Source: Leptolyngbya sp. CCY15150 | Lineage (GTDB): Bacteria; Cyanobacteriota; Cyanobacteriia; RECH01 | DNA: 64,000 bases | NCBI RefSeq assembly: GCF_016888135.1 | Contig: NZ_JACSWB010000172.1 | Span: forward strand, 1 to 64,000 | Direction: 5' to 3' | Shown here: piece by piece, positions 1-64,000 of the stretch | Position numbering within the stretch: position 1 is the stretch's first letter | Layout: every line of letters starts with the position of its first letter | The notes under the pieces: generated by a model | Databases searched by the model: none | What the model saw: only the letters and a program-made list of their open reading frames with translations | What the model was told of the DNA's origin: nothing | Program-made: the position numbers and the translations under genes

Positions 1-38
1 TCGCTCTCAGTGATCTCAAGCTTGAATGGACGACTCAT
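1..38 (-). CDS. 5' end of a probable IS630-type transposase or helix-turn-helix protein (partial)
   Basis: An ATG on the minus strand at 38-36 is preceded by GGAGG at 49-45, a good ribosome-binding site with normal spacing, and the frame stays open to the window edge (MSRPFKLEITES). From memory this opening resembles the helix-turn-helix first part of cyanobacterial IS630-family transposases, which often begin with a similar PFKLEI-E sequence. Only 12 residues are visible, so the family name is a guess; the start codon itself is well supported. Confidence 0.45.
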   Translation of the reverse strand, partial: MSRPFKLEITES

Positions 39-85
39 TTCTATCCTCCAGGATTGACCCTCCCTCTATTCTATGTCCCTTTAAA

Positions 86-1033
86 TTAAATTGGTATGAC
101 AACATCACTTACAATTTCATCCCCTAGAGATTGTCCCCACTTCACCAATTTATCTTTCATGATTGGACTTTTTCGTGCTTGGGTCGCTATATCCTCAGCC
201 ACTTTTTTTTGAGCAACCTCAATGGCTAACCCCTGCTTTTGTATCTGATCAAGCAAGTCTTGGATTGAAACTGCTGCAAGACTTAGATCCTGGCTTAAAT
301 TAATATAGGTGTCTTGACTTTCAGTAAAATCTGGTGCACATTCATTCAGACATTCTCGTCCCCATAGGTCGTCCATGTCAGGAAGGGTCAATGCAACAGG
401 ATGGCTTAATATTAGCTTAAGCAACTTAGCCAATTTTGTTGTCACATAAGATGGGACTAATTTATGATCTTTTGTTCCCGAGTAAATAACAAAGCGAATT
501 AAACCATGATAAAACTCAATTGCTGCTTGTTGCGTAGGGTTTATAAATTTGTGATGCTCAAGAATGTCTTCCAGCGCATAGCAGATTGCATGAGATACTA
601 GAAAAGCGTGCTCCTTCTTAGGTTCGTAGAAGCTATAGTTTTCAATCTTAGTCTTAAGAGAGTAGCCAATTTCTCTGGTGATTCCTTCAATTTCTCTTGC
701 AGCCACATATACTTTCTCTTTCCCGTAATCTGTGCTAATTATCGAGCGAATAGAACCATCAAATTCCGGTTTTCTGTAAGAATCTAATTGCCCTAAAATT
801 CTACAATAGAAGCCAATTGCAGAGATGCAGCTAAAAATATTTATATCCCTCAGGAAATCGTTAGGCTTGTAAACCTCAAACATCTCTTGAAGATGATTGA
901 AAAACTTACCTGACTTATTAGCAGGAATTGACTCATAGAAAACAGATGAAAGTGCCCACACCCTGCTATGCCAATCTGCCATTCGTTGTAGAGGCATAAC
1001 AGAATAAATCTTGGATTCTTCAGAAGACGACAT
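86..1033 (-). CDS. Hypothetical protein, AT-rich, with a C-terminal module seen in other cyanobacterial proteins
   Basis: A 315-residue protein with no enzyme motif I recognise and no obvious membrane segment. The reading frame opens 8 codons earlier at 1057, but the ATG at 1033 (MSSSEESKIY) gives a more natural N-terminus. The last ~55 residues (LLDQIQKQGL...AQKKVAEDIATQA...LVKWGQSLGDEIVSDVV) resemble a tail I recall at the C-terminus of several otherwise unrelated cyanobacterial proteins, including pentapeptide-repeat ones; that is from memory, not a search. The gene is clearly more AT-rich than the housekeeping genes to its right and has almost no HIP1 sites, and a probable transposase start lies just downstream in the same direction, so it looks acquired. 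Function unknown. Confidence 0.7.
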   Translation of the reverse strand: MSSSEESKIYSVMPLQRMADWHSRVWALSSVFYESIPANKSGKFFNHLQEMFEVYKPNDFLRDINIFSCISAIGFYCRILGQLDSYRKPEFDGSIRSIISTDYGKEKVYVAAREIEGITREIGYSLKTKIENYSFYEPKKEHAFLVSHAICYALEDILEHHKFINPTQQAAIEFYHGLIRFVIYSGTKDHKLVPSYVTTKLAKLLKLILSHPVALTLPDMDDLWGRECLNECAPDFTESQDTYINLSQDLSLAAVSIQDLLDQIQKQGLAIEVAQKKVAEDIATQARKSPIMKDKLVKWGQSLGDEIVSDVVIPI

Positions 1034-1347
1034 ATGTTTGAAAAGGAAACATCTCAAGACAAAACCTGGCGCAGTTCATATTTCACACTCAGCTATACGG
1101 TGGAACGGGTAGCTTAAACCGCTTAACCACTACTGAGCCTGATCAGTGACTTAATTTTGCCAATACTTCCAGTCAGGGTGGTTGACCAGATTTTAAGTTG
1201 AATATCATGGACTTGGAGGACAGTTATACCCAACATTATATGCATAACTGCCCAAATGGGAGTGCTATGCCGAATGGGATGATGATAACTGCCCTCTAAG
1301 GAGTGGTTCGTCAGATTTTGGTCTGTATCAGCAGAAACAGCAGAATG
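1034..1347. other. Intergenic stretch without a recognisable gene
   Basis: About 310 bases between the 5' end of the AT-rich hypothetical gene and the 3' end of the formaldehyde dehydrogenase gene. It is AT-rich, has no frame of useful length on either strand and no convincing terminator hairpin. It presumably carries the promoter of the hypothetical gene. Confidence 0.6.
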
Positions 1348-2484
<1,137 letters not shown>

Positions 2485-2711
2485 CTATGGAATCAACCCT
2501 ACCACGGGCGATCGCGTCCCATGGCTATCTGCTTATGGGATCTTCAGCTTTTTGGCCGATGGGAGACCACGAACAAAATTTGATAAAAGTGTCAGAATAG
2601 ATAGGCCGATCGACTCAAGCGCTCTTCCTGATCATCTGATGGGCATGGAACGCTTGAGGTGTGAAAGGCGTCTGTAAACCAGCGTTTTGAATCTGTGGGT
2701 GAGAAGATAGT

Positions 2712-3197
2712 ATGGTGGCTGGAATTATTTGTTTTTGTGGAGCCTTTGTCCTGGCCAGCTTGATTGAATATTGGATGCATCGCCTAATGCACGTCTCTCA
2801 ACGGATTGGCGGACGTCACCGCGATCACCATCGCCGCAATGAAGGGCAGGGCGTTGTTTGGGAATTTCGTGACTATCTCTTGGGCAGTGCGATCGCTATT
2901 CTGCCGATGTTTTTGGTATCGCGGTCAGCAGGTCTTGGTTGGGCTCTAGGGGCGATCGCCTTTGCGGCCTTTTCGGCCTATGCCCATCAACTTCAGCACG
3001 AAAACCCGACCAAGTGTTTTTGGATGACCATGCCGGTTCACTATGTCCACCACAAGTACGGCATGTGGCATCACAATTTTGGCTTAGCCGTAGACTGGTG
3101 GGATCGGGTGTTTGGCACCTACAAGCCCATGGAATGGCTCACGGAAGAAGAACTCAGTCGTCCCCAGCGCGGGCTTCTAGAGCTACGCTGGTGGTAG
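2712..3197 (+). CDS. Fatty acid hydroxylase / sterol desaturase superfamily membrane protein
   Basis: A 161-residue membrane protein carrying the histidine clusters of the di-iron fatty acid hydroxylase superfamily: HRLMH near residue 19, HRDHH near 37, HQLQHE near 95 and HYVHH followed by WHHNFG near 110-120. These would hold two iron atoms at the membrane face. Hydrophobic stretches at residues 3-16 and 58-90 fit membrane spanning. Short members act on lipids or carotenoids; the substrate cannot be read from the sequence. The ATG is preceded by GAGAAG. The motif pattern is certain, the specific reaction is not. Confidence 0.8.
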   Translation: MVAGIICFCGAFVLASLIEYWMHRLMHVSQRIGGRHRDHHRRNEGQGVVWEFRDYLLGSAIAILPMFLVSRSAGLGWALGAIAFAAFSAYAHQLQHENPTKCFWMTMPVHYVHHKYGMWHHNFGLAVDWWDRVFGTYKPMEWLTEEELSRPQRGLLELRWW

Positions 3198-3208
3198 GCT
3201 AGTCCTAC

Positions 3209-3275
3209 GTTCCGACCAACATCCTCTGAGATATCACCATTCCTCTCACGCAGGGGAATGGTGATGAGTCGGAAC
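3209..3275. repeat. Long inverted-repeat hairpin between two plus-strand genes
   Basis: An 11-base perfect stem (ATCACCATTCC at 3233-3243 with GGAATGGTGAT at 3255-3265, 11-base loop) is enclosed by a second 8-base stem (GTTCCGAC at 3209-3216 with GTCGGAAC at 3268-3275). There is a 16-base bulge on the left and 2 bases on the right. No T-run follows on either strand, so it is not a canonical intrinsic terminator. It lies between the hydroxylase stop and the arfB start and could act in the arfB leader or be a remnant of a small mobile element. Confidence 0.7.
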
Positions 3276-3313
3276 ACCCGTGCAGTTCAGCCGAAATCGG
3301 TTCATCCTTAACC

Positions 3314-3727
3314 ATGTTGCAGATTACTAACCGCACCGCCATTCCCCTCAGCGAAATTGACCTCAGTGCGGTGCGGTCGCAGGGAGCAGGCGGGCAAAAT
3401 GTCAACAAGGTTGCCACCGCTATCCATCTACGGTTTGATATCCAGGCATCGTCTCTATCGCCTCTGTATAAAGAACGATTGCTCAATCTAAACGACAAAC
3501 GAATTACCAAAGATGGCCTGATCATCATCAAAGCTCAGCAGCACCGTACTCAAGAGCAAAATAAGGATGATGCCCTACAGCGGCTCCAAGCGTTGATTAA
3601 AAGCGTGACGGTTACACCCAAGAAGCGCAAACCGACCAAACCGTCTCGCAATGCTAAGAAAAAGCGACTAGACAGCAAGACGAAACGCGGTCAGATCAAG
3701 GCGCTGCGCAAGAAGGTTGACGAGTAA
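3314..3727 (+). CDS. arfB: Alternative ribosome-rescue factor ArfB (YaeJ-type peptidyl-tRNA hydrolase)
   Basis: A 137-residue class I release-factor-like protein that lacks the codon-reading domains. The catalytic GGQ is at residues 26-28 in SQGAGGQNVNKVATAIHLRF. The C-terminal third is strongly basic (about residues 97-137, rich in Lys and Arg), the tail that in ArfB enters the empty mRNA channel of a stalled ribosome so the GGQ loop can release the peptide. The length matches the family (about 140). It follows the long hairpin at 3209-3275 and converges on the DUF72 gene with a 10-base gap. Confidence 0.93.
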   Translation: MLQITNRTAIPLSEIDLSAVRSQGAGGQNVNKVATAIHLRFDIQASSLSPLYKERLLNLNDKRITKDGLIIIKAQQHRTQEQNKDDALQRLQALIKSVTVTPKKRKPTKPSRNAKKKRLDSKTKRGQIKALRKKVDE

Positions 3728-3737
3728 GATATTCTGA

Positions 3738-4610
3738 TCAAAATAAGCTAAGCTGCTGAGTTTGCTGGACGTGATCCCAGGGTAGGGGCGGCACGGCTAC
3801 GCCAGACCGTTCCAGGCCATGCTGAATGAGTTTGGCAATCCGGGGCGATCGCGCCTCCAATGGGCAGTGGGCAAAGAAATAGACCTGCTGACCCGCCTGC
3901 AGCCAATGGCCGATGTGCTGTACCCATTCTGCTAGGTAGTCCTGATTGCGATCAAGGTCGGGATGGCTAATATAGCGGATGATGACGCGATCGCTGGTGA
4001 CCACTGGCTGCAGCGGCACCGGCGGTTTTTTCCGTTCGGAATGAACCTGGGGATCATCGTCACCATCATAAATAGCGCGGGTATCCAGCAGCACGCGTCC
4101 CACGTGATGCGATCGCAGCAGATCATTGAGCTGCTGGGCATGGGGGTCGCGAAACCAGCCCATGTGCCGCACTTCCAGGCAAAGGGGAACGCGATCGCGG
4201 GGCCAACCCTGGAGAAAGTTGGCTAGATCACTGAGGTACTGGGAACCGTAGCTGGGCGGCAGTTGGGCAAAGCAAGGGCCCAGGCGATCGCCGAGGAGCT
4301 GCATCCGGTCTAGGAAGGCGATCGCATCTGGTAGTTGAGGTGTGAGCAATCCCCCATGGGTGATGGTGCGCGGCAGTTTCAGGCAAAACTGAAAGCCCGG
4401 CGGCGTTTCGTCATGCCAGCGCTGTACCGTGGCAGCGTCGGGGGTGGAATAGAAGGTGGTGTTGCCTTCCACGGCCGTGAGGCGACGACTGTAGAGCGCC
4501 AGAAAATCCTGGGTACGGCTACCCAGGGGAAACAGGTCGCCCACCCAGTCACGATAGGCCCACACGGCACAGCCAATGTGGAAGGATGAGGAACTTGCCT
4601 GCTTGGTCAC
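3738..4610 (-). CDS. DUF72 (YecE-type) family protein, last gene of the suf operon
   Basis: A 290-residue DUF72 protein, a TIM-barrel-like family of unknown function. Typical traits are the opening IGCAVWAYRDWVG, the EGNTTFYSTP segment near residue 50, and the YFFAHCPLEARSPRIA region near the C-terminus (family members usually have NN-H here). The start is a GTG at 4610 with AGGAGT just upstream; that site overlaps the sufS stop codon, so translation is probably coupled to sufS. This placement suggests cotranscription with sufBCDS, but no iron-sulfur role is shown by the sequence. Confidence 0.9.
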   Translation of the reverse strand: MTKQASSSSFHIGCAVWAYRDWVGDLFPLGSRTQDFLALYSRRLTAVEGNTTFYSTPDAATVQRWHDETPPGFQFCLKLPRTITHGGLLTPQLPDAIAFLDRMQLLGDRLGPCFAQLPPSYGSQYLSDLANFLQGWPRDRVPLCLEVRHMGWFRDPHAQQLNDLLRSHHVGRVLLDTRAIYDGDDDPQVHSERKKPPVPLQPVVTSDRVIIRYISHPDLDRNQDYLAEWVQHIGHWLQAGQQVYFFAHCPLEARSPRIAKLIQHGLERSGVAVPPLPWDHVQQTQQLSLF

Positions 4611-4619
4611 AGTACACTC

Positions 4620-5882
4620 CTAGGCAAAGATCTCGCCGAAGAAGGCGATCGCTTCCTTGAGTGCCGCGACGAAGGCATCAATTTCATCGCGGGTGTTGTA
4701 GAAGTACAGGCTAGCCCGTGCCGTAGACTGAGCGCCTACCAGACGATGCAGCGGCTGGGTGCAGTGATGTCCGGCGCGGATGGCAATACCGGCCTGATCC
4801 AAAATAGTAGATAGATCGTGGGGATGGACGGCCCCGGTGGTGAAGGCAGCTAGGGCGGCCCGTCCTGCTCCATCGGCCTGGGGTTGAGGGCCATAGATGC
4901 GCACGTCGGGCAGGATTGCTAACTGTTGAAACAGGTAAGCTGTCAGCTCTTGCTCGTAGGCATGAATGGCGTCCATGCCGATATTGGTCAGGTAGTCTAC
5001 CGCGGCTCCCAGGGCGATCGCTTCAGCAATCGCAGGCGTCCCGGCTTCAAACTTATGGGGCACATCAGCATAGGTGGCATGGTCGAGGAAGACATCGGCG
5101 ATCATTTCCCCACCACCGAGGAATGGCGGCATTTGGCGCAAGAGGTCACGCTTACCGTAGAGGAAGCCAATGCCCGTAGGCGCACACATTTTATGTCCTG
5201 ACGCCACCAGCCAGTCACAGTCCATGGCCTGCACGTCAATGGCCATGTGGGGCACGCTCTGACAAGCATCGATCAACACCCGCGCACCGTGCTGGTGGGC
5301 TATTTGCACAATTTCGTTGACCGGATTGATGCAGCCCAGGGTATTAGACACATGCACCACCGACACCAGCTTGGTCTTATCGGAGATCAGGCTGCGATAG
5401 TGGTCAAGGTCAAATTCTTCGGTCTCCGTCAGTTCCACAAACTTCAGCACAGCCCCCGTGCGCTGGGCTACCAGTTGCCAGGGAATTAAATTACTGTGGT
5501 GTTCCATCACCGACAGAATAATTTCGTCCCCTGCCGTTAGGGTTGTCATACCCCAGGCATAGGCTACGAGGTTGATCGCTTCCGATGCATTGCGAGTATA
5601 GATAATTTCCTCGCGATGAGCAGCATTCACAAACGCTGCCACCTTATCTCGGGCTCCTTCATAGGCATCCGTCGCCCGCGCACTCAGGGTATGCACGCCC
5701 CGATGCACATTGGAGTTATCGAACTGGTAGTAGTGCTGCAGGGCCTCCAGTACGGCGATCGGCTTCTGGGAAGTTGCGGCATTATCAAGATACACCAACG
5801 GATGACCATGCACCTGCTGGTGCAGAATCGGGAAGTCGGGGCGGAGCTTGGCAGCGAGGGTGCGTTCCTGGGTAAGAGTCAT
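4620..5882 (-). CDS. sufS: Cysteine desulfurase SufS (group II)
   Basis: A 420-residue PLP enzyme that takes sulfur from L-cysteine as a persulfide for the SufBCD scaffold. The PLP lysine is in [16 protein letters not shown] near residue 230 and the catalytic cysteine in [10 protein letters not shown] near 370; the group II sequence around that cysteine and the family length agree with SufS rather than IscS. It lies 21 bases after sufD and is followed closely by the DUF72 gene. No SufE-type partner gene is in the window. Confidence 0.96.
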
Positions 5883-5903
5883 AGGGACATGCGGTGGAAG
5901 GAC

Positions 5904-7241
5904 TTAACGAGCGTGGGCGGAAACGAACTGCGATAGACGCTTCTGAACCGATTCAACAGGAATTTTACCGAGAATCTCAAAGGCAAAAGCATAGATCAAC
6001 AACGATTGGGCACTTTCAGCATCAATGCCTCGACTTTGCAGATAAAATACTTCATCGGCTTCAAGCTGGCTAACCGTGGCTCCGTGGGTGCATTTGACGT
6101 TGTCAGCCACGATCTCAAGCTGGGGTTTGGTGTCTACCCGAGCCTTGGGCGATAGCAGCAAACATCGGTTTAGCTGAGCAGCATCGGTTAACTGGGCTGC
6201 CTGGGGTACATTCACCCTACCGTTGAAGATGGTGTGGGCTTTGTCGTCCACAATGCATTTATGCAGTTGACGACTGCTGCCGTAGGGCTTGGCATAGTTG
6301 ATCAAACTATGGGTGTCGGCTACCTGCTTACCTTGGATCATGGTCAGCCCGTTCATGAGGGTTTCCACCTGCTCGCCGCTGTGGAATACATCTAAATTCC
6401 GGCGCGACAGGGCGGCTCCGAGGCTGATGTCATGAACTCGATAACGAGCGCTCCGAGCTTGGTTCACCACTGTACGGCTCAGATGAAACGCTGTCTCGCT
6501 GTCTTGCTGCAGGCGCACATGGTTGACCCCGGCATTCTCCTCCACCCAGATTTCCGTGACGGAATTGCTGAGGTAGGTTCCTGCATCCAGGCAGGCAAAG
6601 GTTTCCACCAGGGTGAGCGCGCTGTTGGGCTCTGCTACTACTAGGCAGCGCGGTTGAGAAAAGCTGGGGCGATCGCCCCTTGAGAGATAGAGAACATGAA
6701 TCGGTTGAGCGATCGCTTGATTCTTACCTGCCCAAATAATCGCCGCATCCTGCAATCCAGCCGTATTCAAGGTCGCGAAGACATCTTGACCCACCGTTTG
6801 CTGGGCTAGATAGGTCGGCAAGCGATCGCCTAAGCGAGGAGCCACCTCTAGCAGCGACCCCACGGTCACAGCCGCAGGTAGTTCGCCCAGGGTGGATAAG
6901 GTAGGTGCATAGATACCATCAACAAACACCAGTTGAGCGATCGCTTCCGGTACGTCATACTGCGTGAGCGCTTCAGGGGCGATCGCCTCTAGATTGGGCT
7001 GAGCCGCTTCAAAATCTACTGCCAACAGCGAGGATAGATCGGTAAAGCGCCAATCTTCATCCCGCTGAGTGGGTAAGGTTGCCGTTTGCAGTTGGGCAAC
7101 AGCCTGGTGGCGCAGTTCCTTCAGCCAAGCCAGGGTTGCTCCATCCAGCCGCGTTTCATCCACATCCAGCCGCTGACTCAGCAACTGCACGAGATAGGCA
7201 TGGCGATCAACACGAGGCGGCGTTAAGGTAGACGTCTGCAT
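5904..7241 (-). CDS. sufD: Fe-S cluster assembly protein SufD
   Basis: A 445-residue SufD, partner of SufB and SufC in the SufBC2D scaffold complex, with the beta-helix core shared with SufB and the SufBD C-terminal region (IFNGRVNVPQAAQ, NVKCTHGATVSQL, FYLQSRGI). The longest frame begins at 7277, but the ATG at 7241 shares one base with the sufC stop (TAATG), the usual tight coupling, so this start is preferred. The histidine in CTHGAT is in the segment that, in E. coli SufD, contributes to cluster assembly at the SufB-SufD interface. Confidence 0.95.
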   Translation of the reverse strand: MQTSTLTPPRVDRHAYLVQLLSQRLDVDETRLDGATLAWLKELRHQAVAQLQTATLPTQRDEDWRFTDLSSLLAVDFEAAQPNLEAIAPEALTQYDVPEAIAQLVFVDGIYAPTLSTLGELPAAVTVGSLLEVAPRLGDRLPTYLAQQTVGQDVFATLNTAGLQDAAIIWAGKNQAIAQPIHVLYLSRGDRPSFSQPRCLVVAEPNSALTLVETFACLDAGTYLSNSVTEIWVEENAGVNHVRLQQDSETAFHLSRTVVNQARSARYRVHDISLGAALSRRNLDVFHSGEQVETLMNGLTMIQGKQVADTHSLINYAKPYGSSRQLHKCIVDDKAHTIFNGRVNVPQAAQLTDAAQLNRCLLLSPKARVDTKPQLEIVADNVKCTHGATVSQLEADEVFYLQSRGIDAESAQSLLIYAFAFEILGKIPVESVQKRLSQFVSAHAR

Positions 7242-8026
7242 TATTGAACCCCCGCTGCTTCTTGTTCCACAACCCAATCATAGCCGCGCTCTTCGAGCTG
7301 AAATGCCAGAGACTTATCGCCGGTGGTGATAATGCGGCCGCCTTCCATCACGTGGACATAGTCGGGCACGATGTAGTCTAGCAGGCGCTGATAGTGGGTA
7401 ATCAACACCGTGGCATTATCTGGACTGGCAAGTTGATTGACGCCACCCGAGACAATTCTCAAGGCGTCGATGTCTAGACCGGAGTCTGTTTCGTCCAGAA
7501 TGGCTAAGCGAGGTTCCAGAAGCGCCATCTGTAGGATTTCATTGCGCTTCTTTTCACCGCCGGAAAAGCCTTCGTTGACGCTGCGATTGAGAAATTCTGG
7601 CTTCATCTTAACGACGTCCAGCTTATCTTGCACCAGTTCGTCAAAGTCAAAGGCATCCAGTTCTTCTAGCCCCTGATGCTTACGGCGAGAGTTGCAGGCT
7701 ACCCGTAGGAAGTCGATGTTGCTCACACCGGGAATTTCTAGGGGATATTGGAATGCCAGGAAAATTCCGGAGCGCGATCGCTCCTCAGCGGGCAGGTCTA
7801 ACAAGTTCTGACCCTGGTAGATTACTTCACCGCCAGTCACCGTATAGTCGGGATGACCTGCAATCACCTTGGAGAAAGTGCTTTTCCCCGAACCGTTGGG
7901 CCCCATAATGGCGTGGATTTCTCCCGCCCGCACCTCTAGGTTCAGTCCTTTGAGAATTTGGATTCCGTCTACTTCAGCCGTGAGATTACGAACCGACAGA
8001 ATCACCTCAGCGTTGTCATTGATCAT
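7241..8026 (-). CDS. sufC: Fe-S cluster assembly ATPase SufC
   Basis: A 261-residue ABC-type ATPase of the cytosolic Suf system; ATP hydrolysis drives conformational change of the SufBCD scaffold. Walker A is GPNGSGKST near residues 42-50, the signature is SGGEKKRNE near 155, and Walker B with the catalytic acid is [12 protein letters not shown] near 172-184. The DETDSGLD form is typical of SufC, compared with DEPT in transporters. It lies between sufB (80 bases upstream) and sufD (overlapping stop/start). Confidence 0.97.
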
Positions 8027-8106
8027 CGATTACTTACCTAACTTCGTCATGCTCATATGTATGGGGAGAAGGCGATCGCGTCTTCGAGGGGCGATCGCCT
8101 GCGAAC

Positions 8107-9543
8107 TTAACCTACACTGCCTTCCAGTTTCAGACTCAAGAGGCGATCGGCCTCCACCGCAAATTCCATGGGCAGTTGGTTAAACACATCCTTACAGAAG
8201 CCGCTGATCATCATCGAAATGGCGTCTTCCATGGAAATGCCCCGCTGCAGGAAGTAGAACAGTTGGTCTTCGCCAATCTTCGAGGTCGAGGCCTCGTGCT
8301 CCACCTTGCTGGTGTTGTTTTGAACCTGAATGTAGGGGAAGGTGTTAGCCTGGGCGCGATCGCCAATCAGCATCGAATCACACTGGGAATAGTTGCGGGC
8401 TCCTTCAGCCTTGGGGCCCACTTTCACCAAGCCACGATAGCTATTTTGCGATCGCCCGGCGGAAATTCCCTTGGAGATAATCGTGCTGCGGGTGTTTTTG
8501 CCCACATGCACCATCTTGGTGCCGGTATCGGCCTGCTGGCAGTTGTTGGTTAGCGCTACGGAGTAAAACTCACCCACGGAGTTGTCACCCACCAGCACAC
8601 AACTCGGATATTTCCAGGTGATCGCCGATCCAGTCTCAACTTGAGTCCAAGAGATCTTAGAATTCTTGCCCTGGCAGAGACCGCGCTTGGTGACGAAGTT
8701 GTAGATGCCGCCCTTGCCGTTTTCGTCGCCCGCAAACCAGTTTTGCACCGTGGAGTATTTGATGTCGGCGTTGTCGAGCGCCACCAGTTCAACCACTGCC
8801 GCGTGGAGCTGGTTGGTGTCAAACATGGGAGCAGTGCAGCCTTCTAGGTAGCTGACCGAGCTGCCCTCTTCCGCCACAATCAAGGTGCGCTCAAACTGTC
8901 CCGAATCGCCGTTGTTAATCCGGAAGTAGGTGGATAGCTCCATGGGACAACGGGTGTTTTTGGGAATGTAGACAAACGACCCATCGGAAAAGACCGCTGC
9001 GTTGAGCGCGGCAAAGTAGTTGTCCCCAGCCGGCACCACCGTACCCAGATACTTTTGGATCAAATCAGGATGGTGCTGCAGGGCTTCGGAGATGGAGCAG
9101 AAAATCACGCCTTCTTCCGCAAGCTTTTCCTTAAACGTAGTGGCCACCGACACGCTGTCGAAAATGGCGTCTACTGCCACATTGGAGAGGCGCTTTTGCT
9201 CCGAAAGGGGAATTCCCAGCTTTTCGAAGGTTTCCAGCAGGGTGGGATCGACGTCGTCTAAACTCTGAAGCTTGTCTTTTTTCTTCGGGGCAGAATAGTA
9301 GACAATTTTTTGATAGTCAATGGGGGGATAGCTGACGTGGGGCCAGGTGGGTTCCGTCATCTTCAGCCAGTGGCGATAGGCTTTGAGACGAAACTCTAGC
9401 ATGAACTCCGGCTCATTCTTTTTGGCAGAGATCAGCCGCACAACATCTTCGCTGAGACCCGCAGGAATCGAGTCTGCTTCGATGTCGGTGATGAAGCCAT
9501 ACTTGTAGGGCTGATTAACAAGGGTCTTAACGGATGCAGACAT
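8107..9543 (-). CDS. sufB: Fe-S cluster assembly scaffold protein SufB
   Basis: A 478-residue SufB, the subunit on which nascent clusters form. The start at 9543 ([17 protein letters not shown]) is chosen over the longer frame from 9612 because the extra 23 residues are proline-rich and unlike the family, and this start gives the standard length. Conserved stretches include [32 protein letters not shown], and [12 protein letters not shown] with the cysteine equivalent to that receiving sulfur from SufS. It sits 91 bases downstream of ftrC, with sufC, sufD and sufS following. Confidence 0.96.
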
Positions 9544-9634
9544 GGGCGGTGTTCTCCGGTGGTCTCCAAAACATGGGTAGAGCAGTGGGGGAGCGGGATA
9601 CCACAATGGCACCCGACCCCTGCTGAGGTGTCAA

Positions 9635-9994
9635 TTAGTATTGACTGGTGGTTGTGCGAATTTCTTCGAAGGAAATATCTTGGCGATCGCCTGCGAAGTC
9701 GTTTTCAGGGGTTAGAAACAACATGCAGTGGCACTCTTTGCGCTCTCGCATGGGCACACAGGGGCAGTTCCAGTAAGCAGCGGCAGCCTCGGCCTCCTTG
9801 TCTTCGTAGTGGCGGCAGGGACAAAGGGGCGCACCAAGCTCATCTTTGTGCTTAGCCAACCCTTCAATCACCACGGCAGTCACGCCCGGATCGACACAAA
9901 AATAGGTTCCGGTACGCTGGGCATAGGTCTCGGAAAAGTGCCGCATGGCTTCGAGACTTTTATCAGTGGCTTGAGATTGAGTGGATGTAGTCAT
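9635..9994 (-). CDS. ftrC: Ferredoxin-thioredoxin reductase catalytic subunit
   Basis: A 119-residue catalytic (beta) subunit of ferredoxin-thioredoxin reductase. Its [4Fe-4S] cluster and adjacent redox-active disulfide pass electrons from photosynthetic ferredoxin to thioredoxin. The cysteine pattern is complete: FCVDP, CPCRHY, CPC and CHCM. The start at 9994 (MTTSTQSQ) is chosen because the longer frame from 10084 would read through the first SufR operator and exceeds the normal length of about 115-120. It is the first gene after the sufR-suf regulatory region and points the same way as sufBCDS, which suggests SufR control. The variable subunit gene (ftrV) is not in the window. Confidence 0.95.
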   Translation of the reverse strand: MTTSTQSQATDKSLEAMRHFSETYAQRTGTYFCVDPGVTAVVIEGLAKHKDELGAPLCPCRHYEDKEAEAAAAYWNCPCVPMRERKECHCMLFLTPENDFAGDRQDISFEEIRTTTSQY

Positions 9995-10062
9995 GGAATC
10001 AGCTTCTGTATCGTGATCAAAATTCAAACCGACACGACGGTCGATCGCCCCTATAATTAAAA

Positions 10063-10076
10063 CAACGTACTTGTTG
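10063..10076. promoter_or_regulatory. SufR operator, site 1 (CAAC-N6-GTTG)
   Basis: CAAC at 10063-10066 and GTTG at 10073-10076 form a perfect inverted repeat with a 6-base spacer. This is the established SufR recognition pattern from work on the Synechocystis repressor. It is the copy closer to ftrC, and AT-rich sequence that could serve as the -10 of the ftrC-suf transcript (around 10051-10059) lies next to it. Confidence 0.85.
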
Positions 10077-10102
10077 CTTAACATAATTGTAGGCTACTTT
10101 AA

Positions 10103-10116
10103 CAACAGTAAGGTTG
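10103..10116. promoter_or_regulatory. SufR operator, site 2 (CAAC-N6-GTTG)
   Basis: A second perfect CAAC-N6-GTTG (10103-10106 and 10113-10116), exactly 40 bases centre to centre from site 1, about four helical turns. It is closer to sufR and would overlap the -35 position of a promoter using TAATAT at 10125-10130 as its -10, so it could mediate sufR autoregulation. The promoter assignment is an inference. Confidence 0.85.
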
Positions 10117-10203
10117 TCAAAGTCTAATATTGAGATTTTGTGATGATTCTTGATTGGCTCAGCAACCTAATTTGCGTCAGTGAACGACTAGCACTCCCCG
10201 ACG

Positions 10204-10917
10204 ATGATGGCCACTAAGCAGCACCCCTCCACCAAACAAGACATCCTCTACTACCTCCTGAAGCAAGGGCAAGCCAAGGCTCAGGATCTAGCAGATGCTC
10301 TCAATATCAGCCCTCAGGCGATTCGCCGACACCTCAAAGATCTAGAAGATGAAGGTTTGATCCAACATCATCCAGAGCAGACAGGTATGGGGCGTCCGCA
10401 ACATATTTATGGGCTCAGCCAGGAGGGGCGCGATCGCCTGCCAGCTAAATATGATGACTTTGCCCTATCGTTGCTCGACACCCTCACCGAGACCGTCGGT
10501 CGGGAACAAGTGGGAACAATTTTGCGCAAACAATGGGAGCGCAAAGCTCAAGAATACCGCGATCGCGTGGGCAACGGATCGGTGGAGGAGCGGGTAGCCA
10601 ACTTGGTGAAGCTGCGGCAGGCAGAAGGCTACATGGCGGAGTGGTATTCGGTGGAGCCGGAGGATGAATCGGTGCCAGACGCTGCCCATCAAGATCAGGA
10701 CGATGCCCCAGCGGAGCAGTATGTGATTACGGAATACAACTGCGCCATTTCCCACATTGCGGAGTCGTTTCCCAGCGTCTGTGGCCATGAACTAGAGATG
10801 TTTGAAATTGCCCTAGAGGGCTGCGCCGTGAAGCGCACGCACTGGTTGGTGAATGGTGAGCATCGCTGTGGATACTTGATTCGCTCCACCAGCGATCGCC
10901 CCTCCCAACACCATTAA
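10204..10917 (+). CDS. sufR: SufR, Fe-S-sensing repressor of the suf operon
   Basis: A 237-residue DeoR/ArsR-like regulator. The N-terminal winged helix-turn-helix (about residues 13-65, ILYYLLKQGQAKAQDLADAL then SPQAIRRHLKDLE) binds DNA. The C-terminal part has four cysteines spaced C-x12-C-x13-C-x14-C (CAISH...VCGHE...GCAVK...RCGYL), the cluster-binding pattern of SufR. The start may be either of two adjacent ATGs (10204 or 10207). It is divergent from ftrC-sufBCDS with two CAAC-N6-GTTG operators between, the arrangement known for cyanobacterial SufR, which represses suf and itself when clusters are sufficient. Confidence 0.96.
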   Translation: MMATKQHPSTKQDILYYLLKQGQAKAQDLADALNISPQAIRRHLKDLEDEGLIQHHPEQTGMGRPQHIYGLSQEGRDRLPAKYDDFALSLLDTLTETVGREQVGTILRKQWERKAQEYRDRVGNGSVEERVANLVKLRQAEGYMAEWYSVEPEDESVPDAAHQDQDDAPAEQYVITEYNCAISHIAESFPSVCGHELEMFEIALEGCAVKRTHWLVNGEHRCGYLIRSTSDRPSQHH

Positions 10918-11107
10918 GCGACGTCAACGTCTTCCTAACCGGCTGCTAGACCAAGGATCCCGTAGCCTGACCTCAGGAGCACTCCCAGTTCCTGGCAGCC
11001 AGGCGAGAATGGATGTGGGGTGATATCCTGTGTGGTGATAGTCGTAGAGAGGGATCGGGCCCTAGACCCTGAGCATAGACGCAACGATGATCCCCAATGA
11101 GGATGCT

Positions 11108-11503
11108 ATGACCGAGTTTCAAACCCCCGAATTTTTGACGCCGGAGGAATGCGCGGCGGTAGACCAGGCGCTGCTGTCATCCCGCGATAAGTTTTCCACC
11201 CGAGTGGCCATCTACTCCCTGCGATCGCTGAAGCAGATTGCCCAGGATACCGGCCAGCCCATCGAACAGATTGCCACGGCTGAGGTGGCGGAATGGGTGC
11301 GGCAAGATCGTACCAATCAGGCAGACCTGGAGATCGATGCTGGCTTTATTCGGTTTTTCACCCAGCTTGTGCTGTCGTCGCTAAAACCCCTACGGCAGCT
11401 CGCAGAACAGGAGCAGGTGGCGATCGCTGAGCTGCAGCCAGAGCAAATCATAGCTTGGTTTGAGCAGGTGGCTAAGCAACGGATTGAGCAGGAGTCTCGG
11501 TAG
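11108..11503 (+). CDS. Conserved hypothetical protein, helical, cytosolic
   Basis: A 131-residue acidic protein predicted to be mostly alpha-helical, without signal peptide or membrane segment. I do not recognise a named domain. The start at 11108 (MTEFQTPEFLTPEE) is preferred over 11087. The sequence has two similar halves in pattern: SLRSLKQIAQDTGQPIEQIATAEVAEWV and SLKPLRQLAEQEQVAIAELQPEQIIAWF, suggesting an internal helical repeat. It ends one base before the start of the small membrane protein gene at 11505, so the two are probably cotranscribed. Confidence 0.75.
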   Translation: MTEFQTPEFLTPEECAAVDQALLSSRDKFSTRVAIYSLRSLKQIAQDTGQPIEQIATAEVAEWVRQDRTNQADLEIDAGFIRFFTQLVLSSLKPLRQLAEQEQVAIAELQPEQIIAWFEQVAKQRIEQESR

Positions 11504-11504
11504 T

Positions 11505-11771
11505 ATGGCGCTTGATCCTACGTCGGATTCCTTCAATCCCTGGCATCTCAAACCTTGGTGGTGTCAGCCTTGGTCAATTGTGCTCACCGGCACGGGGCTG
11601 ATTGGCGGCAGTTGGCTGCTGTTCCATCGCGTTTGGCTGACGGGCTTGGTCGCCATTCCCCTCGGGGTCTGGATGGGCTTTTTTGTGCTGGTTTGGCCAA
11701 GATTGATGCGTCAATACGTAGCAGAATCTGCTGTTCAAGCCGATCTTGGCACGACCCAATCTCCAGATTAG
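11505..11771 (+). CDS. Small two-helix membrane protein, conserved cyanobacterial type
   Basis: An 88-residue protein with an N-terminal FNPWHLKPWWCQPWSIV segment followed by two hydrophobic stretches (about residues 25-40 and 46-62). It resembles small cyanobacterial membrane proteins of unknown function (possibly the DUF6737 group; from memory). The start at 11505 follows the previous stop by one base. Its stop codon overlaps that of the convergent exonuclease gene. Confidence 0.75.
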   Translation: MALDPTSDSFNPWHLKPWWCQPWSIVLTGTGLIGGSWLLFHRVWLTGLVAIPLGVWMGFFVLVWPRLMRQYVAESAVQADLGTTQSPD

Positions 11772-12532
11772 GCTAAACCTGCCACCTGCTCCACATCCCC
11801 CCGGCGATACATGCGGGTCTGCGATCGCCCTCGTTGCACTAGACGATGGCTGACCCCAGCCTGGTCGAGACGGCGCTGACCGACTCGGGTAGAACAATTC
11901 AGCACGTCGGCCGCTGCCTTGAGGGGAATCCACTGCTGCTGCAATCGCTGGAGAATGGCATCATCGTCGCCCTCTAGGAGGTCGGATAATAACCGCTGGG
12001 TCAGCATCCAGCAGGCGAGGGTATCGGCTGCGGCCCGGTGCGATCGCCCTACGTTAAACCCAAAATGGGCTACCAGGTTCGGCAAACTGCGAGAGGGTAG
12101 ATCGGACAGCAGCAGGCGAGATAGGGCTACGGTGCAAAGTTGTTCTGAAACGGGGCGATCGAAGCTGTAATCCAGTCGCGCATATTCCGCCTGCAGGAAG
12201 GCGTAGTCGAAGTTTAAATTATGGGCGGTGAGTACGCCTTGGTTGAGGGCCGGCCAGTAGTGGGGCAAGACGTCTGCCGTAGTTGGGGCAACGTCTACCA
12301 TGGCTTGGGAAATTCCGGTGAAGGCGACAATATTGGCAGGAATAGGAACGCCAGGGTTCAGCAGGCTGGTGCGTTGATCCACCACGCCATCAGCGAGGGT
12401 GGCCTGCAAAACTGACAGTTCGGTGATGCGATCGCGCCAGCCCGCCATCCCGGTTGTTTCTACATCCACCACGGTGAACACTTGGCTACCCAACTGCCGA
12501 TAAAATTGCAAAAGATCCAGCGATCGCATCAT
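11768..12532 (-). CDS. DnaQ-like 3'-5' exonuclease with C-terminal DNA-binding-like segment
   Basis: A 254-residue DEDDh exonuclease. Exo I is VVDVETTG, Exo II is AHNLNFDYAFL, and Exo III is HRAAADTLACW, giving the D-E-D-H-D catalytic set. The longer frame from 12583 would run into the terminator of the helicase gene, so a start at 12532 (MMRSLDLLQFY) or the adjacent ATG is preferred. After the nuclease, residues about 200-254 (WIPLKAAADVLNCSTRVGQRRL, then RMYRRGDVEQV) look like an excisionase/MerR-type helix-turn-helix, which is not part of polymerase epsilon subunits. Probably a stand-alone repair or processing nuclease; the substrate is unknown. Confidence 0.85.
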   Translation of the reverse strand: MMRSLDLLQFYRQLGSQVFTVVDVETTGMAGWRDRITELSVLQATLADGVVDQRTSLLNPGVPIPANIVAFTGISQAMVDVAPTTADVLPHYWPALNQGVLTAHNLNFDYAFLQAEYARLDYSFDRPVSEQLCTVALSRLLLSDLPSRSLPNLVAHFGFNVGRSHRAAADTLACWMLTQRLLSDLLEGDDDAILQRLQQQWIPLKAAADVLNCSTRVGQRRLDQAGVSHRLVQRGRSQTRMYRRGDVEQVAGLA

Positions 12533-12552
12533 GGTTCTGACCACCACCCACC

Positions 12553-12590
12553 ATAAAAAACACTGGCTGCCATCAACGGACAACCAGTGT
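12553..12590 (-). terminator. Intrinsic terminator of the rimO-crhR operon
   Basis: On the minus strand a 7-base stem ACACTGG/CCAGTGT (12590-12584 with 12566-12560), extended by two further pairs after a mismatch, is followed immediately by a T-run (the A-run at 12555-12560 on the plus strand). It lies about 60 bases after the helicase stop codon. Confidence 0.85.
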
Positions 12591-12647
12591 CAAAACTATA
12601 TCAACTTGTGAGTCGAAGGTTTAGCCCCTTCATCCAGGTCTAGACCT

Positions 12648-14084
12648 CTAGGAACGAGATGGGCTAGAGGGCTCTGAAACTCGGTTGATCTTGGGACGAC
12701 GAGACTTGGTTTGGGGTGTCCGAGAACCACCGCCCGATGGACGAGACGGCCGCCGATCGTCGTCTGTAGCTTCCGGCTCCACCCGCATCCAAGATGGACG
12801 GGTTTGGTCGTAGGCCATTTGCAAGGCTGCCGCTGCAATCATGCGAGGTTCAAACTCTTCACTGAGTTGAGACACAATCGGCAAGAAAGACGCCATGCGT
12901 TCGCCTGTTAGGGCTTCTTGCACCCGAGATTTCAGCTTATCAATGTAGCGCGCTTCGATTTCGGCGCGGGTGGGGATCGTTCCCCACTCTAGCTTCTGGC
13001 GAATGTGGCGCTCAATGTCTCGCAGCTTGCGCTTGTCGAGGGGATGAACCAGGGAAATGGCGATCCCTTCTTTTCCGGCCCGCCCTGTCCGACCAATCCG
13101 GTGAACGTAGCTTTCTAGGCTATCGGGCAAGTCGTAGTTGATCACGTGGGTTAGATCTTCCACGTGCAAACCACGGGCAGCAATATCGGTTGCCACCACC
13201 CAGCGCACCTGCCGTTGACGGAAGCGCAGCAATAGCCGTTCCCGTTGAGACTGGCTGAGGTCGCCGTGGTATTCATCAACGCTGTGACCAGCGGCTTGAA
13301 GCTGACGGGTTAGTTCTGCGGCAGCCCGACGGGTGCGCACAAAGATCAGCGCTGATTCTGGATCTTCTAGTTCTAAAATCGGCTGTAGAGCCCGGGCCTT
13401 CGTCCAGCCTTTAGGGATCAAGTAGGCAACCTGGTTAATCCGGTTGGGAGCAGCCTTGGGTTGATCAATGGTCACGGTCACGGGCGATCGCAGGAATTTT
13501 GCTGATAGCTCGCGGATCACCGGATCCATGGTGGCGGAGAAGAAAGCGGTTTGGCGCTCAGCCGGAGCCTGGTTCAAGATGGTTTCTACATCTTTGATGA
13601 AGCCCATGTTGAGCATTTCATCGGCTTCATCCAACACTAGCCAGTTGAGCTTGTCCAGCTTGAGGTCGCCCCGACCCAGCAGGTCGAGCACCCGACCTGG
13701 CGTACCCACCACCATCTGCACACCCTTGCGCAGACGGCTGACTTGGCGTTCGACCGATTGCCCGCCATACACGGTCAAGATTTGCAGACGGCGATCGGTA
13801 TTGAAAAGCTGAATCGCTTGGTAGACCTGCAAAGCCAGCTCACGGGTGGGGGTCAACACCAGCGCTTGCAGGGAGCGATCGCCCACGTCGATTTGTTCTA
13901 GCATGGGCAGGGCAAAGGCTGCGGTCTTCCCGGTACCGGTTTGCGCCCGTCCTACCACATCTCGTCCAGAGAGGAGGTGGGGAATGGCCTGGGCCTGAAT
14001 TGGCGTCGGCGTTTTGAAATCAAGATGGTCGAGGTGCGCTACACAGGCTTCAGATAGGCCTAAGCTTTTGAAAGAAAGAGTCAT
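12648..14084 (-). CDS. crhR: DEAD-box RNA helicase, CrhR type
   Basis: A 478-residue ATP-dependent RNA helicase. Motifs in order: Q motif (FKTPTPIQAQAIP), AQTGTGKT (I), PTRELALQ (Ia), TPGRVLD (Ib), DEAD (II, near 150), SATM (III), then in the second RecA domain ALIFVRTRRAA (IV), VVATDIAARGLHVE (V) and YVHRIGRTGRAG (VI). The C-terminal 60 residues are basic, Ser/Pro/Arg-rich and probably disordered. CrhR in Synechocystis is the redox- and cold-responsive helicase encoded downstream of rimO, and the same order is present here (21-base gap). AAGGAG precedes the ATG. Confidence 0.9.
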   Translation of the reverse strand: MTLSFKSLGLSEACVAHLDHLDFKTPTPIQAQAIPHLLSGRDVVGRAQTGTGKTAAFALPMLEQIDVGDRSLQALVLTPTRELALQVYQAIQLFNTDRRLQILTVYGGQSVERQVSRLRKGVQMVVGTPGRVLDLLGRGDLKLDKLNWLVLDEADEMLNMGFIKDVETILNQAPAERQTAFFSATMDPVIRELSAKFLRSPVTVTIDQPKAAPNRINQVAYLIPKGWTKARALQPILELEDPESALIFVRTRRAAAELTRQLQAAGHSVDEYHGDLSQSQRERLLLRFRQRQVRWVVATDIAARGLHVEDLTHVINYDLPDSLESYVHRIGRTGRAGKEGIAISLVHPLDKRKLRDIERHIRQKLEWGTIPTRAEIEARYIDKLKSRVQEALTGERMASFLPIVSQLSEEFEPRMIAAAALQMAYDQTRPSWMRVEPEATDDDRRPSRPSGGGSRTPQTKSRRPKINRVSEPSSPSRS

Positions 14085-14105
14085 CGAGTCTCCTTATTAA
14101 TCTGT

Positions 14106-15464
14106 TTAAACAGAGACACGACTGAGCGCGCCTCTTAACTGCGTCTTGGAATCCGCAATCTGACCATAGAGGTCATAGACATCGGCTGATGTGATTTCAA
14201 CCGGAACCATTGTCCCTAGGCGAGCCGTGCCCTGAACGTAGACCAGCCCGTCCACATCTGCAGAAAAGCGGGGCGATCGCCCAATTAACTCACCGGTCTC
14301 AGGATGTTCTTGCTCAATCAAGACATCCACAACGCGTCCAACTTCAGCCTGGTTGCGCCGGAGCGAAATCGGCTGCTGAAGCTGCATTAAGCGATCGCGC
14401 CGAGCATCCATCACCGCTTGGGGCAATGGATTGGGCAGATCGTAGGCTGGAGTTCCTTCTTCGGGGGAAAAGGTAAACACACCCACGTGATCAAACTCAT
14501 GGCGCTGAACAAATTGGCAGAGGTGCTCAAAATGTTCATCCGTCTCGCCCGGAAAACCCACAATAAAGGTGGTTCTCAGAACGGCCTCGGGGAGAGCGGC
14601 TTTAATCCGCTCAATGATGCGATCGTTCACCTGCCCCTGCCATGGACGGTTCATGGCGCGCAGCACCTCGGGGTGGGAGTGCTGCAAGGGCAAATCTAGG
14701 TAGGGCAATACATTGGGGGTATTGCGAATGGCTTCGATTACCTTGGGCGTTAAGCCCGTGGGGTAAGCGTAGTGCATGCGAATCCAAGGTACCTCAACCT
14801 CTCCCAAGGCCTGCAGCAACTCAGCCAGCTTGGGCTCTCCATAGAGATCCATGCCGTAGTTGGTGGTGATTTGGGAGATGAGAATAATCTCCTGCACCCC
14901 TTCCGAGGCAAGCTGGTTGGCTTCTGCCACGATCGACTCAATGGAGCGCGATCGCTGATTGCCCCGTAGATGGGGAATAATACAGAAGGCGCAGCGGTAG
15001 TCACACCCTTCGGCCACCCGCAGGTAGGCCATGCTTTCAGTGGTGGTGCGATAGCGAGGAACCGTTTCATCGGCAATGTAGGTCGGCTCTGACGAGACTT
15101 CCTGCACGCGCTCCCCGGCTTCTGCCCGGCGCACCACGTCTACAATTTTGTTGTAATCACCGGTTCCCACCACCGCAACGGCCTCGGGAATTTCATCCAG
15201 CAACTCTTGCTGAAAATGTTGGGCCATGCAGCCCGTAATCACAATTTTTTTGTTGGCTTCCGCTAGCTCAACGAGGGTGCGCACCGATTCTTCTCGGGCA
15301 GCCTGAATGAAACTACATGTGTTGACAATGACGTAATCTGCGAGGCGCTCATCACTATCAACATGGTATCCGGCTTGAACGAGGAGACCCAGCATATGCT
15401 CGGTATCAACCCGATTCTTTTCACAGCCTAGATGTGATACAGCGATGGTTGGCGAATTGCCCAT
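14106..15464 (-). CDS. rimO: Ribosomal protein S12 methylthiotransferase RimO
   Basis: A 452-residue radical SAM enzyme that methylthiolates an aspartate of ribosomal protein S12. Domains: UPF0004 (residues about 8-125, with cysteines in [14 protein letters not shown] and TGCMAQ holding one cluster), radical SAM domain with [11 protein letters not shown] near 155-165 for the second cluster, and a C-terminal TRAM domain. It is the first gene of a two-gene operon with the crhR-type helicase. About 780 bases of non-coding sequence separate it from btpA. Confidence 0.95.
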
Positions 15465-16246
15465 AGGGTTCTTCTAAAGTCTGGCTCAAGGAAAATAACA
15501 CTGATCAGAGACGGGATGATGCGACTCTTGAAAACCACGGCAACCTTGTTGATGAGGACGCATGGCTTTCGATCAGTAGGGTTATCAGGACGACTAGCTT
15601 ACAGTACATGCCTCGATCGCAAGCTGCTCGTCGTTCCTGCCTAAAGCCTGAACCTCATCGCACGGGTGGATTGTAGGCATTTTATCCTAAAATCTGAAGC
15701 CCTTCAGCCGCAATCGATTGTGCTGCACTGGGCAGCGATCGCTATAGTAACGCAAAACAGCACAACATAACTACACAATTTAGCCCAAAGTCCCATAGAA
15801 AGGTGAAGAAAGGTTGACCATTTGGATCTAGGAAGCCCACGATAGGTCGGCGCGGGGAAGACCCATTGCTGCTAAAGTTATTTCTAGGAGCGATCGCCTC
15901 CTCTACACCCAATCAAGGCTGGTTGTTAGGGCATGATACGGGCTGATAATGCCGTTCCATAAGCTTCTTGGCGGCATGGCGGTTTTGTATCGGTTGACCT
16001 TTTATTCAGCCCTAGGGATAGAGCATCGGGGCATTTTCCCGAGGTTACTGTCCTCCTGACCTACCCTAGACAGTCCTATAATTTGTTGGCTATGGGCCTC
16101 TGGTTTGGTAGGGTTACTGTCTAGCCCCTCGCCTAGTTCTGACTCAATGCGATCGCACTGAGGTTGGAGACTAGGTGATTCACCGTTCGGCGACCCCATC
16201 CCATGCTCATCCCTAGTTTGTTATCGAGTCCGAGTAGTTCAGACCC
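15465..16246. other. Long non-coding region between rimO and btpA
   Basis: About 780 bases with no coding frame I believe in; the 65-codon minus-strand frame at 16002-16199 has no ribosome-binding site or family resemblance. It must contain the promoters of the divergent rimO-crhR and btpA transcripts. The crhR transcript of Synechocystis is strongly regulated, so a long leader is plausible, but I could not identify a specific riboswitch or small RNA. Confidence 0.5.
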
Positions 16247-17110
16247 GTGGACTTAAAAAAAATCTTCAAAACTGCTAACCCGATTATTGGGGTCATTCAC
16301 CTCTTGCCCTTGCCGACGTCTCCCCGTTGGGGGGGCAACCTCCAGACCGTGATTGACCGAGCCGAACAGGAAGCCGCCGCCCTCTCCTCTGGAGGCGTAG
16401 ACGGTATCATTGTCGAAAACTTTTTTGACGCGCCGTTTACCAAGGAAGCTGTGGATCCAGCGGTGGTCAGCGCCATGAGTTTGGTGGTGCAACGCCTCAA
16501 GCATTTGGTGACCCTACCCATCGGGGTCAATGTGCTGCGCAACGATGCCCAAAGTGCCATGGCGATCGCCACCTGTGTGCGGGCCCAGTTCATCCGGGTG
16601 AACGTGCTCACGGGGGTTATGGCCACCGATCAAGGGCTGATTGAAGGACAGGCCCATCAGCTTTTGCGCTACCGCCGAGAGTTGGGCAGTGACGTCAGCA
16701 TCTTTGCCGATGTGTTGGTGAAACATGCTCGCCCCCTAGGTTCACCGAATTTGACTACCGCCGTGCAGGAAACCATCGAGCGGGGCCTAGCCGATGGTGT
16801 TATCCTTTCAGGCTGGGCCACCGGCAGCCCGCCGACCTTAGAAGATCTGGAGCTAGCCAGCGCTGCCGCTGGGGGTACACCCGTGTTTATTGGCAGCGGT
16901 GCGACTTGGGACAATATCCCTAAACTCATCCAAGCCGCGGATGGGGTGATTGTCTCCAGCTCTTTGAAACGGCGGGGACGCATCGAGCAACCCATCGATC
17001 CAATTCGGGTGAGCCAGTTTGCGGAAGCCATGCATCGTGGCTTGGCAGACAAGTCTAAGTCTGCGAATGCTCCCCTCTCCATGAACTCGTCCGTAGCCGT
17101 ATCTTCCTAG
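16247..17110 (+). CDS. btpA: BtpA family protein (photosystem I biogenesis)
   Basis: A 287-residue member of the BtpA family, TIM-barrel-like proteins first defined by a Synechocystis protein needed for stable accumulation of photosystem I reaction centre proteins. Matching segments: IGVIHLLPLPTSPRWGG near residue 14, GGVDGIIVENFFDAPF near 49, LPIGVNVLRND near 90, and VLVKHARPLG near 160. The start is a GTG (protein MDLKKIFKTANPIIG). The last ~20 residues are a Ser/Asn-rich extension. It reads away from rimO and is followed by the VKOR fusion gene with about 220 bases between them. Confidence 0.9.
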   Translation: MDLKKIFKTANPIIGVIHLLPLPTSPRWGGNLQTVIDRAEQEAAALSSGGVDGIIVENFFDAPFTKEAVDPAVVSAMSLVVQRLKHLVTLPIGVNVLRNDAQSAMAIATCVRAQFIRVNVLTGVMATDQGLIEGQAHQLLRYRRELGSDVSIFADVLVKHARPLGSPNLTTAVQETIERGLADGVILSGWATGSPPTLEDLELASAAAGGTPVFIGSGATWDNIPKLIQAADGVIVSSSLKRRGRIEQPIDPIRVSQFAEAMHRGLADKSKSANAPLSMNSSVAVSS

Positions 17111-17331
17111 GGAACTCGTTCTCGTGGCTATGGTTTCGTTACCATCATGGCTGCCTAGCCAAGGTCTGTCACGAAGCTAGTCACTTAAGTTTGGGCTGTC
17201 CAAGATTCTGGGCGTGAAGGGTACACTACGAATGGTTGGTCTTGCAGCAGCGATCGCCCTCGCTGACTGCCCAGATCCTGATCTGCGCTCGCAGACTAGT
17301 ATTGTACAAGTGTTTGTCAAAGGGAGGGTTT

Positions 17332-18255
17332 ATGAGCCGTCGATCTCGAAGAACACCCTGGCTCCATCGTTGGTCGCGGTATATTATCACAGCGATCGCC
17401 TGCGTGGGCGCGATCGTGACCGGGTGGTTGACCTATGAAAAATTAACTGGCGGGACAGCGGCCTGTCCTACGGAGGGCTGTACCCAAGTCTTATCCAGCC
17501 CCTATGCCGAGGTGTTTGGCATTCCGCTAACGATCTTTGGGCTCTTGGCCTATCTCAGTATGGGAGCTATGGCGATCGCCCCCACCTTGGTGAATCCAGA
17601 GACCAATAAAGACCTGCGCATGAAGCTAGAAGGCTGGACATGGCCACTCCTGTTCATGGGAGCGACCGCCATGACCATCTTCAGCGGTTATTTGATGTAT
17701 GTCTTGGCGTTTGAGCTGCAAACGGTTTGTGTCTACTGCATCAGCTCTGCGACCTTCAGCCTCAGTTTCCTGGTCTTGACCCTCTTGGGACGGGCTTGGG
17801 ATGACGCGGGCAAGCTGATTTTTATTGGCATTATCGTGGCCATGGTGACCTTGATTGGCACCTTGGGCGTCTATGCCGGTGTGAATGCGCCGGCTGCCGA
17901 GAACGACGTTCCGGGAGAAGCCGGCCCACGGGTGACGACCACCTCGGGGGATGCGGAGCTTGCCCTAGCCGCGCACCTCAGCAGCATTGGAGCCAAGATG
18001 TATGGGGCCTATTGGTGTCCCCACTGCCATGACCAAAAACAACTGTTTGGTCTGCCAGCCGCCAAGGAATTTCCCTATGTGGAATGTGCGCCGGATGGAC
18101 AAAATCCGCAGACGGATCTCTGTCAGTCACTATCCGACCAAGTCACAGGGTTCCCCACCTGGGAGATCAATGGACAGTATTATCCAGGGACGCGATCGCT
18201 TCAGGAGCTGGCTCAGCTTTCTGGTTACAGCGGCCCTACGGACTTCGCCAATTGA
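17332..18255 (+). CDS. Vitamin K epoxide reductase (VKOR)-thioredoxin fusion
   Basis: A 307-residue membrane protein that makes disulfide bonds in exported proteins. The first part (residues about 17-190) is a VKOR domain with membrane helices, the shuttle cysteines in ACPTEGCTQVL and the quinone-side CVYC. The last ~85 residues are a thioredoxin-like domain with the active site YWCPHCHDQ, on the periplasmic or lumenal side. Electrons pass from substrate through the thioredoxin domain to VKOR and quinone. The start at 17332 is chosen because of the GGGAGGG ribosome-binding site and because the first TM follows a basic N-terminus (MSRRSRRTP); the frame is open from 17236. A terminator follows at 18415. 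Confidence 0.93.
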   Translation: MSRRSRRTPWLHRWSRYIITAIACVGAIVTGWLTYEKLTGGTAACPTEGCTQVLSSPYAEVFGIPLTIFGLLAYLSMGAMAIAPTLVNPETNKDLRMKLEGWTWPLLFMGATAMTIFSGYLMYVLAFELQTVCVYCISSATFSLSFLVLTLLGRAWDDAGKLIFIGIIVAMVTLIGTLGVYAGVNAPAAENDVPGEAGPRVTTTSGDAELALAAHLSSIGAKMYGAYWCPHCHDQKQLFGLPAAKEFPYVECAPDGQNPQTDLCQSLSDQVTGFPTWEINGQYYPGTRSLQELAQLSGYSGPTDFAN

Positions 18256-18297
18256 TGCCCATGTCCTGATTCAGGTGCTAGACCTGTTTTGATCGCT

Positions 18298-18324
18298 AGG
18301 CTTCGACAGGCTCAGCCCGAACCT
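18298..18324. repeat. Inverted-repeat element of the CTTCGACAGGCTCAG type
   Basis: AGGCTTCGACAGGCTCAGCC followed by CGAACCT lies just after the VKOR gene. AGG-TTCG at one end pairs with CGAACCT at the other, around an inner GGCT-c-AGCC. Very similar CTTCGACAAGCTCAG-like sequences are scattered through many unrelated bacterial genomes as small palindromic repeats (from memory). Only one copy is visible here. Confidence 0.5.
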
Positions 18325-18414
18325 ATGGGGCATTGCCCACAGCCCAGAGGCGGCTGGAGGTATACGATCCTTGAAACCCCGCTGCCAAGAACGGCGGACT
18401 AGCGTTAAACCCAG

Positions 18415-18443
18415 ACTCCCTTGCTGATGCGAGGGAGTTTTTT
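18415..18443 (+). terminator. Intrinsic terminator after the VKOR-thioredoxin gene
   Basis: Stem ACTCCCT (18415-18421) with AGGGAGT (18432-18438), 10-base loop, followed directly by a run of six T on the plus strand. It lies 160 bases after the stop codon. Confidence 0.85.
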
Positions 18444-18461
18444 GTTGGGGTTGCACACCGG

Positions 18462-19127
18462 CTAGGAGAACTGTGGAGCAGCGATCGCTTCGGGTTGGGC
18501 GAAGGAGTCCACGGCTATGTGGGGGGGATCGGTCGCTTGGGGATCTTGGGCGATCGCGCCGCTGCAGCCGGGGGTGGTGGCTAGGCGAGTTTGGGCAGCC
18601 CGCCAGTCTTGAAGCTGTTGCCGTAGGGATACCAAATATTCCCGATAGCTGGGAGAAACCCCGGAGGCCATGAGTGGGCCAACGTAGGCTAGGGCCAGAT
18701 CCCAGTCATTTTGACAAACGGCACCGCGCAGGCTGGCGTAAAGCTGCTGGGTGCGAACATTTTCTGTCGGACGCTCAAAGGTCTGCGCTGATGATGAGGC
18801 GCTAAAGGAGGTGGACACGCTGGAGCCACCACAGTTGGGTGTATTCACAAATTGGGCTTGGGTGGCCCGCCAGTTTTCCACCTGATGGCGAAAATAAACC
18901 AGTTGCTCTTGATATTGGGTGGGAATGCCCGGCGTAACCATCAGCGGACTGATGGCGGCGAGGGCGCTATCCCAGTCATTGCGGCAGACAGAGGCTTGTA
19001 GGTTGCTATGGAGCTGCCGCAATTGCAAATCCTGGGACAGATCCACGGCCTCGGCCTTTTGGGTCAAACCGCCTGCCAAGACGAGCATCGGGGTGAGCGC
19101 AGCGACTGAATGACAAGGTTTCAGCAT
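18462..19127 (-). CDS. Probable secreted protein with two copies of a Cys-containing ~62-residue domain
   Basis: A 221-residue protein with an N-terminal hydrophobic stretch (VAALTPMLVLAGGLTQKAEA) that looks like a signal peptide cut after AEA near residue 27. The mature part has two tandem homologous domains. Copy 1 (about 37-99) contains LHSNLQASVCRNDWDSALAA and ends in TPNCG; copy 2 (about 126-190) contains LYASLRGAVCQNDWDLALAY and ends in TPGCSG. Each has two cysteines at matching places, consistent with one disulfide per domain. A Ser-rich linker joins them. I do not recognise the family. The helical NDW-ALA pattern resembles a short TPR-like hairpin. Confidence 0.75.
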   Translation of the reverse strand: MLKPCHSVAALTPMLVLAGGLTQKAEAVDLSQDLQLRQLHSNLQASVCRNDWDSALAAISPLMVTPGIPTQYQEQLVYFRHQVENWRATQAQFVNTPNCGGSSVSTSFSASSSAQTFERPTENVRTQQLYASLRGAVCQNDWDLALAYVGPLMASGVSPSYREYLVSLRQQLQDWRAAQTRLATTPGCSGAIAQDPQATDPPHIAVDSFAQPEAIAAPQFS

Positions 19128-19251
19128 GGCCAGTTCCGAAAAAGGTGCGTTGTATTCTTCTACGACTTGAACCTAAAATCCGGTTGGTCTCGTGAAACCA
19201 GCACCGGTCGGAGTCTTGTATCATGGCGGAGTACACCCGATCGCCTGTCCT

Positions 19252-20433
19252 ATGGCTGACCCGGCTTCTATCGACGAACGGTTAGTTATCCTCAATCAAC
19301 GCCTCAAAGCAGCGCAGCTTGGGGTAAGCATCGAACAACGGGGCCATAAGCTGAGCCTCCGGGGCACCCTGCCGCCCCGCCCCGGCAGCGATCGCCTCCG
19401 ACCCTATCAACAGCGCCTCAGTCTGAACCTGCCGGCCACGCCTGGCGGACTGAAGCAAGCCGAGCAACAGGCCAAAATTATTGCCGGGCAGTTGCTGCAG
19501 CAAACCTTTAGCTGGCAAGCCTACTTACCCATGGGTGGCGGTAAGCGCCTCAGCCAAATGGACTTAGCTGAGAAGATAGACGCCTTTCAACAGGCCTTTT
19601 TTGACCAGCAGCGATCGCGCCCCGCCTCAGCCCGCACCACCTGGCAGACCGCCTATGCACCCTACCTGCGTAAGCTGGAAGCGATCGCCCGCACCACGCC
19701 ATCCCTCAACCTTGCCGAAGCCATCCAAGCCACGATCAAGGCTATTCCCGAGGATAGCCGCGGACGGCAGGTGTGCTGCACTGCCCTGCAAAGCTTTGTG
19801 ACCTTTCTAGATCTCGATCTACCCTTCGACCTCAAGCAATGGTGGGGCACCTACAACGCCGCCACCCTGCAGCCCCGCCGTCTACCTAGCGATACGGACA
19901 TCCTCAACGCCTATGCCATGATTCCCAACCCGGCCTGGCGGTTTGTCTTCGGTGTCATGGCCACCTACGGATTGCGCAATCATGAGGTGTTTTACTGCGA
20001 CTACAGCGCTTTGCAGCAGACCCATGGGGACGCGATCGTCGAAGTGCTAGAGCCGACCAAAACTGGGCACCATGAAGTCTGGCCCTTTTATCCTGAGTGG
20101 GTTGATCACTTCTCCCTGCGCCATATTCAGCTTCCCAAGCTGCAAACAGATTTAGACAAAACCACCCTGCAGCGGGTGGGGCAGCGGGTCAGTGCTCAGT
20201 TTCGTCGCTATGGCCTACCCTTTTCGCCCTACGACCTGCGCCATGCCTGGGCCGTGCGCACCATTCACTTCGGCTTACCCGATACGGTAGCAGCGCGGAT
20301 GATGGGGCATTCCGTCGCCATCCACACCCGCACCTACCACCGCTGGATTTCCCGTCGTGACCAACAGCAGGCCGTCGATGCAGCTCGGCAACGGCAGCGA
20401 TCGCCTGTACTCCAGCCTCTCAACGACGGATAG
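19252..20433 (+). CDS. Tyrosine recombinase / site-specific integrase (solitary)
   Basis: A 393-residue protein with an N-terminal DNA-binding half and a C-terminal catalytic domain of the phage-integrase family. Visible active-site elements are Arg I in TYGLRNHEVF, the beta-strand Lys in EPTKTGHHEVW, Arg II in SPYDLRHAWAVR, the histidine in MMGHS, and the nucleophile Tyr in TRTYHRW. In box II the usual H-x-x-R is Y-x-x-R. The frame opens at 19192, and the ATG at 19252 (MADPASIDERL) is the preferred start. No excisionase, transposase or attachment-site duplication is visible nearby, so this is a lone recombinase of unknown target. A palindromic repeat and a terminator follow. Confidence 0.88.
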   Translation: MADPASIDERLVILNQRLKAAQLGVSIEQRGHKLSLRGTLPPRPGSDRLRPYQQRLSLNLPATPGGLKQAEQQAKIIAGQLLQQTFSWQAYLPMGGGKRLSQMDLAEKIDAFQQAFFDQQRSRPASARTTWQTAYAPYLRKLEAIARTTPSLNLAEAIQATIKAIPEDSRGRQVCCTALQSFVTFLDLDLPFDLKQWWGTYNAATLQPRRLPSDTDILNAYAMIPNPAWRFVFGVMATYGLRNHEVFYCDYSALQQTHGDAIVEVLEPTKTGHHEVWPFYPEWVDHFSLRHIQLPKLQTDLDKTTLQRVGQRVSAQFRRYGLPFSPYDLRHAWAVRTIHFGLPDTVAARMMGHSVAIHTRTYHRWISRRDQQQAVDAARQRQRSPVLQPLNDG

Positions 20434-20518
20434 TGGCCCGTGGGTTGAAGGGAGATGGGCGCAACCAGCCGCAACCAGCTCGAACAGTCCCACTCGCGTA
20501 TCGCGGTGCTGGCGCAGC

Positions 20519-20555
20519 CGTAACGCACGGTCTTGTAAGGCATAGATGCGTTACG
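20519..20555. repeat. Dispersed palindromic repeat, copy 1
   Basis: CGTAACGCA (20519-20527) and TGCGTTACG (20547-20555) form a perfect 9-base inverted repeat with a 19-base loop. The same arms occur at 23216-23251 and 36541-36566. It lies 85 bases after the integrase stop codon. Confidence 0.8.
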
Positions 20556-20565
20556 CTAAGCGCAT

Positions 20566-20588
20566 CCTAGCCATCGCTGGGGTTTTTT
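20566..20588 (+). terminator. Intrinsic terminator after the integrase gene
   Basis: Stem CCTAGC (20566-20571) with GCTGGG (20576-20581; one G-T pair), loop CATC, then G and six T. It directly follows the palindromic repeat. Confidence 0.8.
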
Positions 20589-20628
20589 ATCCATAACGTC
20601 ATCAACTGCGGTCAAATCCTACAGGCGG

Positions 20629-21708
20629 CTACAAATCAGGAAACACCTGCTTCACCGCCGGATGGATCAACGCACCTTCTGTGACATTCAGCCCCTTACC
20701 CAAATTCCCATCCCGCTCCAGCGCCGCCGTACCATGGTCTGCCAACTGCATCACATAGGGAAAGGTGCTGTTATTCAGCGCTTGGGTCGCCGTCCAGGGC
20801 ACTGCGCCAGGCATATTGGGCACCCCATAATGCACCACCCCTGCATCTACATAGATGGGGCTGGAATGGGACGTGGGATGCAGGGTCTCAATGCAGCCGC
20901 CCTGATCCACCGCTACATCGACAATGACGGAACCGGGTCGCATCTTTTCTACATAGGCGCGGGGTACAAGGGTAGGAGCCTTGCGCCCTGGCACCAGCAC
21001 CGCCCCAATCAGCAGATCGGCCTCAGGTACGATCGCTTCGATCTGGGCCGCGCTGCTAAACACAAGCTCCACCCGTGACCCGAACAGCTCCTCCAGTTCA
21101 TTCAACCGCGCTAGGTTAATGTCCACGATCTGCACCTGCGCTCCCAAGCCAATGGCCATCTTGGCGGCTTCGGTGCCCACCACGCCACCTCCGAGGATAA
21201 CCACCCGTCCTGGCCGCACCCCCGGCACGCCCCCCAGCAAGACGCCGCGGCCGCCCTGCTGCTTTTCCAAGAACCTGGCCCCAAACTGCACCGATAGCCG
21301 TCCGGCAATGATGCTCATGGGCGTCAGCAGCGGCAGGGTGTGATTCACTTCCACCGTTTCGTAGGCGATCGCTGTTACCTTGGCGGCCATGAGCTGTTCT
21401 GTCAAACCGCGATCGGCAGCTAGGTGTAGGTAGGTGAACAGGAGCTGACCGGCCTGCATCAGGTCATATTCTGCTGGGCGAGGTTCTTTCACCTTCACAA
21501 CTAGCTGCCGAGACCAGGCCTCTTGCGCCGTAGACACCAGTTTGGCACCGGCTTGTTGGTAATCATCATCCGTGAAGCCCGCCCCATCTCCAGCCTGGGT
21601 TTCGACAAAGACCGTATGACCGCGATCGCTCAACCCTCTGACGCTGCTGGGACTGAGCCCCACGCGAAATTCCTGATCTTTAATTTCCTTAGGTACCCCG
21701 ATCTCCAT
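20629..21708 (-). CDS. ald: Alanine dehydrogenase
   Basis: A 359-residue NAD-dependent enzyme interconverting alanine with pyruvate and ammonium. The family opening GVPKEIKDQEFRVGLSP, the substrate-region KVKEP near residue 74, the loop AYETVE near 115, and the Rossmann motif GGGVVGTEAAKMA near 175 are all present, as is the C-terminal MPGAVPWTATQALNN. The start at 21708 has AGGA at normal distance and gives the standard N-terminus; the frame opens at 21720. It is convergent with the integrase gene and appears monocistronic. Confidence 0.95.
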   Translation of the reverse strand: MEIGVPKEIKDQEFRVGLSPSSVRGLSDRGHTVFVETQAGDGAGFTDDDYQQAGAKLVSTAQEAWSRQLVVKVKEPRPAEYDLMQAGQLLFTYLHLAADRGLTEQLMAAKVTAIAYETVEVNHTLPLLTPMSIIAGRLSVQFGARFLEKQQGGRGVLLGGVPGVRPGRVVILGGGVVGTEAAKMAIGLGAQVQIVDINLARLNELEELFGSRVELVFSSAAQIEAIVPEADLLIGAVLVPGRKAPTLVPRAYVEKMRPGSVIVDVAVDQGGCIETLHPTSHSSPIYVDAGVVHYGVPNMPGAVPWTATQALNNSTFPYVMQLADHGTAALERDGNLGKGLNVTEGALIHPAVKQVFPDL

Positions 21709-21800
21709 GCAAATCCTCATGCTAGATGACTATAGATTCCAGATTGCCCGAGACTGGCGCAAGACTGCTGTTGTACGGAACACGGTTCCCTCGGCCGTTC

Positions 21801-22490
21801 CTAGATTGGCCCCAACTGGTTCAGCCAGAAGGCGATCGCTGCACTGCCCACCGGCACCGTGAGATTGTCAATGCCCAGCTTTGAAAAAGCTTCTAAGGTC
21901 GTTGCGCCGAGGGCGATGCCCACCGGCACCAGCCAAGTTTGCCAGACATTACCCTGCACCGCCCACAAAATACCGCTACTCACACCATAGCTAACCATGG
22001 CCATGGCGCAGGAGCCTTCCCAGGTTTTTTGCATGCCCCAGAGCTTATACAAATTCCGTCCAAAGCGTTGACCGACCAAGGCTGCCATGCCATCGCCCCA
22101 GGTCATAATCAAAATCCCCACAGCAGCATACTGGGGCATCTGCAGGGCCCAAAACCAGGCAATCAGGATGGCAAAACTAATGGCATAGAAGAAGGTGCCT
22201 AGGCTTTTGCGCCCCACGGTGTTGATCACCGGCAGAATGGGCAATCGGTAGGACAGGAGAGCGATCGCACTGAACAAGATAGATGCACTCACCCCCAGCC
22301 AAGCGGGAATCTCCAACCACCAGGCTAGGAGAATCACGTTGCCGACACCCATGTGAACAACCTTGCGGATAATTTCTGGCCCCGCTGGCGTGCGGCGATG
22401 GAGGGTATCGGCGGTCATGCCCACCACTCCCAGCCAGAGGAGAACGATGGTGATTTGAAGCCAGAGAGATGACTGAACCAGTTGCAGCAT
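21801..22490 (-). CDS. Phytol kinase-like (VTE5 / dolichol kinase family) membrane protein
   Basis: A 229-residue integral membrane protein with about six or seven hydrophobic segments. Motifs of the polyprenol/phytol kinase family: EIIRKVVHMGVGN near residue 40, TWGDGMAALVG near 130, KTWEGSCAM near 150 and a C-terminal EAFSKLGIDNLTVPVG. In cyanobacteria and plants this family phosphorylates phytol released from chlorophyll, feeding tocopherol and phylloquinone synthesis. The kinase assignment is by motif pattern; substrate specificity is inferred. Confidence 0.82.
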   Translation of the reverse strand: MLQLVQSSLWLQITIVLLWLGVVGMTADTLHRRTPAGPEIIRKVVHMGVGNVILLAWWLEIPAWLGVSASILFSAIALLSYRLPILPVINTVGRKSLGTFFYAISFAILIAWFWALQMPQYAAVGILIMTWGDGMAALVGQRFGRNLYKLWGMQKTWEGSCAMAMVSYGVSSGILWAVQGNVWQTWLVPVGIALGATTLEAFSKLGIDNLTVPVGSAAIAFWLNQLGPI

Positions 22491-22722
22491 GAAGCCAGAG
22501 AGATGGGGTGAACCAAGGCTAGCTTGTTCTAGCTAGCGCGGAGCAGCACATGTATGGCAAGACCAGTCGAGCTTCGGGCGATCGCTGGCTTGGCAGACAT
22601 GAACTCTTTTACTGTAGAAGATTTTGGATCAGAGAGCGATCGCCTCTGAATGAATCGGCAATCCTGTCGATAGTCCCGTCGATGGTTCCCATGTGATCCC
22701 CAACACTTTTGTATACTGAGAC

Positions 22723-23115
22723 ATGAGTTTGGTATTGACGGTGACATCTTCTACACCTTCCATCGAATTTTTTGAGGGGATCTCGGAAGAGCTGAGTGGC
22801 GTCAGTCTCCGCCGCGATCGCCAATCGGGGCTGCGCATCGTGGTGCTGCAGTTCACCCGCCTGAAGTCCATTGAGCAATTCAACAGCTACCGCAAGCGTT
22901 TTGCTAAGGCGCTGCGGCTAACGGATGGGGAAGGTACTATCCTCATAGAGCCGTCCTCGGTTCAATTTGTATTTGGTGGCCCGGAAGGTGACGATCTTCA
23001 GCGGGTGGAATGCAAAATTGAGCTAGATCAAGAGGAACACTGGGAGCGGTTTCAGCGATTTATGGATGCCTACGCGGCAGCCAATGGCATGGAGTATGGT
23101 GAACCGCCTACCTAA
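22723..23115 (+). CDS. Psb28 family photosystem II assembly protein (divergent, Psb28-2-like)
   Basis: A 130-residue soluble protein with the Psb28 layout: N-terminal SIEFFEGISEELSGVSLRR, a central variable part, then EGTILIEPSSVQFVFGGPEG and EEHWERFQRFMDAYAAANGM, which matches the family's EWDRFMRFMERYA segment. Psb28 proteins bind CP47-containing assembly intermediates of photosystem II at the cytoplasmic face. The central strand region differs from canonical Psb28, so I read it as the second paralogue type; the exact subgroup is unsure. It is followed by the second copy of the palindromic repeat. Confidence 0.78.
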   Translation: MSLVLTVTSSTPSIEFFEGISEELSGVSLRRDRQSGLRIVVLQFTRLKSIEQFNSYRKRFAKALRLTDGEGTILIEPSSVQFVFGGPEGDDLQRVECKIELDQEEHWERFQRFMDAYAAANGMEYGEPPT

Positions 23116-23198
23116 AGCAGCATCAAGATGTTCCTTCAACCGGCTACACACCCATTCAACATCTGTGCCCACAAGGTTTAAAACCCTTGCCTGGTAGG

Positions 23199-23251
23199 GT
23201 GCCGTTAGGCGAAGCCGTAACGCACCTCTCATGAGGCTTGGATGCGTTACG
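23199..23251. repeat. Dispersed palindromic repeat, copy 2
   Basis: CGTAACGCA (23216-23224) and TGCGTTACG (23243-23251) form the same 9-base inverted repeat as copy 1. It is preceded by GTGCCGTTAGGCGAAGCC at 23199-23216, which gives the GTTAGGCGAAGCCGTAACG core also present in copy 3. It lies between the psb28-like gene and the epimerase gene. Confidence 0.8.
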
Positions 23252-23398
23252 CTGTCTTCGGAGGCAAGGGGAATGGGTGAGGTGTTGGGCTACGTCACCC
23301 GGCTGGTGTCGCCATATTGTGTTGATCCCCCGAATTTTCCCTGAATAGGGGAGACTGAAAGATAGATTTTCCAGTCCATATTGATAAGGAGTAGGTGC

Positions 23399-24322
23399 AT
23401 GAAGGTTGCCATCACGGGTGCAACAGGATTTGTGGGAAGTCGTTTGGTGGAACGACTGAGCCAAGCGGGCCATTCTGTCGTGGTATTCACCCGCAACCTA
23501 GGTCATGCTAATCGGGTGTTTCCCTCGTCATCCTTTCCCACAGTTACCAACATTGCCTACACACCAACCCAGGCCGGCGAGTGGCAGCAGGCGATCGCTG
23601 GTTGTGATGGCGTGGTGAATTTGGCCGGTGAGCCCATTGCAGAAAGCCGCTGGACGCCGGATCGCAAGCGGATGATTGTGGAAAGCCGCCAACTGACAAC
23701 CCGTTTGCTGGTGGATGCGATCGCCCAGGCGGATCCGAAACCGTCTGTGTTGGTCAGCGGTTCTGCCATCGGCTACTACGGCACCAGTGAAACCGCGAGC
23801 TTTGATGAAACCAGCGGCGCGGGGGATGATTTTCTGGCGCAGGTCTGTCAAGCCTGGGAAGCGGAAGCTATGCGCGTCAAAGCAAGCGGCACGCGGTTGG
23901 TGATTCTGCGCACGGGTATTGTGCTTGGGCTAGAGGGAGGAGCGATCGCCAAGATGATTACCCCCTTTCGCCTCTTTGCGGGTGGTCCCTTGGGGACTGG
24001 TAAGCAGTGGGTGTCTTGGATCCATCGCGATGACCTTGTGGAGCTGATCATCCAATCGCTCAGCCAGCCAGGCTACGAGGGCGTGCTCAATGCCACTGCT
24101 CCCAACCCGGTGCGGATGGCGGAATTTTGTCACGTAATGGGCGAGGCGCTCAACCGTCCATCCTGGCTGCCGGTGCCAGAGATTGCCCTAGAAGCTCTTT
24201 TGGGCGATGCTGCCAAGATGGTTTTAGAGGGACAGCAGGTGCTCCCTCAACGAACTCAAGCGGCTGGGTTTCACTATCAGTTTGCAGATATCCAATCGGC
24301 ACTGCGCGACGTTCTCAGCTAG
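23399..24322 (+). CDS. TIGR01777-type NAD(P)-dependent epimerase-like SDR protein
   Basis: A 307-residue extended short-chain dehydrogenase-like protein. The N-terminal nucleotide-binding motif is ITGATGFVGSRLVERL, followed by GCDGVVNLAGEPIAESRW, the SGSAIGYYG segment with the active-site-like tyrosine near residue 125, and a C-terminal DUF1731-type end (GEALNRPSWLPVPEIALEALLGDAA). This family (E. coli YfcH, plant SulA-like) has no firmly known substrate; the plant and cyanobacterial relatives have been linked to plastid division. The start at 23399 has AAGGAG 9 bases upstream. Confidence 0.9.
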   Translation: MKVAITGATGFVGSRLVERLSQAGHSVVVFTRNLGHANRVFPSSSFPTVTNIAYTPTQAGEWQQAIAGCDGVVNLAGEPIAESRWTPDRKRMIVESRQLTTRLLVDAIAQADPKPSVLVSGSAIGYYGTSETASFDETSGAGDDFLAQVCQAWEAEAMRVKASGTRLVILRTGIVLGLEGGAIAKMITPFRLFAGGPLGTGKQWVSWIHRDDLVELIIQSLSQPGYEGVLNATAPNPVRMAEFCHVMGEALNRPSWLPVPEIALEALLGDAAKMVLEGQQVLPQRTQAAGFHYQFADIQSALRDVLS

Positions 24323-24770
24323 ATCGAGGTTGGGGCTGGGAAGCGATCGCCTTGATCCCCCCAGAGCAGTGATATAGGTCACCAGACATCTCCATCGCTG
24401 ATACAGTCCCTAGACAAGATAGGTGGAACAATAGAATCGATGGTTTGACCATCTAGTTCATATATGAACCATCTGCCTTGCTCATGCCTCAAATCCTCCG
24501 GATTCTCAGCCTTAAGGCTGGAAGCGTGAGTAAATCATCTCATCATCTCCACCTATGCCCGATCCCGTCCTTAGGCTTGGGCGATCGCCCTCGATATCAT
24601 CCATGACACGGATTCCTGAAGGTGCTTGATCGCACGCATGAGGGTCTGGATGGAAGGAGCGATCGTGGGCCGAGCTTGCGCCGTAGCCACCATGGCAGTT
24701 AGCGTCAGAAAACGGGCACCCTAAGGATAGTTAAGGCAATAGATATATTCTTTATGAGAGACAGCGGATC
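24323..24770. other. Intergenic region with a cluster of palindromes
   Basis: About 450 bases. It holds GTTCATATATGAAC, a perfect 14-base palindrome at 24456-24469; GATGGTT/AACCATC arms at 24439-24445 and 24467-24473 enclosing it; and CAGCCTTAAGGCTG at 24507-24520, another perfect 14-base palindrome. A 40-codon minus-strand frame (roughly 24572-24694, MVATAQARPTIAPS...) has no ribosome-binding site I trust and may be a fossil. The promoter of the pentapeptide gene presumably lies at the right end. Confidence 0.55.
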
Positions 24771-25610
24771 ATGCAAGTTGATGAACTGCTGAGCCAGTAT
24801 GCAGCAGGGGAACGAGATTTTCGCGAAATTAGCTTAGTGGGTCAAAACCTGAAGGGGCATGATCTCAGCGGCATTAATCTTCGTCGAGCCAATCTCAGCG
24901 GAGCAGACCTGAGTGGTGCTAATCTCAGCATGGCGAACCTCCGGGAAGTGAATCTTTTTGGGGCAAATCTCAATCAAGCCAATTTGATTGAAACGAACCT
25001 GATTGGTGCAGACCTCACCCAAGCCAAACTGGTTGAAGCTAATCTCACGGGTGCTGGACTGCGAGGCACACGCCTGATTCAGGTGAATATGAGCCGCAGT
25101 ATTTTACAAGATGCCAATTTAGGGGAAGCTAGCTTGAACAAGGCGACGTTGCTAGCCGCTAATCTGCGTGATGCTTGCCTCAATCGCACCAAGTTGATTG
25201 ACACAAACCTCACGGATGCCATTCTGGAATCTGCTAATTTGAGCAACGCTATTTTGACCGGCGCTATTCTCCGAGGTGCCAAGCTGATTGATGCCATCCT
25301 GCAAGGAGCCAATCTTGATGAGGCCAATTTAGAAGATTCTGACCTGCGTCGGGCGCGCTTTACGGGCGCGAGCTTGCTGAATACCGTCCTGCGATCGGCT
25401 AATATGCGCGGTGTTAACCTCAACTGGACGTCCATGCGCGGGGTAGATTTAACCGGGGCGAATTTGCATCGTGCTTCCCTAAGCTGGGCCAACTTGAGTG
25501 AAGCGAACCTCACCGATGCGATTTTGATTAGCGCTAATCTCAACCAGGTGAATCTTCACAATGCGATTCTCACGGGCACGATGATGCCCAATGCGATCGC
25601 CCATGAGTAG
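24771..25610 (+). CDS. Pentapeptide-repeat protein
   Basis: A 279-residue protein that, after a ~25-residue leader (MQVDELLSQYAAGERDFREI), consists almost wholly of A(N/D)LXX repeats, roughly 48 of them in tandem, continuing to the C-terminus. Such repeats fold into a right-handed quadrilateral beta-helix. No signal peptide or membrane segment is present, so it is probably cytosolic. Pentapeptide proteins are abundant in cyanobacteria and mostly of unknown role; the DNA-mimic (gyrase-protecting) function known for a few cannot be assumed here. Confidence 0.93.
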   Translation: MQVDELLSQYAAGERDFREISLVGQNLKGHDLSGINLRRANLSGADLSGANLSMANLREVNLFGANLNQANLIETNLIGADLTQAKLVEANLTGAGLRGTRLIQVNMSRSILQDANLGEASLNKATLLAANLRDACLNRTKLIDTNLTDAILESANLSNAILTGAILRGAKLIDAILQGANLDEANLEDSDLRRARFTGASLLNTVLRSANMRGVNLNWTSMRGVDLTGANLHRASLSWANLSEANLTDAILISANLNQVNLHNAILTGTMMPNAIAHE

Positions 25611-25666
25611 GCTAACGCTTGCTAACTCCTAGAGGGAAGCTAGGGGGGCGATCGCTCCCGGTTAGC

Positions 25667-26611
25667 TCAATCCGGTGGCGGTGAGGAATTGCGTTCCCAG
25701 AAGACTTGGTGGGTAAAACCTTGAATGGCGGGGTGGTGGTCGGCTAGTTCCAGCCGTCGTTCGGTTAACAGGCAGTAGTCTAGATTGCGATCGATGCCCA
25801 GATACTGCCGTCCCAATTTTTTGGCGACCACCGAGGTGGTGCCACTGCCCACAAATGGATCCAAGATGACTTGACCGGGTTGGCTACTCGCTAACACCAG
25901 TTTGGCGATCAGCTTTTCGCTTTTTTGGGTGGGATGGTCGGTATTTTCGGGCATCGACCAAAAGGGAATGGTGATATCGCTCCAAAAATTAGAGGGATGG
26001 GTATCGCGAAAATTGCCATCGTCGGTTGCCTGCCAGTCTTTGGGTTGGCCATCCGCATGGCGGTAGGGCGCTAGGACTCGCCGCCGGAGCTTGACGGCAT
26101 CGACGCAGAAGGTGTAGCGATCGCTGACGGTGCAAAACCAAATATCTTCGCTCGCATTTTTCCAATTTTTCTTGGCACCTCGCCCCTTTTCCCGCTCCCA
26201 GGTGATGCGATTGCGGACGACAAAATAGTCGGCGGCGACAGCAAAAATTGAGGTTGAGGAACGCCAATCGCCGCAGATATACAGGCTAGCAGTTGGCTTC
26301 AGCAGGGGTATGAAGGCCAAAACCACCTGTCGTAGCCAGGCGGTATAGTCTTCAACGCGTTGCTGGGTGAACTGGTAGCCGTGGAAATTTTTGGTGAGGT
26401 TATAGGGCGGGTCGAGAATGAGTAGATCGACTGACTGGTGCGGCATCTGGGAGGCGAGCTGGAGGCAATCGCCCCAGAGGGTACCCATGGGCAAGGGGGC
26501 TTGAGGCGATAGGGCAGCAGCATCCAGCAGGCGGGGCTGGAGGCGATCGCGATCGCTCTCGGTGAGAACCAGGGTTCGATTCATGGGCCCCCGAGGTTGA
26601 GGTTCAGCCAT
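25667..26611 (-). CDS. Solitary site-specific DNA methyltransferase (amino-methyltransferase, beta class)
   Basis: A 314-residue methyltransferase with the catalytic motif LILDPPYNL early (about residue 60) and the SAM-binding DPFVGSGTTSVVAKKLG late (about 245), the beta-class order. Between them lie REKGRGAKKNWKN, THPSNFW and PFWSMPENTDHPTQK, which may form the recognition region. DPPY fits methylation of adenine N6 or cytosine N4. No restriction endonuclease gene is next to it, so it looks like one of the conserved orphan methyltransferases of cyanobacteria. The target site cannot be read from the sequence. The start at 26611 (MAEPQPRG) has GGAG 8 bases upstream; the frame opens at 26632. 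Confidence 0.88.
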   Translation of the reverse strand: MAEPQPRGPMNRTLVLTESDRDRLQPRLLDAAALSPQAPLPMGTLWGDCLQLASQMPHQSVDLLILDPPYNLTKNFHGYQFTQQRVEDYTAWLRQVVLAFIPLLKPTASLYICGDWRSSTSIFAVAADYFVVRNRITWEREKGRGAKKNWKNASEDIWFCTVSDRYTFCVDAVKLRRRVLAPYRHADGQPKDWQATDDGNFRDTHPSNFWSDITIPFWSMPENTDHPTQKSEKLIAKLVLASSQPGQVILDPFVGSGTTSVVAKKLGRQYLGIDRNLDYCLLTERRLELADHHPAIQGFTHQVFWERNSSPPPD

Positions 26612-26740
26612 AGGCATATCTCCGCTGCACACCGTGGATCTGAGGGCGATCGCTGGGTTGATCTGTCCCCAATTTCGACTACGCTAAACACTAACGGGCG
26701 TCCGACCCATTGTTTATAGACCCTTAACCAGAATTGAACC

Positions 26741-27034
26741 ATGTCTTCCGATCTTCAACAAACGACCGGTGCCGATGCTGTGGATACAGCGATCGCTGCA
26801 GGCATTGATTTTGATGGCAGTCCAATCCCCACGGCGAAGCTAGATCTTTACACCACCGTCATGGGCTATGAGTCTAACCGGCAGCGCAGTGGTGTGAGCA
26901 ATACGATGCGATCGCGGATTGTGCGGATTGGTGCGAAACATCTGCCCCAGGCGGAGTTGAACCAAAAGTTAATCGATGCAGATTTTGCGCCGCTCAAGGA
27001 TAAGGAAATCGCGTTTTACTACGGCGGTAAATAG
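26741..27034 (+). CDS. Small conserved cyanobacterial protein (possibly DUF4090)
   Basis: A 97-residue soluble protein with conserved-looking segments GIDFDGSPIPTAKLDLYTTV, RQRSGVSNTMRSRIVRIGAKH and APLKDKEIAFYYGGK. From memory this matches a small cyanobacteria-specific family (DUF4090) of unknown function; I cannot confirm by search. No membrane segment or cysteine. It is transcribed divergently from the methyltransferase gene. Confidence 0.75.
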   Translation: MSSDLQQTTGADAVDTAIAAGIDFDGSPIPTAKLDLYTTVMGYESNRQRSGVSNTMRSRIVRIGAKHLPQAELNQKLIDADFAPLKDKEIAFYYGGK

Positions 27035-27176
27035 AGGGGCAGAGGCCGTTCGAGGCTTTCGCAGGGGAAGTCGGATCGGTACGGCATGGTTGAGATATGC
27101 CAGACTGCGCCCGGCTCTCTCCTCATATCCTGATTGGAATTCCTGACCTGATTGGAATTCCTAATTGAGAGCCTGC

Positions 27177-28205
27177 CTACTTGAGTTGACGGCGAATTTC
27201 CCGTAGGGATTGGTACATGTCCGGTAGACGATTGTATACGGCGGAAATTTTGAGCCAGAGACGGTTGGGAATGGCTGGATAGCCGGAGACGATCGCTCCT
27301 GGTTCCACATCGCGGTGGACGCCGGTCTGGGCCGTGGCGATCGCGCCATCACCGATGGTCACCTGGTTGGCAATGCCCACCTGTCCTGCCAAAATCACCC
27401 GATTGCCCACCTTGACGCCGCCCGCTAGACCCACTTGGGCCGCCATGGCACAAGCTTCGCCAATCTGACAGCCGTGGGCCACATGCACCAAATTATCGAG
27501 TTTGGTATGGCGGCGGATGCGGGTTTCGCCAACAGCGGGACGATCGACCGCCGAGTTGCAGCCAATTTCTACCCCATCTTCCAAGACCACCTGCCCCGAC
27601 TGCTCCATCTTGAACCAGCCCTCGGCCGTGGGGACAAAGCCAAAGCCTTCTGCCCCAATGCAGGCACCGCTATGGATGACGCAGTCGGTTCCTAGGATGG
27701 TGCGTTCATGGATGACGCAGTTGGCATGGAGGAGGGAGCGATCGCCAATCTGCACCCCCGGATAGACGACGACGTTGGGATGGATGCACACGCCGTCTCC
27801 CAAACGCACGCCAGCCTGAATCACCACATGGGCTCCGATGGACACCCCCTCTCCGAGCTGTACCGATGGATCAATGACGGCGCTGGGATGAATGCCAGGG
27901 GCGGGCTTGAAGGGTTGGTAAAAAAGAGCGATCGCCTGGGCAAAGGCAAGACGGGGTTGGGGAACGCTCACCCAAGCCAATTGGCGGGCATCGGCAGCCG
28001 CCTGCAAGGCCTCATTCATGGGCAAAATCAAGGCGCTGGCCTGGGTGGTGGCAATCTGAGCGGCGAAGGTTTCGCCTTCGATGTAGCTCAGTTGTCCGGG
28101 TTGGGCTTCGTCAATGGCCGCCACACCGCTGATCTCCGGATCCTGGGCAGTAGTGTGCTGGGACTGGAGATGCTGGGCAATTTGGCTCAGGTTGATCGTG
28201 GGCAT
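27177..28205 (-). CDS. lpxD: UDP-3-O-acylglucosamine N-acyltransferase LpxD
   Basis: A 342-residue enzyme of lipid A synthesis that adds the second (N-linked) acyl chain to UDP-acylglucosamine. The N-terminal ~100 residues form the LpxD uridine-binding domain (ISGVAAIDEAQPGQLSYIE). They are followed by a long left-handed beta-helix of hexapeptide repeats (for example PSVQLGEGVSIGAHVVIQAG). The catalytic histidine is in LDNLVHVAHGCQIG near residue 240. It appears to be a single gene here; lpxA, lpxC and fabZ are not adjacent. Confidence 0.94.
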   Translation of the reverse strand: MPTINLSQIAQHLQSQHTTAQDPEISGVAAIDEAQPGQLSYIEGETFAAQIATTQASALILPMNEALQAAADARQLAWVSVPQPRLAFAQAIALFYQPFKPAPGIHPSAVIDPSVQLGEGVSIGAHVVIQAGVRLGDGVCIHPNVVVYPGVQIGDRSLLHANCVIHERTILGTDCVIHSGACIGAEGFGFVPTAEGWFKMEQSGQVVLEDGVEIGCNSAVDRPAVGETRIRRHTKLDNLVHVAHGCQIGEACAMAAQVGLAGGVKVGNRVILAGQVGIANQVTIGDGAIATAQTGVHRDVEPGAIVSGYPAIPNRLWLKISAVYNRLPDMYQSLREIRRQLK

Positions 28206-28330
28206 GGCAAAACATCACACTGGTCAACGACATTACTCATCTTCCCCTGATCCAGGGACATTCAGGGGAATTAGCGGGAGAGTGCGCCACAGGTCAGATC
28301 GATAGCGTGGCGCGACCTCTCTCCCTGGTT

Positions 28331-29731
28331 TCAACGCCGTACCAGAAAGGCCGCGCATTCAATATGAGCGGTTTGGGGGAAGAAATCCACGGGCTGCACG
28401 CGGGCCAGGCGATAGCCGCTTTCACAAAGCCGCATTAGGTCGCGGGCGAGGGTGGCGGGGTTGCAGCTCACGTAGACAATCCGCTCGGGCATCACCTCCA
28501 GTAAGGTTTCGAGCACGAACGGGTCACAGCCGCGTCGGGGCGGATCAAGCAGGATCACGTCTGGGGCCGCGGAGAGCGATCGCACCGTTTCTGCGAGTAA
28601 CCGCTCTGCCGAGCCAGCGAGGAAAACGGTGTTGGCAATACCGTTGAGGATGGCATTATCCTGGCCCTGCTCTGCGGCCTCCGGCTGTAGCTCAATGCCA
28701 ATCACGGATTCGGCCTGTTGGGCGATCGACAGGGTTAGGGTACCAATCCCGCAGTAGACATCCACAATGCGCTCTGTGCCAGTTAGGGCCAGTTCCTCCA
28801 GGATGACATTCAGCAGCGCCTCGGCTTGCTCGGTATTAACTTGGAAAAAGGTGGTGGACTGGATATGGAAGGTCAGATTGGCAAACTGTTCCGTTAGATA
28901 ATGCTGCCCGGCTACACAGCGGGTCTCGGGGCCAAAAATGGCATTGGTGCGATCGCCATTCAGGTTCACACAGACGCCCACTAGGTCTGGGTAGCGGTTG
29001 AGCCATTGGTGGGCCTGTTCCTCAATGCCAGGAATATCCCAATCGGTGGACACCAGGGTCAGCAACAGTTCCCCCGTGCGTCGCCCAATGCGGAAGCTGA
29101 CGTGACGCAGAAGGCCACGATGGGGCTTTTCGCGATAGATGGGCCAGCCGCGCCGCTGAATATCTTGCTTGATCTCGGCCAGGAGGGGATTTAAGCGCTC
29201 GTCCTGGACGGGACATTGGTTGAGGTTGACCAAGCGATGGCTACCCTTTTGGTAGTAGCCCGCCTGCACCTTCTCGCCAGACATGGCTAGGGGATAGGTG
29301 ACTTTATTGCGATAGGCCAGGGGGGCAGAGGGTAGGGGTTGATCCACCGGCGGATGTTCTAAGCCGCCAATGCGTTCTAGGGCCTGCACCACCTGTTGAT
29401 ACTTCGACTGAAGCTGCTGTTCATAGCTGACTACCTGCCACTGACAGCCGCCGCATTTATCCGCCACAATGCAGGCTGGCCGCACTCGATGGGGCGATGG
29501 GGTGATCACCTTGCGCAGCTTGCCATGGGCATATTGGCGCTTGACCCGCACCAGCCGCACCTCCGCCTGGTCTCCGGGAACGCTGTCGGGCACAAAGACG
29601 ACCCGACCCTGCCAGCGTCCGACCCCGTCGCCTCCGGAACTGAGGTCGTCAATGTCTAGGGAAATGAGGTCGCCCTGCTGCCAATCGGGCGCGGGGGTTG
29701 GGTCTAATTCGGACGGCTGTAGGTCTACCAA
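28331..29731 (-). CDS. rlmD: 23S rRNA (uracil-5-)-methyltransferase, RlmD/RumA type
   Basis: A 466-residue SAM-dependent enzyme that makes 5-methyluridine in 23S rRNA. Domains in order: N-terminal TRAM (about 16-75), the iron-sulfur cysteines in CIVADKCGGCQW near residue 88-98, a central domain, SAM-binding DVYCGIGTLTLSIA near 327, DPPRRGCDP near 400, and the catalytic cysteine in YVSCNPATLARDL near 425. Whether it acts at U747 or U1939 (RlmC, RlmD or both) cannot be decided. It is divergent from the FTR1 permease gene. Confidence 0.92.
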   Translation of the reverse strand: MVDLQPSELDPTPAPDWQQGDLISLDIDDLSSGGDGVGRWQGRVVFVPDSVPGDQAEVRLVRVKRQYAHGKLRKVITPSPHRVRPACIVADKCGGCQWQVVSYEQQLQSKYQQVVQALERIGGLEHPPVDQPLPSAPLAYRNKVTYPLAMSGEKVQAGYYQKGSHRLVNLNQCPVQDERLNPLLAEIKQDIQRRGWPIYREKPHRGLLRHVSFRIGRRTGELLLTLVSTDWDIPGIEEQAHQWLNRYPDLVGVCVNLNGDRTNAIFGPETRCVAGQHYLTEQFANLTFHIQSTTFFQVNTEQAEALLNVILEELALTGTERIVDVYCGIGTLTLSIAQQAESVIGIELQPEAAEQGQDNAILNGIANTVFLAGSAERLLAETVRSLSAAPDVILLDPPRRGCDPFVLETLLEVMPERIVYVSCNPATLARDLMRLCESGYRLARVQPVDFFPQTAHIECAAFLVRR

Positions 29732-29850
29732 AATGCGATCGCTCCTGTGGGACTTGAGCGGTGGACCAATAGACCACCCTCAAACTCGTTACAATATCTT
29801 ACGGGACTGGGGCCATGCCCCCATGCCATAAAATCTCAGAATTTACTAGT

Positions 29851-30780
29851 ATGACCGATCTGACAGCGGCCTTGCCGACTTTTGTGATTACATTGCGTGA
29901 AGGTGTGGAAGCAGCGCTGGTGGTGGGCATTGTCATGGCCTACTTACAAAAGGCCAATCAGTCGCGCCTCCATGGCTGGGTCTATGGCGGCATTGGGGCA
30001 GGGGTGGCAGGCAGCCTTGTAATCGGTGCGCTGCTGCTCTCGTTGCTGACCAAGCTATCTCAGGCGGAGCAGGGCTATGGAGCGATCGCTAAACCGGCGT
30101 TAGAAGGTGGATTTGAGCTGGCGGCGATCGCCCTTCTGAGCTGGATGTTAATTTGGATGACCCAGCAGGCCAAGTCGATGAAGGCGGATGTGGAAGGAGC
30201 CATTTCCAGCGCCGTCGATCGTACAGGGCTAGCCGCTGGATGGAGCGTATTTTCGCTAATTGCCATCGCGGTTCTGCGGGAAGGCTTTGAGACGGTGCTG
30301 TTCATTGCGGCCAAGTTTCAGCAGGGCTGGGTGCCGGTGGCGGGAGCGATCGCTGGCCTAGCCGGTGCGGTGGTGATCGGTACCCTGTTGTTTCAACTGG
30401 GCATCAAGATTAACCTGCGGCGCTTTTTCCAGGTGATGGGGGTCTTGCTGTTGCTGATTGTGGCCGGTCTCGTCGTTTCGGCTTTACGACATCTAGATGC
30501 GGCGCTACAGCTTTTATCTCTCTACGATCCCGCCTGGTCAAATCTCTGTGCCCCCGGTGGTGCCTGTCTTCTAGGGCCACAAGTCTGGGATCTGAGCCAG
30601 ATTCTTCCCGATCGCCAATTTCCCGGTATCTTACTCAAAGCATTTTTTGGCTATACCCAAACGCTGTATCTGGCCCAAGCGATCGCCTATGTTGGATTTT
30701 TATCTACAGTAGGGTTAACCTATCTTCAGGGCGCTATGGGCTGGGGGCGATCGCCTAAGTCAAAACAAGCATCACCATGA
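29851..30780 (+). CDS. FTR1 family high-affinity iron permease (EfeU-like)
   Basis: A 309-residue integral membrane protein with about seven hydrophobic helices. The two ferric-ion-binding motifs REGVE (near residue 16) and REGFE (near 150) lie in TM1 and TM4, as in yeast Ftr1 and bacterial EfeU. It imports iron across the inner membrane, usually after oxidation of Fe2+ by a partner; no EfeO or EfeB gene is adjacent. The start at 29851 is chosen because the first helix begins directly after MTDLTAALPTF; the frame opens at 29815. I see no clear Fur box upstream. Confidence 0.9.
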   Translation: MTDLTAALPTFVITLREGVEAALVVGIVMAYLQKANQSRLHGWVYGGIGAGVAGSLVIGALLLSLLTKLSQAEQGYGAIAKPALEGGFELAAIALLSWMLIWMTQQAKSMKADVEGAISSAVDRTGLAAGWSVFSLIAIAVLREGFETVLFIAAKFQQGWVPVAGAIAGLAGAVVIGTLLFQLGIKINLRRFFQVMGVLLLLIVAGLVVSALRHLDAALQLLSLYDPAWSNLCAPGGACLLGPQVWDLSQILPDRQFPGILLKAFFGYTQTLYLAQAIAYVGFLSTVGLTYLQGAMGWGRSPKSKQASP

Positions 30781-30868
30781 CCGGACAGCGATCGCTCCCA
30801 ATCCAGGCATTGTTTCCTCAACGTTAAGCAATGACACAGGGTGAAGCAGCCGTCAGGTAGAGCATATT

Positions 30869-31288
30869 TTATACTTGCCAGAAATCTATTGCCCCTTCTG
30901 GTAATTGAGCAAGTACGTGATCAAAGGCTTTTTCATCCACATGTCGTCTCAGAGCAGCGGCTACATCTTTAATGGCGGTTTCAGTCGAAAAATTATGGTC
31001 CTCCCGCAATGATCTGACGTCTCTCATCATCTCTTCACGATCTGCAAAGGACTTTTGCGGTTCTTTCGTATCCCAATCGGTCACAAAAAGTGCCCTCAAG
31101 CAAATTGGCAGTACGTTCGCAAATAATATGGCATCTTCAATGGAAAGCCTGCAGCGAAACGTCTGAAAGACGCCTTGTGTCATGGTGTAGGTTACATGGG
31201 TACTCCAGAGGCTGGCTGTGTCACGTGCATCTACCAGATAATGATAAAAGTCATCTGAAGCACGCTGGTATTCTGCAGGTACTGGCAT
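30869..31288 (-). CDS. DUF2267 family protein
   Basis: A 139-residue, all-helical soluble protein with two similar halves. The first has FYHYLVDARDTASLW...TYTMTQGVFQTFRCRLSIEDA with LPICLRALF, the second LREDHNFSTETAIKDVAAALRRHVDEKAFDHVLAQLPEGAIDFW. This matches DUF2267, a family of unknown function often found near stress genes. A good AGGAGG precedes the ATG. A short antitoxin-like remnant lies just upstream in the same direction. Confidence 0.82.
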   Translation of the reverse strand: MPVPAEYQRASDDFYHYLVDARDTASLWSTHVTYTMTQGVFQTFRCRLSIEDAILFANVLPICLRALFVTDWDTKEPQKSFADREEMMRDVRSLREDHNFSTETAIKDVAAALRRHVDEKAFDHVLAQLPEGAIDFWQV

Positions 31289-31320
31289 ACTATCCTCCTT
31301 TATATTTGAGAGGCCCTAGG

Positions 31321-31410
31321 CTAGGTTTTATTCATATGAGTAGCTATATTTTCATGGACTTCCAGATCTTCTGTTAAGTTCCAAGGGTAAATTTTTAGTT
31401 TGTTCATCAT
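31321..31410 (-). pseudogene. N-terminal remnant of an addiction-module antidote (HigA-type) gene
   Basis: A 29-codon frame with a strong ribosome-binding site (AGGAGAGC before ATGATG) reads MMNKLKIYPWNLTEDLE and continues VHENIATHMNKT before a stop. The beginning of the COG3636 antidote family typically reads like K-YPWD-AEHLETEEDIAAYL, so this looks like its first ~25 residues with the helix-turn-helix part missing. The match is from memory. It sits directly upstream of the DUF2267 gene. Sequence farther upstream on the same strand (31414-31500) also reads like the end of a broken gene (SENSIASSNAKTALVLAQEA, then stop). Confidence 0.45.
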
Positions 31411-31560
31411 GCTCTCCTATGCTTCTTGAGCCAAAACCAGGGCTGTTTTGGCGTTGCTGGAGGCGATAGAATTTTCGCTAAGAAACCGTGGGCAAGACGC
31501 TCACACTCGCAGTTCATTCACAATCTAAGGTTATGTTCACCTTACTCCCATAACGATTTG

Positions 31561-32679
31561 TTAGGTATCTGGTAACCCATCATCAGAGTTTTCTCCATTG
31601 TCTTGAATTGCTACCCAAGGAAGGCTTGAATACTGATCTTTGATATTTTCTAACTCATCGAGTGCCTGCAGGAAAAATCTTTTGATCGCTACCACATGGT
31701 CTTCTTCAGAAAGAAAATCCTGCAAACTTTTTTCTCGAACTATTCCTGCCCAGTCTTTTGAGCTATCTAAGCTATAACCTTTCCAGCCATATTGTTCGCA
31801 AATATCTTTCATTGCTTCAATAATTTCTGCTCGACGATGGGAATTAGGATCTACTTCAAGTACGAGACGTACTGTTGGGTAATCAGTTAAATGTGATGTC
31901 TTGAGAATAAAACCTAGTCCGCACCACCATCTTCCACTTGGCATCGAGGCAGTCATTAAATACCGCCCATGCCATTGAATCTGGGTAAGTGCGGTAGACT
32001 TTTGCTTAATGGCTCCTAAAACTTTCTTAAAGCGTTGACTCACTTCCCCCCACATTGTCTCATCCATCAGTTCTAGTGATTTCGTGAAATTTGCTAGCGT
32101 AATCACGTCAATAGAGGAGAACTGGTTGTTATGTGCCATGCGATACTCACTCATAAATATCATAATTTCTTGAACAAGCATTGTATCTGCTTGAGTTTTC
32201 AAAAACCGATAGAACTGATGCCATCTCAGTTGCCTGAACTGAACGGTAGGTTGAGCAATAGTCTTGAACACATCTGCTTGAGCTTTCGGATCGAAATCAC
32301 GAGTGATGTACAAAAGAAATTTGTGCTGGAACCCTGGAATTCCATGCAAAATCTCTGCATACCTTGAAAGCTGCTTGTCGCCTTCCTGAGAGCCAATTTT
32401 ACTCTCAATAAAGATGATGCTACGACGTTGAGTATCAGCTAGCTCAATTACGATATCAGGGCGGCTACCCAAACGATGGCTATCAAGAGGCTCAAACTTT
32501 CTTTGTGTTGAAACATAGGCATCCAAATCAATGCTTGTATCCAATATGTTTAAATGGTTGAGCCAAGCATAGAGAATTTCCTTGTCTGTGCTGAAGAGGT
32601 AAGCGACTAACTCAGTGAAGAAATCTTCTAGCGGGATATTACCGGTATTGAGATTCAGGAGCCGACTGAAAAGCGCCAC
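31561..32679 (-). CDS. PD-(D/E)XK nuclease superfamily protein
   Basis: A 372-residue AT-rich gene product. The N-terminal half has the restriction-like catalytic arrangement: SRPDIVIELADTQRRSIIFIESKIGS around residues 72-97, where PD and E-x-K fit the PD-(D/E)XK core. Upstream, the N-terminal helix FFTELVAYLFS supplies a conserved-type glutamate. The C-terminal half (about 190-372) is a separate region, with GRWWCGLGFIL and PTVRLVLEVDP, that I do not recognise. Stand-alone proteins of this kind are common in defence and mobile regions, but neither a partner methyltransferase nor a helicase is adjacent. No role can be assigned beyond probable DNA cleavage. Confidence 0.78.
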   Translation of the reverse strand: MALFSRLLNLNTGNIPLEDFFTELVAYLFSTDKEILYAWLNHLNILDTSIDLDAYVSTQRKFEPLDSHRLGSRPDIVIELADTQRRSIIFIESKIGSQEGDKQLSRYAEILHGIPGFQHKFLLYITRDFDPKAQADVFKTIAQPTVQFRQLRWHQFYRFLKTQADTMLVQEIMIFMSEYRMAHNNQFSSIDVITLANFTKSLELMDETMWGEVSQRFKKVLGAIKQKSTALTQIQWHGRYLMTASMPSGRWWCGLGFILKTSHLTDYPTVRLVLEVDPNSHRRAEIIEAMKDICEQYGWKGYSLDSSKDWAGIVREKSLQDFLSEEDHVVAIKRFFLQALDELENIKDQYSSLPWVAIQDNGENSDDGLPDT

Positions 32680-32894
32680 GAGTATTCACCTATGTTTTAC
32701 TCTCAAAGAGTAAGTTTACTGTACTACTTTGACTAGCACCTCAAACTACCTAATTGTGACGACTTGCCTTAAGGAGGTTGAGTTATGAGCATGGTGCGTT
32801 CCCAAAAAACTACCAGTGGTGTGCTAGGAATTACAGTAGGGAACACACCCTACAAGATCAGCGATCGCACTTGTTAGCCTGTGCGGAACGACCA

Positions 32895-33371
32895 TTAACT
32901 GTAGAGTGACGCAATGAATGCCCGCGACGGATTCTTAGGATCAACGATCAGAGTGATTTCATCTCCATTTTGAAGCCGAGTTGTTTTGCGATTTTTCCAG
33001 ATCGCGTTGCCTGATTGATATGTTTGCCCTTTGTGCTGGTACTCGTACTCCACGCGGCCACGATCTTTGAAAAAGGTAATGCTTTGAATATGACCTTTGA
33101 CCTCCGGGCCGACTCGGATAACTCGCTTAATGTCATCGATACGCTTCGCAGCGAGCCAGCCAAGCAGCAGAGTGACGATAACTGCAACGACGATCAGAAT
33201 CATCATCATTGTGGAATCAACTTCGACCGTGCCTCCGCCCCGGCGTTTTGGAAGAAAGCCGAAAATGCCTCCGCCGATGGCAGCGACCCATATAACGCCG
33301 ATGCATATCAGCATCAGTAGCGATGGATAGTCGTTTTTGAGAATGCGACCGGTAGACACTTTACGGAGCAT
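32895..33371 (-). CDS. DUF3592-type membrane protein
   Basis: A 158-residue protein with two hydrophobic helices (about residues 16-37 and 52-71) followed by a soluble beta-rich domain of about 85 residues. That domain reads VKGHIQSITFFKDRGRVEYEYQHKGQTYQSG, then DEITLIVDPKNPSRAFI, the pattern of DUF3592 domains. It probably projects to one side of the membrane; function unknown. It is in the AT-rich accessory patch but is itself less AT-rich than the nuclease gene. Confidence 0.75.
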   Translation of the reverse strand: MLRKVSTGRILKNDYPSLLMLICIGVIWVAAIGGGIFGFLPKRRGGGTVEVDSTMMMILIVVAVIVTLLLGWLAAKRIDDIKRVIRVGPEVKGHIQSITFFKDRGRVEYEYQHKGQTYQSGNAIWKNRKTTRLQNGDEITLIVDPKNPSRAFIASLYS

Positions 33372-33835
33372 ATGACGAATTAACCTTGAAAGGCTAACTA
33401 TTGTTTATACTGAACACCTTCTCTTTTATCGTTATCAACCCTCACGATTGAGGCAACTAGCTAGATCATCGTTGAATATCGCCTTCACCAAGATGGACTA
33501 GGCTGAATATTGTCTGGATAGCTACTCTTTCTGGGGTGTTATGTAGATTTTGATCAGCCTATTATGCCGCTTTTAGGGTTTTCTAACGAGCAGGCTCTTA
33601 ATAAAAGCCTAATTCATATAGTTATACATAACATGCTCGCAATATTACAGCTGTTGAAGGGTGTTATGCAGATCGTTCAACAAAGCTTTACAGTCAGTGT
33701 AAACCTGAGGAGTACAGTAATGTCTGACCCAGAAAACTCCTTAAACAAGTTCACGATGTGATCCGCCTAAATATGATGCCAGCCAAACCAAGTAAACTCA
33801 GGTCGGCTGGCATAGAGATTGTACCGATAGATTGA
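33372..33835. other. Intergenic region left of prfB
   Basis: About 460 bases, AT-rich and without HIP1. A 65-codon plus-strand frame at 33564-33761 has no ribosome-binding site and no family resemblance, so I do not call it a gene. The only clear element is the inverted repeat at 33776-33813 next to the prfB stop. Confidence 0.5.
33776..33813 (-). terminator. Hairpin at the 3' end of prfB, probable terminator
   Basis: ATGCCAGCC (33776-33784) and GGCTGGCAT (33805-33813) form a perfect 9-base stem with a 20-base loop, 23 bases after the prfB stop codon. On the minus strand it is followed only by a weakly T-rich stretch, so termination strength is uncertain. Confidence 0.6.
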
Positions 33836-34973
33836 CTAGACAGAGCTAGATGCTTCCACCATCTGATTTTCTTGGCGCAGATAGGCTTCGATAAACGGAT
33901 CTAAGTCACCGTTCATCACATCATCAATGGCAGTCGTTTCCACATTGGTGCGCACATCTTTCACCATTTGGTAGGGATGGAACACATAGTTGCGAATTTG
34001 GTTGCCCCAGGCTGCTTCCACCATGTCGCCACGAATATCAGAGATTTCCTTAGCTCGCTGTTCTTGGGCAATTACCAAGAGTCTGGCCGTCAGTAATGCC
34101 AGGGCTTTTTCCTTATTCTGGAGCTGCGATCGCTCTTGGGTGCAGCGAACGGCTAAACCACTGGGAATATGGACAATCCGCACTGCCGTTTCTACTTTGT
34201 TGACGTTTTGACCGCCCTTACCGCCAGAACGAGTGGTGGTAATTTCTAAATCCTTCTCAGGAATATCGAGGGTCACCGATTCATCCAACATCGGCATCAC
34301 TTCCACACCCGCAAAGCTGGTTTGGCGTTTATCGTTGGCATTGAACGGCGAAATCCGTACCAGGCGATGGGTGCCTTTCTCCGCCTTCAAGTATCCGTAG
34401 GCGTAGCGTCCTTCAACTTCTAGAGTGACCGACTTAATGCCCGCCTCATCCCCTTCAGATAATTCTGCTAACTGCACCTTATAGCCATGCTGCTCTGCCC
34501 AGCGGGTGTACATACGCAGCAGCATTTCTGCCCAGTCCTGAGCATCGGTGCCGCCAGCCCCGGCGTTGATACTCAAGACCGCGCCGTTTTGGTCGTATTC
34601 TCCAGACAAGAGTTGCTGCAGTTCCCACTGATCGAGCGCTTTTTGCAAGGTCTGGGCGGTGGCGCAGGCTTCTTCTAGCAGGGCATCGTCGGGCTCCACG
34701 CTCAACAACTCTAGGACGGCTTGGGCATCCTCTAGCTGCGATCGCCATTGGTCGAGCTGATCGAGATGGGATTTACAGTCGTTTAATTCTTGCAGCGTGC
34801 GCTGGGCACGGGTTTGATCATCCCAGAAGTCTGGCTGGGAGGCAATCTGCTCTAGATCGTGGATTTTGGCCGTCAGAGCAGGGACGTCAAAGATAGTCCT
34901 GGGTTTTACCCAGGCGTAGCGACAAGGTGTCAAGATCTCGCTTGAGGTCTTGGGTATTGAGCAGAGAAATCAT
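33836..34973 (-). CDS. prfB: Peptide chain release factor 2 (RF2), with programmed +1 frameshift
   Basis: Release factor for UGA and UAA. A first frame begins at ATG 34973 (MISLLNTQDLKRDLDTLSLR) and stops at an in-frame TGA after 28 codons; ribosomes must shift +1 there to read the remaining 350 codons, giving a 378-residue protein. The main frame holds the stop-codon-recognition tripeptide SPF (RISPFNANDKRQTSF, RF2 type rather than PxT of RF1) and the catalytic GGQ in SGGKGGQNVNKVETA. A plain reading would wrongly start at 34933 with a basic, unlike-family N-terminus. It diverges from the ECF transporter genes. Confidence 0.95.
34886..34892 (-). promoter_or_regulatory. Programmed +1 ribosomal frameshift site of prfB (CTT TGA C)
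   Basis: On the minus strand the sequence CAGGACTATCTTTGAC ends the first frame: CTT (34892-34890), TGA (34889-34887), C (34886). The slippery Leu codon, weak stop context UGA-C and AGGA-like internal Shine-Dalgarno element a few bases upstream match the autoregulatory shift site known for bacterial prfB. Low RF2 slows termination at this UGA and favours the shift, raising RF2 production. Confidence 0.93.
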
Positions 34974-35164
34974 AGCGGCGTTTTGTCGAAGTCGAATGTC
35001 ATCAAGTATTTTATTGTAAAGCATGGATGCGATCGCCGTCTGCTGGAAACCATCTCAGGCGACCTCCATCGATCACCTTAAGCTAGGAGCGATCGCTCTG
35101 GGCCCATTGCCCGATAGCATAGAGTAGTTGAGGCATGGGTTAGGGTCTGGGATGGGAGGGTTGG

Positions 35165-35845
35165 GTGATTGAGCTATGCGGGGTGAGCCATGCATTTGGC
35201 GATCGCCGAGTGTTGCACGACATTACCGTCACGCTGACGGAACCGCGCATTGGGGTGATTGGCAGCAATGGTTCTGGCAAGAGCACCTTTGCCCGCTTGC
35301 TGAATGGGTTGATTGTGCCAGATGCGGGCTGGGTGCGGGTGGATGGTCTGGATACGCGCCACCAGGCTAAGGCGGTGCGGCGGCAGGTGGGGTTTGTATT
35401 CCAAAATCCCGATCATCAAATTATTTTACCGACCGTGGCGGAAGACCTAGCCTTTGGGTTGACGAATCTGAAAATGAAGCGCGCCGAGATTCAGCAGCGA
35501 GTGGATGCCATGCTGATTCAGTATGGATTGAAGGACTGGCGCGACCATCCGGCCCATTTGCTGAGCGGCGGACAAAAGCAACTGTTGGCGATCGCTGCTG
35601 TTTTAATTATGCAGCCTAGGTATTTGATTTTCGATGAACCCACGACCCTACTCGATCTACGCAACCGCAATCATATCCGTCGTATTTTATGGAATCTATC
35701 CCAACCGATCGTCGTGGTTTCCCATGACCTCGATCTACTCCAGGATTTCGATCGCATCCTGCTGTTTGATAACGGGCAAATTGTGATGGACGCACCGCCG
35801 GCGATCGCCCTCCCGGCCTACGTGGAGCAGATGACATGGCTCTAG
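35165..35845 (+). CDS. ECF transporter ATPase (EcfA/BioM-type)
   Basis: A 226-residue ABC ATPase of an energy-coupling-factor vitamin or metal importer. Walker A is GSNGSGKST near residue 36, the Q-loop VFQNPDHQI near 77, signature LLSGGQKQLL near 138, Walker B YLIFDEPTTLLDL near 156 and the switch histidine in VVSHDLD near 189. It starts at a GTG with GGGAGG upstream and overlaps the next gene, the T-component, by 10 bases. The short single-ATPase form is like BioM or CbiO. The substrate-binding S component is not adjacent, so the cargo is unknown. Confidence 0.9.
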   Translation: MIELCGVSHAFGDRRVLHDITVTLTEPRIGVIGSNGSGKSTFARLLNGLIVPDAGWVRVDGLDTRHQAKAVRRQVGFVFQNPDHQIILPTVAEDLAFGLTNLKMKRAEIQQRVDAMLIQYGLKDWRDHPAHLLSGGQKQLLAIAAVLIMQPRYLIFDEPTTLLDLRNRNHIRRILWNLSQPIVVVSHDLDLLQDFDRILLFDNGQIVMDAPPAIALPAYVEQMTWL

Positions 35846-36477
35846 GTCTCTACGTGCCCAGGCGATCGCCCATCCATGCCTTACCCGCAGGAGTGAAGGT
35901 TTTGGGTCTAGCGATTGCTGGTATGGGCCTGTTTTTTGTGCAGGATTGGCTTATCTTACTCGGAGTTGTGGGGCTGGTGATCACCCTGATGGCGATCGCT
36001 CACCTGCCAGGACGAAGCATCTGGCAACAACTGCGGCCGCTGGTTGTCATTGTCTTAGCGATTGTGGTGCTGCATGGAGTGCTGACGAGCTGGCAGATAG
36101 GACTGGCGATCGCTCTCCGGCTTTTGGCGTTGGTGGGTTTGGCGATTGTGGTGAGCAGCACAACTAAGGTTTCAGATATGCTAGCGCTGCTAGAACGCTG
36201 GCTGTCACCGTTGCGCCATATCGGCATCAATCCAGCCCAAGTCAGCTTAGTGATCGCCATCGCGATTCGGTTTATCCCTGTTCTACTGGAACAACTCCAG
36301 GCTATCCAAGAAGCCCAGCAAGCCCGAGGATGCGATCGCCACCCCGTTCGTCTCCTCGTGCCTTTGCTTATCCGAATGCTGTATCTAGCTCGCGATCTGA
36401 CGGATGCCTTGGAGGCTAGGGGCTATGATCCTCAGGATTCCGCAGAATCATCCTCGATTGAGAAAGGCGATCGCTAA
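35836..36477 (+). CDS. ECF transporter transmembrane T component (EcfT/BioN/CbiQ-type)
   Basis: A 213-residue membrane protein with about five or six hydrophobic helices and the two ATPase-coupling motifs of the family in its C-terminal part: EAQQARGC near residue 165 and DALEARGY near 198 (consensus A-R-G). It couples the ATPase encoded by the preceding, overlapping gene to a small substrate-binding membrane protein. The pair resembles BioMN, but no bioY or other S-component gene is present in the window. Confidence 0.88.
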   Translation: MALGLYVPRRSPIHALPAGVKVLGLAIAGMGLFFVQDWLILLGVVGLVITLMAIAHLPGRSIWQQLRPLVVIVLAIVVLHGVLTSWQIGLAIALRLLALVGLAIVVSSTTKVSDMLALLERWLSPLRHIGINPAQVSLVIAIAIRFIPVLLEQLQAIQEAQQARGCDRHPVRLLVPLLIRMLYLARDLTDALEARGYDPQDSAESSSIEKGDR

Positions 36478-36540
36478 ACACTTGTCCAACATGTAAACAA
36501 ATATCCCTATTAAAAGGTAAGATGAGTTAATATCAGTAGA

Positions 36541-36566
36541 ATGCGTTAGGCGAAGCCGTAACGCAT
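36541..36566. repeat. Dispersed palindromic repeat, copy 3 (compact form)
   Basis: ATGCGTTAGGCGAAGCCGTA at 36541-36560, followed by ACGCAT, forms a hairpin whose arms are ATGCGTTA-GGC and GCC-G-TAACGCAT around a GAA loop. It shares its arms with the copies at 20519-20555 and 23199-23251. It lies 60 bases after the ECF T-component gene. Confidence 0.85.
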
Positions 36567-36670
36567 GAAAAGCTCACAAGACAGTAGTTGCAGCCATATC
36601 TAACAACACCCTGCAACAAGATTGAGTCCACCTGCTGGGAGATGTCTCAAGCAGACTGGCCACAGCGATC

Positions 36671-36985
36671 TTACGAACTAGGCGGCGTGGTCAACTTTGC
36701 CGATCGCCAGATCCACCAAGCCGCAGCGCAGACCGTTGAATTACCCACCACCGTCATGGCCGCCTGTAGCGTCACCAGCCATTCGAGATTCAGCGGGTTA
36801 TCAAAAAAGTGCCAGGTACAGGCACACATCGCGCTCACTAACAGAGGCAACATGGCGATCGCCAGATAGCGCCATGCTGGATTTTGGCTAACGCCGCTGT
36901 AGACCCAAATGAGCCAAATGGCGACGATCCACTCAATCACACTAGAAACATGAATAATCCAGGTGGGAATTGAAAGCGCGTGCAT
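36671..36985 (-). CDS. DUF2499 (Ycf49-like) membrane protein
   Basis: A 104-residue protein with three hydrophobic helices and the strongly conserved Ycf49 sequence: ALSIPTWIIHVSSVIEWI at the start, AMLPLLVSAMCACTWHFFDN in the middle, and LEWLVTLQAAMTVVGNSTV. The family is found in cyanobacteria and on algal plastid genomes; its function is unknown. The start codon and length agree with the family. Confidence 0.92.
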   Translation of the reverse strand: MHALSIPTWIIHVSSVIEWIVAIWLIWVYSGVSQNPAWRYLAIAMLPLLVSAMCACTWHFFDNPLNLEWLVTLQAAMTVVGNSTVCAAAWWIWRSAKLTTPPSS

Positions 36986-37067
36986 GGCAGACCAACGTAA
37001 TACATCTGTCGTCTATTGTGCCAGGTTTTGCAGCAGGCTGGCTTTCGATCCCCCTGGGGTCGTCTAA

Positions 37068-38447
37068 CTAGGGGCGATCGCTTTCCAACCAATCCTCGCC
37101 CACCCGAATCGTAATGTCCGAATCCAGCACGCCGGTGCTTTCCACTCGCACATCGCCAAAGCCCAGCACCCGCTGCAGCTCTTCAGCACTTTGGGTATCG
37201 CCCTGCTGAACGATAATCCGGGTGGTTGCAAGGGGTTCTGTAGAATTGGCTTCCAGATAAGCATTGTCATAGCCAGCATCGTAGAGCTTATCAAGCAGGC
37301 GGCTGACGCTGCGCGGTCGCCCCATTGTGTCTTGGATGGCAATGCGTAGACGACGTGGTTCTACCAGATCCTGTGATTGCCCTCGCACAAAATATTGATC
37401 CACCATGGCATCAATGGCGTTGTAGTTGGGCAGCCAATAGCTCAGCTCATACTCACCGGATAGACTAAAATCACCGGGCAGCATCAGCATTTGCACATCC
37501 GATCGCTGGGTTGTGCTTGCAAAACCCACCAGCGCCACTGTCTCTTCCACCGTGAGATTGGTATCAATATTGTCTTGAATGACCGACAAAATTCTCGGCA
37601 TCCGCGCTAGGGTCACCGGACTGAGGGTTTGCTCGATCAAGGCACCCATAAAGGCTTGCTGCCGCTGCACGCGACCAATATCGCCATACTGGTCATAGCG
37701 GAATCTAAGGAACTGCATGGCCTGCTCACCATCTAAATGCTGCTCCCCTTCTTCTAGGTTGATATAAAGGTGCTGGCTATCGTCTTGATAGCGCATATCT
37801 TGCGGCACATAGACCGTCACACCGCCGAGGGCATCAATCAGCTTTTCCACACCCTGAACGTTGATGCGCACGTAGCGATCGATGCTGATATCGCCCAGCA
37901 GGTAGCTGACGGAGCGAGCCGCTAGGGCTGGGCCACCATAGGCGTTGGCGTCGTTGAGCTTGGTCACTCCCACACCGTCCACAAAGGTGCGGGTATCGCG
38001 GGGTAGGGAAAGTACCGTGACGGTGTTATCTCTAGGGTCAAATCGCACCAGCATCATGGTGTCTGAGAGACCATCAAAGGAGTTGACCAAGGCGTGATAG
38101 CCCAAGTCGCGCACTTCCGGCGGTGGATTCTCGACGTCGGAACTCAGAACTTTTACACCTAGGACAAGAATGTTGACCGGGCGGGTGAGCTTGGGCAATT
38201 GAAAGGTTTCGCCGCTGGAAATACCGTCTTGGTCAAAGGCATCAGCATCTTCCGGGCTGAGTTGGCTTTGTAGCAAAGGTGTACTGGCTAGGGTTGCCGC
38301 CAAGAAGGCTCCGGCTGTCGCTGAAACGATCGCGACACCGACGAGACCCGACGCCATCCATAGCCATCGCCACCGACGAGACTTGGGCGATCGCGTTGAA
38401 AATCGTTTAGACCCCTGAGATGAATGAGAGTGTTTCTGTGGAGACAC
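37068..38447 (-). CDS. LytR-CpsA-Psr (LCP) family envelope protein
   Basis: A 459-residue protein with a short basic cytoplasmic N-terminus, one membrane helix (about residues 27-55), an LCP catalytic domain (about 90-310, with DTMMLVRFDP, LSLPRDTRTFVDG, and RFRYDQYGDIGRVQRQQAFM), and a C-terminal LytR_C domain (about 365-455). LCP enzymes transfer polyprenyl-phosphate-linked glycans onto cell-wall peptidoglycan or related acceptors outside the membrane. The conserved Arg and Asp residues (SLPRD, RYDQYGD, RVQRQQ) that hold the pyrophosphate are present. The start is a GTG. WecG- and WecB-type genes elsewhere in the window may feed such glycans. Confidence 0.92.
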   Translation of the reverse strand: MSPQKHSHSSQGSKRFSTRSPKSRRWRWLWMASGLVGVAIVSATAGAFLAATLASTPLLQSQLSPEDADAFDQDGISSGETFQLPKLTRPVNILVLGVKVLSSDVENPPPEVRDLGYHALVNSFDGLSDTMMLVRFDPRDNTVTVLSLPRDTRTFVDGVGVTKLNDANAYGGPALAARSVSYLLGDISIDRYVRINVQGVEKLIDALGGVTVYVPQDMRYQDDSQHLYINLEEGEQHLDGEQAMQFLRFRYDQYGDIGRVQRQQAFMGALIEQTLSPVTLARMPRILSVIQDNIDTNLTVEETVALVGFASTTQRSDVQMLMLPGDFSLSGEYELSYWLPNYNAIDAMVDQYFVRGQSQDLVEPRRLRIAIQDTMGRPRSVSRLLDKLYDAGYDNAYLEANSTEPLATTRIIVQQGDTQSAEELQRVLGFGDVRVESTGVLDSDITIRVGEDWLESDRP

Positions 38448-38636
38448 GATGTCCTCGATCGAGAATCTAATGCTACAGCTTACGTAAGTTTATTGAAAAT
38501 ATCCATAAGTTGGATCCAGGACATCGAATGCATTCAGAACCTACCATCTTTCAGCAACCCATTCCGCTCAACTTGCCGGGCGGGGGCTAACTGCGGTGGA
38601 TGAGACTGCCATCGCTATTGAATCCTGTTCAGCCCA

Positions 38637-39011
38637 TTAAGGCAAGCGATCGCCAATATCACTGACGCCGGGCAACCATAATGGTTTACGTTGCCACACC
38701 CGCAGCATCAGCCAAAAACTGGTGAGAAAGTAGCCGGAGGTGACCACGCTATTGGCTAGCAGCAGCGAGAAGGAGAGGTTGGCAGAACTCTGGGCCCCAG
38801 CTCCCAGCAAGGCGTAACTGAGCACCCAGCCTAGGGCTAGCACCACGGAAAGGCGACTGGCAATCTGCTGGCGGCGATCGCCCTGTTGTCGGTAGAGCGC
38901 CCAGAGGGCTGGAAAGAAGCCCATGACGGGAATGAAGTAGATGAAAAGCTGTAGTCGTTGCAGGTCGCGCTCGTTAAACGGGTCAGCATTGCGGGTCATA
39001 CCAGGAGTCAT
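38637..39011 (-). CDS. Small membrane protein of unknown function
   Basis: A 124-residue protein with three predicted membrane helices (about residues 24-42, 53-72 and 84-104) and an N-terminal segment ADPFNERDLQRLQLFIYFIPVMGFFPALWALYR. I recognise the general look of a cyanobacterial conserved protein but no named domain. The start may be at 39011 or at the ATG four codons later. It lies upstream of the LCP gene in the same direction, with about 190 bases between, so the two may be linked. Confidence 0.72.
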   Translation of the reverse strand: MTPGMTRNADPFNERDLQRLQLFIYFIPVMGFFPALWALYRQQGDRRQQIASRLSVVLALGWVLSYALLGAGAQSSANLSFSLLLANSVVTSGYFLTSFWLMLRVWQRKPLWLPGVSDIGDRLP

Positions 39012-39196
39012 CCGTGAGAAACGCCTATATCTCTATGGTAGAAGCGACGGGCGGATCTTTGGGAGATTGGATCGAACTGGGGATCAAGCTAGGGGATCGA
39101 GGTCGATCGTTGCCAATCCTTAAAAAATTCCTTGCACTCAAGGTATCCGCGACATTTTATAGTGGAGAGGCCGCTCACCCATAAGATTAAGATATT

Positions 39197-40387
39197 GTGA
39201 AAGCTATTACCCTGCTTGGATCCACCGGGTCAATTGGGACGCAAACCCTGGATATTGTGCATCAGTATCCAGAGCAATTTCGGATTGTGGGGCTTGCTGC
39301 CCGGCGCAATGTGGAGATGCTGGCCGCCCAAGTGCGCCAATTTAAGCCCGAAATTGTGGCCATCTGTGCCGCTGACAAATTGCCCGAACTCCAAGCAGCG
39401 ATCGCTGACCTCGATCCCCAGCCGATTATTTTGGCGGGCGAGGAAGGCGTGGTGGAAGTAGCTCGCTACGGCGATGCGGAGGCGGTGGTCACGGGTATCG
39501 TCGGCTGTGCTGGCCTGCTGCCCACCTTAGCGGCCATTGAAGCGGGCAAAGACATTGCCTTGGCTAATAAGGAAACCTTGATTGCGGGTGGCCCTGTGGT
39601 GTTGCCCTTGGTGAAGAAGCATGGCGTCAAGCTGCTGCCTGCGGATTCGGAGCATTCTGCCATCTTCCAATGTTTGCAGGGCGTTCCTGTCGGTGGACTA
39701 CGGCGCATTGTTTTAACGGCATCCGGCGGTGCTTTCCGCGATTGGCCCGTAGATCGACTGCCCACGGTGAAGGTTGCCGATGCGCTTAAGCACCCCAACT
39801 GGTCTATGGGGCCCAAAATCACCATCGACTCCGCTACCTTGATGAACAAGGGGTTAGAGGTGATTGAAGCCCACTACCTATTCGGGCTCGACTATGATCA
39901 TATCGATATCGTCATTCATCCCCAAAGCATTATTCACTCCCTGATTGAAGTGCAGGATACCTCCATGCTGGCCCAGCTCGGTTGGCCCGACATGCGTCTG
40001 CCCTTGCTCTATGCCCTCTCCTGGCCCGAGCGCCTGTATACCGATTGGAAACCGCTGGATTTGGTGAAAGCTGGCGACCTGACGTTCCGAGAGCCGGATC
40101 ATCAGAAATATCCCTGTATGCAGCTAGCCTACGCCGCTGGTCGCGCCGGTGGTTCCATGCCCGCCGTACTCAATGCTGCCAATGAGCAGGCCGTGGCGCT
40201 GTTTATCGATGAGCAGATCCAGTTCCTCGACATTCCCAGGGTGATTGAGGCGGTGTGCGATCGCCACCAAGCCCACAACTTGGCCACGCCCACGTTGGAT
40301 GACATTCTGGAAGCCGACCGATGGGCCCGCCAAGAAGCGATCGCCGTCTGTGGAGCGATCGCCTCCCAATCCGTCGTCCTCACCTAG
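39197..40387 (+). CDS. dxr: 1-deoxy-D-xylulose 5-phosphate reductoisomerase
   Basis: A 396-residue enzyme of the MEP isoprenoid pathway, converting DXP to MEP with NADPH. Features: N-terminal [15 protein letters not shown] for [18 protein letters not shown] near residue 122, [13 protein letters not shown] near 147 with metal-binding acids, SGGAFRDWP near 180, [23 protein letters not shown]-type stretch near 203-225, and [14 protein letters not shown]. The start is a GTG at 39197. The product feeds carotenoid, chlorophyll phytyl-chain and quinone synthesis. It appears monocistronic. Confidence 0.97.
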
Positions 40388-40431
40388 CGATCGCCGTCTG
40401 TGGGTGGGGATCGCTAGCCATCCCTCCCCAC
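40337..40431. repeat. 17-base direct repeat and hairpin at the end of dxr
   Basis: GCGATCGCCGTCTGTGG occurs at 40337-40353, inside the last codons of dxr, and again at 40387-40403, exactly 50 bases on and starting at the last base of the stop codon. The second copy runs into an imperfect 12-base hairpin (GTGGGTGGGGAT / ATCCCTCCCCAC, about 40400-40431). No T-run follows. Confidence 0.7.
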
Positions 40432-40554
40432 AACTTCTAGCGGAAATCTTAAAAATCTAGCACCTTGCCTCCAGACCAGCCTATTCTGAATCCAGAGACA
40501 TTATGGATGTCTCGTGTTCACCGTAGGTTGAGAGTTCATCATAGGTTCAGAGCG

Positions 40555-41079
40555 ATGCAGGCAAAAACTATTTGGCAACTGGGCAGCAGCAATCCCGACA
40601 ATGCCAACCATTTTGCAGAAATTAGCGATTGGTGGGCCGATTTGCACGATCAAGATATTTCTTGGAAACAACGGCTGATCCAGCCCACCCACGACCTTCA
40701 TAACCTCAACTGGGAGCCCCAGCGGTTTGATGAAACCTTTCGGGTGACGCATCCCCAGGTACGAGGTATTACGCTGTATTGGCAAAAATCCAAGGTGGAA
40801 GGGGAGCGCAACATCACGCCCCAGCGCTTGGAGTTAGATAATTTACGGCAAGAACTCTATATCTATCCCAAAACCCAAAATGAAGTGGTGATCCAGGTGG
40901 CGCTTCCTGAGGTTGTTTACCAGGTGATTGAGCTTAAGTTTCCCCAAACCGGTGTCACCCACGATTTAGATAAGACTGTCCTAACCCTCAAGGATGAGTC
41001 CCAGCGGGTGGTGGTGAAGGCCATTCTTAGTCCCAATACCATCAGCCAACTGAAACAACACCTGAATGAGCCGAAATGA
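40555..41079 (+). CDS. Conserved hypothetical protein
   Basis: A 174-residue soluble protein; the start at 40555 (MQAKTIWQLGSSNPDNANHF) is preferred to 40465, which adds a basic, low-similarity-looking leader (RRLRVHHRFRA). It is rich in Trp and charged residues, with a probable beta-rich C-terminal half (ELYIYPKTQNEVVIQVALPE). I do not recognise a domain. It overlaps the following Nudix-like gene by 4 bases, so the two are almost certainly translated together. Confidence 0.7.
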   Translation: MQAKTIWQLGSSNPDNANHFAEISDWWADLHDQDISWKQRLIQPTHDLHNLNWEPQRFDETFRVTHPQVRGITLYWQKSKVEGERNITPQRLELDNLRQELYIYPKTQNEVVIQVALPEVVYQVIELKFPQTGVTHDLDKTVLTLKDESQRVVVKAILSPNTISQLKQHLNEPK

Positions 41080-41606
41080 CCGATCCCGAGTGGCAGGTGG
41101 GCGATCGCTTTGTCGATCTATCAACGTCTTGGTTTCACTTAATTGGCGAACATATCCAGGCGGGCGATCGCCTCCTCGACTACTGGCGTATCGAAAAAGC
41201 CGACTCGCTGATTGTGTTACCTATCCAGGGCGATCGTATCTTACTGCCGCCGCCGATGTATCGTCCTGGTCTGGGCGCTGAAACCTGGGACTTTCCCGGT
41301 GGCCGCTGTCCTCAGGGTAGCGATCGCCCAACCGTAGCGGCTGAGGTTCTGAGGCGAGAATTAGGGATAGCTCCAGAAGCGATCGCCCGGCTTCAGTCTC
41401 TGAATTCTAAGGGCTGGGCCGTGAATAGCTCCTTTTCCAATCAAGTTCTCTACAGTTTTGTCGCTCACCTCCAAGAAGGAACAGCCCCTCAAATCGGTAA
41501 AAGCTACGAGATAAGTCGCGCTGGGATTTCTGTTTTGCTGGCTGATCTGACCTGCCTACAGTGCCGTGCCGTGTTATTGGATTGGTGGTGCAGCCAAGCT
41601 GTTTGA
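41076..41606 (+). CDS. Nudix-like protein with a degenerate Nudix box
   Basis: A 176-residue protein with the Nudix fold signature: VLPIQGDRILLPPPMYRPG, then WDFPGGRCPQGSDRPTVAAE and VLRRELGIAPEA. In active Nudix hydrolases this segment reads G-x5-E-x7-R-E-U-x-E-E-x-G-U; here the acidic metal-binding EE before the glycine is replaced (RRELGI) and the spacing is one short. It may have lost pyrophosphohydrolase activity or use altered ligands. It overlaps the upstream hypothetical gene by 4 bases. Confidence 0.75.
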   Translation: MTDPEWQVGDRFVDLSTSWFHLIGEHIQAGDRLLDYWRIEKADSLIVLPIQGDRILLPPPMYRPGLGAETWDFPGGRCPQGSDRPTVAAEVLRRELGIAPEAIARLQSLNSKGWAVNSSFSNQVLYSFVAHLQEGTAPQIGKSYEISRAGISVLLADLTCLQCRAVLLDWWCSQAV

Positions 41607-41658
41607 GTCTAGAGCGATGCCTGCTCAAGGCCGATATCCTGTGATATCTGCACTTATC

Positions 41659-42027
41659 TTATTTTTGGGCTTGATGAGGAAAGGACATTTCAAGAACGAC
41701 ACATCCAATATCGGTTTTGAAGGGCCCATGCACTTCTCCAGGCGGTCTGCTGGCATAATGACCACGTTCCAACCACATATCAAAGGCTTGGTCATAGAGA
41801 CGACCGCTGACGATAAAGATCTCTTCAGGATAGTTATGGGATTTGCTGCCAGCCTTCGCTGTATCAGCGCCAGGATGAAACCTCGTTAACCGGGTATAGT
41901 TACCGGTTTCTTGATCAATGCTGAGGGTGAGTTCTTCAACGAGGTTGTCTAATCCTTGGATCGGCTGCCATTGCCCTTGGTTTTCTAGAAGGAGTGGATT
42001 CCAGTAGGTGCTCGTAGATTTCGGCAT
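41659..42027 (-). CDS. Cupin domain protein (ChrR-like)
   Basis: A 122-residue single-cupin protein. The two cupin motifs can be seen: motif 1 as SHNYPEEIFIVSGRLYDQ (His and Glu ligands near residues 65-70) and motif 2 as YASRPPGEVHGPFKT (His near 101). The overall look is that of the ChrR-type anti-sigma cupin, which binds zinc, but without the N-terminal sigma-binding domain. Enzymatic or sensory role unknown. Single gene, convergent with the Nudix-like gene. Confidence 0.8.
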   Translation of the reverse strand: MPKSTSTYWNPLLLENQGQWQPIQGLDNLVEELTLSIDQETGNYTRLTRFHPGADTAKAGSKSHNYPEEIFIVSGRLYDQAFDMWLERGHYASRPPGEVHGPFKTDIGCVVLEMSFPHQAQK

Positions 42028-42221
42028 AGTTCTTGATGAACAGCGACACCACTATCATCCAACGTTTATCGTCTCATTTAGCAACGCCGCGCATGTTTGA
42101 TTGGAGCGATCGCCTCCTATCTCCTATCCTTCGAACCGATCAGGGCTCAGTGGGATAGTTTAGGACTCCTCTGCAACGATCCAATCATCATCGATGGAGA
42201 AGAGTCCTTTGCTTAGAAGTC

Positions 42222-43037
42222 CTACAGTTTGATGGTGTGTGGCGCTTTATAGAGATGGAGTTTTTGCTGGAGAATCAGCCAGCCAAACGGCACCAAGTCA
42301 TCCACAAGATAGCGTTTCCAGAGACGCTGGGGCTCAGAAAGCAGGCGATAGATCCACTCAATCCCCAAGTTGCTAATCCAAGCTGGGGCGCGGGAGGTTT
42401 TGCCAGCTTCAAAATCAATCGTGGCCCCGATCGCCAAAAATAGCTTGACGTTGGGCATTTGGTCTTTGTATTTGTGGATCCACTTTTCCTGCTTGGGTGC
42501 GCCCACGCCCACGGCTAGAACCGTTGCGCCAGACTCATTCACGAGTTGAATAATCTGCTGGCACTCATCTTCTCGTTTCTCAAACCCAAAGCTGGGCGAA
42601 TGGGCAGCCACCACGAGTTCACGTCCGGCTTTGGCGTTGATGTTTTTCTGCGCCGTAGCCGCAACGCCCTCGGCAGCTCCTAGGAGAAAGATGGTCACCT
42701 CGTCGTCGTCTTTGTAATGGTTATAAAAGGCTGGGAAAAGGTCGGAGCCAGAAATACGTTCTTTGATGGGCGTACCTAGGAAACGAGACACGTAGAACAA
42801 GGTCTGGCTATCGCAAGTGCGGTAGTTAGCTGCGCTATAGACGTCGCAAAAATCTTGATCGCGCTGCAGCTTGACGACGTGGTCTACATTGGGGGTTACC
42901 ACGACTCCCCCCTGCTTTAGCTTCGGCAGCAGTTCCTCCATCGAGAGGTTGTCGATGGGGACATTGAGGAGCATGACCCGCTCCATCACGTTAGAGGGGG
43001 AGTAGTCGGCGGAGCGATCGTCCTTGCTGATAACCAT
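42222..43037 (-). CDS. WecG/TagA/CpsF family glycosyltransferase
   Basis: A 271-residue GT26 enzyme that transfers an N-acetylaminosugar, such as ManNAc or its acid, to a lipid-linked acceptor in surface polysaccharide synthesis. Signature segments: VVVTPNVDHVVKLQRD near residue 45, the catalytic-region TCDSQTLFYVSRFLG near 73, RISGSDLFPAF near 93, VAVGVGAPKQEKWI near 180 and FLAIGATIDFEAGKTSRAP near 205. The C-terminal ~30 residues (FGWLILQQKLHLYK) would provide membrane association. WecB, which makes UDP-ManNAc, is encoded 11 kb away at 54.1 kb. Confidence 0.9.
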   Translation of the reverse strand: MVISKDDRSADYSPSNVMERVMLLNVPIDNLSMEELLPKLKQGGVVVTPNVDHVVKLQRDQDFCDVYSAANYRTCDSQTLFYVSRFLGTPIKERISGSDLFPAFYNHYKDDDEVTIFLLGAAEGVAATAQKNINAKAGRELVVAAHSPSFGFEKREDECQQIIQLVNESGATVLAVGVGAPKQEKWIHKYKDQMPNVKLFLAIGATIDFEAGKTSRAPAWISNLGIEWIYRLLSEPQRLWKRYLVDDLVPFGWLILQQKLHLYKAPHTIKL

Positions 43038-43361
43038 AGGGATGTGATTAGAAACGTCTATATGCGAAAGATGGAGCTATTGCTATGGGGAGATCTGATG
43101 TAAGGTCTCCACTACAATGATTGATAGAGCAAGGTTTGAGATGGAATGGCAGTCTTGTAGGGGATACCCAATCCTTGACTGGGTGTGACAGATTATTGAT
43201 CTAGATTGAGCACGCTGAGATGCTTTGGGGACAAGCCTTGGGGCCATCCTACAGACCGCCCACACCCTAGTATTAGGGACTCGGTATCTATCCAAAGACT
43301 GTTTCGCATAGGGTACCCACCTAGGCTAATAAAATGCACAGCTTGCTGCCTCAAATCATGA
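43038..43361. other. Intergenic region without a recognisable gene
   Basis: About 320 bases upstream of the WecG-type gene. No credible reading frame; a short weak hairpin (ACCCA/TGGGT, near 43166-43187) is the only structure I see. It presumably holds the promoter of the glycosyltransferase gene. Confidence 0.5.
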
Positions 43362-44951
43362 TCATCGGTCGGGTGTTGGTGGATGATTGGCGGGATGGAG
43401 TTGATGGCCAATGACACAGTTGCGTCCTTGATATTTAGCTTCGGCGATCGCTCGGGTGGCTCGCTCTAAAACGTCCATGGCATGGCGATCGCGGGCAGGC
43501 TGCTGCTGGGCAACCCCAAAACTGGCTGTAACTGTCAAGGCACCCACGGAGGTTTTAATCGGCGTGGCGCTAATGGCCCAGCGCAGGCGTTCGGCAACGC
43601 CAATGGCCGCAGAAAGCGGGGCTTCGGGCAACAAAACAGCAAACTCTTCACCGCCGTAGCGATAGGCTGGGGTGCCTTGGCGAAGCTGTCTGCGCAGGCG
43701 TTCTGCCACTTGGCATAGTACCTCATCACCAATGGCGTAGCCGTGGACATCGTTGACGAGCTTGAAATAGTCTAGGTCACACAGAATCAGGCTAAAGGGG
43801 GGGCGCACAAACCACATGGCGCGGTTGCTGAAATGGGTCAACTCTTGCTCTAGGCAGGGGCGGGTCATCAAATGGGTGAGGGAATCTTGACGATCGCTGA
43901 GGGGTTGCACCTCGATGGGCATGGGTGGGCTAGGGGGTTCGTGGCAGAGTCCTAGGTAGTTTTGGGTATGCACGAGGGCGATCGCTACCTGGTTTGCCAC
44001 TTGGCGCAGGGCCTGCAGTTGGTCTACGGAGTAGGTTTGATGGGGAGAATCGGCCAGGAGGGCGATCGCCCCAAAGAGGTCTTCTTGTACGGAGACAGGA
44101 ATGATCAGCAGGGAACCGGCACCGGCTTTACTCATCCAGTCAGACAGGTCTTCTAGGTCTAGGCTCGGCTCCGTGAAGTGTAGGTAGGATGCACCGCCTT
44201 GCTCTAGGGCATCCAGGGCCAAGTCCCAGTCTTCTCGGCACAGGGACGGTAGGTCGCAGGATTGGTGGGGTGCCGTCCATACCGATAGCAGATCGGCGGA
44301 AGCCTGGCGGAAATCAATCAGCAGGGCGCGATTGCTGCCCATGACTACCCCCAATTCTGCCATTACTCGATCCACCACCTGGTCGGGATCAAGACTAGAG
44401 TTGAGCAGTTGATTAATGCCGCTGACGAGGGCAATGTAGCGATGGGCCTGATCGGCTTGATGGCGATGGAGCAGGGCCAGGTAGGCTAGATAGGTTTGTC
44501 GTGCCAAACAGGTGAAGGCGGCCAGGGTCTGCGGTGACTCATCAGCCCAGGCAGTTGGCGGATCGGAGTCTGGCGCTGGGCGATGGAGCCGGAGGATGAA
44601 CTGGGGTAGGGTCGCTGCCCCAGCAGGGGCAGCTGGAATTGCGATAGGAATCATGCCATCTCCTGTGATCGGATCCAGGGAAGGATTTACCTGGGGTGAC
44701 AACCACTGGGGCCAGTCGGCATGGCGGCCTTGATAAAGCGCAGGTTGGTGAGGTTCTGAAGATGTATCTGTCGTTTGCTGGTGAGCCCAAACATGGACAC
44801 CTGTCGATCCATCAGCGGCGGCGATTCCAATGGATGCATGAAGGCCGTAGTCCTCTGCCAGGGTCTGGATGAGGGTGGAAATTAATGCTGTCGGCGCGAT
44901 CGCTTCATGAACGGCCTGCACAAGCCAGGCCTCAAGGGGAGTCGTGTTCAT
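43362..44951 (-). CDS. GAF-GGDEF diguanylate cyclase
   Basis: A 529-residue signalling protein. The N-terminal ~150 residues hold a divergent GAF-like sensory part, residues about 180-340 a second GAF domain (INQLLNSSLDPDQVVDRVMAEL, then ALRQVANQVAIALVH), and the C-terminal 165 residues a GGDEF domain. The active-site loop reads RYGGEEF near residue 430, an active variant of GGDEF, so it should make cyclic di-GMP. An RxxD inhibitory site is not obvious. The start at 44951 (MNTTPLEAWLVQAV) has AGAAGG upstream; the frame opens at 45017. No membrane segment, so it probably senses a cytosolic signal. Confidence 0.9.
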   Translation of the reverse strand: MNTTPLEAWLVQAVHEAIAPTALISTLIQTLAEDYGLHASIGIAAADGSTGVHVWAHQQTTDTSSEPHQPALYQGRHADWPQWLSPQVNPSLDPITGDGMIPIAIPAAPAGAATLPQFILRLHRPAPDSDPPTAWADESPQTLAAFTCLARQTYLAYLALLHRHQADQAHRYIALVSGINQLLNSSLDPDQVVDRVMAELGVVMGSNRALLIDFRQASADLLSVWTAPHQSCDLPSLCREDWDLALDALEQGGASYLHFTEPSLDLEDLSDWMSKAGAGSLLIIPVSVQEDLFGAIALLADSPHQTYSVDQLQALRQVANQVAIALVHTQNYLGLCHEPPSPPMPIEVQPLSDRQDSLTHLMTRPCLEQELTHFSNRAMWFVRPPFSLILCDLDYFKLVNDVHGYAIGDEVLCQVAERLRRQLRQGTPAYRYGGEEFAVLLPEAPLSAAIGVAERLRWAISATPIKTSVGALTVTASFGVAQQQPARDRHAMDVLERATRAIAEAKYQGRNCVIGHQLHPANHPPTPDR

Positions 44952-45211
44952 AGCCTTCTCTCTCAGACAACAGAGCTTAGGGGTAGCCCATCTGCATAGG
45001 TTTAGGATGCCCTGCAAGTCCTATGACGATGGCATGTCGGAATGGTTGATGATGGAGATGGGACATACACGCGCGGCGGACATCTCCTGATGTCTTGTTT
45101 GTGGCAATCCAGAGGCTTGCGCGCCGTACTAGCCAAGGGGCAGCGATCGCCGATAATCCTAGCCTAGATCAGAATCGCTAGACTGGGCAGACTAGATCCA
45201 CTCTAGGCAAG

Positions 45212-46495
45212 CTAGGTTTTCTGAGCTTGAGACAGCAGGCGATCCAGCCAGAGCAGAATGGCGATCGCTCCCAAAACGCTCAAGGCGGAGCCCAGCCAAA
45301 ATCCATCAATCACCCAGCGGTCTTGGTCGAGCACCCATCCTCCTAGGGTTGGGCCAATGAAATAGCCCACCGCCCAGCAGAGGGAGTTGATCGATAGGTA
45401 GACCCCCCGCAAGGCTTCAGGGGCGATCGCGACGACGAGGGCAGAGGCGGCTGGGGTGTAAGCATCGGTGGCGATCGCCATCACGGCCAATCCAGCCAGA
45501 GCCCATCCCAGCGCCAAGGTTGTGGTGACGCCGGTGAACCAAATCAACAGAAATCCTAGTCCCCAAAATAGAGCCGATCCAATCAACGCCCAGACGAGAC
45601 CAAATCGCTTTAGACCACGGGCTATAGGCAGTTGGCAGAGGGCAGCGAGGACAATGTGCCAGGTGAACAGCAGGCTGATCATGGCTTCGGATAATCCCAG
45701 CACGCCATCAAAGGACACAAAGCGGCTGAAGTAGACCGGCAGCGTGCTCTGGACTTGCGCGAGATAGGTGGTAAACAGGATGTTGACGCCGGCATAGACT
45801 AACAGGGGGCGATCGCGCAGGGCAATGGCCCAGCCAGCAAAGAAGGAACGGCCCCGATCGGTATTACTTAACGTTTCAGCGATCGCCACATAGATCAAGA
45901 CAAAAAAGATGGCATAGGACAGACCATCGATGACAAAGAGCAAGCGGTAGAGACCCGTTAGGGCAATCAATGCGCCGCCAAAAACCACGCCCAAGCTCAG
46001 ACCCAAACTATCGGCCAGGCGCACAATGGCAAAGGCTTCATTGCGCTGCTCTGGGGTGACAATATCCGCCACCACGGCCTCTGTCGCTGGCCAATAGAGA
46101 CCAATGCCGACTCCCATGAGTAAATTGCCGACGAGGAAGACCGGAAAATCATCGGCGATCGCCAAGGCCACATCAGCTAAGGCCGACACCGCCGCCGACC
46201 ACAGCAGAGTAGAGCGCCGCCCCCAGCGGGGAGAGTCGGCCATCGATCCACCGACAATTCGCCCAACGATGCCCGCAATGGAGCCGCTGCCAATGCCGAT
46301 CCCCACCATGGTGGCGGAGAGACCCACTTGGTTGACGAAGAAAATGGGGGCGTAGAACAGGGTGAAACCATTGCCCACTTGGGAGAGCAGGCGTCCTGCC
46401 GACAAGAGCCAAATCCGACGATCCAGCAGCGGTAAGCGAATGAGATGGGTCAAGGCATGAATCCATGCTTTTAAGATGGAAAAGAGACGTGGCAT
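45212..46495 (-). CDS. Major facilitator superfamily transporter
   Basis: A 427-residue protein with about 12 hydrophobic helices and the MFS layout: GRLLSQVGNGFTLFYAPIFF in helix 1, the loop motif GGSMADSPRWGRRSTL between helices 2 and 3 (G-x3-D-x2-G-R-R), and WPATEAVVADIVTPEQRNEAFA before helix 5. This group resembles drug or metabolite exporters; the substrate is unknown. The start at 46495 (MPRLFSILKAW) is preferred to the frame start 46603, whose extra 36 residues are Cys/Arg-rich and unlike a transporter leader. Confidence 0.88.
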   Translation of the reverse strand: MPRLFSILKAWIHALTHLIRLPLLDRRIWLLSAGRLLSQVGNGFTLFYAPIFFVNQVGLSATMVGIGIGSGSIAGIVGRIVGGSMADSPRWGRRSTLLWSAAVSALADVALAIADDFPVFLVGNLLMGVGIGLYWPATEAVVADIVTPEQRNEAFAIVRLADSLGLSLGVVFGGALIALTGLYRLLFVIDGLSYAIFFVLIYVAIAETLSNTDRGRSFFAGWAIALRDRPLLVYAGVNILFTTYLAQVQSTLPVYFSRFVSFDGVLGLSEAMISLLFTWHIVLAALCQLPIARGLKRFGLVWALIGSALFWGLGFLLIWFTGVTTTLALGWALAGLAVMAIATDAYTPAASALVVAIAPEALRGVYLSINSLCWAVGYFIGPTLGGWVLDQDRWVIDGFWLGSALSVLGAIAILLWLDRLLSQAQKT

Positions 46496-46650
46496 ACGAC
46501 GTAGTGCTGAACGGATTTGAAGTTGTTGACAGGGGCGATCGCCCTTAGGCAAGCATCGAGTCTTGAGGATACCCTGTAATGGTGAGGCACAATCTTGAAT
46601 CAAACAGGATTAAGCCGTAAGCTAATGTTGAACTGCATGGGACCGACGCT

Positions 46651-47094
46651 ATGTCAGACGATACTAAAACCACCCCAGCCAAGTCAGACGGTGCTAAGGC
46701 CAAGAAGGAGAAGCCACCTAAGCTAGAAGACAAACCCTTCGAGGAATTTATCACGCAACACTTCATGCCTAACCTCAAGGAAACGCTAGGTAATCAAGGC
46801 ATTCAAGACATCGAACTATCGTTCGTTCAGGCACAGCTGCCGGTGAACGGGCTCAGCGATAGTCCAGACTGTTGGCAAGTGCTGGGCAACTGGGACAAGG
46901 GTCAGCGGCAATTTTCCATTGGCTTTTCCAAGCCTGATATTACCGCAGCCAAGTTTTTCTGCGCCGCCGATTCCAAGTCTCAGCCCAGCACCCTAGAGTC
47001 GTTCATGATTGATGAACGGCGGGTGACGCTTGATCTCATGGTGTTCTATACGGTGCAGCGCCTGAATGGACAAAAATGGCTAGCGCGTAATTAG
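46651..47094 (+). CDS. DUF2996 family protein
   Basis: A 147-residue soluble protein with a Lys/Ala/Pro-rich charged N-terminus (about 27 residues, probably disordered) and a compact DUF2996 domain: EEFITQHFMPNLKETLGNQG, DCWQVLGNWDKGQRQFSI and the strongly conserved end LESFMIDERRVTLDLMVFYT followed by VQRLNGQKWLARN. The family is cyanobacterial and plastid-related with no known function. A strong terminator follows 26 bases after the stop. Confidence 0.9.
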   Translation: MSDDTKTTPAKSDGAKAKKEKPPKLEDKPFEEFITQHFMPNLKETLGNQGIQDIELSFVQAQLPVNGLSDSPDCWQVLGNWDKGQRQFSIGFSKPDITAAKFFCAADSKSQPSTLESFMIDERRVTLDLMVFYTVQRLNGQKWLARN

Positions 47095-47119
47095 ACCAAG
47101 CTAGCCGGATCAGCCAGCC

Positions 47120-47150
47120 AAGAAAACCCCGTTACGACCGGGGTTTTCTT
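47120..47150 (+). terminator. Strong intrinsic terminator after the DUF2996 gene
   Basis: Perfect 12-base stem AAGAAAACCCCG (47120-47131) with CGGGGTTTTCTT (47139-47150), 7-base loop. The stem itself provides a T-rich 3' side on the plus strand and an equivalent on the minus strand, so it could work in both directions. Confidence 0.92.
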
Positions 47151-48292
47151 GACGTGGAAAGGTCGTAACGAGGCGGGCCGCAGTGGAGTGTAATCATGCT
47201 GCAACCTTCAGCGTGATCGTGCTGATCTCAGGGCAGGGCATTACAGCACGTCGGCAAGCGTGGCGCGCTCCTACGGGGCATACTCGATGTAGGGGCAAGT
47301 CAGCGATCGCCGATTTAGATCCGCAAGAGTGATCCGGACGGCTGTGTAGAGGACATGCAAAGGGCACTAGGTCATCAATACAGGGGTAGTGTCATGCCAG
47401 GCATCCGGGCAGCGGGAGAGACCTAGGGGTAGATTCCGCCGCCGTGATGAGGGATCGGTGCCGGGAAGGCAGGGGTAGGAATGACGGCAAGAATCCGCCA
47501 AGTGATCATTCCAAATTAGGGGTGCGGCTTGTTAAACTACTCATAACAGAACCGAGGATCATGCTCGGTTGATGCCTTGGCGGAGCATCTTTGAACTACT
47601 TAAACCTCCCAGCTTGTCAAGCGTTTAGGCGTATCGATTCATGAATGCGATCGCTTAAGAATTGATAAGAAAACGTTAACCCTTAATTTTCAATAAACCG
47701 ATATTGCATCGTGCCTCAAGGCTTGTTTTGAGCCATTTCGCCCCTGTCAAGACCCGCTAAAATCACGACATATATATTTCGTATAACACTGGTATCCCAT
47801 ATCTAGTAGTCTAGTTAAGCCGCAGAGAGAGGGAATCCGGGTCTGGGCCACGATTGTGAGCCTGTTTTCGTCGTCCCACTCTTTGCTCCATGCGTATCAT
47901 GATCGTCTCAGGCATGATCTTGATCGCCTCCAATACCTTGATGTGACGGGGAATGGGAGAGCGATCGCGTCAGTGCAACCTCAAGGGATCATCGTCTCAC
48001 TCCCTCACCTCCCGACGGATGATCACGCGTCCTCAGTCCTTTAGCGTTTAGCAACCCCCATGAGTACGGCATCCACGCAAGTTAGAGACGTCTTAACCTC
48101 TCCTCACCCCGAACCATCCCCTAGGGGGTGGCGTGGCGATCGCCGAGTCAATCGCTTGGATCGGTTCTTTTTACGCCTTTAGACGCAACGGCGTCTCCCC
48201 TCATCGCCCCATCGTCTAGAGTCACCATCATCAAAAATGACAACCTCTTGGGTGCGGTTGCTCGTTTATCAGTCAACAGTAGAGGTTACACA
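47151..48292. other. Long non-coding region upstream of dnaA
   Basis: About 1.1 kb with no gene I trust (the 62-codon frame at 47856-48044 starts at GTG without a ribosome-binding site). It contains two hairpins back to back: AACCGAG/CTCGGTT at 47550-47570 and GATGC/GCATC at 47571-47589. A marked AT-rich tract runs from about 47640 to 47820, and includes CTCAA/TTGAG at 47715-47732 and TATAAC at 47782-47787, a candidate -10. The combination next to dnaA makes it a candidate for dnaA regulation or the replication origin, but I could not find a cluster of standard DnaA boxes (TTWTCCACA). Confidence 0.5.
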
Positions 48293-49684
48293 GTGGAAAT
48301 TGTGCTGGAACAATTCTGGAATCAGGTCTTAGAGCGGCTGCAGTTGCAGCTCAGTCGCCCTACCTTTGAGACCTGGATTAAAACGGCTACTGTTGAGACG
48401 CTGAGCGATGATTGCTTGGTGATCTGCACCCCGAATCCATTTGCGCGTAATTGGATTCAAAAGTACTACATCAAAACCATTGCTGATGTGGTTCACGATA
48501 TTCTTGGGCACAGCATTGAGATCCATGTCACGGTGCAGCAGACGGGCGAGGTCATGAACAGCGAATCCCAGGGGGCTGCCATGTGGCCCAGCGCCACCGA
48601 TACATCACCGCCCACGGAAGAACTGACCCTGAGCAGCCATCGGCTCAAGCAAACGGATCTGAATCCTAAGTACATCTTTTCGCGCTTCGTGGTCGGCTCC
48701 ACGAACCGGATGGCCCATGCGGCATCCTTAGCGGTCGCCGAGTCTCCAGGGCGCGAATTTAACCCGCTGTTCCTCTGTGGCGGTGTTGGGCTGGGCAAGA
48801 CGCACCTGATGCAGGCGATCGGGCATTACCGGCTTGAGAACCATCCCGATTCCAAGGTGTTCTATGTCTCCACTGAGCAGTTCACCAATGATCTCATTGC
48901 CGCGATTCGTAAGGACAGTATGCAAACCTTCCGGGAGCATTACCGGGCGGTAGATGTGCTATTGGTAGACGATATTCAGTTCATCGAGGGCAAGGAATAT
49001 ACTCAAGAGGAGTTTTTCCATACCTTCAATACCCTCCATGAAGCTGGCAAGCAGGTGGTGCTAGCCTCCGATCGCCCCCCTAATCACATTCCTCGCCTGC
49101 AGGAGCGGCTTTGTTCTCGCTTTTCCATGGGGCTGATTGCTGATATTCAACCGCCGGATCTAGAAACGCGGATGGCGATTCTGCAAAAGAAGGCAGAGTA
49201 TGAAAATATGCGCCTGCCCCGAGAAGTGATTGAATATATTGCGTCTAACTACAAGTCCAACATTCGAGAACTGGAGGGGGCGCTGATTCGGGCGGTGGCC
49301 TATATTTCCATCTCGGGGCTGCCAATGACGGTGGAAAATATTGCGCCGGTACTCAGTCCACCTACGGAGAAGGTGGAAGCGACACCCGAATCGGTGATTG
49401 CAGCAGTGGCGGAAGCGTTTAATGTGTCCATTGATGACTTGAAGGGCAGCTCTCGCCGCCGAGAAATTAGCGTGGCGCGGCAGATCGCCATGTATTTGAT
49501 GCGCCATCATACGGATCTAAGCCTGCCTAAGATTGGGGACGTGTTTGGCGGCAAAGACCATACAACGGTGATGTATAGCTGTGATAAAATCACCCAACTG
49601 CGACAAACGGATCCTGATATGGCGCGGAACCTGAGGGAATTGGGCGATCGCATTAATCTCAACAGTAATCGGTCACGGCTGTAG
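48293..49684 (+). CDS. dnaA: Chromosomal replication initiator protein DnaA
   Basis: A 463-residue AAA+ initiator that binds DnaA boxes and opens the origin. The start is set at the GTG at 48293 ([20 protein letters not shown], with AGAGG upstream) because domain I begins there in cyanobacterial DnaA; the frame is open from 48128 but the extra 55 residues are unlike the family. Domain III has Walker [11 protein letters not shown], Walker [14 protein letters not shown] and the sensor [17 protein letters not shown]; domain IV ends in the DnaA signature [20 protein letters not shown]. The upstream 1.1 kb is non-coding. dnaN is not adjacent, as is usual in cyanobacteria. Confidence 0.96.
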
Positions 49685-49723
49685 GCGATCGCTGCTGGGG
49701 CATAAGGAGGTACGACGACGACG

Positions 49724-50161
49724 ATGGATCTACCTTCGTTTTTGTGGCTGTGGCGGATTGCGGCCTGGTCGATGGGGCTATCGGTGACGGCCTATGGAAT
49801 CTTGGCACTCTCCGGGGGCTGGCTGCTGCTGGCGCGGCGGCAAAAGCGATCGCGTCCGGCTTGGCTGCGCCCCCTGCACTACACCATCGGCGGCATCTTG
49901 GTGACCCTAGTGCTGCTGCTGCTTTCGGTGGGCTTGCTGGGCACCGTGGGCTATTACGGTAATCTAGGTCATTCGGTGCATTTACCCGCCGGATTGACCG
50001 TAGTGGGGATCACCCTGCTGTCGGCTTGGAGCGCGACTCGCATCAGCCCTAAACGACCCTGGGCGCGATCGCTGCATGTGGGTTCGAATATTGCTTTACT
50101 AATCGGATTTTTGGCCGTTTCCTTAACAGGCTGGGACGTAGTGCAGAAATATTTACCCTAG
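49724..50161 (+). CDS. DUF4079 family membrane protein
   Basis: A 145-residue protein with four hydrophobic helices (about residues 8-33, 49-73, 85-101 and 115-137). Conserved-looking features are LRPLHYTIGGILV and SLHVGSNIALLIGFL with a histidine in each, a pattern that in DUF4079 proteins recalls haem-b-type quinone-linked membrane proteins. The function is unknown. It follows dnaA by 39 bases on the same strand, and its stop overlaps that of the convergent histidine kinase gene. Confidence 0.85.
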   Translation: MDLPSFLWLWRIAAWSMGLSVTAYGILALSGGWLLLARRQKRSRPAWLRPLHYTIGGILVTLVLLLLSVGLLGTVGYYGNLGHSVHLPAGLTVVGITLLSAWSATRISPKRPWARSLHVGSNIALLIGFLAVSLTGWDVVQKYLP

Positions 50162-52038
50162 TTCTCTCCGCTGCACGACGAGGCCGAATGACCGTGATCG
50201 GGTAACTCTAGGGGTAAGCTGACAATAAAGCGCACCCATGGTTCTCGACATTCTAGACAAACCTTACCGCCCAGATAGGCCGTTAACCGTTGGACGAGGG
50301 ATAGCCCTAGCCCGGTACCCCCGTGGTTCCAGTGATCAGCATTAGGGATGCGATAGAACTTTTCAAAGACGCGATCGCGCTCATGGGGCAGAATCATCGA
50401 TCCTGAGTTGCTGACGATAATGCAGACGCCGGTGCCTTGGCGCTGGGCGCTTAGCCGAATTTGCTCATGGGCACGGGTGTATTTGCAAGCATTGCGCAAG
50501 AGTTCCATGATGATGCGCTCTAGACCAGAAAGATCGGTGATCAAACTCGGCAAGTTAGCATCGACGTCTAGGGAAAAACGAATCTGTTGTCGTTGAATTT
50601 GTGGCTGGAGGGGTTCGATCAAGTGCGGCAACCAATGCTGGAGATGGACGACGGTTTTGATGATCATCATGGATTCTGCCTCCAATCGGGAGAGATCCAG
50701 CAGATCGTTAATCAGCCCAATTTCGCGATCAGATTCTGACTGAAGAATGGAAATATAGCGATGGATGCGAGGGCTGTGATGGCCTAAATCCATCGGTGAT
50801 AGACTCAGCTCTAGCATTTCTGAGGCCATCTTGATGCTGGCGATGGGTGTGCGCAGTTCGTGGGAAACGGTGTTGAGAAAATCATCTTTGAGAGAACTCA
50901 ATCGCTCCAGTTCCTTCACCTGCTGCTGGGCAGCTTGGTACAGTCGAGCCTGGCGGATGGCGATCGCACATTGATTGGTTACCTGCTGCACTAGGCGAAT
51001 CTCGGAGGGGCTGAAGGGTAGACCAGGCTCCCGAATCAGCCAGATGTCGCCAATAGTGCCTTGGTCATCATAAATGGGCGCGACTAAAATGGTGGCCCAG
51101 CCGAGTAGGGTATGGCAGTCACAAAACTGAACGTATTGATGGGCCAGCAGTTGATGGTAGATGTGGGGAAACTCATCCATCTTCCAAATGGTGCCCAGTA
51201 CGGAGTGGGAGCGATCGTGGGTGCAGTCATGCACCACGGTGGAAATCTGCTGTTCAGAATCGTAGCGACCGGTATTGCAACTGATCAAACCCAGACCTGC
51301 TGTCATGGATTCCACCACCACCTGGAGGATGTGCTGTTCATCCAAGCTGTCCCGCACGCGATCGGTAATCCGCTTCAGGAGGGCTTCAAACGCTAAGGCT
51401 TCCGTCAGTTCGCGGGTGCGCTGGTTCACCTGTTGTTCGAGAGAACTAATGAGCTGGCGATAGCGTTCTTCCGACGCCTGCAACTGCTGCTCCATGTGCT
51501 TGCGGGTGGTGATGTCTCGCTGGATGAGCACACAGCCTGTGAAGTGATCATCGGTGTTATACAGTCCCGTGCAGTTCACTTCAAAGAAGATGGGAGCACC
51601 GGTATCGAAGCGACGTTCTTCGGTTTCTTGGCACAACTGTCGCTGATTTAAAGAATGCCGCAGTAGAGTCTTGCCTTGCTCTGGATCATGGGCAAAGAAG
51701 TCACTCTGAGCCATACCCAGCATTTGACTTGTCGTCGCGCCATACTGCCGGAGTACGGCATCGTTGACCTCCACAACCTTGAGGTGGTGGTAAATTTCAT
51801 CCAAGGTGCGATCGCAGGTTTGTTCTACATCCCAGGCCATGGGGCGATCGAGCTGCATCACCAAAATGCCATCGAGAGACTGGGCAAAAATTTGCCGGTA
51901 GTGGCATTGCTGACAGGTCGAGAGAGAGGACGCACAAGAGGAACAACCACCCTGGAGGAGTGCTGGCTGCTGCCCCTCAATCCTTGTGCTGGAAGGCTGG
52001 GAACAGGAATGGGGCAAGTTTGAGGGCGGGATGGACAT
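50158..52038 (-). CDS. PAS-GAF sensor histidine kinase with an N-terminal four-cysteine cluster
   Basis: A 626-residue cytosolic sensor kinase. Order: a ~50-residue N-terminus with C32-x2-C35-x6-C42-x2-C45, a PAS domain (about 48-180, FAQSLDGILVM...GCVLIQRDITTRK), a coiled-coil linker, a GAF domain (about 215-370), HisKA with the phosphorylated His in SHELRTPIASIKM near residue 391, and an HATPase domain with MELLRNACKYTRAHEQI (N box) and GGTGLGLSLV (G2 box). The output of a GAF-HisKA kinase is normally a response regulator, none of which is adjacent. The cysteine cluster could bind zinc or a cluster; its role is an inference. Confidence 0.9.
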   Translation of the reverse strand: MSIPPSNLPHSCSQPSSTRIEGQQPALLQGGCSSCASSLSTCQQCHYRQIFAQSLDGILVMQLDRPMAWDVEQTCDRTLDEIYHHLKVVEVNDAVLRQYGATTSQMLGMAQSDFFAHDPEQGKTLLRHSLNQRQLCQETEERRFDTGAPIFFEVNCTGLYNTDDHFTGCVLIQRDITTRKHMEQQLQASEERYRQLISSLEQQVNQRTRELTEALAFEALLKRITDRVRDSLDEQHILQVVVESMTAGLGLISCNTGRYDSEQQISTVVHDCTHDRSHSVLGTIWKMDEFPHIYHQLLAHQYVQFCDCHTLLGWATILVAPIYDDQGTIGDIWLIREPGLPFSPSEIRLVQQVTNQCAIAIRQARLYQAAQQQVKELERLSSLKDDFLNTVSHELRTPIASIKMASEMLELSLSPMDLGHHSPRIHRYISILQSESDREIGLINDLLDLSRLEAESMMIIKTVVHLQHWLPHLIEPLQPQIQRQQIRFSLDVDANLPSLITDLSGLERIIMELLRNACKYTRAHEQIRLSAQRQGTGVCIIVSNSGSMILPHERDRVFEKFYRIPNADHWNHGGTGLGLSLVQRLTAYLGGKVCLECREPWVRFIVSLPLELPDHGHSASSCSGEN

Positions 52039-52777
52039 AAACTCAGGGCTGAACAGCCGGCCAACTCATGGGGTTTAAGAAGATGATGTTGAAAGGCAAC
52101 GCTTATGTCCTGGGTTAGGCAAACGAGGGGCTAGGGACATAGCATCAGGCTGGGATGATGATCAAATCGTGGTGGTAGATGTTGGCTGCTTGATTGATGA
52201 CAACGGGCGATTGTTGACTCTATCTGGATCCTAGAAATCCTAGAGATATCGTCCTACAGTGGACGTCCGGGATCGTCCATCCTTATGGGTTGATTGATAA
52301 AGACTCGACAACAGATTAAGGGACTATGCTACGAGTCTATCTAGTATTGTGCAAAATTTCAGGACACATCTTAATCCCTAGGACTACGGAGGTTTTTCGA
52401 CATTTTCTGTCATAATCTGTTACAGTTTGTGATTTTCTCGATTTTTTTCCGCGATCGCACAGAGATGGAGCGCAATAGGTAAGAATAGTAAAACTTTAGG
52501 CAACCAAGGACGGGGTAGTCTCCCGGTGGAAAACCCTGGTTCATCATCGTCTTGCAGGAAACCATCTTGCAGGAGTGGTTTGACGCTACCCGTTTGTCTT
52601 CCATTCTCCTCTGTTTAGGGGCTGTGGTTACTGCTGCCCGAGACTGCTGTCCGAGCCTGCGGCGAGCGTCAAAGATGACTAGGATGGTTTGCTTGCATTC
52701 GACCCATGCTGGGAGGATGGACGTGATGCCTAATGGTTAAGTATTGTGTTATGCACTGTTAAGTTGTGGATTGAGTA
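52039..52777. other. Long intergenic region between the histidine kinase gene and gmk
   Basis: About 740 bases of unassigned sequence. Frames at 52410-52604 (minus) and 52552-52740 (plus) have no ribosome-binding site or family resemblance. An AT-rich tract around 52385-52450 with CATAAT could serve as a promoter, and a 9-base direct repeat CTTGCAGGA occurs near 52550 and 52565. I see no RNA gene I can name. Confidence 0.5.
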
Positions 52778-53362
52778 ATGAAACCCATGGGTATTGGTAG
52801 ATTGGTGGTGTTGACAGGGCCCAGTGGTGTGGGCAAGGGGACGTTGCTGCAATTATTGCTGAAACGCCACCCAGAACTGCGTCTTTCGATTTCCATGACG
52901 ACGCGATCGCCCCGTCCGGGAGAGGTCAATGGTCAACACTACCTGTTCACCCAGCGGGACAACTTTCAAACCCTGATCGATCAAGGTCAGTTTTTAGAAT
53001 GGGCAGAATTTGCCGGCAACTGGTATGGGACACCGCGTCAGCCAGTGGATGAGTGGATTCAGCAGGGGGAGTGGGTGATTTTGGAAATCGAGCTGCATGG
53101 GGCGCGGCAAATTCGAGAATCTTACGCGGATGCTTTTCACATCTTCTTGCTGCCGCCGTCGTTGGCCGAACTGGAGCGGCGGGTGCGCAGTCGAGGCCAT
53201 GATTCCGAGGAAGCGATCGCTCGTCGTCTGAAGCGGGCAGAGGCAGAAATTGCGGCGGCGGATGAGTTTGATATGCAGGTGGTGAATGACGATTTAGATC
53301 AGGCCCTAGCCGCCATTGAAGCGAGTTTGTTTGCCCGATCGCCGGCCCATGCTCACGACTAA
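52778..53362 (+). CDS. gmk: Guanylate kinase
   Basis: A 194-residue enzyme phosphorylating GMP to GDP with ATP. The P-loop is [14 protein letters not shown] near residue 13, followed by the GMP-binding [17 protein letters not shown] near 38-54 and [19 protein letters not shown] near 69-87. The lid arginines are in [21 protein letters not shown]. Start at either of two close ATGs (52778 or 52787). Length is typical (about 190-205). The downstream hypothetical gene follows after about 100 bases. Confidence 0.96.
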
Positions 53363-53460
53363 CGCTACAGCTCACACCACAAGCATCGCAGTACAGAGAG
53401 CGATCGGGTCGCCTGTGGGCATCTCCTATCGACGTGTGAACCTATGCCAGAGGGGGCTCC

Positions 53461-54105
53461 TTGGCCAGTGACATCATTATCGTAGCGGTGTATCTTCTGA
53501 TCATTGCCTACGTTATATATCAGGCAATTAACTCCTTGGAAGATCGCACGACGGTGCTATTAGATCAAGCGGGGTTGACGGCGGAATTGGAGCGCACGGG
53601 CTTATCCGATGTGCTCAAAATTGACTTTGGCTTTAAAAGCAGCGATCGCTTCACCTACGATAAGCAAATCAACAGCCTGACGATCACCGTGACCAATGGG
53701 GCCGATACCTCCATGCAAGTTGACTGGGAGGAAAGCACCCTGATCGATGTTGGGGGGCAGTCTCATCGGGTGGTGCGGGTGACGCCCGATCGCCGCATGT
53801 CGCTCTGGGTCTACCAAGCCCCCAGCACCATTGGCCCGGGGGCAGCGATGAAAACCCAGGTTACCAGTGAAGATAGCGTGACCTTAAGTGGCGATGGAGC
53901 CATTGCGGACATCAAGCCCTTGATAGACGCTAAAACCCTATCAAAAAGCAAAACGGACATTCTCACCATGGCACTTTGGCTGCGGGTGCGGGTGCTCAGC
54001 AGTAGTGAAATTGCTGGCAGCGATCGCCCCTATTTGCTGTGCTGCAAAATTCAGGTGATTAAGCTGCCTTGGACGGACTATCTGCCGATTAGTTTGGGTA
54101 GTTGA
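53461..54105 (+). CDS. Hypothetical protein with one N-terminal membrane anchor
   Basis: A 214-residue protein that begins with a single hydrophobic helix (about residues 4-24, IIIVAVYLLIIAYVIYQAI) followed by a ~190-residue beta-rich domain. The initiator appears to be TTG at 53461 with AGGGGG upstream; no ATG lies between it and the anchor, so the unusual start is needed to include the helix. I do not recognise a family; the domain is probably on one face of the membrane. Single gene. Confidence 0.7.
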   Translation: MASDIIIVAVYLLIIAYVIYQAINSLEDRTTVLLDQAGLTAELERTGLSDVLKIDFGFKSSDRFTYDKQINSLTITVTNGADTSMQVDWEESTLIDVGGQSHRVVRVTPDRRMSLWVYQAPSTIGPGAAMKTQVTSEDSVTLSGDGAIADIKPLIDAKTLSKSKTDILTMALWLRVRVLSSSEIAGSDRPYLLCCKIQVIKLPWTDYLPISLGS

Positions 54106-54116
54106 TTGGGGTTGAT

Positions 54117-55241
54117 TTAAGGCGCAGGCGATCGCTCTTGGCAGTAGGCTTCAACGATAGACAGGATGCGCTCTGAGGCATGGCCGTCTCCAAAGGGATT
54201 CACGGCGGTGGCCATGGCTTGGTAGGCATTGTCATCGGTGAGCAGATGGGTGGCGGCGGCCACGATCGCCTGGGTATCTGTGCCGATCAGCTTGGCCGTC
54301 CCGGCCGCGATCGCCTCCGGCCGTTCCGTCGTATCCCGCAGCACCAACACCGGCTTGCCTAGGCTAGGCGCTTCTTCCTGGAGTCCGCCCGAGTCGGTGA
54401 GCAGCAGGTGACAGCGCTGGATGGCTCCCACCAGTTGGGCATAGTCTAACGGCTCTGTCAAAAAGGCTCGGGGATGATCGCCTAGGGCGGACGTCAAAGG
54501 CTCTCGCACGGTGGGATTTCGGTGCAGCGGCAGGAGCAGAGCCGTATCGGGAAATTTTTCTAGCAGGGTCAAAAAGCCTTGGGCGATCGCCGCTAAGGGT
54601 TCGCCCCAGTTTTCCCGGCGATGGACGGTGGCCAGCAGGGTGCGATACTTGCCCCACTCTAGCCCCGGAATTGGACAGGCGGGCTGCCGCTCTGCCACTG
54701 AAAGTAGGGCATCAATCACCGTGTTGCCGGTGTGGTGGATGGTGCCCACCACGCTGGATTGCTTCAGATGCTCCACTGCCGTGGTGGTCGGTGCAAAGTG
54801 CAGTTGGGCGATTTGGGAAATCAGCCGCCGGTTGGCCTCCTCCGGAAAGGGATTGAACAAATCATCGGTGCGCAGACCCGCTTCCACATGCCCCACCGGA
54901 ATTTGATGATAGAAGGCCGCCAGACCAGCGGCAAAGGCGGTGGTAGTGTCGCCTTGCACCAGCACAATCTCAGGCTTTAGGTCTTTGAACAGCGATTCCA
55001 GTCCCTGCAAGGTGCGGCAGGTGATATCAGTGAGAGTTTGCCCATGCTGCATGATGGCCAGATCGCGATCGGCGGTCAGGTCAAACAAGTCCATCACCTG
55101 GGCAACCATTTCCCGGTGCTGGCCCGTGAGGATCACCTGGGTATCCATAGCATCGCTGCGACGGAACTGTTGGATCACCGGGGCAAGTTTAATGGCTTCG
55201 GGGCGGGTGCCCAGAATGATACAGGCGCGGATGGGAGGCAT
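54117..55241 (-). CDS. wecB: UDP-N-acetylglucosamine 2-epimerase (non-hydrolysing)
   Basis: A 374-residue GT-B-fold enzyme interconverting UDP-GlcNAc and UDP-ManNAc for surface polysaccharides. Hallmarks are IILGTRPEAIKLAPV at the start, VQGDTTTAFAAGLAAF near 95, HVEAGLRTDDLFNPFPEEANRR-type segment near 118-140, and LLTDSGGLQEEAPSLGKPVLVLRDTTERPEA near 285-315. The frame's first start is a TTG two codons earlier (55247); the ATG at 55241 is preferred. It can supply the WecG-type transferase encoded at 42.2 kb. Confidence 0.95.
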   Translation of the reverse strand: MPPIRACIILGTRPEAIKLAPVIQQFRRSDAMDTQVILTGQHREMVAQVMDLFDLTADRDLAIMQHGQTLTDITCRTLQGLESLFKDLKPEIVLVQGDTTTAFAAGLAAFYHQIPVGHVEAGLRTDDLFNPFPEEANRRLISQIAQLHFAPTTTAVEHLKQSSVVGTIHHTGNTVIDALLSVAERQPACPIPGLEWGKYRTLLATVHRRENWGEPLAAIAQGFLTLLEKFPDTALLLPLHRNPTVREPLTSALGDHPRAFLTEPLDYAQLVGAIQRCHLLLTDSGGLQEEAPSLGKPVLVLRDTTERPEAIAAGTAKLIGTDTQAIVAAATHLLTDDNAYQAMATAVNPFGDGHASERILSIVEAYCQERSPAP

Positions 55242-55308
55242 GGGCAACTTAACGTAGGTCGGCTTGGGTAAACTGTAGTCCTAGGTAGATCCTAGATGGG
55301 AGATTCCC

Positions 55309-55716
55309 CTAGGCATCTGGCTTCGAGGGTAGGGGGCGATCGCTGTAGTCGATGTCAATGGCAGCGGAGCCACCGATGGCCATCAGCCGCAGCATCGAGC
55401 CCATTTGCAACCATAGCAACCCACAGGTGGGAATCACCACGATCGCGCCCAGGGCAAAGCCAAACCACAGGGGCAGGCCAAACACACAGAGGCTGGATCC
55501 CATAAAAATGGTGGTGAACAGGGTCAGCCCTAGGTAGGTGATGATAATCTTGGGCGTTTTGTACTGAACATCAAACTCAACGCTGCGATCGGCGTCCCAA
55601 ATGGCTACCTGATACTCCAGCATATCTTTGAAGATGATGCCAAAAATGATCGCCAAAAAGTTGGATATCATGATCAGCGTGAACAGGGGTGGATTTACAA
55701 ATGGCTCTGGGTTCAT
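55309..55716 (-). CDS. Hypothetical membrane protein
   Basis: A 135-residue protein with three hydrophobic segments (about residues 12-28, 55-75 and 80-104) and a loop DADRSVEFDVQYKTPK. The C-terminus is charged (DIDYSDRPLPSKPDA). No domain recognised. The ATG is at the start of MNPEPFVNPPLFTL. It lies between wecB and the TPR gene in the same direction, but with gaps of about 70 and 100 bases, so an operon is uncertain. Confidence 0.7.
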   Translation of the reverse strand: MNPEPFVNPPLFTLIMISNFLAIIFGIIFKDMLEYQVAIWDADRSVEFDVQYKTPKIIITYLGLTLFTTIFMGSSLCVFGLPLWFGFALGAIVVIPTCGLLWLQMGSMLRLMAIGGSAAIDIDYSDRPLPSKPDA

Positions 55717-55816
55717 AGAAAATTACGTGATGTTAACATTTGTAACAATAGTATAGTCAACAATCGTCCCTCCCAACGGCCTTTGCTACCGGTCTTATGG
55801 CATGGGTGCTGGCGGA

Positions 55817-56245
55817 CTAGGCATCGGAACCCTTGAGGCGTCCTAAGTCCTGCTTAACCTGAGCAAGTCCATCGGGATTGTCGTTCAGGGCATAGGCATC
55901 ACAGGCCTGGAGGAGCGATCGCACCGCCTGGGGCTGCTGGTTGAGATTAGCCAAGGCCCGGCCTCGATTGTGAAACGCTTCAGCAAAATCGGGACTGTGC
56001 TGCAGGGCTTGGGTGAATGCATCCACGGCTTGGCTGTAGCGCTGGGCTTGGAATGCCGCGTAGCCTTTTTGGAAGCAAGCGATCGCTTCCGGTGGTTCGG
56101 TTCGCTCAGGTTCCACCAGAGCGATCGCTGCGGCAAAGGGCGGCGCTTGGCGGCCGGGCCCGTAGGCGCGCACCATCACGATTCCAGCAAAGAGGGCGAT
56201 ACCGCCGATGGTAATCAGCCAGGCGAGAAAATTAATGCGTTCCAT
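55817..56245 (-). CDS. Small TPR protein with membrane anchor
   Basis: A 142-residue protein: an N-terminal membrane helix (MERINFLAWLITIGGIALFAG, about residues 5-25), a linker, then two or three tetratricopeptide repeats (CFQKGYAAFQAQRYSQAVDA, then FAEAFHNRGRALANLNQQPQAV). The start at 56245 overlaps the end of the DUF815 gene by 14 bases; the frame is open from 56368 but its first part lies inside that gene and has no anchor. Probably a scaffold acting with the ATPase encoded upstream. Confidence 0.8.
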   Translation of the reverse strand: MERINFLAWLITIGGIALFAGIVMVRAYGPGRQAPPFAAAIALVEPERTEPPEAIACFQKGYAAFQAQRYSQAVDAFTQALQHSPDFAEAFHNRGRALANLNQQPQAVRSLLQACDAYALNDNPDGLAQVKQDLGRLKGSDA

Positions 56246-57596
56246 CAAGATGCACTCCGGGATTGAGGGTTTCGGCGCGTAGGGCATCCACACATTGGCG
56301 GGCAGTGCGCCCCGATCGCCCATTGTGACGAGTGGCCCATTGTAGGGCCCGCTGCTGGAGCATGTCATCAGGCAGATTCAACCCCGCCTGCTCTGCCAAA
56401 TGTCGGACGATCGCGAGGTAGGTGGTTTGATCCGCTGGCTCAAAGGTGAGGGTGAGGCCAAAGCGATCGCTAAAGGAAAGTTTTTCCTGCACCGTATCCC
56501 AGGCATGGATTTCATCGGCATCGCTAGGACGGGGGCGATCGCCAAAAAATTCGCGGATTAAATGGCGGCGATTCGACGTAGCATAGACCACTACATTTTG
56601 GGGACGGGCGGTGAGGTTGCCTTCCAGAACAACTTTCAGGGCTTTGTAGGCATCTTCCTCTTCTTCGAAGGACAGATCATCTACAAAAATGATGAACGAT
56701 TGGGGCAGATCCCGCAGGTGATCCACAATGGTGACTAGGTTGGCCAAATCGGACTTGGTGACCTCAATCAGCCGTAGCCCTTGGTCAGCGTAGCGATGCA
56801 GCAACGCCTTCACCAAGGATGATTTACCAGAACCCCGACTGCCGTAGAGCAACACAGGCAGGGCCGGTAGTCCGGCCAACAGGGCTTCGGTATTGCGCAA
56901 CAGAATTTGTTTTTGGTCGTCATAGCCCACGAGGGAGTCTAGATGCACCGGATCGGGGTAGGCAATGCCGAGGAACTGGCCGCTCTGCCAGCGCAGGGCG
57001 TGATAGTCGGCAAACAGGCCTACGCCGTGGTGGCGATAGTAGGCGGCGAGATCCGGCAGGGCGTCACCCCAGTCCTCCAATGTTGTCAGCGTTGTCCAGA
57101 TGGCGGGCGGACTATCAGCATCGGTGGCGCAGATTGTCCAGGCGGGCGGGGTGAGGGGGGCGATCGCTCCCACCCAGGCGGCCACCTGCTCTCCAGTGCA
57201 GCGGTAGAGGTGCTGCAGTTGCCGTAGGTCGTGGCGGGCTGCGTCGAGGATGGCGGGGGGAAGGGTGTCCCAGGTCTGGCGCTGGGCCAGCAGACTGAAG
57301 GGATTGGGCGATCGCACTATCTGAGTGAGGATGTAATCGGGCCAACTCTGGCCGCGTTGGGCAAGGGTTGAGAACCATTGGCCGTAGGCTTGGAGCACGG
57401 GAATGGGGTTGGGTGGCTCTTGGCTCAGGGTCTGCAGCAGGTGGAGAAATGCTTGGCCAGCCTCGTCTTGCAAGACGGATTGGTAGAGCAATAGCGCTGC
57501 AGCCTGGTGCTGAAGAGTGGGGATAGTCGGGTAGGACAACGAATCAGTCACAACTAGGGCAGAAAAAACGGCAGTAGATGGCTCAAGGTGCCTCAA
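56232..57596 (-). CDS. DUF815 AAA+ family ATPase
   Basis: A 454-residue protein with an N-terminal ~190-residue region of unknown fold and a C-terminal AAA+ domain of the DUF815 family. Walker A is YGSRGSGKSSLVKALL near residue 250, Walker B FIIFVDDLSFEEEE near 300, sensor 1 YATSNRRHLI near 340, and a DRFGLTL segment near 385 that usually carries the arginine finger. Function in the family is unknown. The frame starts at TTG 57596; a GTG at 57551 is an alternative. It overlaps the TPR gene by 14 bases, so they are probably co-translated. Confidence 0.88.
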   Translation of the reverse strand: MRHLEPSTAVFSALVVTDSLSYPTIPTLQHQAAALLLYQSVLQDEAGQAFLHLLQTLSQEPPNPIPVLQAYGQWFSTLAQRGQSWPDYILTQIVRSPNPFSLLAQRQTWDTLPPAILDAARHDLRQLQHLYRCTGEQVAAWVGAIAPLTPPAWTICATDADSPPAIWTTLTTLEDWGDALPDLAAYYRHHGVGLFADYHALRWQSGQFLGIAYPDPVHLDSLVGYDDQKQILLRNTEALLAGLPALPVLLYGSRGSGKSSLVKALLHRYADQGLRLIEVTKSDLANLVTIVDHLRDLPQSFIIFVDDLSFEEEEDAYKALKVVLEGNLTARPQNVVVYATSNRRHLIREFFGDRPRPSDADEIHAWDTVQEKLSFSDRFGLTLTFEPADQTTYLAIVRHLAEQAGLNLPDDMLQQRALQWATRHNGRSGRTARQCVDALRAETLNPGVHLDGTH

Positions 57597-57909
57597 AAGC
57601 TTAGCCCATTTGCTTCGCTTCAGTTCAACAGGTCTGCCGATAGAAGGCTGTTGCAGATGATGACGATGACCGGAGGACTTGCTCGCCCAGGCTAAAGATT
57701 TACATGGATGCCGCTGACGTTCAGGCTTGTGGCTGTAAAGATAGAAAAAGATCAGTATCCTTACGATTCTCTAGCGGGATATCACGAGCGGTGGGATAAC
57801 TCTTGAGATCTCCCATGCTAGGGTTACCCCCAGACAGGGTTCACAGGATTGGGGTGCATGACCTTCGCTAAGATTACTCATCCGTTCCAACGTCACAAGG
57901 TGGTTTATC
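57597..57909. other. Divergent intergenic region upstream of the TPS-CHAT gene
   Basis: About 310 bases between the DUF815 gene (minus) and the TPS-CHAT gene (plus). Only the last 17 bases before the ATG (CACAAGGTGGTT-ATC) are conserved with the second copy at 62528-62544, and they include AAGGTGG, a ribosome-binding site. No gene is present. Confidence 0.6.
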
Positions 57910-60900
57910 ATGGCTCAAAAGCTGGGACAGGAGCGATCGCTCTCCCAAGTAGGTGTGATCACGGTTATGGGATTGCTGTGGGTGTCGCTGCCCGTGCAGG
58001 CCCAAGTTACACCGGGGCAGGATGAACTGGGAACGGAGGTGCAACAACGGGGCGATCGCTTCCTCATCCAAGGCGGCACCTTGTCTGGAAATGGTGAAAA
58101 CCTGTTCCATAGCTTTGAAGACTTTGGGCTATCGCCAGGGCAGTTAGCCAACTTTCGCACCGATGCTGAGGTACAGACCATCCTGGGTCGGGTCGTAGGC
58201 GGTAATCCTTCGCTGATCGACGGTTTGATTCGGGTGACGGGCAGTAATGCTGACCTAGTGTTGATGAACCCGGCGGGCATCTTGTTTGGCCCCAATGCTC
58301 GGCTAGACGTTCCAGCATCCTTCACCGCCACCAGTGCCGATCGCATTACCTTCGGCGATCGCTTCTTCAGCAGCACCGAGAGCAGTGACTATCGCGCTTT
58401 GCTAGGACAACCCGATGGCTTCACCTTCCGATTGAGTGAACCGGGAGCGATCGTTAATGCGGGACGGCTGCAGGTGGATCCAGGTGCATCGATTACCCTC
58501 CTGGGCGGCACCGTAGTGAATACCGGCACGCTGATCGCCCCTGGCGGCACCATCACCCTAGCGGCGGTGGAGGGGGAGCAGTACGTACGTCTTCAATCCG
58601 AGGGCATGCTCCTCAGCCTTGACTTGGAAGCAGCTCCGACGACAGGTACACTACCGCTGAGCGCCCCCTCTCTGCCGGAACTGCTGACCCTCCCCGGTTT
58701 GCGCCATGCCACCGGCGTGCAGGTGAATCCAGACGGTACGGTGGTGCTCACCGGCTCTCAGATCGCCATTCCTACCGAGGCAGGGACAGCGATCGCTTCG
58801 GGACGCTTAACAACCGCGAGTGCTGAGTCTCAGGGATCTCAGATTAATATCCTGGGCGATCGCATTGGCGTTCTGGACGCTACCCTCAATGCTTCAGGGC
58901 CCACGGCGGGGCAGGTGCGTATCGGCGGTGGTTACCAGGGCAATGATCCGATTCCCAATGCCCAAACGACGGTGGTCAATGACGGTACCAGTATTCGTGC
59001 GAATGCCCTAACGCCCCAAGCCGAAGGAGGCGAGGTGGTGATCTGGTCAGACGGTACCACCAGCTTTGCCGGACAAGTTCTCTCGCGAGGAGGAAACGGT
59101 GGGCAAGGTGGCTCGGTGGAAATCTCCGGACGGGAGAATCTGCAGTTTCGTGGACAGGTGGATACCCGCACTCCCAACGGCACACCTGGCACCCTGCTGC
59201 TGGATCCAGAAAACATCCTGATCGTAGCCGGAGATGGCCCAGCTCCTGATGACAATCAACTGGCTGATCAACAAATCCTGGCGGGCGATGCGCCCGGCAG
59301 CACGTTTACCATTTCCCAAGCGGCGCTAGAAAATGCGCTGCAAAATGCCGATACGATTCTGGAAGCGACGAATGATATTCGCATCGAGCCCCTCAACGGC
59401 GGTGAGTTGTTCGGTACGTCCCTGGGTTACTCCCTCACCTTCATCGCTGATTCAGACAACAGCGGCGCGGGCACCTTTCGCATGAGCCGTAGCGATACTA
59501 TTTCCACCATCGGCGGCGATATCAATATTTCTGCAGCACGCATTATTGCAGGAAATCTCAACACCAACAATGACTTTGGGGTGGGTGGAACGGTTAATTT
59601 AATGGCCGGAGACTCCATTCTGGCTGGCAACATCTCAACCTCAGGCGAGTTTGCCGATTCTGGGGATGTGCGCATGATGGCTGGCGGCGATATCCAGGCT
59701 GGTGGAATCGACACCTTCCCCATCAGTGAGGGCGGCAATGTTGCTGGTGATGTCACCATCCTCAGCGTCAATGACCCTGACAATCCCACTGTGGATATTC
59801 GCGCCCTGCCCAATCTAAACAGGGCGACCAATCCCGCTGGGGATGTCACGGTTGAATACATCGATGCATCGAGCTTTTTTGGACAAGGGGGCGATGTCAC
59901 CCTCACAGGCGATCGCGTTTTGATTACAGGACGGACGTTTAATGAAGGGGGTGCGCCTAGTATTGATACCAGGGGCGATACTATTTTTGCCCCGACTGAA
60001 CCCACTGAACCTGGCCCCATTGAACCTGGCCCCATTGGCCCCGTCCTTCCCATGCCCATTGGCGATAGTAGTGGTCAGGTACGCATTACCCATGCGGGTG
60101 GCCCCGACAATGTGCCCTTTACCGTGGGGGATGTGTCTAACCTCAACGGTACGGCGTTTGATATTGTGACCGGCATGGTGACACTCACGGAGGGGACGGC
60201 CAATAGCGTATTTCCTGTGCCTGAGACCGGGGAGAATGTACGTACGTTTAATAACATCAGTGGTGATGAACGCATCCGTATTACTGGGGTGAATGCAGCG
60301 CCTACGCTAACGGCGATCGCCACTCCGATTGAGACCGATATCGACCAGCCCATTCGCCTAACCTATGAGGATTTGCAATTGCTGGTGGGCGATCGCAACA
60401 ATGACAATACGGTGGTGCGGTTGGTGGCAGTGATTGGGGAACTACGGCGCAATGGCGTCCTTCTCGTCCCCGGTGATATTATTTCTCCCGGTGATGAACT
60501 GGACTACCGTCCACCAGCAGGTGAAACGGGTCTGATTGCCGATGCTATTACCTTGAGTGCTGGAGATTTCAATCAGGGCGTTCCCATTTTGGCGGAATCT
60601 GACCCCGTGGCGATCGCGGTTAATATCCAGGTCGAGGAACCGCCTGAACCACCGGAGCCACCGGAGCCACCTGAACCACCCGAACCGCCGGAGCCACCGG
60701 AACCGCCGGAGCCGCCTGAACCACCCGAGCCGCCGGAGATCACGCTGCCACCAGGGGCCATTTGTCCACCGTTCTGTGGGGCCGAACCACCCGAACAGGC
60801 CCAGCCGCCCTTACCCAGCGAAAGTCCGATTCCCATCGCCACTATTGATGAAGGGCAAATTGTCCTGCAAACCATTGAGGAAGAAACCGGGGTCAAGCCT

Positions 60901-62088
60901 GCCATTCTCTATGTAGACTTTGTGCCCCAAACGCTAACGCTGCCCCATGACTTTAATGCGCTCGAAACAAGTACCACTGGCGATATTGCCGATCATTTAG
61001 ATCGCTTTATTGACCCAACGTTGCGAGTGATTCCAGAACCCAGTCCTGACGATATCTTAGAACTGCTGCTGGTGACCTCGTCTGGCAGTCCTATCCGAGT
61101 GACGGTGCCTGGCGTGACCCGCCAACAGGTGCAAGATATGGCCGACTCAATGCGCCAGCAGATTACTAATCGTCTGAGTCGTCCTGAGCAATATCTGCCG
61201 CCCTCTCAACAGCTTTACACCTGGCTGATTACGCCCATCTTGGCGGATCTGCAGGAGCAGGAGGTGGAAAATCTTGTCTTTATTATGACCGCGGGATTGC
61301 GATCGCTCCCCGTGGCGGCGCTCCATGATGGCAATCAGTTTCTGGTGGAGCAGTACAGCCTGGGTCTAATGCCCAGTCTCAGCCTCACGGATACCCGCTA
61401 TGTGGACATTCGCGACACGTCGGTGTTGGCCATGGGAGCCTCGGAGTTTACCGATCAACTGCCTCTTCCAGGGGTGCCCTTAGAAGTGCAGGGGATCACC
61501 GAGGATCTGTGGCGAGGACAAACCTTCTTGAATGAGGCGTTCACGTCAGATAATCTACGCTTCCAGCGATCGCAAACCCCCTATGGCATCGTCCATCTGG
61601 CCACCCACGGTGAGTTTAAGCCGGGCAATCTCGCTAATTCCTACATTCAACTGTGGGATCAGCAGCTTAGCCTAAGCGATATTCGTCAACTGGGGCTCGA
61701 CAGTCCGGCCGCGGAACTTTTGGTGCTCAGCGCTTGCCGCACGGCCTTGGGAGATGAAACGGCGGAACTGGGCTTTGCGGGCTCGGCGGTGCAGGCTGGG
61801 GTGAAGTCGGTGTTGGCTAGCCTTTGGTATGTGAGCGATCGCGCCACTCTGGTCTTTATGCGAGAGTTCTATACCCAACTGCGCACGGCTCCGGTTAAAA
61901 CCCATGCCCTGCAGGCTGCCCAACAGGCCATGCTCCAGGGTGATTGGCAGGTGGAACGAGGGCAGTTGGTCGACCGAGAGGGCGATCGCCTGATTTTGCC
62001 ACCTTCCCTAGTTTTCGATGGTAGTGGCGATGATCTGTCCCATCCTTTCTACTGGGCAGCCTTCACCATGGTGGGAAATCCTTGGTAG
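57910..62088 (+). CDS. Secreted TPS (filamentous haemagglutinin N-terminal)-CHAT protease protein
   Basis: A 1392-residue exported protein. A signal peptide (LPVQA cut after residue 31) is followed by a TPS/haemagglutination-activity domain (about 32-270) with NPAGILFGPNARLDVPASF. Glycine-rich beta-helix sequence continues to about 780, and a cadherin-like segment (APTLTAIATPIETDIDQPIR, about 795-905) follows. Next are eleven EPP triplets (910-942), then a C-terminal CHAT domain (about 1000-1392). CHAT is a caspase-like cysteine protease fold: the catalytic His is in HLATHGEF (1233) and Cys in LSACRTALG (1276). TPS proteins normally cross the outer membrane through a TpsB pore, which is not in this window. 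Both catalytic residues are intact, so it is predicted active. A near copy follows. Confidence 0.9.
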   Translation: MAQKLGQERSLSQVGVITVMGLLWVSLPVQAQVTPGQDELGTEVQQRGDRFLIQGGTLSGNGENLFHSFEDFGLSPGQLANFRTDAEVQTILGRVVGGNPSLIDGLIRVTGSNADLVLMNPAGILFGPNARLDVPASFTATSADRITFGDRFFSSTESSDYRALLGQPDGFTFRLSEPGAIVNAGRLQVDPGASITLLGGTVVNTGTLIAPGGTITLAAVEGEQYVRLQSEGMLLSLDLEAAPTTGTLPLSAPSLPELLTLPGLRHATGVQVNPDGTVVLTGSQIAIPTEAGTAIASGRLTTASAESQGSQINILGDRIGVLDATLNASGPTAGQVRIGGGYQGNDPIPNAQTTVVNDGTSIRANALTPQAEGGEVVIWSDGTTSFAGQVLSRGGNGGQGGSVEISGRENLQFRGQVDTRTPNGTPGTLLLDPENILIVAGDGPAPDDNQLADQQILAGDAPGSTFTISQAALENALQNADTILEATNDIRIEPLNGGELFGTSLGYSLTFIADSDNSGAGTFRMSRSDTISTIGGDINISAARIIAGNLNTNNDFGVGGTVNLMAGDSILAGNISTSGEFADSGDVRMMAGGDIQAGGIDTFPISEGGNVAGDVTILSVNDPDNPTVDIRALPNLNRATNPAGDVTVEYIDASSFFGQGGDVTLTGDRVLITGRTFNEGGAPSIDTRGDTIFAPTEPTEPGPIEPGPIGPVLPMPIGDSSGQVRITHAGGPDNVPFTVGDVSNLNGTAFDIVTGMVTLTEGTANSVFPVPETGENVRTFNNISGDERIRITGVNAAPTLTAIATPIETDIDQPIRLTYEDLQLLVGDRNNDNTVVRLVAVIGELRRNGVLLVPGDIISPGDELDYRPPAGETGLIADAITLSAGDFNQGVPILAESDPVAIAVNIQVEEPPEPPEPPEPPEPPEPPEPPEPPEPPEPPEPPEITLPPGAICPPFCGAEPPEQAQPPLPSESPIPIATIDEGQIVLQTIEEETGVKPAILYVDFVPQTLTLPHDFNALETSTTGDIADHLDRFIDPTLRVIPEPSPDDILELLLVTSSGSPIRVTVPGVTRQQVQDMADSMRQQITNRLSRPEQYLPPSQQLYTWLITPILADLQEQEVENLVFIMTAGLRSLPVAALHDGNQFLVEQYSLGLMPSLSLTDTRYVDIRDTSVLAMGASEFTDQLPLPGVPLEVQGITEDLWRGQTFLNEAFTSDNLRFQRSQTPYGIVHLATHGEFKPGNLANSYIQLWDQQLSLSDIRQLGLDSPAAELLVLSACRTALGDETAELGFAGSAVQAGVKSVLASLWYVSDRATLVFMREFYTQLRTAPVKTHALQAAQQAMLQGDWQVERGQLVDREGDRLILPPSLVFDGSGDDLSHPFYWAAFTMVGNPW
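60637..60735 (+). repeat. (EPP)11 coding repeat
   Basis: Eleven 9-base units of the form GARCCNCCN encode Glu-Pro-Pro eleven times, placed between the cadherin-like segment and the CHAT domain. Synonymous variation between units shows it is selected or old rather than a fresh slippage product. It should form an extended, stiff spacer. Confidence 0.9.
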
Positions 62089-62544
62089 GGACGAGAGCAT
62101 AGTCCTGGCTGCACGAGTGCGACCCAGTCTCCGATATCGGGCTATGGAATCGGGCTATGGAATCATGTGCAAACCCCTTGTCGTCTGGGCAAGGGGTTTT
62201 GCATAGGACAAGGCTCTCTGACTAGGTAATTTCCCACAGCAAACAACCGTACAATGTAGTCATCCATTTAGTCATCTCTATCTTGAGTTGCTTGCTGAAG
62301 GTGAGGTGAGGGCGATCGCTCAGATGATGGGATGCAAGAATCAGGATCACAGCCGATGGGAGCAGGAAGCTTTCAGCTTATGTCCTAGTCAGAGTCCTGG
62401 GTTTGTTCAACCTGCGCCACCGTCCTTGAACTCACCTGCCAATTTGCTTTAAGACCATCAGGCAACAGGGCCCGGTTCGTAGCCTAGTTCGCATCATGTC
62501 GCTCATCGTCACATATCCGGTCTACTATCACAAGGTGGTTCATC
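62089..62544. other. Spacer between the tandem TPS genes
   Basis: About 455 bases holding a terminator (62169-62202) and then non-coding sequence. The final 17 bases before the second ATG (CACAAGGTGGTTCATC) repeat those before the first gene. No coding frame of note. Confidence 0.6.
62169..62202 (+). terminator. Intrinsic terminator after the TPS-CHAT gene
   Basis: GCAAACCCCTTG (62169-62180) pairs with CAAGGGGTTTTGC (62190-62202) with one bulged T, 9-base loop. The 3' arm supplies TTTT. It lies 80 bases after the stop codon, so the second copy needs its own promoter. Confidence 0.8.
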
Positions 62545-64000
62545 ATGGCTCAAAAGCTGGGACAGGGGCGATCGCTCTCCCACGTCGGTGTCATCACGGT
62601 TATGGGGTTACTCGGGGTCGTTTTGCCGGTGCAGGCTCAAGTGACACCGGGGCAGGATGAACTGGGGACGGAGGTGCGCCGCCAGGGCGATCGCTTCCTG
62701 ATCCAGGGCGGTACGTTGTCTGAGAATGGTGCAAACCTATTTCATAGCTTTGAAGACTTTGGGCTCTTGCCAGGGCAACTGGCCAACTTTCGCACCGATG
62801 CCGAGGTACAGACCATTCTGGGTCGGGTCGTAGGCGGTAATCCTTCGCTGATCGACGGTTTGATTCGGGTAACGGGCAGTAATGCCGACCTACTGTTGAT
62901 GAATCCAGCGGGCATCGTGTTGGGGGCCAATGCTCGGCTAGATGTCCCAGCATCCTTCACTGCTACCAGTGCCGATCGCATCACCTTCGGCGATCGCTTC
63001 TTCAGCAGCACTGAGAGCAGTGAGTATCAAACCTTGCTAGGACAACCCGATGGCTTTACCTTCCGATTGAGTGAACCGGGAGCGATCGTCAATGCGGGAC
63101 GGCTACGGGTGGATCCAGGCGCATCAATCACCCTCCTGGGCGGCACCGTGGTGAATACGGGCACGCTGATCGCCCCTGGCGGCACCATCACCCTGGCGGC
63201 GGTGGAGGGTGAACAGTATGTACGCCTTCAATCCGAGGACAGGCTCCTTAGCTTTGAGCTGGCTGCCATACCCTCCGCCGGTGGCATTCTGCCGTTGACC
63301 GCCCCCTCCCTGCCAGAACTGTTGACTCGCCCCGGTTTGCGCCATGCCACCGGCGTCCAGGTGAACCCAGACGGCACCGTGGTGCTCACCGGCTCCCAGA
63401 TCTCCATTCCTACAGATCCAGGAACAGCGATCGCCTCGGGACGGTTGGCAACGGCAAGCGTCGAGTCTCAAAGGTCTCAGATTAATATCCTAGGCGATCG
63501 CATTGGTGTCCTAGACGCTACCCTCAACGTTTCAGGGGCCACGGCGGGCCAGGTGCGCATCGGCGGCGGCAACCAGGGGGAGGATCCCATACCCAATTCC
63601 CAAACGACGGTGGTCAATGACGGGACGCTGATTCATGCCAATGCTCTCACGCCCCAAGCTGAGGGGGGCGAGGTGGTGATCTGGTCTGATGGTGCGACCA
63701 GTGTTTCTGGGCAGATTGGAGCCCGAGGGGGCGAGGGGGGCCGGGGTGGCTCAGTGGAAATCTCAGGAGGGGAGTCTCTGCGATTCCATGGCCGGGTGAC
63801 GACCCGCACCCTCAACGGCACCCCCGGCACCCTGCTGCTGGATCCAGAAAATATCGTGATTGTGGCCGGAGCAGACTCGGCTCCTGATGACGATCAACTA
63901 GCCGATCAACAAATCCTGGCGGGTGATGCGCCGGGCAGCACCTTTACCATTTCCCAAGCGGCCCTAGAAAATGCTCTGCAGAGTACCAATACAATTTTGG
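62545..64000 (+). CDS. Second TPS-domain protein, tandem paralogue (3' end outside the window)
   Basis: The frame is open from ATG 62545 to the window edge, 485 codons, with no stop. It aligns almost residue for residue with the first gene: MAQKLGQGRSLSHVGVITVM, signal peptide ending LPVQAQ, then the TPS domain (NPAGIVLGANARLDVPASF) and TLLLDPENIVIVAG. Changes are scattered substitutions, including a few in the TPS core (for example FGPNAR to LGANAR), with about one-residue gaps. It has the same ribosome-binding site context. Whether it ends in a CHAT domain cannot be seen. Confidence 0.92.
   Translation, partial: MAQKLGQGRSLSHVGVITVMGLLGVVLPVQAQVTPGQDELGTEVRRQGDRFLIQGGTLSENGANLFHSFEDFGLLPGQLANFRTDAEVQTILGRVVGGNPSLIDGLIRVTGSNADLLLMNPAGIVLGANARLDVPASFTATSADRITFGDRFFSSTESSEYQTLLGQPDGFTFRLSEPGAIVNAGRLRVDPGASITLLGGTVVNTGTLIAPGGTITLAAVEGEQYVRLQSEDRLLSFELAAIPSAGGILPLTAPSLPELLTRPGLRHATGVQVNPDGTVVLTGSQISIPTDPGTAIASGRLATASVESQRSQINILGDRIGVLDATLNVSGATAGQVRIGGGNQGEDPIPNSQTTVVNDGTLIHANALTPQAEGGEVVIWSDGATSVSGQIGARGGEGGRGGSVEISGGESLRFHGRVTTRTLNGTPGTLLLDPENIVIVAGADSAPDDDQLADQQILAGDAPGSTFTISQAALENALQSTNTIL

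Follow-up and report, generated by a model that had tools for sequence, protein, structure and literature searches.

ftrC lies behind a conserved pair of putative SufR operators in Leptolyngbya sp. CCY15150 and in part of the cyanobacteria

The window analysed here is the whole 64 kb stretch of DNA from Leptolyngbya sp. CCY15150 (64,000 nucleotides, contig NZ_JACSWB010000172.1). Within it, sufR is divergent from ftrC, which heads a minus-strand run continued by sufB, sufC, sufD and a sufS-like open reading frame (ORF). The features of the locus are the following:

4620 to 5882, minus strand: sufS-like ORF of 420 aa, ending the run (ORF listing, assigned by eye)
5904 to 7238, minus strand: sufD (TIGR01981, 293 bits, model passed)
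7241 to 8026, minus strand: sufC (TIGR01978, 360 bits, model passed)
8107 to 9543, minus strand: sufB (NF008773, 912 bits, model passed)
9544 to 9634, minus strand: ftrC-sufB gap of 91 bp (consensus scan)
9635 to 9994, minus strand: ftrC, catalytic subunit of ferredoxin-thioredoxin reductase (FTR), 119 aa (PF02943, 151 bits versus 22)
10029 to 10057, plus strand: proposed sufR promoter CCGACA-N17-TATAAT, running into the proximal operator (promoter scan)
10063 to 10076, no strand assigned: core CAAC-N6-GTTG of the proximal operator, flanked by TTAAG and TTTTAATTATA on the ftrC strand
10091 to 10120, minus strand: proposed ftrC-suf promoter, TTGACA (10115-10120), 18 bp spacer, TAGCCT (10091-10096)
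10098 to 10121, minus strand: distal operator TTTGACAAC-N6-GTTGTTAAA, core CAAC-N6-GTTG at 10103-10116
10204 to 10917, plus strand: sufR, Fe-S-sensing repressor, 237 aa (TIGR02702, 312.2 bits, cut-off 178.8)

The original prediction that ftrC leads a sufBCDS cluster holds, sufB, sufC and sufD by their models and sufS by eye. FtrC displays the motifs CPC, CPC and CHC, its cysteines C46, C48, C65, C67, C76 and C78 are invariant over 23 rows, and its gene is single copy, with one match in the genome. Judging from the onset of FtrC homology, the ATG at 9994 is likely the start codon; the long form of the ORF (9635-10084) would extend across the proximal operator. A consensus scan of the 91 bp gap between ftrC and sufB, which is weak evidence, returned no operator, terminator-like or promoter-like site, as expected for genes separated neither by a terminator nor by a promoter. 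The window SufR is assigned to TIGR02702 and is predicted to bind a [4Fe-4S] cluster and to bind DNA in a cluster-dependent manner. It contains the pattern CX12CX13CX14C, whose spacing we take to be that of SufR's conserved C-terminal cysteines. This pattern is exact in 105 of the 121 SufR rows, and three of its four columns are Cys in all 121.

Only the catalytic, cluster-bearing subunit of FTR is encoded in the cassette. The ftrV gene, also single, is located apart from it (G000:C244:62464-62664), and no SufR motif was found when we looked for one at that locus.

Two neighbouring ORFs were also recorded. One of 290 aa (3738-4610, minus strand) immediately follows the sufS-like ORF in the same orientation and is possibly a member of the operon. 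The other, of 138 aa (11087-11503, plus strand), lies just 3' of sufR without any Pfam or NCBIfam match; 28 of the 80 named loci have a homologue of it upstream of ftrC, and it could correspond to an uncharacterised SUF neighbour to which a review (PMC13421787) refers.

Read on the ftrC strand, the gap between the divergent genes has the organisation TTTGACAAC-N6-GTTGTTAAAG-TAGCCT-ACAAT...TTAAG-CAAC-N6-GTTG-TTTTAATTATA. The distal operator overlaps the -35 element of the proposed ftrC promoter and fills most of its spacer, and the proximal operator abuts the TATAAT -10 element on the sufR strand. With its 18 bp spacer and its poor -10 TAGCCT, the proposed ftrC promoter is not a textbook one, and a promoter scan of positions 9400-10400 did not list it. 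The combination TTGACA-N18-TANNNT is found in 41 of 56 suf promoters of linked loci (sufR and ftrC head to head) and in 37 of 60 unlinked ones, for 0.1-0.15 expected in shuffles, a count that leaves out five loci of family f2 described below. SufR might control only sufR and sufBCDS, with ftrC expressed mainly from an unregulated promoter of its own and the operators just happening to be close by. Promoters of cyanobacteria are difficult to predict and a second -10-like element, TACAAT, is located at 10086-10091 on the ftrC strand, but both -10 candidates fall between the two operators, the sole promoter-like match in 9400-10400 is that of sufR, on the opposite strand, and the cassette is the same as that driving sufB in other genomes, so that we consider this possibility very improbable. 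A weak terminator-like hairpin was detected in the ftrC leader (10027-10046, 7 pairs of which 3 G-C; 0.9 expected by chance), and the same scanned region contains no tandem repeat. Searched as one fixed pattern, a TATAAT-like element beside the proximal operator is present in 44 of 56 linked versus 5 of 60 unlinked loci, hinting at a different sufR promoter in the two groups.

As the original prediction had it, two CAAC-N6-GTTG sites lie between sufR and ftrC; their cores start at 10063 and 10103, exactly 40 bases apart, and the window contains no others. Shuffling the whole window gave a chance mean of 0.92 sites and at least two sites in 16 of 100 shuffles, so the window count is not remarkable in itself. 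Genome-wide, 112 sites were counted versus 120 for a reversed control pattern. Since this frequency is at background, a single site means nothing, and enrichment of the single motif was rejected as evidence. The argument therefore rests on the pair, its placement and its conservation: at the site density of the genome, the probability of two sites within the 209 bp gap is about 8e-6. Apart from the distal operator, no site in the genome comes within 2 mismatches of the extended consensus. For this reason, and because the ftrV locus has no motif, we rejected a wider local SufR regulon.

To follow the arrangement, 290 genomes of the class were searched. A match to SufR was found in 265 of them (258 over the cut-off) and ftrC in 263. 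The order sufR-ftrC-sufB on which the original prediction was built is widespread: of the 263 ftrC genomes, 153, representing 73 of 122 genera, have sufR and ftrC head to head and no more than 2 kb apart, and sufB comes next in all 61 linked loci sampled, window included, after a gap of 8-270 bp (median 82) in which no operator was found. In 105 genomes the two genes are not head to head, and 5 genomes offer no SufR place (4 without any match, 1 with a weak match failing E 1e-20). Two of these 105, G041 and G220, likely reflect contig breaks; they were set aside from the unlinked loci while still counted as not head to head in the 153/263 figure. From the other 103 genomes, with a limited number per genus, we sampled 78 genomes and 79 loci, of which one (L025) had no upstream sequence, leaving 78 unlinked ftrC loci to be scored; the sufR regions were taken for 60 of these 78 genomes. 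The linked sample consisted of one genome each from 60 genera, out of 72 when the genus of the window is set apart; the window itself makes the 61st locus. One genome, G183, encodes two SufR genes (C3:2853583-2854200 and C3:3172191-3172808).

Of the 60 linked loci, 55 have an exact operator in the 400 bp preceding ftrC (42 have two or more), and 56 of the 60 loci where ftrC is elsewhere have one in the 400 bp preceding sufR. In the latter genomes, the same promoter-operator cassette directly precedes sufB, which was found beside sufR in 56 of the 60 unlinked sufR regions (four showed none). The 400 bp upstream of unlinked ftrC genes contain an exact operator in 0 of 78 cases. Eight control palindromes were found in 0-1 linked, 0-3 unlinked sufR and 0 unlinked ftrC loci. 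Degenerate operators at unlinked ftrC genes were rejected, none being credible: 8 of 78 loci have a match within 1 mismatch, versus 3-15 of 78 for control palindromes. Named loci (n=80), which overlap the coded set and are not independent of it, gave the operator in 37/37 linked loci and 0/43 others, one of these 43 reaching a contig end; among them, Nostocaceae and Calotrichaceae are unlinked and Leptolyngbyaceae linked. The anatomy of the cassette, its conservation and its dependence on position are direct observations. The bare pattern being at genome background, the two operators of the window could be chance matches, but the probability calculated for the pair and the 55/60 and 56/60 loci across families make this extremely improbable. 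In one linked locus, L137 (genome G270), the ftrC match is split by an internal stop and the gene may be broken; the operators remain.

Because no operator is found at unlinked ftrC genes, control by SufR appears tied to where ftrC is located. In some lineages only, ftrC would thus be a member of the SufR regulon owing to its position, and not through an operator of its own. For the window, the predicted membership of ftrC in the regulon stands in this positional sense: the operator pair embeds a putative sigma-70-type promoter, and the cassette is conserved across families. The proposed tie between cluster supply and thioredoxin appears lineage-bound and does not extend to a general cyanobacterial rule, given the 0/78 count.

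The five linked loci lacking an exact CAAC-N6-GTTG all belong to family f2. Loci of this family carry GAAAC-N6-GTTTC instead (L106, L118, L121, L128, L132 and L286-L289). In whole-genome searches, this motif was located at most 450 bp upstream of sufR in each of the 26 f2 genomes that have SufR (ftrC is present in 22 of them and absent from 4), and in two of the 26 it is the sole copy in the genome; it was found upstream of none of 115 sufR genes in other families. The f2 SufR proteins exhibit the helix SVQ(A/V)(M/V/I)RRHLR(S/G)L in 9/9 proteins read. The R and then the S or G at those two helix places occur in 0 of 116 non-f2 rows, one row being truncated there. From winged-helix proteins in general, we take this stretch to be the recognition helix. 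It is likely that SufR and its operator changed together in f2, from CAAC-N6-GTTG to GAAAC-N6-GTTTC, the 6 bp spacer being unchanged, and from the helix SPQAIRRHLKDL to SVQ(A/V)(M/V/I)RRHLR(S/G)L, control of the suf promoter, and of ftrC where still present, being carried across. By inference, f2 corresponds to the picocyanobacterial Synechococcus/Cyanobium group, because its members without ftrC have small genomes of 1.6-1.9 Mb and Prochlorococcus also lacks ftrC according to the accessible parts of two papers (PMC3441193, PMC2441476). Four f2 genomes (G063, G227, G251 and G276) keep SufR and the operator beside sufB, with no ftrC found. In L106 only, the stretch from the f2 operator to ftrC contains a further perfect inverted repeat, GTAATCAGA-N7-TCTGATTAC. 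Nothing on the f2 operator was found in the literature searched on SufR, a search whose reach excluded most subscription papers and RegPrecise. Given the f2 switch, the PCC 6803 motif should not be relied on in scans of picocyanobacteria.

When mapped on a SufR+SufB tree (121 rows), the linked or unlinked state requires 4 changes, for a mean of 40.8 after shuffling. The tree is a quick one, with many weak forks and a root assumed on family f4, so that gain and loss of the linkage are not told apart by it; as most of its early branches are linked, it suggests that the sufR-ftrC linkage is old and was lost a few times.

Taken together, the window very probably contains one SufR-controlled promoter driving ftrC-sufB-sufC-sufD-sufS through two operators, ftrC being included by position. 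Points against it are the weak hairpin in the ftrC leader, the imperfect promoter and the five f2 loci without an exact CAAC-N6-GTTG. SufR proteins holding [4Fe-4S] clusters would bind the two operators, about 40 bp apart. At the distal operator, SufR would block the -35 element and spacer of the ftrC-suf promoter and, at the proximal operator, beside the sufR -10 element, it would repress sufR itself. As the operators overlap or adjoin both promoters, SufR would repress the operon as well as its own gene. Loss or reduction of the cluster would free the promoter, and FtrC and the assembly machine would be raised together. The arrangement that places ftrC in the regulon would be an old one, which a few lineages no longer have. 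We infer SufR binding, repression and ftrC-suf co-transcription in Leptolyngbya, as well as any benefit of the arrangement.

The reason for the inclusion of ftrC is a separate question from the mechanism. ftrC could be regulated merely because it sits between the promoter and sufB, the coupling of cluster supply to thioredoxin control not being under selection. Consistent with this, 0/78 unlinked ftrC genes keep the operator (0/43 in the named set), and whole families are unlinked, so that SufR control of ftrC is dispensable; however, the link is kept across 73/122 genera with only 4 changes on the 121-row tree, and is kept in f2 despite the changed operator. We regard such positional hitch-hiking as quite possible, if slightly short of probable, and it can be combined with a single SufR-controlled promoter.

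The signal can also be read in more than one way. The original prediction was that FTR is raised when clusters are scarce, which becomes one of several readings: according to the available text of PMC13421787 and PMC7058544, SufR may be released by iron limitation and oxidative stress as well as when its cluster is reduced or light is high. The signal could be over-reduction, oxidative stress or high light, the extra FTR feeding thioredoxin-dependent peroxidases and the Calvin cycle. In the same sources, reduced [4Fe-4S]1+ SufR binds DNA less well (PMC13421787) and high light derepresses one suf promoter (PMC7058544). More of a cluster-requiring enzyme during a cluster shortage adds demand, and the supply of FTR could be of greater importance during over-reduction or peroxide exposure. 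Against this, suf is also induced by iron limitation (PMC13421787, PMC7058544, accessible portions). Such a signal is a serious candidate falling just below an even chance, and is compatible with the one-promoter mechanism. Trichodesmium expression data, in which the FTR gene Tery_1567 goes up and suf goes down with iron, were set aside since the accessible text of PMC12090762 does not name the FTR subunit.

Under the one-promoter mechanism, SufR control of FTR is expected in linked species (Leptolyngbya-like and PCC 7942-like) and should be absent where ftrC is elsewhere, as in the Nostoc, Calothrix and Anabaena genomes examined. Linked and unlinked species provide a natural control for the value of coupling cluster supply to thioredoxin reduction.

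The SufR-ftrC link itself is already known from the parts available of PMC13421787 and PMC2662882. The former, a 2026 review citing RegPrecise and a 2025 preprint, states that ftrC is co-transcribed with suf in PCC 7942, implicates SufR in its control and describes the ftrC-suf neighbourhood as common; the latter (2009) places ftrC between sufR and sufB in Synechococcus 6301, with a conserved element in the gap. The main text of Vijayan 2011 (PMC3219970) does not mention ftrC, sufB or sufR, and an Arthrospira paper (PMC4398503) lists sufR with nothing on ftrC. In Synechocystis PCC 6803, SufR represses sufBCDS and sufR (Wang 2004 and Shen 2007, as reported in the available text of PMC13421787, PMC7058544 and PMC4755962). 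Leptolyngbya shares with it the regulator family, the divergent sufR, the CAAC-N6-GTTG operators and the sufBCDS order, but has ftrC first, inserted between the operators and sufB. It resembles Synechococcus elongatus PCC 7942 / 6301 in having ftrC between sufR and sufB, an arrangement for which SufR control is proposed and co-transcription with suf stated there, in the portions of these sources available, whereas Leptolyngbya is another organism, studied here by sequence analysis. To the PCC 7942 / 6301 reports, our study adds the f2 operator, the census of coded genomes and the 0/78 count for ftrC genes located elsewhere.

Follow-up and report, generated by a model that had tools for sequence, protein, structure and literature searches.

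A tandem pair of TPS-CHAT genes

The window, a 64,000 bp stretch of Leptolyngbya sp. CCY15150 DNA, ends with two adjacent genes on the forward (+) strand, to which all coordinates below refer. Each encodes a protein with a haemagglutinin-type two-partner secretion (TPS) domain and a CHAT protease domain. The pair sits on a 129-kb contig of a 5.75 Mb genome. Copy 1 (57910..62088) is an open reading frame of 1392 codons with Pfam matches to both domains. Copy 2 (62545..64000 within the window) is also open, runs on to C172:66234 and encodes 1229 amino acids. Whether it too ends in a CHAT domain was a question raised by the original prediction. Reading the contig past the window end showed that it does; the C-terminus is an intact CHAT domain, with His and Cys both kept.

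Immediately 5′ of the copy 1 start codon, a 30 bp segment (57880..57909) containing the SD-like sequence AAGGTGG is shared with copy 2 (80% identity by blastn). Beyond this segment, the same comparison found the upstream regions of the copies to be unrelated. Between the copies lies a possible terminator (62174..62196), identified by eye as a hairpin, CCCCTTG...CAAGGGG, followed by TTTT. Its loop is longer than our hairpin scan covers.

Briefly, the copy 1 protein comprises a putative signal peptide, the TPS domain, a passenger, a Pro-rich spacer and the CHAT domain. Residues 1–31 (...GVITVMGLLWVSLPVQAQ; 57910..58002) read as a Sec-type signal peptide by heuristic criteria. The TPS domain occupies residues 32–233 (58003..58608; PF05860 E 9e-42; TIGR01901) and has its equivalent in copy 2 at 62638..63243 (PF05860 E 1.6e-41). 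The haemagglutinin-type assignment made originally is thus confirmed for both copies. The passenger (58609..60635) appears to consist of beta-strand-rich repeats, judging from a low-confidence AF2 model. This model, built from six sequences, has a mean pLDDT of 49 and many strands at residues ~265–620. The spacer (60636..60738) is an (EPP)n sequence in which TRF detected 9, 18 and 27 bp tandem repeats; in the alignment, copy 2 has none. The spacer had been predicted and stands, for copy 1 only, while a predicted cadherin-like part does not. The latter is a stretch found only in copy 1 that matches no Pfam cadherin model, and we dropped the label because it has no profile support.

The pair shares with the TpsA proteins FHA, HMW1, HxuA and CdiA a putative Sec signal, PF05860/TIGR01901 directly after it and a long repetitive passenger. 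Unlike these proteins, it has a protease at the C-terminus and TpsB is not encoded next to it. A nearby TpsB gene, which the original prediction had proposed to look for, was not present on the 129-kb contig. Four ShlB-type TpsB matches were identified in the genome, all on other contigs.

An intact CHAT domain under purifying selection

The CHAT domain of copy 1 spans residues 1097–1390 (61198..62079). It is recognised by Pfam (PF12770 E 5.5e-71), AF2 and Foldseek, and the Pfam match covers profile positions 2–289 of 289. Both predicted catalytic residues are present, as first proposed: His1233 (61606..61608) lies within HLATHGEF and Cys1276 (61735..61737) within LSACRTA. Neither varies in the 63 CHAT domains that we aligned, 50 of which are linked or fused to TPS. 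The pair is predicted to have proteolytic activity.

Structure prediction agreed. The AF2 model of residues 1001–1392, made with 43 relatives, is a confident CHAT fold (mean pLDDT 89.8, pTM 0.89). In model numbering, His233 follows the strand at 227–231 and Cys276 follows the strand at 270–273; these correspond to His1233 and Cys1276. Hence, the dyad sits just past successive core strands, an arrangement shared with Csx29 and separase. The closest Foldseek match was the TPR-CHAT protein Csx29 of Craspase (E 1.5e-12, ~14% identity), followed by the anti-sigma factor DdvA, separase, SAVED-CHAT, gingipain and caspases. A PDB search with a sequence profile (A2) returned zero matches even at E 10, and the link to Csx29 came solely from the fold search. 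PADLOC reported a match to BovA (E 5e-10) that is restricted to the CHAT part.

Comparison with these relatives sets the pair apart. Csx29, of the type III-E CRISPR system, is cytosolic and RNA-gated by Cas7-11, whereas the pair is predicted to be exported and lacks TPR; Pfam found none in copy 1. No Cas genes were seen in the neighbourhood of the pair. We rejected a Csx29-type assignment since NCBIfam NF041237 scored 20.7 bits against a cut-off of 300. Separase, SAVED-CHAT, HetF and other PF12770 CHAT peptidases share the fold and the His/Cys dyad. However, these peptidases are intracellular or complex-bound and have no secretion domain attached. DdvA (PDB 8rot/8rw5) also carries CHAT on a membrane protein, with His and Cys motifs kept in the match, but is an anti-sigma factor without TPS. 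Gingipain RgpB (PDB 4ief, 1cvr; structural match E 4e-5) is likewise an exported clan-CD cysteine protease. Unlike the pair, it uses type IX secretion, and its sequence is unrelated at such distance.

Divergence between the copies is uneven. Their N-terminal halves, described originally as near-identical, are similar but not to that degree (87% identity over 480 aa). Identity falls to 64% in the centre and rises to 93% in CHAT, and the identity profile marks the passenger as the part diverging most. The dN/dS ratio is lowest in CHAT (~0.09), compared with 0.14 in TPS and 0.22 in the centre. Hence, the whole gene is under purifying selection, which is strongest in CHAT. The nearest named relative of the protein is from Leptolyngbya sp. 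DLM2.Bin15 (95% identity across CHAT), which carries the same tandem pair. Like copies are 95.3% and 93.7% identical between the genomes, and crosswise identity is 92.3%. The duplication therefore predates the split from DLM2.Bin15, because the closest match of each copy is its DLM2.Bin15 counterpart.

CHAT genes and a C-terminal tag at cyanobacterial TPS loci

Cyanobacterial genomes encode dozens of CHAT genes, and the genome of the pair has 40 CHAT matches. Of its eight TPS genes, three are fused to CHAT and all the others have a CHAT gene in their locus. We sampled 80 TPS neighbourhoods in 26 other genomes drawn from the phylum. A CHAT ORF was present in 41 of them, against 5.0 expected from the CHAT density of each genome and a maximum of 17 in 200,000 simulations. 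However, roughly every second locus in the sample has no local CHAT. Where the CHAT gene is separate, it is usually downstream of the TPS gene and co-directional (34/43), and several overlap the TPS gene. Representative separate partners are TPR-CHAT proteins without a TPS domain. Most separate CHAT proteins passed a crude signal-peptide test; some linked CHATs, among them L052, L126, L135 and L050 2747, did not pass the heuristic, partly because of start-codon choice.

The CHATs involved are related. One clade takes in 41 of the 43 TPS-linked CHATs, and six of seven fused CHATs nest inside it. This subfamily was found in every TPS-positive genome examined (32/32), and the 17 whose sequences were not used for the subfamily model are no exception (17/17). 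Among TPS-negative genomes it was found in 2/20, one of which has an internal stop in the gene. Genes for DUF928 (p 1e-6), TpsB (p 4e-5) and CHAT-CHASE2 (p 1.8e-4) are enriched in loci with a separate CHAT; these p-values overstate independence because the sampled genomes are kin, all of one class. Against tight partnership, TPS and CHAT trees within genomes correlate weakly (Mantel p 0.045).

The original prediction guessed that TPS-CHAT fusions occur in other cyanobacteria, and this was right. Searching genome contigs with the fused CHATs as queries gave 79 loci in named cyanobacteria, with 67 further ORFs that contain both domains; many of the remaining matches are truncated by contig ends. 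The genera include Nostoc, Anabaena, Oscillatoria, Microcoleus, Coleofasciculus, Symploca, Okeania and others. Hence, the fusion architecture is already present in public genomes. A Pro-rich stretch preceding CHAT is frequent, not universal, among the fusions. The locus L129 encodes a separate TPS-TPR-CHAT fusion with TPR-like repeats ahead of CHAT. It arose independently and is a joined operon.

Non-fused TPS proteins end differently. They have a conserved C-terminal segment, VEAQGW..G.V.LVA...C, with the consensus [IV]VEAQGW-x5-G-x-V-x-LVA and then Cys ~17 residues later. We built a profile from 61 tails and counted matches at most 60 residues from the C-terminus. Of 100 non-fused TPS proteins, 90 carry the tag, compared with 0/74 fusions. 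Hence, CHAT replaces the tag. No Pfam or NCBIfam model matched the tag in the proteins tested. TpsB begins with POTRA domains, which are periplasmic. In L154, where TPS and TpsB are fused in a single ORF, the tag is at the junction, directly before the TpsB part. From this adjacency, the tag lies on the side of the periplasm and so, by analogy, would CHAT. The tag also resembles passenger rungs (ATGV..DGTV.LTG). TPS proteins with no CHAT nearby carry it just as often (59/61), so it could be a general beta-helix cap or an outer-membrane anchor instead of a site recognised by CHAT.

Location and role of the CHAT domain

The linkage, co-occurrence and mutual exclusion of tag and CHAT suggest a concrete common role for cyanobacterial CHAT and TPS proteins. 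Our best explanation, to which we give about an even chance, is that TPS exoproteins have CHAT as their dedicated protease, exported and probably located in the periplasm. CHAT would cleave or release them at the C-terminal end, with the fusion as the cis form. On this explanation, which we hold with middling confidence, the pair are tandem TpsA exoproteins. They would be the fused form of a partnership between TPS and exported CHAT proteins that extends across TPS-bearing cyanobacteria.

The proposed sequence of events is as follows. The precursor would be exported by the Sec pathway, and its TPS domain would engage a TpsB from another genomic locus. The passenger would then thread out and fold, while the C-terminal CHAT would remain in the periplasm as a plug holding the adhesin. 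Once activated, CHAT may make a cut close to the C-terminus, either of its own passenger or of a neighbouring TPS protein, resulting in release or maturation. Separate TPR-CHAT proteins may act likewise in trans by recognising the tag. We are more tentative about the wider scheme, in which exported CHAT, in trans or fused, recognises or replaces the tag and so controls anchoring or release of TPS proteins. Such a sorting scheme would parallel sortases and type IX secretion, which likewise pair a tag with a protease, but would use a caspase relative.

A periplasmic location is favoured by three considerations. For the separate TPR-CHAT partners, which are the commonest form of the pairing, no way through the outer membrane is known, because they lack a TPS domain. 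The tag that CHAT replaces is at the periplasmic end in the TPS-TpsB fusion. In addition, the TpsA C-terminus of HMW1 and HxuA stays in the periplasm (PMC5422565). The same observations bear on whether CHAT is instead displayed outside on the adhesin, cutting proteins that belong to neighbours, to predators or to the same cell. Exposure is normal for a TPS passenger, and the Pro-rich spacer could reach outward. However, the missing exit for separate partners, the position of the tag in L154 and known periplasmic TpsA C-termini (PMC5422565) make surface display quite unlikely. Hence, of the original suggestion that the protease acts at or beyond the outer membrane, predicted export is retained and action beyond that membrane becomes less likely. 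The surface-protein shaving, self-recognition and predation defence then proposed are not directly supported by our data. CHAT might be mainly a structural plug, a C-terminal holder with a dyad kept for folding or regulation only. Exact replacement of the tag by CHAT is expected if both share a holding job. A passive plug would not need the dyad, though, and invariance of His and Cys in 50/50 linked or fused domains renders this improbable.

The main rival to a periplasmic protease is signalling with CHAT-CHASE2 proteins. Here, the exported CHAT and TPS protein would sense the surface and signal inward, for example to a nearby membrane CHAT-CHASE2 protein, with CHAT cleavage as the switch, perhaps that of a predicted programmed-death or conflict system. 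The enrichment of CHAT-CHASE2 and DUF928 in loci with a separate CHAT is consistent with this, as is the CHAT domain of the transmembrane anti-sigma factor DdvA (8rot). Furthermore, Kaur et al. 2021 (PMC8195603) report that caspase-CHASE2 genes are accompanied by an ECF sigma factor and DUF1822, and we saw single examples of both within sampled TPS-CHAT loci. Such EACC2-caspase-CHASE2 systems have CHAT-CHASE2 genes in common with many unfused TPS-CHAT loci, but the fused genes of the window have no such neighbours. Among the 62 named fused loci, a CHASE2 gene is nearby in just 5, and sigma factor and DUF1822 genes are rare (2/41 sampled loci each). Hence, we regard signalling as unlikely. The text of Kaur et al. 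does not mention haemagglutinin or TPS (PMC8195603).

A contact-dependent effector, in which the C-terminal CHAT module would be passed to other cells like a toxin, is highly improbable. CHAT does occupy the C-terminus of a TPS protein, and caspase-like domains have been named as occasional C-terminal toxins of polymorphic systems (PMC3482391). However, the copies conserve the C-terminus and vary in the middle, which is the reverse of polymorphic toxins. Furthermore, the separate CHAT version has no delivery domain. No immunity-like gene was seen between or after the copies, among ORFs of at least 80 aa before copy 2 and at least 150 aa after it. We rejected a polymorphic toxin because of the divergence pattern and the lack of such a gene among these ORFs. 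The survey of such toxins paired TPS-borne proteins with HINT, not caspase-like, proteases (PMC3482391).

In the open-access PMC literature covered by our search, we found no description of the TPS-CHAT link in cyanobacteria. To our knowledge, the systematic coupling and the tag exclusivity are undescribed, while the fusion architecture itself is already in databases. A peptide from water extracts of Nostoc NIES-2111, SLSLLGGTVV, has been assigned to a CHAT protein (PMC9895726). It resembles a TPS region, but with an E-value of 0.012 the match is too weak and we rejected it as proof of secretion.

Genes for known TpsA-maturation proteases, such as SphB1, lie outside TPS operons (PMC5422565), whereas the CHAT genes described here are in the TPS locus or fused onto the TPS gene. 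Hence, if our explanation is true, two-partner secretion gains a dedicated protease, in contrast to the arrangement in that review. Similarly, a branch of the caspase family whose known roles are chiefly in intracellular defence and cell division would extend into the envelope.

Fused and interrupted TPS genes

Among the cyanobacterial loci examined, a single ORF of ~1450 aa fuses a TPS exoprotein with its TpsB transporter in L114 (6027-10409, minus strand), L121 (8934-13325, plus strand) and L154 (9797-14122, plus strand). Each fusion is followed immediately by a separate TPR-CHAT gene. In locus L113, a TPS-CHAT gene (9085-14411) is broken into two pieces by a frameshift. This falls within an (EP)n coding repeat and cuts CHAT off from the adhesin. 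The frameshift is either a sequencing error or a switch prone to slippage.

Neighbouring genes

Unfused TPS-CHAT loci often also contain DUF928 and CHAT-CHASE2 genes (L049 14634-19174, L050 12375-13097, L153, L126 and L122), with DUF1822 additionally present in L049. A sigma-70 region 4-like gene occurs together with DUF1822 in L107 and L160. Putatively exported TPR-CHAT genes without TPS are recurrently adjoined by a ~770-aa protein (L054 9852-12146, L055 5974-8328 and L058 1651-3960). These proteins have Tat-like starts, with NRRRFLQAAG or KRRHFLQ... as the motif.

CHAT expansion and a possible link to phage adsorption

The 5.75-Mb genome of Leptolyngbya sp. CCY15150 contains 40 CHAT matches, a large expansion. 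Several of these genes sit in arrays of putatively exported TPR-CHAT genes (contigs C223, C138 and C301). In Nostoc, a filamentous haemagglutinin N-terminal (TPS) gene is mutated in RD5, a substrain resistant to phage, while substrain RD2 has a mutation in the CHAT gene all2170 (PMC10811720). These mutations raise the possibility that TPS and CHAT proteins are linked to phage adsorption.
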